From Clostridiales bacterium UBA8153 (GTDB taxonomy: Bacteria > Bacillota > Sulfobacillia > UBA8153): 13,564 nt of DNA. The translations under genes were made by a program, and so were the position numbers. The first letter of the stretch is position 1. Every line of letters begins with the position of its first letter. The notes beneath the pieces were generated by a model. The model did not search any database. It was not told the DNA's origin and saw nothing but the letters and a program-made list of their open reading frames with translations. Where the stretch lies: NCBI GenBank assembly GCA_003449495.1, contig DMHJ01000048.1, positions 2,749-16,312 on the forward strand, given 5' to 3'. Shown piece by piece: positions 1 to 13,564 of the stretch.

Positions 1-860
1 ACACCGGCACGGATCTGGGTGGCGCCATTAATGGATGCCACCTGTCCTTCCAAGGATTTCAGCAGGGCGAAGGTCTTATCGGCCATGTTCATGCGCCCGA
101 AGCCTTCGGTGATGACCACGGCGAACGGGATGTCCTCATGACCGGTGATGGCCACGCCGATATCGTAGCCGAGATACTCCACCAGGTCGCTATCTATGAT
201 CCCGCCCGCCACCAGGCCCGTCGCTCCCACTTCCGCGGCACGCTTCAGTGCATCCCGGGTGATCAGGGAGCCCCCCACCACCAATTTGCCGTTGTGCTCG
301 GGCTTGAGGCAGCTGCCCTCGAGGGCCTCGGTGGGATCGTTCACCGCCACGGCGATGCTTCCCCGGTGCTCGCCACCGATGCCGAAAATGCCCTGGATAT
401 AGCCGCCCTCGGTCTCCACCACCACGCCCTGTCCCGGCATGACCTCGGCAACCCTGCCTCTAATGTAGGCACTCACTTCTACGGGGACCGGCGGGGTTCT
501 CACGGTCACCTGCCCGGTGACTTGGGACACGTTCTCGATCACCCCGTTGACGCTGGAGCGAGCCCGGTGCTTGAACAACCCGAAGAACGTGGAGTACATG
601 GCGATGACTTCCCCTTCATTCACCGGGTCGCCTGCCTGCTTCAACATGACATCGGGTACGTCGGCCCCTTCCAGGCCGAGCATGTTGGCCACATTGATGG
701 TCAGGGCATCACCGGGAATGTTGGTGCGCGCCACCACCGTGCCGGGTTCGGTCAGTTCACCGGGCCTAACCAGGACGTCGCCGCGCAACGGTAGGCGGCG
801 CATCTTCCTTATCTTGCTGGATGCGGTCACCTTGAGACCCGGAGTGTATGCGTGGGCCAT
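1..860 (-). CDS. GlmL-associated barrel protein, copy A (3' end cut by window)
   Basis: Partial gene: 286 codons are visible and the C-terminus lies beyond base 1. The ATG at 860 is two bases after the stop of the upstream GlmL-like gene, so the two are almost certainly translated as a pair. It is clearly homologous to the gene at 4346-5701: shared blocks include RRLPLRGDVLV (residues 21-31), SVNGVIENV (103-111), GVVVE (145-149), IFGIG (158-162), KLVVGGSLIT (192-201), ITGHED (238-243) and SINGATQIRAG (277 onward). The pattern of short glycine turns and alternating beta strands (GD-V-xxGxxIA ... xNGVIENV) resembles barrel-sandwich/lipoyl-like folds, but no EAMKM- or DK-type modification lysine is present. 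It has one barrel segment where copy B has two. It has almost no cysteine (one, at 184), unlike copy B. I cannot name the family; a scaffold or adaptor for the ATPase is inference. Confidence 0.85.
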   Translation of the reverse strand, partial: MAHAYTPGLKVTASSKIRKMRRLPLRGDVLVRPGELTEPGTVVARTNIPGDALTINVANMLGLEGADVPDVMLKQAGDPVNEGEVIAMYSTFFGLFKHRARSSVNGVIENVSQVTGQVTVRTPPVPVEVSAYIRGRVAEVMPGQGVVVETEGGYIQGIFGIGGEHRGSIAVAVNDPTEALEGSCLKPEHNGKLVVGGSLITRDALKRAAEVGATGLVAGGIIDSDLVEYLGYDIGVAITGHEDIPFAVVITEGFGRMNMADKTFALLKSLEGQVASINGATQIRAG

Positions 861-862
861 CT

Positions 863-2755
863 CTAGTCACGCCCCTTTTGCCTGGCCTTCAGGCTGGCTA
901 CGGCCTCTTGCGGGTACATGTTGAGCGCCTCGAACCAACTCCACAGCTGGTGCGACCGCACGGTGCTGTCGGCAGCCAGTTCGAGGGGCCTCCCCCGGCA
1001 ATCCAGCACTACGCCGACCACTCCACCGTGCACCGTAGTGCGGGAGCTGTGGCCCATCCCCTGGCCCACGGTGAAATGGCGGGAAACGTGGATGTTGGCT
1101 TCGGCCTTCTCGCCGTCGGCCAGCGGTATTACCTTGATCTCACCGGCGTTGACCCGCTCAGACACTTGCTTACCGGTGGCCAGCGTCAGGTCGATGGACA
1201 AGCATTCGGTGCCCGCCCTGACCTTGCTGGGGCTGCCTACCGGAGCCACGGCCGTACCCAGACGGATGAGGCAGTCACGCTCGAACACCTCCATGGCGGC
1301 GCGGGGATGGATGGTCGACAAAATCCCCAGCTGGGGCATCATGAAGATGGAGTCCACCGCCAACATGGTGGTGCTTTCAGGCTGGAAGGCATCGAGCATC
1401 ATCAGGGCCGACTGGGCCCGGCGGGGGGCATGAGACAGTACGCCTCCCGACCCCACCAGGATCCCCAGCTCGGTGAGGTTGATGTAGGTGACATCGCTGC
1501 CCACCTGGTCGAACACTTCGCTGATGGTCCGTTGCCGCTGCACGCCGCGCAGTCCCACGGCCAGGCTCTTGTGGTGTTCAAAGGCCAGCCTCAGAGCTTC
1601 CCGGGCGATGGCCTGCTCAATGATGAGCTCCTCGAGGGTCTGCGGAATGGTGGTCGGTCGGATCATCTTATTGCGGATGCGGTTGCGCAAGTCGCCTTCA
1701 TCGATGTAGAAGGGCACCCAGCGCATGATGTTGGCCAGCCCGGCTTCTAGCAGCACGTTGCAGATGCTGTAGGACATGCCCAGGTTGGCCGAGACCGTGC
1801 GGTTGAAGAGCTCGCCGTGGTCGCCGAACACCGAGAACACGTCGGTGGTGGCGCCCCCAATATCCACCCCGATGACGTTAGTCTTATACTCCGTCGCCGT
1901 CGTCTGCATGCCGATGCCCACCGCTCCCGGCGTGGGCATGATGGGTATCGGGCTCCACTGCATGAGCTTGTTGTAGCCGGGCGCCTGGGCCATGACGTGC
2001 TCCATAAACAGATTGTGGATTTCCTCTCGTGCCGGCTGTAGCACTTCCCTTTCCAGCACCGGCCGTAAATTGTCCACGATGCGTAGGTCGGTCTTCTCGC
2101 CTAGAATGCCATTGATGTGGTCCCGCGCCTTGATGTTGCCTGCGAATATCACCGGTAGTTGAAAGCCCACGCCGAGCCTGGGCCTGGGATCCGCTGCGGA
2201 GATAAGCTCGGCGATCTCCACCACGTGGGTCAGAGTTCCCCCGTCTATGCCCCCAGACACTAAGAGCATATCGGGACGCAGTTGACGGATGCGCTGGATC
2301 TTCTGGTGCGGCTTGCGCCCATCATCTACGGCGATGGTGTCCATGACGATGGCACCGGCCCCCAGAGCCGCCCGCTGGGCGCTCTCAGCCGTCATAGTCT
2401 TGACCACCCCAGCCACCATCATCTGCAGGCCGCCGCCGGCGCTGGAGGTGGACATAAAGATATCCACCCCGCTACCATCAGGTTGCCGCGGCGTGATCAC
2501 CCCTTGCTCTGCCAGGAATCTCCTGCCGGTTAGCTCCTCGACCTCGCGGATGGCATTACGGGCACCGGCCGTTACATCCTCAAAGGGAGCTTCCACGGTG
2601 GTGGGAGCTTCGCCCCGCACGATCAAACGATACTCCCCGTTGACCTTCTCGATGAGGATGGCCTTGGTGGTCGTACTGCCGCAGTCCGTTGCCAAGATGG
2701 ATTCGATCTCCATATTGGCCAACGGCACACGGGTCTCACTGGAAGTCGCGGTCAC
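863..2755 (-). CDS. GlmL/MutL-family ASKHA ATPase, copy A
   Basis: Member of the glutamate-mutase-associated GlmL (MutL) family, which belongs to the actin/Hsp70/sugar-kinase ATPase superfamily. The family is thought to reactivate or chaperone adenosylcobalamin-dependent mutases; the target is not encoded here. Visible motifs, counted from the GTG start: phosphate-1 loop DCGSTTTK (24-31), a SSAGGGLQMMVAG block (104-116), phosphate-2 loop DIGGATTD (298-305) and adenosine loop GSGGVLSHAPR (436 on). At about 630 residues it is longer than clostridial GlmL (about 460), through a beta-rich C-terminal extension (from about 498) ending in GGVVGVVLDCRGRPLEL and a helical tail. Start: the open frame reaches a GTG at 2776, but an AAAGGAGGA site at 2764-2772 sits downstream of it, so the GTG at 2755 (10-base spacing) is preferred. 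An ATG at 2713 lacks a ribosome binding site. The barrel partner gene follows after 2 bases. Confidence 0.88.
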   Translation of the reverse strand: MTATSSETRVPLANMEIESILATDCGSTTTKAILIEKVNGEYRLIVRGEAPTTVEAPFEDVTAGARNAIREVEELTGRRFLAEQGVITPRQPDGSGVDIFMSTSSAGGGLQMMVAGVVKTMTAESAQRAALGAGAIVMDTIAVDDGRKPHQKIQRIRQLRPDMLLVSGGIDGGTLTHVVEIAELISAADPRPRLGVGFQLPVIFAGNIKARDHINGILGEKTDLRIVDNLRPVLEREVLQPAREEIHNLFMEHVMAQAPGYNKLMQWSPIPIMPTPGAVGIGMQTTATEYKTNVIGVDIGGATTDVFSVFGDHGELFNRTVSANLGMSYSICNVLLEAGLANIMRWVPFYIDEGDLRNRIRNKMIRPTTIPQTLEELIIEQAIAREALRLAFEHHKSLAVGLRGVQRQRTISEVFDQVGSDVTYINLTELGILVGSGGVLSHAPRRAQSALMMLDAFQPESTTMLAVDSIFMMPQLGILSTIHPRAAMEVFERDCLIRLGTAVAPVGSPSKVRAGTECLSIDLTLATGKQVSERVNAGEIKVIPLADGEKAEANIHVSRHFTVGQGMGHSSRTTVHGGVVGVVLDCRGRPLELAADSTVRSHQLWSWFEALNMYPQEAVASLKARQKGRD

Positions 2756-2812
2756 TAATAGAAGTCCTCCTTTCACGCGCTGTCTATCTCGACATCATTC
2801 TCTATCCTATAG

Positions 2813-3760
2813 TCAAATCCCTTCTGGCTTCAGCAGCTCAAGGCGCGGTGGAAGTGAGTTTAGCGGGTGCCGGTCCATTTTCTCCTGCAAGTCCCCGGAG
2901 AAGGCGCGTACGTACACCTGGGTGGACGACGCATCGCTATGCCCGGCGATCTCCTGCAAGGACCTAATGTCCATGCCCGCGCCGCACAAAAGCGCCAGAC
3001 AGGTGTGCCTGAGTTTGTGTACGGACAGTCTCCGCCCCACGAGCGACCTGGCGGCGATCTTGCCGAACACGTACTGCATGGAGCGAGCGGTCATGGGCCT
3101 GCCGGCTCTCCCCACAAAACAAAAATCGTGGTCCACAGCCGGCCGTACGTTCAGCCAGTCGGCAAAGGAGCGGGCGGCAACCGGCGTAAGCGGGACTACG
3201 CGCAACCGGCTACGCCGTCCCCTGATGGTCAGCCACCGGCCGGGGAGATTCAGGTCGCCCAGCCTGAGGTCGACCGCCTCCGACAGGCGGCACCCGCAAT
3301 GAAGGAACACCGACATGAGACAGTAATCGCGCTCGGGATGATGGCTGGCGGAGCGCACGGCTCCCAACAGCAACAGGGCCTCTTGGGCACTGAGGGCGTC
3401 GGGCGCCCGGCGGGCGAACTCCACGGCCGGTACCTGCCGGGCCGGGTTGCCCAAGACCACCCCGGTCTCACCCAAATACGTAAAGAAGGCCCGCAGTGCC
3501 GAAAGTTTCCTGGCCAATGAGCGCCGGTTGTTGCCGCGCTCTGCCCGGCAATGTTCGATAAAGGCAGCCACTACCGGTGGCGTGACTTGGGCCAGACTGC
3601 CCCAAGGCTCTATCCCGGCAGCAGTACTTGTGGCCAGAAACTGCAGGAAGAGCCGGGCGTCGTCCCGGTAGCCCTGGACGGTGCGGGCGGCGAGGCGCCC
3701 CTCAGCAGTGAGCCGGGCGCCAAAAGCAACCAAAGGACACCCAGGGGGACTCTGTGGCAT
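2813..3760 (-). CDS. XerC/XerD-like tyrosine recombinase with atypical active site
   Basis: A 315-residue site-specific recombinase with the usual two parts: an N-terminal SAM-like core-binding domain (about 10-105) and a C-terminal catalytic domain (about 120-290). Catalytic positions visible are Arg158 in GCRLSEAVDL, His248 and Arg251 in SVHKLRHT, His274 in IAGHSDASSTQ and the nucleophile Tyr283 in TQVYV. The beta-hairpin that normally reads GKGNKERVVPL reads GRRSRLRVVPL, so the lysine expected at 182 is arginine. A further 30 residues follow the tyrosine, ending in a Pro/Leu-rich tail. The ATG at 3760 has AAGGAG nine bases upstream. It lies between the 113-residue gene and GlmL copy A on the same strand. 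Role could be chromosome-dimer type resolution, integration of an element, or a local switch; no att or dif-like site was recognised nearby. Family call sure, function not. Confidence 0.9.
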   Translation of the reverse strand: MPQSPPGCPLVAFGARLTAEGRLAARTVQGYRDDARLFLQFLATSTAAGIEPWGSLAQVTPPVVAAFIEHCRAERGNNRRSLARKLSALRAFFTYLGETGVVLGNPARQVPAVEFARRAPDALSAQEALLLLGAVRSASHHPERDYCLMSVFLHCGCRLSEAVDLRLGDLNLPGRWLTIRGRRSRLRVVPLTPVAARSFADWLNVRPAVDHDFCFVGRAGRPMTARSMQYVFGKIAARSLVGRRLSVHKLRHTCLALLCGAGMDIRSLQEIAGHSDASSTQVYVRAFSGDLQEKMDRHPLNSLPPRLELLKPEGI

Positions 3761-3873
3761 TGGCTCTTACTCCTTGGAGCCCCCGGCGCCTTCAGCATGA
3801 GCGTATCACACGGCAGTCGCCCGGTACCGTCGAACCCCGTCGATGGCCCCCGGCGAACTGGTGCCTCCCCAGC

Positions 3874-4215
3874 TCAGCGTTTGGCCGCCTTGCGTTTCTG
3901 GCGGTCAGCCTTGTTCCGCTCCCGGAGCGCGCGCTCTTCCTCATCCTGCTTTCTGGCCAATTCCTCCAGCTTCTGCACCAGGCGATCGATGTTACCACGG
4001 TCTTCGAAGAAGAACGCGTACTCCTCGAAACTACTGAAGAACACTCCCACGATCGGGGAGAAGAAGTGCATGGCCTGGCTGCCCAAAAAGCTGATGGGAC
4101 GGTGCATCTCCAGGAAGATGATGGCAGGTGTGATCATGCCGAAATGGGCCACGCGTTCGGCGATGGCCTGGCAGATCTCATCCCGGCGCTCGGGGGTAAG
4201 GGGGTCTTTCGTCAT
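3874..4215 (-). CDS. Small protein of unknown function with charged helical tail
   Basis: A 113-residue protein with no recognised family. The first 25 residues look helical (TPERRDEICQAIAERV). The centre, about residues 28-70, is strikingly hydrophobic and aromatic (TPAIIFLEMHRPISFLGSQ, then FFSPIVGVFFSSFEEYAFFFED), and could be a membrane-dipping or buried segment. Residues about 73-113 are a charged Lys/Arg/Glu helix typical of a coiled coil (LVQKLEELARKQDEEERAL), ending RQKRKAAKR. There is a good ribosome binding site, GAGGGAG, about eight bases before the ATG at 4215, which argues for a real gene. It follows barrel partner B by 130 bases and precedes the recombinase by 113 bases. I infer a membrane-associated or complex-forming accessory protein; no enzyme motif is visible. 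Confidence 0.75.
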   Translation of the reverse strand: MTKDPLTPERRDEICQAIAERVAHFGMITPAIIFLEMHRPISFLGSQAMHFFSPIVGVFFSSFEEYAFFFEDRGNIDRLVQKLEELARKQDEEERALRERNKADRQKRKAAKR

Positions 4216-4238
4216 CTAGGCGCTCCCTCGTTTCGCAC

Positions 4239-4307
4239 AACCGGAACTGGGCCGAACACTTACGCTGTAGTCTGGCCTGAGCCTACCCCGGTGGTTAACC
4301 GGAACTG
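4239..4307. repeat. Pair of 11-base direct repeats before the 113-residue gene
   Basis: AACCGGAACTG occurs at 4239-4249 and 4297-4307, 58 bases apart start to start. The second overlaps CCGGT-GGTTA-ACCGG (4288-4302), a small stem. Both lie in the 130-base gap between barrel partner B and the small gene, where a promoter or recombinase site could be expected; no clear -35/-10 was seen. Confidence 0.5.
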
Positions 4308-4345
4308 ACTACCACTATGCGCCACACCGCCGGCGACCCGGGAAG

Positions 4346-5701
4346 TCAGAAAACCTCCACATTGGCGCGGGGGACGATGACCCGCTCTCCGCCGGACAAC
4401 TCCACTTCCAGCACGGGAACGCTGGCACCGGTTTCCACCGGGGCGGCTTCCCGGGGCACGGCCGCTACCCGGCCCGTGGCTCCGAAGTATGGCTCGCTGA
4501 TGACACGCACCCTCAGGCCGGGCGTGACCTCTTCATCAACATGCTGGGGTTTGGCCAGCTCCCCCTGGTGGTTGGGAAACGCCACAATGATCTCGGGACG
4601 GATGGCACCCGCGCGGATCTGGGTGGCCCCGTTGATGGAGGCCTCCATCCCATCCAAAGCCTTTAGAGCCTGGAACACCTCTTCGTGCATGGCCAGATGC
4701 CCAAACCCCTCCATAAGGATGAGGGTTGTGCCGATATCTTCCTGACCGGTGATCCCGACGCCTAGTCTCACGCCCAGTGACTTGATGATGTTCAGGTAGT
4801 TGGCCGTTCCGGTGATTACCCCCCGGCAACCTACGGTCAGTGCCTGCGCCAGGGCTTCGTCGGTGATGAAGGAACCGCCGATCACGATCTTTCCTTCCAG
4901 GTCCTCGGTGATCATCTCCTTGGTCAGAACCTGGTCTCCCCGGTCAACCAGGACCTTTAGTTCGCCGTGGGTCTCCCGGCCGACGCCGAAGATGCCGTTG
5001 ACTTTGACCGCCGGAACTTCCACCACCACGCCCCGCTGGGGCAGCACTTCGGTTACCGTCCCTTGCACGTATGCATTCACCGTCACCTGTTTGAATGGCC
5101 GGGCAATGGTGACGTATCCGGTCGTCGCGTTGACCTCGGATATCACACCGGAGATGGGGGCACGGGCGCATATGGCGAAGAACGCCGCCCCTTCGCCCTT
5201 CTTGGCAATGATCTGGGTGCGTTTGACCTCCTGGCCCACGGTGCGAAGCATGTATTTGGGCAGATCCTTAGGCTTGCATTTCAGCTCGAAGGCGCAGTCA
5301 AAGCTGATGGGAGGTTCCTCGCGGCCGAACTCCTCCCGCAGCACGATGCGCCCGGAGCGTTCCGAGATATCCTCGATGATCCCATCGGTAGGGGCTTCCA
5401 GGTCCTTACGACCGTAGAGACCTTGCTCGGTGGAACGGGCGATAACCTCCTTGGTCTTCACGCGGTCGCCGATCTTCTTGAGACAGCAGGCGTTGAGGTC
5501 GCACTCGTCTATACCCAAGAGCCTGGCCGCAGGTAGCACCCACGGGATGCCGGGTCTGAGGGCGATGCGGGCTACCACCGTGTCAGGCTCTACCCGGTCC
5601 CCTTTGTCCACCAAGACTTCACCCGGAAGCGGCAATCTGCGTATCTTCTTCACATTCTCCACGCGATACTCAGCGTTTGAAGAACCGGGACCTGAGCCCA
5701 C
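4346..5701 (-). CDS. GlmL-associated barrel protein, copy B
   Basis: Complete paralogue of the truncated gene at 1-860; about 451 residues from a GTG at 5701. That start has GAGGGGG eight bases upstream and puts 20 residues before RRLPL, exactly as in copy A. An ATG at 5725 is possible but has its SD-like bases touching the codon. Regions in order, counted from the ATG: RRLPLPGEVLVDKGD (29-43); a first barrel-sandwich-like unit with KIGDRV ... APTDGIIEDISERSG (84-125); a second with VGQEVKRTQIIA ... APISGVISEVNATTG (163-203); a glycine-rich GVVVEVPAVKVNGIFGVG segment (232-249); an alpha/beta region with IVIGGSFIT and ITGQEDIG (280-332); SINGATQIRAG (363-373); and a C-terminal SH3/KOW-like strand set (about 400-459). 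It carries a cysteine cluster, ECDLNACC (74-81), missing in copy A. It overlaps the preceding ATPase gene by 32 bases, indicating coupled translation. Function unknown; an adaptor or substrate-docking role is inference. Confidence 0.85.
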   Translation of the reverse strand: MGSGPGSSNAEYRVENVKKIRRLPLPGEVLVDKGDRVEPDTVVARIALRPGIPWVLPAARLLGIDECDLNACCLKKIGDRVKTKEVIARSTEQGLYGRKDLEAPTDGIIEDISERSGRIVLREEFGREEPPISFDCAFELKCKPKDLPKYMLRTVGQEVKRTQIIAKKGEGAAFFAICARAPISGVISEVNATTGYVTIARPFKQVTVNAYVQGTVTEVLPQRGVVVEVPAVKVNGIFGVGRETHGELKVLVDRGDQVLTKEMITEDLEGKIVIGGSFITDEALAQALTVGCRGVITGTANYLNIIKSLGVRLGVGITGQEDIGTTLILMEGFGHLAMHEEVFQALKALDGMEASINGATQIRAGAIRPEIIVAFPNHQGELAKPQHVDEEVTPGLRVRVISEPYFGATGRVAAVPREAAPVETGASVPVLEVELSGGERVIVPRANVEVF

Positions 5702-7577
5702 CTTGACGTCCCCCTCTCTCGTCATCCCCTTCTTGCACCCGGTGCTCCGCCTGGTAGCGGTTGACGTACTCCATGGGATATACGTTCAACGTCTCTATCC
5801 ACTCCGTCAGCTTCTTGATCCGGGAGGCGGCATCTGCCGGCATCTCAAAGGGCCGGCCACGCGCATCCAGGATCAATCCCACCAGTCCCCCCTGGACTTC
5901 GGCCGTGACGGGCTTACCCTTACCCTCTCCTACTTCGAACTGGGGTTTGGGGGTGATGGTGACTTTGGCTTTCTCCCCTACGCCCAGTTGGTAGCGCTTG
6001 AGCTCCCCGTAGACGATGTTGTGGCTGACCACTTGCCCGTCCGGGAACTCCACCTTCATTGCGCCCACGGGCTGGCCATCCTTGGCCTTACCTACCGGGG
6101 CAATGGAAGTGCCCAGGCGCACCAAGCAGTCTTTATCAAACACCTCGGAGGCGATCTCCGGATGGGTGGTAGAAAGCACGCCCAGGTGAGGCATCATGAA
6201 AATGCTGTCCACCGCCAGCTGGGTGATCCCTTCGGGCAAGAACGCATCTAGAAGCATGATGGCGGCCTGCTCGCGGCGAGGGGCATGAGAGAGGATGCCC
6301 CCCGAGCCGACCAGGATATCCAGGCCCAGCATCTCGATGATCTCCACCCCGCCAGACTTGAACATCTTCTGCTGGGTACGCCAGCCTGCCGTGATCACTT
6401 CCTTCTCCACCTTGCGGGCCAGGCTCCGGTGGTGGGCAAAGGACAAGCGCAGGGCCTCCCGGGCCATGGCCTGCTCTAGGATGAGCTGCTTGAGGGTCTG
6501 GGGAATGGTGGTCGGACGCACCATTTTATTGGCGATCCAGTCGGAAATGCTGGCCTCATCCACGCCGAAGGGAACCCACCGGAGGATGTTGTCAAAGCCG
6601 GCCTCTTCCAGGACGTTGGTGATGCTGTAGGACATGCCCAGGTTGGCGCTGACGGTGCGGGTAAAGATCCCGTTGAAGCTGGAGAACACATCGGTGGTGG
6701 CACCGCCGATGTCCACGCCGATGATGTTGGCGTCATACTGCTCGGCCATGACACTGATGATCCTGCCCACGGCGCCGGGCGTGGGCATGATGTCCACGTC
6801 CACCCACTTCATCAGCTGGCCGTAACCCGGAGCCTGGGCCATGACGTGGTTCATGAACAGGTCATGGATGGCCTCACGGGCGGGACCCAAGTTCTCCACA
6901 TCGTGGCGGGGGCGCAGGTTCTCACAGATGTGCACATCCAGCTCGGCACCAACGATGGCCAGCACCATATCCTGGGCATCGCGGTTGCCGGCAAAGACCA
7001 GTGGGAGCCGGTAGGTGCCGCCGAAGCGAGGTTGCGGGTTAGCCTGAACGATGGTCTCGGTCATGGCGGCGATATAGGTCACGGACCCGCCGTCTACGCC
7101 CCCGGACAGGAGGATGATATCCGGTCGCAGCTCGGTGATCCGCGTGATCTGTTCAGAGGTCGAACGGCCATCATCCACGGCGATAACGTCGAGGACTACG
7201 GCCCCCGCTCCCAACGCGGCCCGGTTGGCAGAACTGGCGCTGATCTCGCGTACCAGCCCGGCCACCATCATCTGCAGACCGCCACCGGCGCTGGAGGTGG
7301 ATACGTAGTAGTCCACACCGGTGTCGCCCGCCTTAGGCCTGATGATCCTTCCCGACTCGTCGAGGATGCGCCGCTGCAAAATCTCCTCGACCCTCCGGAT
7401 GGACTTCCTGACCCCGATCATCACGTTCTCCCAAGGGGTCTCCACCGTGGTCGGCATCTCACCGCGGGTGATGAGTCGATACTCGTGACCGCGCTTTTCA
7501 ATGAGGATTGCCTTGGTTGTGGTGCTGCCCACATCAGTAGCCAGGATGGAGTGAATCTGATTGTCGCCCGAGGTCAT
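5670..7577 (-). CDS. GlmL/MutL-family ASKHA ATPase, copy B
   Basis: Close paralogue of the gene at 863-2755, about 635 residues. Motifs from the ATG at 7577: phosphate-1 DVGSTTTK (15-22), SSAGGGLQMMVAG (95-107), phosphate-2 DIGGATTD (289-296), adenosine loop GSGGILSHAPR (425 on) and the C-terminal GGLVGLILDARGRPFE (563-578) extension shared with copy A. Shared unusual blocks such as HVMAQAPGY, DIMPTPGAVG and LGMSYSI confirm the pairing. Start: the frame is open to an ATG at 7613, but GGGAGGGG sits just before the ATG at 7577, and copy A also has only a short leader before SILATD. Known family role is assistance to B12-dependent mutases such as glutamate mutase; here no mutase is adjacent. The 3' end overlaps the barrel partner gene. 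The last 20 residues are basic and glycine-rich, absent from copy A. Confidence 0.9.
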   Translation of the reverse strand: MTSGDNQIHSILATDVGSTTTKAILIEKRGHEYRLITRGEMPTTVETPWENVMIGVRKSIRRVEEILQRRILDESGRIIRPKAGDTGVDYYVSTSSAGGGLQMMVAGLVREISASSANRAALGAGAVVLDVIAVDDGRSTSEQITRITELRPDIILLSGGVDGGSVTYIAAMTETIVQANPQPRFGGTYRLPLVFAGNRDAQDMVLAIVGAELDVHICENLRPRHDVENLGPAREAIHDLFMNHVMAQAPGYGQLMKWVDVDIMPTPGAVGRIISVMAEQYDANIIGVDIGGATTDVFSSFNGIFTRTVSANLGMSYSITNVLEEAGFDNILRWVPFGVDEASISDWIANKMVRPTTIPQTLKQLILEQAMAREALRLSFAHHRSLARKVEKEVITAGWRTQQKMFKSGGVEIIEMLGLDILVGSGGILSHAPRREQAAIMLLDAFLPEGITQLAVDSIFMMPHLGVLSTTHPEIASEVFDKDCLVRLGTSIAPVGKAKDGQPVGAMKVEFPDGQVVSHNIVYGELKRYQLGVGEKAKVTITPKPQFEVGEGKGKPVTAEVQGGLVGLILDARGRPFEMPADAASRIKKLTEWIETLNVYPMEYVNRYQAEHRVQEGDDERGGRQGGLRSRFFKR

Positions 7578-7638
7578 CCCTTCCCCTCCCCACTTATCGC
7601 CGCAAAGGACCAAAGAGTGCTCCTCCAGTTACCGAAAA

Positions 7639-7670
7639 TGCCCACTTGACCGGAGATGGGCAGGTGGGCA
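7639..7670 (-). terminator. Possible terminator or attenuator ahead of GlmL copy B
   Basis: On the minus strand TGCCCAC (7670-7664) pairs with GTGGGCA (7645-7639), and TTTTC follows at once. A second TGCCCA copy (7662-7657) can compete for the same partner, giving two exclusive stems. It may end the membrane-protein transcript or attenuate the ATPase operon. Confidence 0.4.
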
Positions 7671-7687
7671 CCTTACCGGACTCCCTC

Positions 7688-7715
7688 GACCCGGAAGCCG
7701 GGCGGCGACCGGGTC
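7688..7715. repeat. Inverted repeat GACCCGG/CCGGGTC
   Basis: Perfect 7-base arms (7688-7694 and 7709-7715) in the 241-base gap between the membrane-protein gene and GlmL copy B. A smaller CCCGG-aag-CCGGG hairpin (7690-7702) is exclusive with it. No role assigned; nothing else that looks coding was seen in 7578-7818. Confidence 0.4.
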
Positions 7716-7730
7716 CCAGGCGATCTACAT

Positions 7731-7750
7731 GCTGTTATTCGCTGTTATTC
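7731..7750. repeat. Tandem 10-base direct repeat
   Basis: GCTGTTATTC occurs twice without spacing, in the gap upstream of GlmL copy B. One helical turn per unit would suit a regulator site, but two copies are few and chance slippage is possible. Confidence 0.6.
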
Positions 7751-7818
7751 GACGCGGCACCGACCAATACCTCTTCAGAAGCTGGAATTCCCGGAAAAAC
7801 TCCGTCCCTATCCTCTAT

Positions 7819-8616
7819 TCACTCTTTTGGTCTCCTTAGCAACTGCCCCCTGACCTCCTGGGAGGACTTAAGACGGGCGGACACGATCTCGGTGAGCGTC
7901 TCCTCGGTGGCCACCCGGCCATCATAGTATAGCATGATGCCTCCGCGAATCCTGCCTCTGAGGTTTCTGGGGTCATAGCCGACTTGGATACCGTCGTGGT
8001 AACGGTGGTAGGCCCAGAAGTCTTCCCATTTCTTATTCTCCCGGGTGAAGAAATTGGTCATCTTCACGCGTTCAGTGGTGAGCACGTACTTGATGGGGAA
8101 GAAAAAAGCCGAAAGGGACCCGGCACAAATGACCAGGAGGGCTAGGGGAACGTACCACACCCGGTACACATAATACGTAAGCCCGGTGGCCAGCACGATG
8201 ATGCCGATGACGGCTGCGGCCACTTTCCTGCGGCGCTTGCAGAGGTGGACCGACCAGGTCAACAACTCCTTCTCCTCTACCGGTTCCGCCACCAGAGACG
8301 GCGCTGGGCTTGGTCGCGCGGCCGGTTCGGTACGATGCGGTTTGGAGGGCGCGGCAGCGGGTTTGCGCATGCCCGGACCAGGGCTTCTCGGCACAGTCGC
8401 CGGTCCCGTTCCTCTGGGAGCGGCTCGCCGGGGGGCGCCGGGCGACGGAGGCTTCGGTAGCGGTCTGTTGCCCGGTTGCGTTGCAGGCTGAGGTGGCTGG
8501 GTGGCTGCTGCCGTGGCCGCCGCCCCGGGGACCCCTGCAGGCTTCGGCCTCCGGCGGCGCTTACGCTTGGGTTTGGGCGAGAGGCCTTCCCCATTGGGCA
8601 GTGGTTTCTCGGTCAT
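7819..8616 (-). CDS. Two-helix membrane protein with Pro/Ala/basic N-terminal tail and PH-like end
   Basis: A 265-residue protein from the ATG at 8616, which lies six bases after GAAGGGTGG; the ATG at 8622 touches that site, and an upstream start at 8658 has no support. Residues 1-115 are low complexity and probably disordered: KPKRKRRRRPKP near the start, then alternating Pro, Ala, Gly and basic residues. Two membrane helices follow at about 132-150 (VAAAVIGIIVLATGLTYY) and 155-173 (YVPLALLVICAGSLSAFFF). The remaining 90 residues (YVLTTERVKMTNFFTRENKKWEDF ... IMLYYDGR) resemble a bacterial PH-like domain as seen in small two-helix membrane proteins. Topology would put both the tail and the PH-like part on the cytoplasmic side. 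It is 241 bases upstream of GlmL copy B on the same strand, separated by a hairpin. Role unknown; membrane anchor or nucleic-acid/lipid contact by the basic tail is inference. Confidence 0.8.
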   Translation of the reverse strand: MTEKPLPNGEGLSPKPKRKRRRRPKPAGVPGAAATAAATQPPQPATQPGNRPLPKPPSPGAPRRAAPRGTGPATVPRSPGPGMRKPAAAPSKPHRTEPAARPSPAPSLVAEPVEEKELLTWSVHLCKRRRKVAAAVIGIIVLATGLTYYVYRVWYVPLALLVICAGSLSAFFFPIKYVLTTERVKMTNFFTRENKKWEDFWAYHRYHDGIQVGYDPRNLRGRIRGGIMLYYDGRVATEETLTEIVSARLKSSQEVRGQLLRRPKE

Positions 8617-8910
8617 CGGCATCCACCCTTCTAAATACACACGCAGAGTGTGTATCACTTCTTGCCCTCACGCCGATATCCTTCTCTGCCTACCGCGCCT
8701 ATTAGGTGCCACGCCGAGGCTGGCGCTGCCGGCTTCGGGGAGCGACGCTCGAGGCTATGCATACTTCTGCCTAGGGGTGGCACTATACACTTCGTCCACA
8801 ATACGGCGTCATTGTGTAGTATCACGATAGGCGCCGTAATAGCGAAAGCCTTCGCCTGTTAATGTCGCCGTGTGCACCACCGATGCGTAGCCCTTCGTAG
8901 TTGCCCACAC
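8617..8910. other. Divergent intergenic region without a convincing gene
   Basis: About 290 bases upstream of both the membrane-protein gene and the mgtE promoter. Open frames here are short, lack ribosome binding sites and have no recognisable product. Apart from the inverted repeat at 8797-8816 and the ribosome binding site at 8623-8631 (minus), nothing was recognised. Confidence 0.6.
8797..8816. promoter_or_regulatory. Short inverted repeat in the divergent gap (possible operator)
   Basis: CACAAT (8797-8802) and ATTGTG (8811-8816) are perfect arms around an 8-base spacer, between the minus-strand membrane-protein gene and plus-strand mgtE. A minus-strand TATAGT (8787-8782) nearby could be a -10 element for the membrane-protein gene. 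Weak evidence. Confidence 0.3.
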
Positions 8911-8940
8911 TTGACCTTAACCGCCTGCCGATTCTATAAT
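8911..8940 (+). promoter_or_regulatory. Sigma-A-type promoter of mgtE
   Basis: TTGACC at 8911-8916 and a perfect TATAAT at 8935-8940, separated by 18 bases. Transcription would start near 8946-8949, giving a leader of about 300 bases before the mgtE GTG. Confidence 0.75.
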
Positions 8941-8941
8941 C

Positions 8942-9106
8942 GGCGTGGAAGCGAGGTGAGCCCCTTGGATGCGGACGGTGGTCCCAGAAGCCAAAAGCTC
9001 CGATGGCTGGATGGGTGCTTGGGCCAAGGCGGCACACTTCTTTGCGCTCGCCCTTAGTAAGGGTAGGATGAGTCCTGGAACCTAAGTGGTAGCCTGCCCA
9101 CACGCC
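8942..9106 (+). ncRNA. Probable M-box (ykoK) magnesium riboswitch in the mgtE leader
   Basis: The region can be aligned by eye to the B. subtilis mgtE M-box. Matching pieces in order: AGGTGAG-CCCC (8954 on); a helix CCCA/TGGG enclosing AGCCA/TGGCT (8983-9014), corresponding to the conserved CCCA...UGGGU element; a hairpin CCCTT-AGT-AAGGG (9051-9063); GGATGAGTCCT (9066-9076), like GGAUGCUUGUCC; and CC-AAGTGGTA-GCC (9080-9094), like CCAUACAGUGCUAAAGC. P2 can form between CTTGG (8964-8968) and CCTAAG (9081-9086). The closing helix is uncertain: GGCGTG/CACGCC (8942-8947/9101-9106) fits, but starts slightly before the expected transcription start. GGAAGCGAGG (8947-8956) with CTTCGTTCC (9139-9147) is an alternative. 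In this class Mg2+ binding turns expression off, which fits an Mg2+ transporter. Confidence 0.6.
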
Positions 9107-9164
9107 CCGTTCCCCCGCACTCCAGCCCACACTCTTGGCTTCGTTCCTGGCTGCCCATGGTACC

Positions 9165-9207
9165 CCCGGCTACGGCGGCGTGCTGCCGTATGCCGCCGTA
9201 TGCCGGG
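9165..9207 (+). promoter_or_regulatory. Strong hairpin between M-box and mgtE RBS
   Basis: CCCGGCTACGGCGGC (9165-9179) pairs with GCCGCCGTA and GCCGGG (9192-9200, 9202-9207): 15 base pairs with one bulged T and a 12-base loop. Only CTT follows, so it is not a textbook intrinsic terminator, but its position suits the expression platform of the leader. Confidence 0.5.
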
Positions 9208-9238
9208 CTTGGGGCAGTCCGAACCGGGTGCAAGTAAT

Positions 9239-9243
9239 GGAGG
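9239..9243 (+). promoter_or_regulatory. Ribosome binding site fixing the mgtE start
   Basis: GGAGG eight bases before GTG 9252. It overlaps the in-frame ATG at 9237, so that ATG and any farther upstream codon are unlikely starts. Confidence 0.75.
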
Positions 9244-9251
9244 TGAGCATC

Positions 9252-10586
9252 GTGGAAGAGAGGACGACGGCTACCATCAAGGCCTTCCTGGCCGGCAGGA
9301 ACTGGGATGGATTGCAGGCAGCCATCAGGCGGCTACCGGTGGCGGACATGGCCGAGGTGCTGGTGGATGCAGGAAAAACCGACCGGGTGTTGATCTACCG
9401 CATCTTACCCCGGGAGCTGGCGGCAGAGGTTGCCGCTCATCTGGAGCCAGATGATCTGCACGCTCTCATCCGGGAGCTGAGCGATGCCGAGGCCAGGCAG
9501 CTGATGTCGGGCCTGCGGCCAGATGATCGCACTTACTTCCTGGGGGAGCTGCCGGCCCAGGTCACCCAGGAGATTCTGAACTTGCTCAGTCCCGAAGACC
9601 TGCGCGAAGCCCGGGAGCTTTTGGGCTACCCGGAGCAGTCGGTGGGTAGGCTGATGACCCCGGACTACCTGGCAGTGCGCCCCGCCTGGACGGTCGAGCA
9701 AGTGCTGGCCCACATCCGCCACCGGGGCCGGGACAGCGAGACCATTAACACCATCTACGTGACCGATGACCGCTGGCACTTGGTAGGAACTGTGGAACTG
9801 AGACACGTGATCTTGGCCTCTCCCACGACTCCGGTTAGCGAGCTGATGCATACCCCGGCCGTCAGCCTGAAGGCCTTTGATGACCGGGAGCAAGCGGTGG
9901 CCATCATGCAGAGACATGATGTATTTGCCCTGCCCGTGGTAGAAGCCGGTGGCGCGCTCTTGGGGATCGTCACCTCCGACGACGTTTTAGACGTGGCCCA
10001 GGCCGAAGCCACCGAGGACTTCCACCGGGCCTCCGCCGTGTCTCCGCTGGTCGAACGGTATACCGCGACGGGGCCCATGCAGCTGGTGAGGAGGCGCGTG
10101 ATGTGGCTACTCGGGCTGGTCGTGGTAAACCTCATGTCCTCGGGTGTCATCGCCATCTTCGAGGAAACGCTGGCCGCCACCATCGCCCTGGCCTTCTTCA
10201 TGCCACTACTTATCGACAGTGGGGGCAACATCGGCGCTCAGGCTGCCACCATGGTGATCCGGGGCCTGGTAACCGGGGATCTTACCACCGGCCGCTGGGC
10301 ACGCACGCTGGTGAAGGAAGCCGCCGTAGGCGGCGTGCTGGGCTTATCCATGGGGGTCACGGCCAGCGTGCTCGGTCTTTACCGGGGTGGCTACGGACTG
10401 GCCCTGGTGGTCGGCTTAACCATGGTCGTGCTGGCATTCGTAGCCAACCTGGTCGGAGCCATGCTCCCGTTCGTCTTCACGCGCCTCCGCATCGACCCGG
10501 CCGTAGCCAGCGGCCCCCTCATCACCACGGTGGCGGATACCCTGGGGCTATTCATCTACTTCACCATAGCCCGCCTCATCCTCTGA
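9252..10586 (+). CDS. mgtE: MgtE-family magnesium transporter
   Basis: Mg2+ channel/transporter of the inner membrane, 444 residues from the GTG at 9252, a normal MgtE length. That start has GGAGG (9239-9243) eight bases ahead. The open frame extends up to 9135, but that stretch lies in the predicted leader and is not MgtE-like. Domains: a cytoplasmic N domain of helical repeats (about 1-125), two CBS domains (about 130-250; MTPDYLAVRP and LMHTPAVSL mark their starts), a connecting helix, and five membrane helices (about 278-444). Diagnostic residues are PLLIDSGGNIGAQAAT (318-333) and the pore aspartate Asp429 in ADTLGLFIYF. It is the only plus-strand gene and stands alone, with its own promoter and a probable Mg-responsive leader. 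It converges with the M20 gene. Confidence 0.96.
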   Translation: MEERTTATIKAFLAGRNWDGLQAAIRRLPVADMAEVLVDAGKTDRVLIYRILPRELAAEVAAHLEPDDLHALIRELSDAEARQLMSGLRPDDRTYFLGELPAQVTQEILNLLSPEDLREARELLGYPEQSVGRLMTPDYLAVRPAWTVEQVLAHIRHRGRDSETINTIYVTDDRWHLVGTVELRHVILASPTTPVSELMHTPAVSLKAFDDREQAVAIMQRHDVFALPVVEAGGALLGIVTSDDVLDVAQAEATEDFHRASAVSPLVERYTATGPMQLVRRRVMWLLGLVVVNLMSSGVIAIFEETLAATIALAFFMPLLIDSGGNIGAQAATMVIRGLVTGDLTTGRWARTLVKEAAVGGVLGLSMGVTASVLGLYRGGYGLALVVGLTMVVLAFVANLVGAMLPFVFTRLRIDPAVASGPLITTVADTLGLFIYFTIARLIL

Positions 10587-10649
10587 CCGGCGAGTGGGTT
10601 GGCGGCCGCCCGGCTTGGCCGAGAAGCTAGGGCCGGGTGAACAGGCTAC

Positions 10650-10710
10650 GGCCTGCAACGCAGCAAGGAGAGCAGGGGGCGGCCCGGCCGCCCCCTGCTC
10701 CTAGCAGGCC
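10650..10710. terminator. Hairpin between convergent mgtE and M20 genes
   Basis: GAGCAGGGGGCGGC (10670-10683) pairs without mismatch with GCCGCCCCCTGCTC (10687-10700) around a CCG loop; an outer helix GGCCTGC/GCAGGCC (10650-10656/10704-10710) surrounds it. No T-run follows on either strand, so it may act as a two-way transcript barrier or 3' stabiliser rather than a classic terminator. Confidence 0.6.
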
Positions 10711-10739
10711 GAAAATGCCGACCTACCCTCTCCTACGAC

Positions 10740-11927
10740 TCACGGCAGAAAGTCGGCGACGATCTGGCAAAACGCCGCCACGCCCGTCCACATGACCTCC
10801 TCGTCGAAGTCATAGGCGGCGTTGTGACCGGGCAGCACCATGCCTCTGTCCTCATTACGCGAACCCAGCTTGAAAAAACAGCCCGGGCGCTCGGTGGCGA
10901 AGTACGAGAAGTCCTCTGCCCCCATGGTGGGCTGCTTGACCGAGAGCACCCGCTCCGGCCCCACCACTTTGCCCAGGGACTGCTCCACCCGGGCGGTGAC
11001 CTGCTGGTCGTTGACGATGGGTGGGTAGCCGAAACTATACTGCAGCTGGTAGGAAGTGCGGGTCGCCGCCGTGACTCCCCCGGCCACCCGGGAGATACGG
11101 TCCTGCATGACGGTACGCGCTGCCTGGTCCAGCAGGCGCACGGTCCCGGACATCACCACCTCATCGGCGATGACATTGTGGCGGTAGCCGCCGCGGATGG
11201 TGCCCACGGTGACTACCCCCGGTTCCAGCGGATTCAGCTCGCGGCTGACGATGGTCTGTAGCGCGGTCACCAGGTGAGCGGCGGCGGCGATGGCGTCTAC
11301 GGCCGTGTGAGGCGCCGCGCCGTGGCCGCCCTTGCCGCTCACGGTGATCTGGAAGCCGTCCGATGAAGCGCTGGCGGTCCCGTACTTCACGGCCATGGTG
11401 CCGGCGGGCAGGTCATTGTAGAGGTGCAGGCCCACCACCCAGTCGACACGGGGGTTATCCAGGACTCCCGCCTGGATCATGGGTAGCGCGCCGCCCGGCC
11501 CTTCCTCGGCTGGCTGGAACAGGAATTTCACCTGACCGCCCAGCTGCGGGGCCAGCTCAGACAGGACTTGGGCCGTCCCTAACAGGATGGCCGTGTGGCC
11601 ATCGTGGCCGCAGGCGTGCATGACTCCGGGCACCGAAGAGGCGTATGGCACTGCCTTGCGGTCCTGGATGGGCAGGGCATCCATGTCCGCCCTCAGGGCG
11701 ATGGTAGGTCCCGGCCTGCCGCCGGTCAGGACTCCCACTACTCCCGTGCCGCCCACGCCGGTCTGCACCGGGATGTTGAGCGCCCGCAACCGCTCAGCCA
11801 CTAGGCCGGCGGTACGGTGCTCCTGCATACCCAGCTCCGGATGCCTGTGCAGATCCCTCCTGGTTTCAACCAGTCCCGGCTGGACCTTCCGGGCCCGGGC
11901 ACAGATGGCCTCAGTGGTGATGCTCAT
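10740..11927 (-). CDS. M20-family amidohydrolase (N-acyl amino acid / IAA-conjugate hydrolase type)
   Basis: A 395-residue metal-dependent amidohydrolase of the M20D group, full length. Family members cleave N-acyl or amide-linked amino acids in the cytoplasm. Likely metal ligands are Cys106 and His108 in MHACGHDGH, Glu142 next to the general-base Glu141 in FQPAEEGPGG, His168 in GLHLYNDLPAG, and His368 in LPGHNAAYDF. The dimerisation domain carries GKGGHGAAPH (198-207), and MGAEDFSYF is at 335-343. The start ATG at 11927 overlaps the DUF4438 stop as ATGA, with GGGAGG five bases ahead, so translation is coupled. It is the last gene of the peptidase operon and ends in a large hairpin shared with mgtE. 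Substrate cannot be read from sequence; aminoacylase, IAA-conjugate hydrolase and diaminopimelate-type deacetylase are all in this group. Confidence 0.95.
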   Translation of the reverse strand: MSITTEAICARARKVQPGLVETRRDLHRHPELGMQEHRTAGLVAERLRALNIPVQTGVGGTGVVGVLTGGRPGPTIALRADMDALPIQDRKAVPYASSVPGVMHACGHDGHTAILLGTAQVLSELAPQLGGQVKFLFQPAEEGPGGALPMIQAGVLDNPRVDWVVGLHLYNDLPAGTMAVKYGTASASSDGFQITVSGKGGHGAAPHTAVDAIAAAAHLVTALQTIVSRELNPLEPGVVTVGTIRGGYRHNVIADEVVMSGTVRLLDQAARTVMQDRISRVAGGVTAATRTSYQLQYSFGYPPIVNDQQVTARVEQSLGKVVGPERVLSVKQPTMGAEDFSYFATERPGCFFKLGSRNEDRGMVLPGHNAAYDFDEEVMWTGVAAFCQIVADFLP

Positions 11928-12796
11928 AGATCCTCCCGTAATTTCAGGATGCGCGCTAAGTTGGCCGCCGGATCGATGACCGGAGCGATGTCGCCGTGGA
12001 GGGACGAGAAGAGCCCGGTAACCCCCGGACCATGGCCGGCCAGGTTGGAGTCACCGTGCACCACGATGCCGATGGTGACGGCACCGCGCTTGTAGCTGCG
12101 ACCGAAATCACCGGCGTGGTCGGCGATGGCCACCAGGTCCCCCAGCCGGAGTTGGTCCAGCCCGGCCTGCTTGAGGACTTCAGGGTCCTGGGTCGTGATG
12201 TCATAGTCGCCCTTCTCGGAGGTAGGCGAGCCCAAACCAGAGCCCATCACCACCGCCGGTGCGACGGCGGTCACCGGCACTACCAGCTTGCCGTCGTCTC
12301 CTCGTGCCAAGGCCAAAGCCTCCAAGAGCCGGGGGGACACGTTCATCACCCGGATGCGGGGAAAGTCCAGTAGCCGCATGCCCTGGCCGCAGCCTTTGAC
12401 CTGGATCTTATCGCCGATGGCCAGTTTGTCCATGACCTCCGGGCTGAAGTCGATGAGGACGTGCTCGATGCCTCCGTGCTTGCCGGTGACCACGCCGGTG
12501 GCCCCCTTGGCCTCCCCGGTCACGACCCGGGCTTCATTGCCCACGCAGGACAGGAAGTTGTAGGCGTTGTTCTCCCGGACTTCCTTATTCTTGGAGCTGA
12601 CCGCGGGTTCCACGTGATCGCCGGCCCAACCATAGGCCGGATCCCCTACCCGCACGTTGTAGGTGATGCCACCGGTACCGGCACCTACCCGGACCACGCC
12701 GTCGTGCCCCAGCCGGTAGGGGATGTCATTGGCCGGGCCGGATATCTCTCCCAGCACCGACACGGTGACCAGCTGCTCCTTGTTGTACCTGATCAT
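11924..12796 (-). CDS. DUF4438 domain-containing protein
   Basis: A 290-residue protein that I recognise as the DUF4438 family of bacteria and thermophiles; its biochemical role is unknown. Recognisable stretches are GGITYNVRVGDPAYGWAGDHVEP (about 42-64), SCVGNEARVVTGEAKGATG (83-101), KGCGQGMRL (134-142) and a final GDLVAIADHAGDFGRSY ... GDSNLAGHGPG. Abundant glycine and short strands indicate a beta-rich globular protein with no signal peptide or membrane segment. The ATG at 12796 follows the peptidase stop by 22 bases and has GGAGGGG upstream. It overlaps the M20 amidohydrolase by four bases. Sitting between two hydrolases suggests a part in peptide or amino-acid-derivative breakdown, but this is by association only. 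Confidence 0.88.
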   Translation of the reverse strand: MIRYNKEQLVTVSVLGEISGPANDIPYRLGHDGVVRVGAGTGGITYNVRVGDPAYGWAGDHVEPAVSSKNKEVRENNAYNFLSCVGNEARVVTGEAKGATGVVTGKHGGIEHVLIDFSPEVMDKLAIGDKIQVKGCGQGMRLLDFPRIRVMNVSPRLLEALALARGDDGKLVVPVTAVAPAVVMGSGLGSPTSEKGDYDITTQDPEVLKQAGLDQLRLGDLVAIADHAGDFGRSYKRGAVTIGIVVHGDSNLAGHGPGVTGLFSSLHGDIAPVIDPAANLARILKLREDL

Positions 12797-12818
12797 ACGT
12801 TCCCCTCCTCATGATGTA

Positions 12819-13564
12819 CTACCCGCAACCTCCCCGGTGCAGCAGCTCCAGGACATCGGCCACTGGCAGCTGCCGTCTGGTATGGCCGTCCCGCCCGATC
12901 ATGGTTTCCGCAGCAAACAACGTATTGAGAATGGCCTCTTCTACCGTATCGGCCGCCGCCCGGAACAGGTGACTTACCGCCGGCCCGGCATCGGGCAGCA
13001 TGCTTGCGGTAGTGGGACCACGCTCATAGTGATCTAGCGGCTCAGCCGTGGAAAAGGCCAGCACAAAGTCGCCACTACCGTGAGAGTAATACGAGCCGGT
13101 GCGGGCCAGGCCGGCGGCGGCCCTCCGGGCTACACGACCCAGCTGGCGGCCATCGAGCGGCGCGTCGGTAGCCAGCACCATCACAATGGACCCGTCCGGC
13201 AGACCCGGTGCCGCCCGGGCTTTGAGCAGCTTGCCCACGGGCACGCCGGACACCAGCAAGTCGCCCTCCCCGCCGAAGTTGGCCAGCACCAGGGTCCCCA
13301 AGACGTATCCTCCGGCCTGGGCCGGCAGTACCCGGGAAGCACTCCCGATGCCGCCCTTAAAGCCAAGGCAAGACATGCCCGTGCCCGCGCCCACGTTACC
13401 CTCGGTCACCGGCCCGTCCGCCGCCGATGCGAGCGCCGCCTGCACATGCTCGCCGCGCACATGGCGGCCGCGAATGTCGTTGAGGTAGCCGTCATTGCAC
13501 TCCGCCACCACCGGGTTAACGGTGCCGGTGGTCACCCCAATGTCCGGATTGCCGTCGAGCATGT
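12819..13564 (-). CDS. P1-family aminopeptidase (DmpA/BapA type), N-terminus beyond window
   Basis: The last 248 or so codons of a self-processing Ntn-fold aminopeptidase; the family is about 330-375 residues, so roughly the first 100 are missing and the Met at 13562 is internal. Known members (DmpA, BapA) release N-terminal D-, L- or beta-amino acids after the precursor cleaves itself before a serine. Here the Gly-Ser cleavage site is Gly124-Ser125 in LPDGSIVMVLATDAPL, counted from the Met at 13562; Ser125 would be the nucleophile of the beta chain. Other hallmarks are VVAECNDGYLNDIRG (18-32), GNVGAGTGMSCLGFKGGIG (55-73) and HGSGDFVLAFSTA. No defect is visible. It heads, or is inside, the operon with DUF4438 and the M20 enzyme. 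Whether it prefers D- or beta-amino acids cannot be told. Confidence 0.93.
   Translation of the reverse strand, partial: MLDGNPDIGVTTGTVNPVVAECNDGYLNDIRGRHVRGEHVQAALASAADGPVTEGNVGAGTGMSCLGFKGGIGSASRVLPAQAGGYVLGTLVLANFGGEGDLLVSGVPVGKLLKARAAPGLPDGSIVMVLATDAPLDGRQLGRVARRAAAGLARTGSYYSHGSGDFVLAFSTAEPLDHYERGPTTASMLPDAGPAVSHLFRAAADTVEEAILNTLFAAETMIGRDGHTRRQLPVADVLELLHRGGCG

What the first reader, a model, noticed from the sequence alone, without database searches (positions are those of the whole stretch)
1..7577. Two copies of an uncharacterised GlmL-type ATPase plus barrel-protein module
Seen: two GlmL-family genes, each followed at once (2-base gap, or 32-base overlap) by homologous barrel-rich partners, all on one strand. 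The copies are clearly diverged in protein and DNA sequence, so the duplication is old and both copies keep all ATPase motifs. Known: GlmL/MutL proteins accompany adenosylcobalamin-dependent mutases. Here no mutase small or large subunit is encoded. Inference: the ATPase and partner form a self-standing two-part machine, perhaps two paralogous heteromers, whose client is elsewhere or is not a mutase. The partner family is the unexplained part.
Basis: partly seen in the sequence, partly recalled or inferred. Interest (0 to 1): 0.78.

Follow-up and report, generated by a model that had tools for sequence, protein, structure and literature searches.

The report
ATPase module of unknown membrane machine
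Two ATPase genes that look like vitamin-B12-enzyme repair proteins, each with a companion gene, turn out to travel across bacteria and archaea with a set of four uncharacterised membrane proteins rather than with the B12 enzymes tested, which points to an undescribed ATP-driven membrane machine.

Summary
In detail: two GlmL-type (MutL, PF13941) ATPase genes, each followed directly by a homologous barrel-rich partner, on one strand, with no mutase found in the window or in the readable part of the 2.7 kb beyond it. The partner is a large unnamed family; its AlphaFold model has barrel units, a swivel-like domain and a KOW domain. Long GlmL and partner are nearly always adjacent, and differ from mutase-linked GlmL. 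The new result is the likely client: DUF6754, nearly always (84 of 90 genes; 4 more cut by ends) the first gene of a four-gene membrane cassette. In 249 genomes of the window's phylum: partner 19, DUF6754 20, both 18. In 300 genomes of an archaeal phylum the same 6 carry both. Cassette, GlmL and partner are contiguous in several phyla, though 35 of 58 named partner loci show no cassette gene; here it lies on another contig. Seven of 27 partner genomes lack all three mutase families tested. Best reading: the pair is the shared cytosolic ATPase of an undescribed membrane machine, possibly a transporter. The cassette link is well supported; transport is inference. Searches of an open-paper library showed nothing on it.

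The parts
5670..7613 (-). GlmL1: long GlmL-type (MutL) ASKHA ATPase, first module copy; likely start at 7577
4346..5725 (-). Partner1: barrel-sandwich / swivel-like / KOW protein (long form); likely start at 5701
3874..4215 (-). p113: small conserved gene next to GlmL-partner in Bacillota, Zixibacteria and Eisenbacteria loci; no Pfam family over cut-off
863..2776 (-). GlmL2: long GlmL-type ATPase, second module copy
3..860 (-). Partner2 (short form), continues beyond base 1; far end masked in the contig
7819..8658 (-). p279: probable membrane protein conserved just upstream of the cassette or of GlmL1 in Bacillota; accessory at most
10740..11927 (-). M20 peptidase-family gene, recurrent upstream neighbour (not claimed as part of the machine)
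11924..12796 (-). DUF4438 protein, recurrent upstream neighbour
12819..13562 (-). S58 peptidase-family gene, recurrent upstream neighbour

Best explanation
The long GlmL and its barrel partner are the two cytosolic subunits of an ATP-driven complex that serves a four-protein membrane cassette: DUF6754 (two helices around a soluble domain, probably cytoplasmic), a polytopic protein (TM25), E14 (two helices around a Rossmann-like domain, probably outside) and a second polytopic protein (TM11). Shown here: GlmL-partner adjacency; co-occurrence with the cassette in bacteria and archaea; contiguity in several phyla; near-invariant cassette order; several cassettes per GlmL-partner pair in most genomes checked; no consistent mutase. 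Inferred: physical contact, probably through the DUF6754 domain; ATP cycling by the GlmL subunit driving or resetting conformation of the cassette, most likely for transport, with one ATPase shared by several cassettes, as the energising module is shared in ECF transporters (analogy recalled). The two copies in the window are an old duplication that gave two specialised pairs. My weights: functional link to the cassette 0.9; shared ATPase acting directly on it 0.6; transport 0.35.
For: Co-occurrence, 249 genomes of the window's phylum (the window's genome included): partner strong in 19 (4 further rows of 18-20 bits dropped), DUF6754 in 20, both in 18; Fisher p 3e-24, genomes not independent; all 8 partner-bearing families of this sample have DUF6754. 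300 genomes of an archaeal phylum: partner strong in 6 (14 weak rows dropped), DUF6754 in the same 6 (1 weak row dropped); 3 of the 6 were seeds known beforehand. 20 partner genomes reached through loci (3 of them these seeds): DUF6754 in 19, in one only divergent (G257) and in one a fragment (G266); the exception G253 has a contig that begins inside a cassette just upstream of GlmL-partner. Contiguity in the 58 named loci: full cassette directly before GlmL in 14, with one ORF between in 2, partner then full cassette in 3 (Nitrospira twice, Planctomycetota), partial cassette in 4, two of them Chloroflexi; in archaeon G469 DUF6754 starts 176 bases after the partner. Cassette order: 84 of 90 DUF6754 genes start a full cassette, 4 cut by ends, 2 other. 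Adjacency: 78 of 81 long GlmL followed by partner, 1 at an end, 2 with a short antisense ORF called in between. One MutL gene but 3-7 DUF6754 in six archaeal genomes. Among paralogous cassettes DUF6754 is more conserved than E14 in 198 of 201 pairs, pairs not independent. The one strong-partner genome of the first sample without DUF6754 (G009) has a GlmL with a large internal deletion in the ATPase domain. 7 of 27 partner genomes have none of the GlmE, Lys/Orn aminomutase or MCM families over cut-off.
Against: No direct evidence of contact, ATP hydrolysis or transport. 35 of 58 named partner loci show no cassette gene within the stretch held, among them many Fermentithermobacillaceae and all archaeal and WOR-3 loci; in the window's genome too the cassette is on another contig. 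DUF6754 without partner in 2 of 20 (G019, 78% complete, no MutL either; G095, divergent cassette and only classical-scoring MutL). Archaeon G257 has 4 MutL and only 2 divergent DUF6754, against 'one ATPase, many cassettes'. A GlmL-partner branch sits beside ABC-ATPase and FtsX-permease genes instead (L008, L126, L046, L053, L111). E14's fold gave no functional match. Genes near 61 loci with lone cassettes are mixed: M20 peptidase 7 of 123 near versus 2 of 123 farther, p 0.17. Topology rests on hydropathy and charge only, and the charge bias at DUF6754's last helix is weak. My gene caller is crude and many genomes are incomplete MAGs.
Confidence: 0.6

Rival explanations
1. Ordinary reactivase: long GlmL repairs an adenosylcobalamin mutase encoded elsewhere (for example the OraE-like mutase on contig C52 or the MCM-family proteins on C76 and C135), with the partner as an adaptor.
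For: The family is MutL/GlmL; this genome has an OraE-like mutase and two MCM-family hits.
Against: The OraE-like gene is followed by its own short GlmL, which groups with four other short GlmL that also lie beside a PF09043 gene, on a long branch. 16 of 27 partner genomes lack both GlmE (strong hits) and Lys/Orn aminomutase, and 7 also lack MCM. Five same-class genomes with a single, classical-scoring MutL have neither partner nor DUF6754. NCBIfam GlmL, Or-4 and GlmL-family cut-offs are not reached.
Confidence: 0.07
2. Assembly or repair chaperone of the membrane cassette: GlmL-partner loads, folds or resets DUF6754 or another cofactor-bearing subunit but does not energise transport; a reactivase with a membrane client.
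For: Keeps the family's known role with a new client; fewer ATPase pairs than cassettes in most genomes counted; DUF6754 the most conserved cassette part among paralogues.
Against: I recognised no cofactor-binding motif in the cassette (by eye and the Pfam/NCBIfam scans); gene contiguity fits a stable complex equally well, so it does not decide.
Confidence: 0.28
3. Scaffold role like FtsA or PilM: an actin-fold protein that organises membrane proteins with little ATP turnover (analogy recalled).
For: Actin-type ATPase with membrane proteins as companions; partner rich in barrel domains typical of binding modules.
Against: All three ATPase motifs match strict patterns in 83 of 101 long GlmL, and 8 of the 18 misses fail only the adenosine pattern; no evidence of polymerisation or membrane binding was sought or found.
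Confidence: 0.12

Closest known systems
GlmL / Or-4 (MutL family, PF13941), accessory ATPase of glutamate mutase and ornithine aminomutase
   Same: ATPase core with the same motifs
   Different: About 140-150 residues longer at the C-terminus, nearly always paired with the partner, own branches in the tree, below NCBIfam cut-offs, no consistent mutase
RnfC/NqrA and biotinyl/lipoyl barrel-sandwich proteins
   Same: Weak profile similarity of the partner's front half
   Different: Partner also has swivel-like and KOW parts and no sign of a redox subunit
NusG/Spt5 KOW domain
   Different: Nothing else of NusG recognised
ECF transporters with a shared ATPase module (recalled)
   Same: One ATPase pair per several membrane modules, in layout only
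   Different: ASKHA-type ATPase, membrane proteins without known family; transport not shown
DUF6754 (PF20539)
   Same: The cassette's first protein is this family
   Different: No function given by Pfam; no paper found under its name or accession

Membership tests
GlmL/MutL family (PF13941) | Pfam MutL score over cut-off | tested here: met
   Window GlmL 420.5 and 400.8 bits, cut-off 27
GlmL/MutL family (PF13941) | NCBIfam GlmL, Or-4 or GlmL-family cut-off | tested here: not met
   218 vs 475, 213 vs 600, 156 vs 204 bits for GlmL2; GlmL1 similar
Mutase reactivase (GlmL type) | Mutase gene adjacent or always co-occurring | tested here: not met
   None adjacent; 7 of 27 partner genomes lack all three mutase families tested; diol dehydratase-type enzymes not tested
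Mutase reactivase (GlmL type) | ATP-dependent exchange of damaged cobalamin | not testable with these tools
   needs biochemistry
ASKHA ATPase | Phosphate-1, phosphate-2, adenosine motifs (patterns recalled) | tested here: met
   Both window copies; 83 of 101 long GlmL show all three by strict patterns
RnfC/NqrA subunit | Full-length domain set of RnfC or NqrA | tested here: not met
   Only a barrel-sandwich stretch matches, 32 bits for RnfC_N in partner1; none in partner2
NusG/Spt5 | NGN domain plus KOW | tested here: inconclusive
   KOW-like domain found; no NGN domain seen among the matches listed
ABC or ECF transporter | ABC ATPase within the cassette | tested here: not met
   84 full cassettes have no other gene between their four members; the ATPase gene directly next to 14 named cassettes is GlmL. 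An ABC protein acting from elsewhere is not excluded
Known anti-phage defence system | Hit in PADLOC models | tested here: not met
   8 proteins scanned, best E 0.025

The most novel reading that the evidence does not exclude
A new class of primary membrane transporter or translocase, in bacteria and archaea, energised not by an ABC or rotary ATPase but by an actin-fold (ASKHA) GlmL-type ATPase with a barrel/KOW adaptor, one such motor serving up to a couple of dozen four-protein membrane cassettes of different specificity.
Probability: 0.25. Interest if true: 0.92.

Novelty: categorically new. Interest (0 to 1): 0.74.

Why it matters
If right, many 'hypothetical' and 'GlmL family' genes in Bacillota, WOR-3, Nitrospira, Planctomycetota, Chloroflexi and archaea form one machine of six or seven parts. 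It would move an ATPase family so far tied to B12 enzymes into membrane biology, make automatic GlmL-type labels misleading for these genes, and give a concrete, testable complex. Two genomes have 14 and 27 DUF6754 matches (at least two of the 14 are fragments), so it probably matters to the cells.

Full report
WHAT IS IN THE WINDOW. The two modules are as described. GlmL1 (5670-7613, -) and partner1 (4346-5725, -) come first in transcription order; GlmL2 (863-2776, -) and partner2 (3-860, -, running out of the window) follow. Between them lie a small gene, p113 (3874-4215), and a Xer-type recombinase gene (2813-3760; Pfam Phage_integrase). The window is bases 2749-16312 of a 16,312-base contig of a 1.9 Mb draft genome (82% complete). 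Beyond base 1 are the rest of partner2 (masked in part), a gene of the DUF483 cluster and a uracil-DNA-glycosylase-family gene. No mutase is next door. The window's other end is the contig's end, so what lies upstream of the S58 gene is unknown.

THE ATPASE. Both GlmL match Pfam MutL (420.5 and 400.8 bits) but fall under the NCBIfam cut-offs for GlmL, Or-4 and the GlmL family. Both keep the three ASKHA motifs. The genome also has a short GlmL (451 aa) directly after an OraE-like mutase on contig C52, a third long GlmL-partner on C159 and a degenerate pair on C139. In a tree of 75 rows (quick method, SH-aLRT) GlmL1 falls in a clade of 19 (support 100) and GlmL2 in a Bacillota clade of 23 (96); archaeal and other non-Bacillota long GlmL group near GlmL2 with weaker support (89), the two Chloroflexi apart; the five short GlmL, all beside a PF09043 gene, sit together (100) on a long branch. 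The program flags several long branches, so deep placement is unsure. The duplication predates the split of many Bacillota lineages.

ADJACENCY. In 58 named loci from Bacillota, WOR-3, Nitrospira, Planctomycetota, Chloroflexi, Zixibacteria, Eisenbacteria and archaea, 81 long GlmL were called: 78 are followed by a partner, 1 is at an end, and in 2 a short antisense ORF was called in between (a partner lies behind it in both). Of 90 partners, 82 are preceded by GlmL, 3 are at ends and 5 are not: 4 WOR-3 loci with another gene there, and 1 of the short-ORF cases. The four WOR-3 genomes each have a MutL match elsewhere, one of them only a contig-edge fragment.

THE CASSETTE. Clustering neighbours and a family scan showed a DUF6754 protein and three families without Pfam name upstream of GlmL1 in many Bacillota. 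In the 58 named loci a full cassette stands directly before GlmL in 14 and one ORF away in 2; partner then full cassette in 3 (two Nitrospira, one Planctomycetota); partial cassettes in 4 (two Chloroflexi, two Bacillota); none in 35. In Chloroflexi G252 DUF6754 lies just beyond the stretch held, and in archaeon G469 it starts 176 bases after the partner. The order is DUF6754-TM25-E14-TM11: of 90 DUF6754 genes in the 138 loci called (L009-L066, L089-L128, L149-L188), 84 begin the full set in this order, 4 are cut by ends, 1 stands in a decayed copy and 1 lacks a recognisable fourth gene. Median gaps are 14-22 bases. In four genomes of two families (G129, G234; G159, G184) one compact run reads p113-DUF6754-TM25-E14-TM11-GlmL-partner. 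The window's genome has two cassettes on contig C216, the second cut by the contig end.

CO-OCCURRENCE. In 249 genomes of the window's phylum, its own included, the partner is strong in 19 (4 rows of 18-20 bits dropped), DUF6754 in 20, both in 18, where 1.5 are expected. The exceptions: G009 has a partner but no DUF6754, and its GlmL has lost a large internal piece of the ATPase domain; G019 is 78% complete and has no MutL; G095 has a divergent cassette and only classical-scoring MutL genes. In 300 genomes of an archaeal phylum the partner (6 strong, 14 weak rows dropped) and DUF6754 (6 strong, 1 weak dropped) are in the same six; three of these were known beforehand. In 20 partner genomes reached through loci, these three among them, DUF6754 is in 19 (G257 only divergent, G266 only a fragment) and MutL in 19; the one without DUF6754 (G253) has a contig that starts within a cassette followed by GlmL-partner (L064). 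The Fisher values ignore kinship; at family level all 8 partner-bearing families of the first sample have DUF6754, and 8 of 9 DUF6754-bearing families have the partner.

MUTASES. In 27 partner genomes, GlmE (PF06368) passes its cut-off in 4, strongly in 3; Lys/Orn aminomutase (PF09043) in 11; MCM (PF01642) in 18. None of the three passes in 7 (G251, G253-G257, G259), while DUF6754 is found in 26 of the 27. MAG gaps and untested B12 enzymes such as diol dehydratase weaken this, but four archaeal genomes lack all three. Conversely five same-class genomes with a single, classical-scoring MutL have neither partner nor DUF6754.

ANATOMY OF THE CASSETTE. By crude hydropathy DUF6754 and E14 have two helices in 75 of 89 and 73 of 90 members; charge bias suggests that the DUF6754 domain is cytoplasmic (clear at its first helix, not at the last) and the E14 domain outside, with both ends of E14 inside. 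Nitrospira and Planctomycetota DUF6754 proteins carry an N-terminal stretch that looks like a signal peptide (by eye), in Nitrospira with a weak, below-cut-off Fn3 match, before the first helix, which agrees. The E14 model (pLDDT 94, pTM 0.89) is a Rossmann-like domain between two helices, with no informative PDB match. Cassettes are multicopy: 14 DUF6754 matches in Ca. Fermentithermobacillus (G264), some fragments, 27 in G267, 3-7 in six archaeal genomes with one MutL gene; archaeon G257 is the other way round, 2 divergent DUF6754 and 4 MutL. Among paralogous cassettes of five genomes DUF6754 is more conserved than E14 in 198 of 201 pairs. That fits DUF6754 as the constant, ATPase-facing part, though the pairs are not independent and other reasons are possible.

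MECHANISM. Shown: the genes travel together. Inferred: GlmL-partner is a soluble ATPase pair that docks on the cytoplasmic DUF6754 domain and uses ATP to drive or reset the membrane part. Transport is my first guess because the cassette has two polytopic proteins, an apparently external soluble domain, many paralogues and a shared ATPase. The peptidase-rich surroundings in Bacillota (S58, asparaginase II, M55 D-aminopeptidase, DUF4438, M20, C26) hint at peptides or amino acids, but lone cassettes show only a non-significant M20 excess. A chaperone or reactivase of the cassette is the main rival.

A SECOND BRANCH. Some GlmL-partner pairs sit beside ABC-ATPase and FtsX-type permease genes (MacB-like by recall) instead: L008 and L126 of this genome, L046, L053, L111. 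In L053 and L111 one GlmL is motif-poor and one better kept; in this genome the two types lie on C139 and C159. This suggests that GlmL-partner can serve more than one kind of membrane client.

LITERATURE AND NOVELTY. Six searches of the open library listed no paper on DUF6754, on PF13941 by accession, or recognisably on such a system; only listings were read, and most subscription papers are not held. The ATPase belongs to a known family; the assembly resembles no system known to me.

Noticed in passing
L008 (own genome, contig C159) 7365-14618; L126 (own genome, contig C139): GlmL-partner pairs directly after ABC-ATPase and FtsX-permease genes; the C139 GlmL shows none of the three ATPase motifs, the C159 one all three.
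   Followed up: partly
window 2813-3760: A Xer-type tyrosine recombinase sits between the two modules; among the 58 named loci only L009 was seen to have a relative there.
   Followed up: partly
L109 (G009, contig C18) 11979-13388: Long GlmL with a large internal deletion, in the only strong-partner genome of the phylum sample without DUF6754: possible decay after loss of the client.
   Followed up: partly
L062 3-7223 (Anaerolineales): E14 is the end (2094-2406) of a 2406-aa open frame, followed by TM11, GlmL and partner.
   Followed up: no
L044, L045, L047, L061 (WOR-3): Partner genes without an adjacent GlmL; in L044, L045 and L047 beside a gene of a transketolase-family cluster.
   Followed up: partly
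G267 (Bacillota, locus L053): 27 DUF6754 matches in one 3.8 Mb genome.
   Followed up: partly
L022 1125-2000: The p279-type protein carries an FHA-like domain at its N-terminus.
   Followed up: no
window 9135-10586: Plus-strand MgtE-family divalent cation transporter gene, unrelated to the finding.
   Followed up: no
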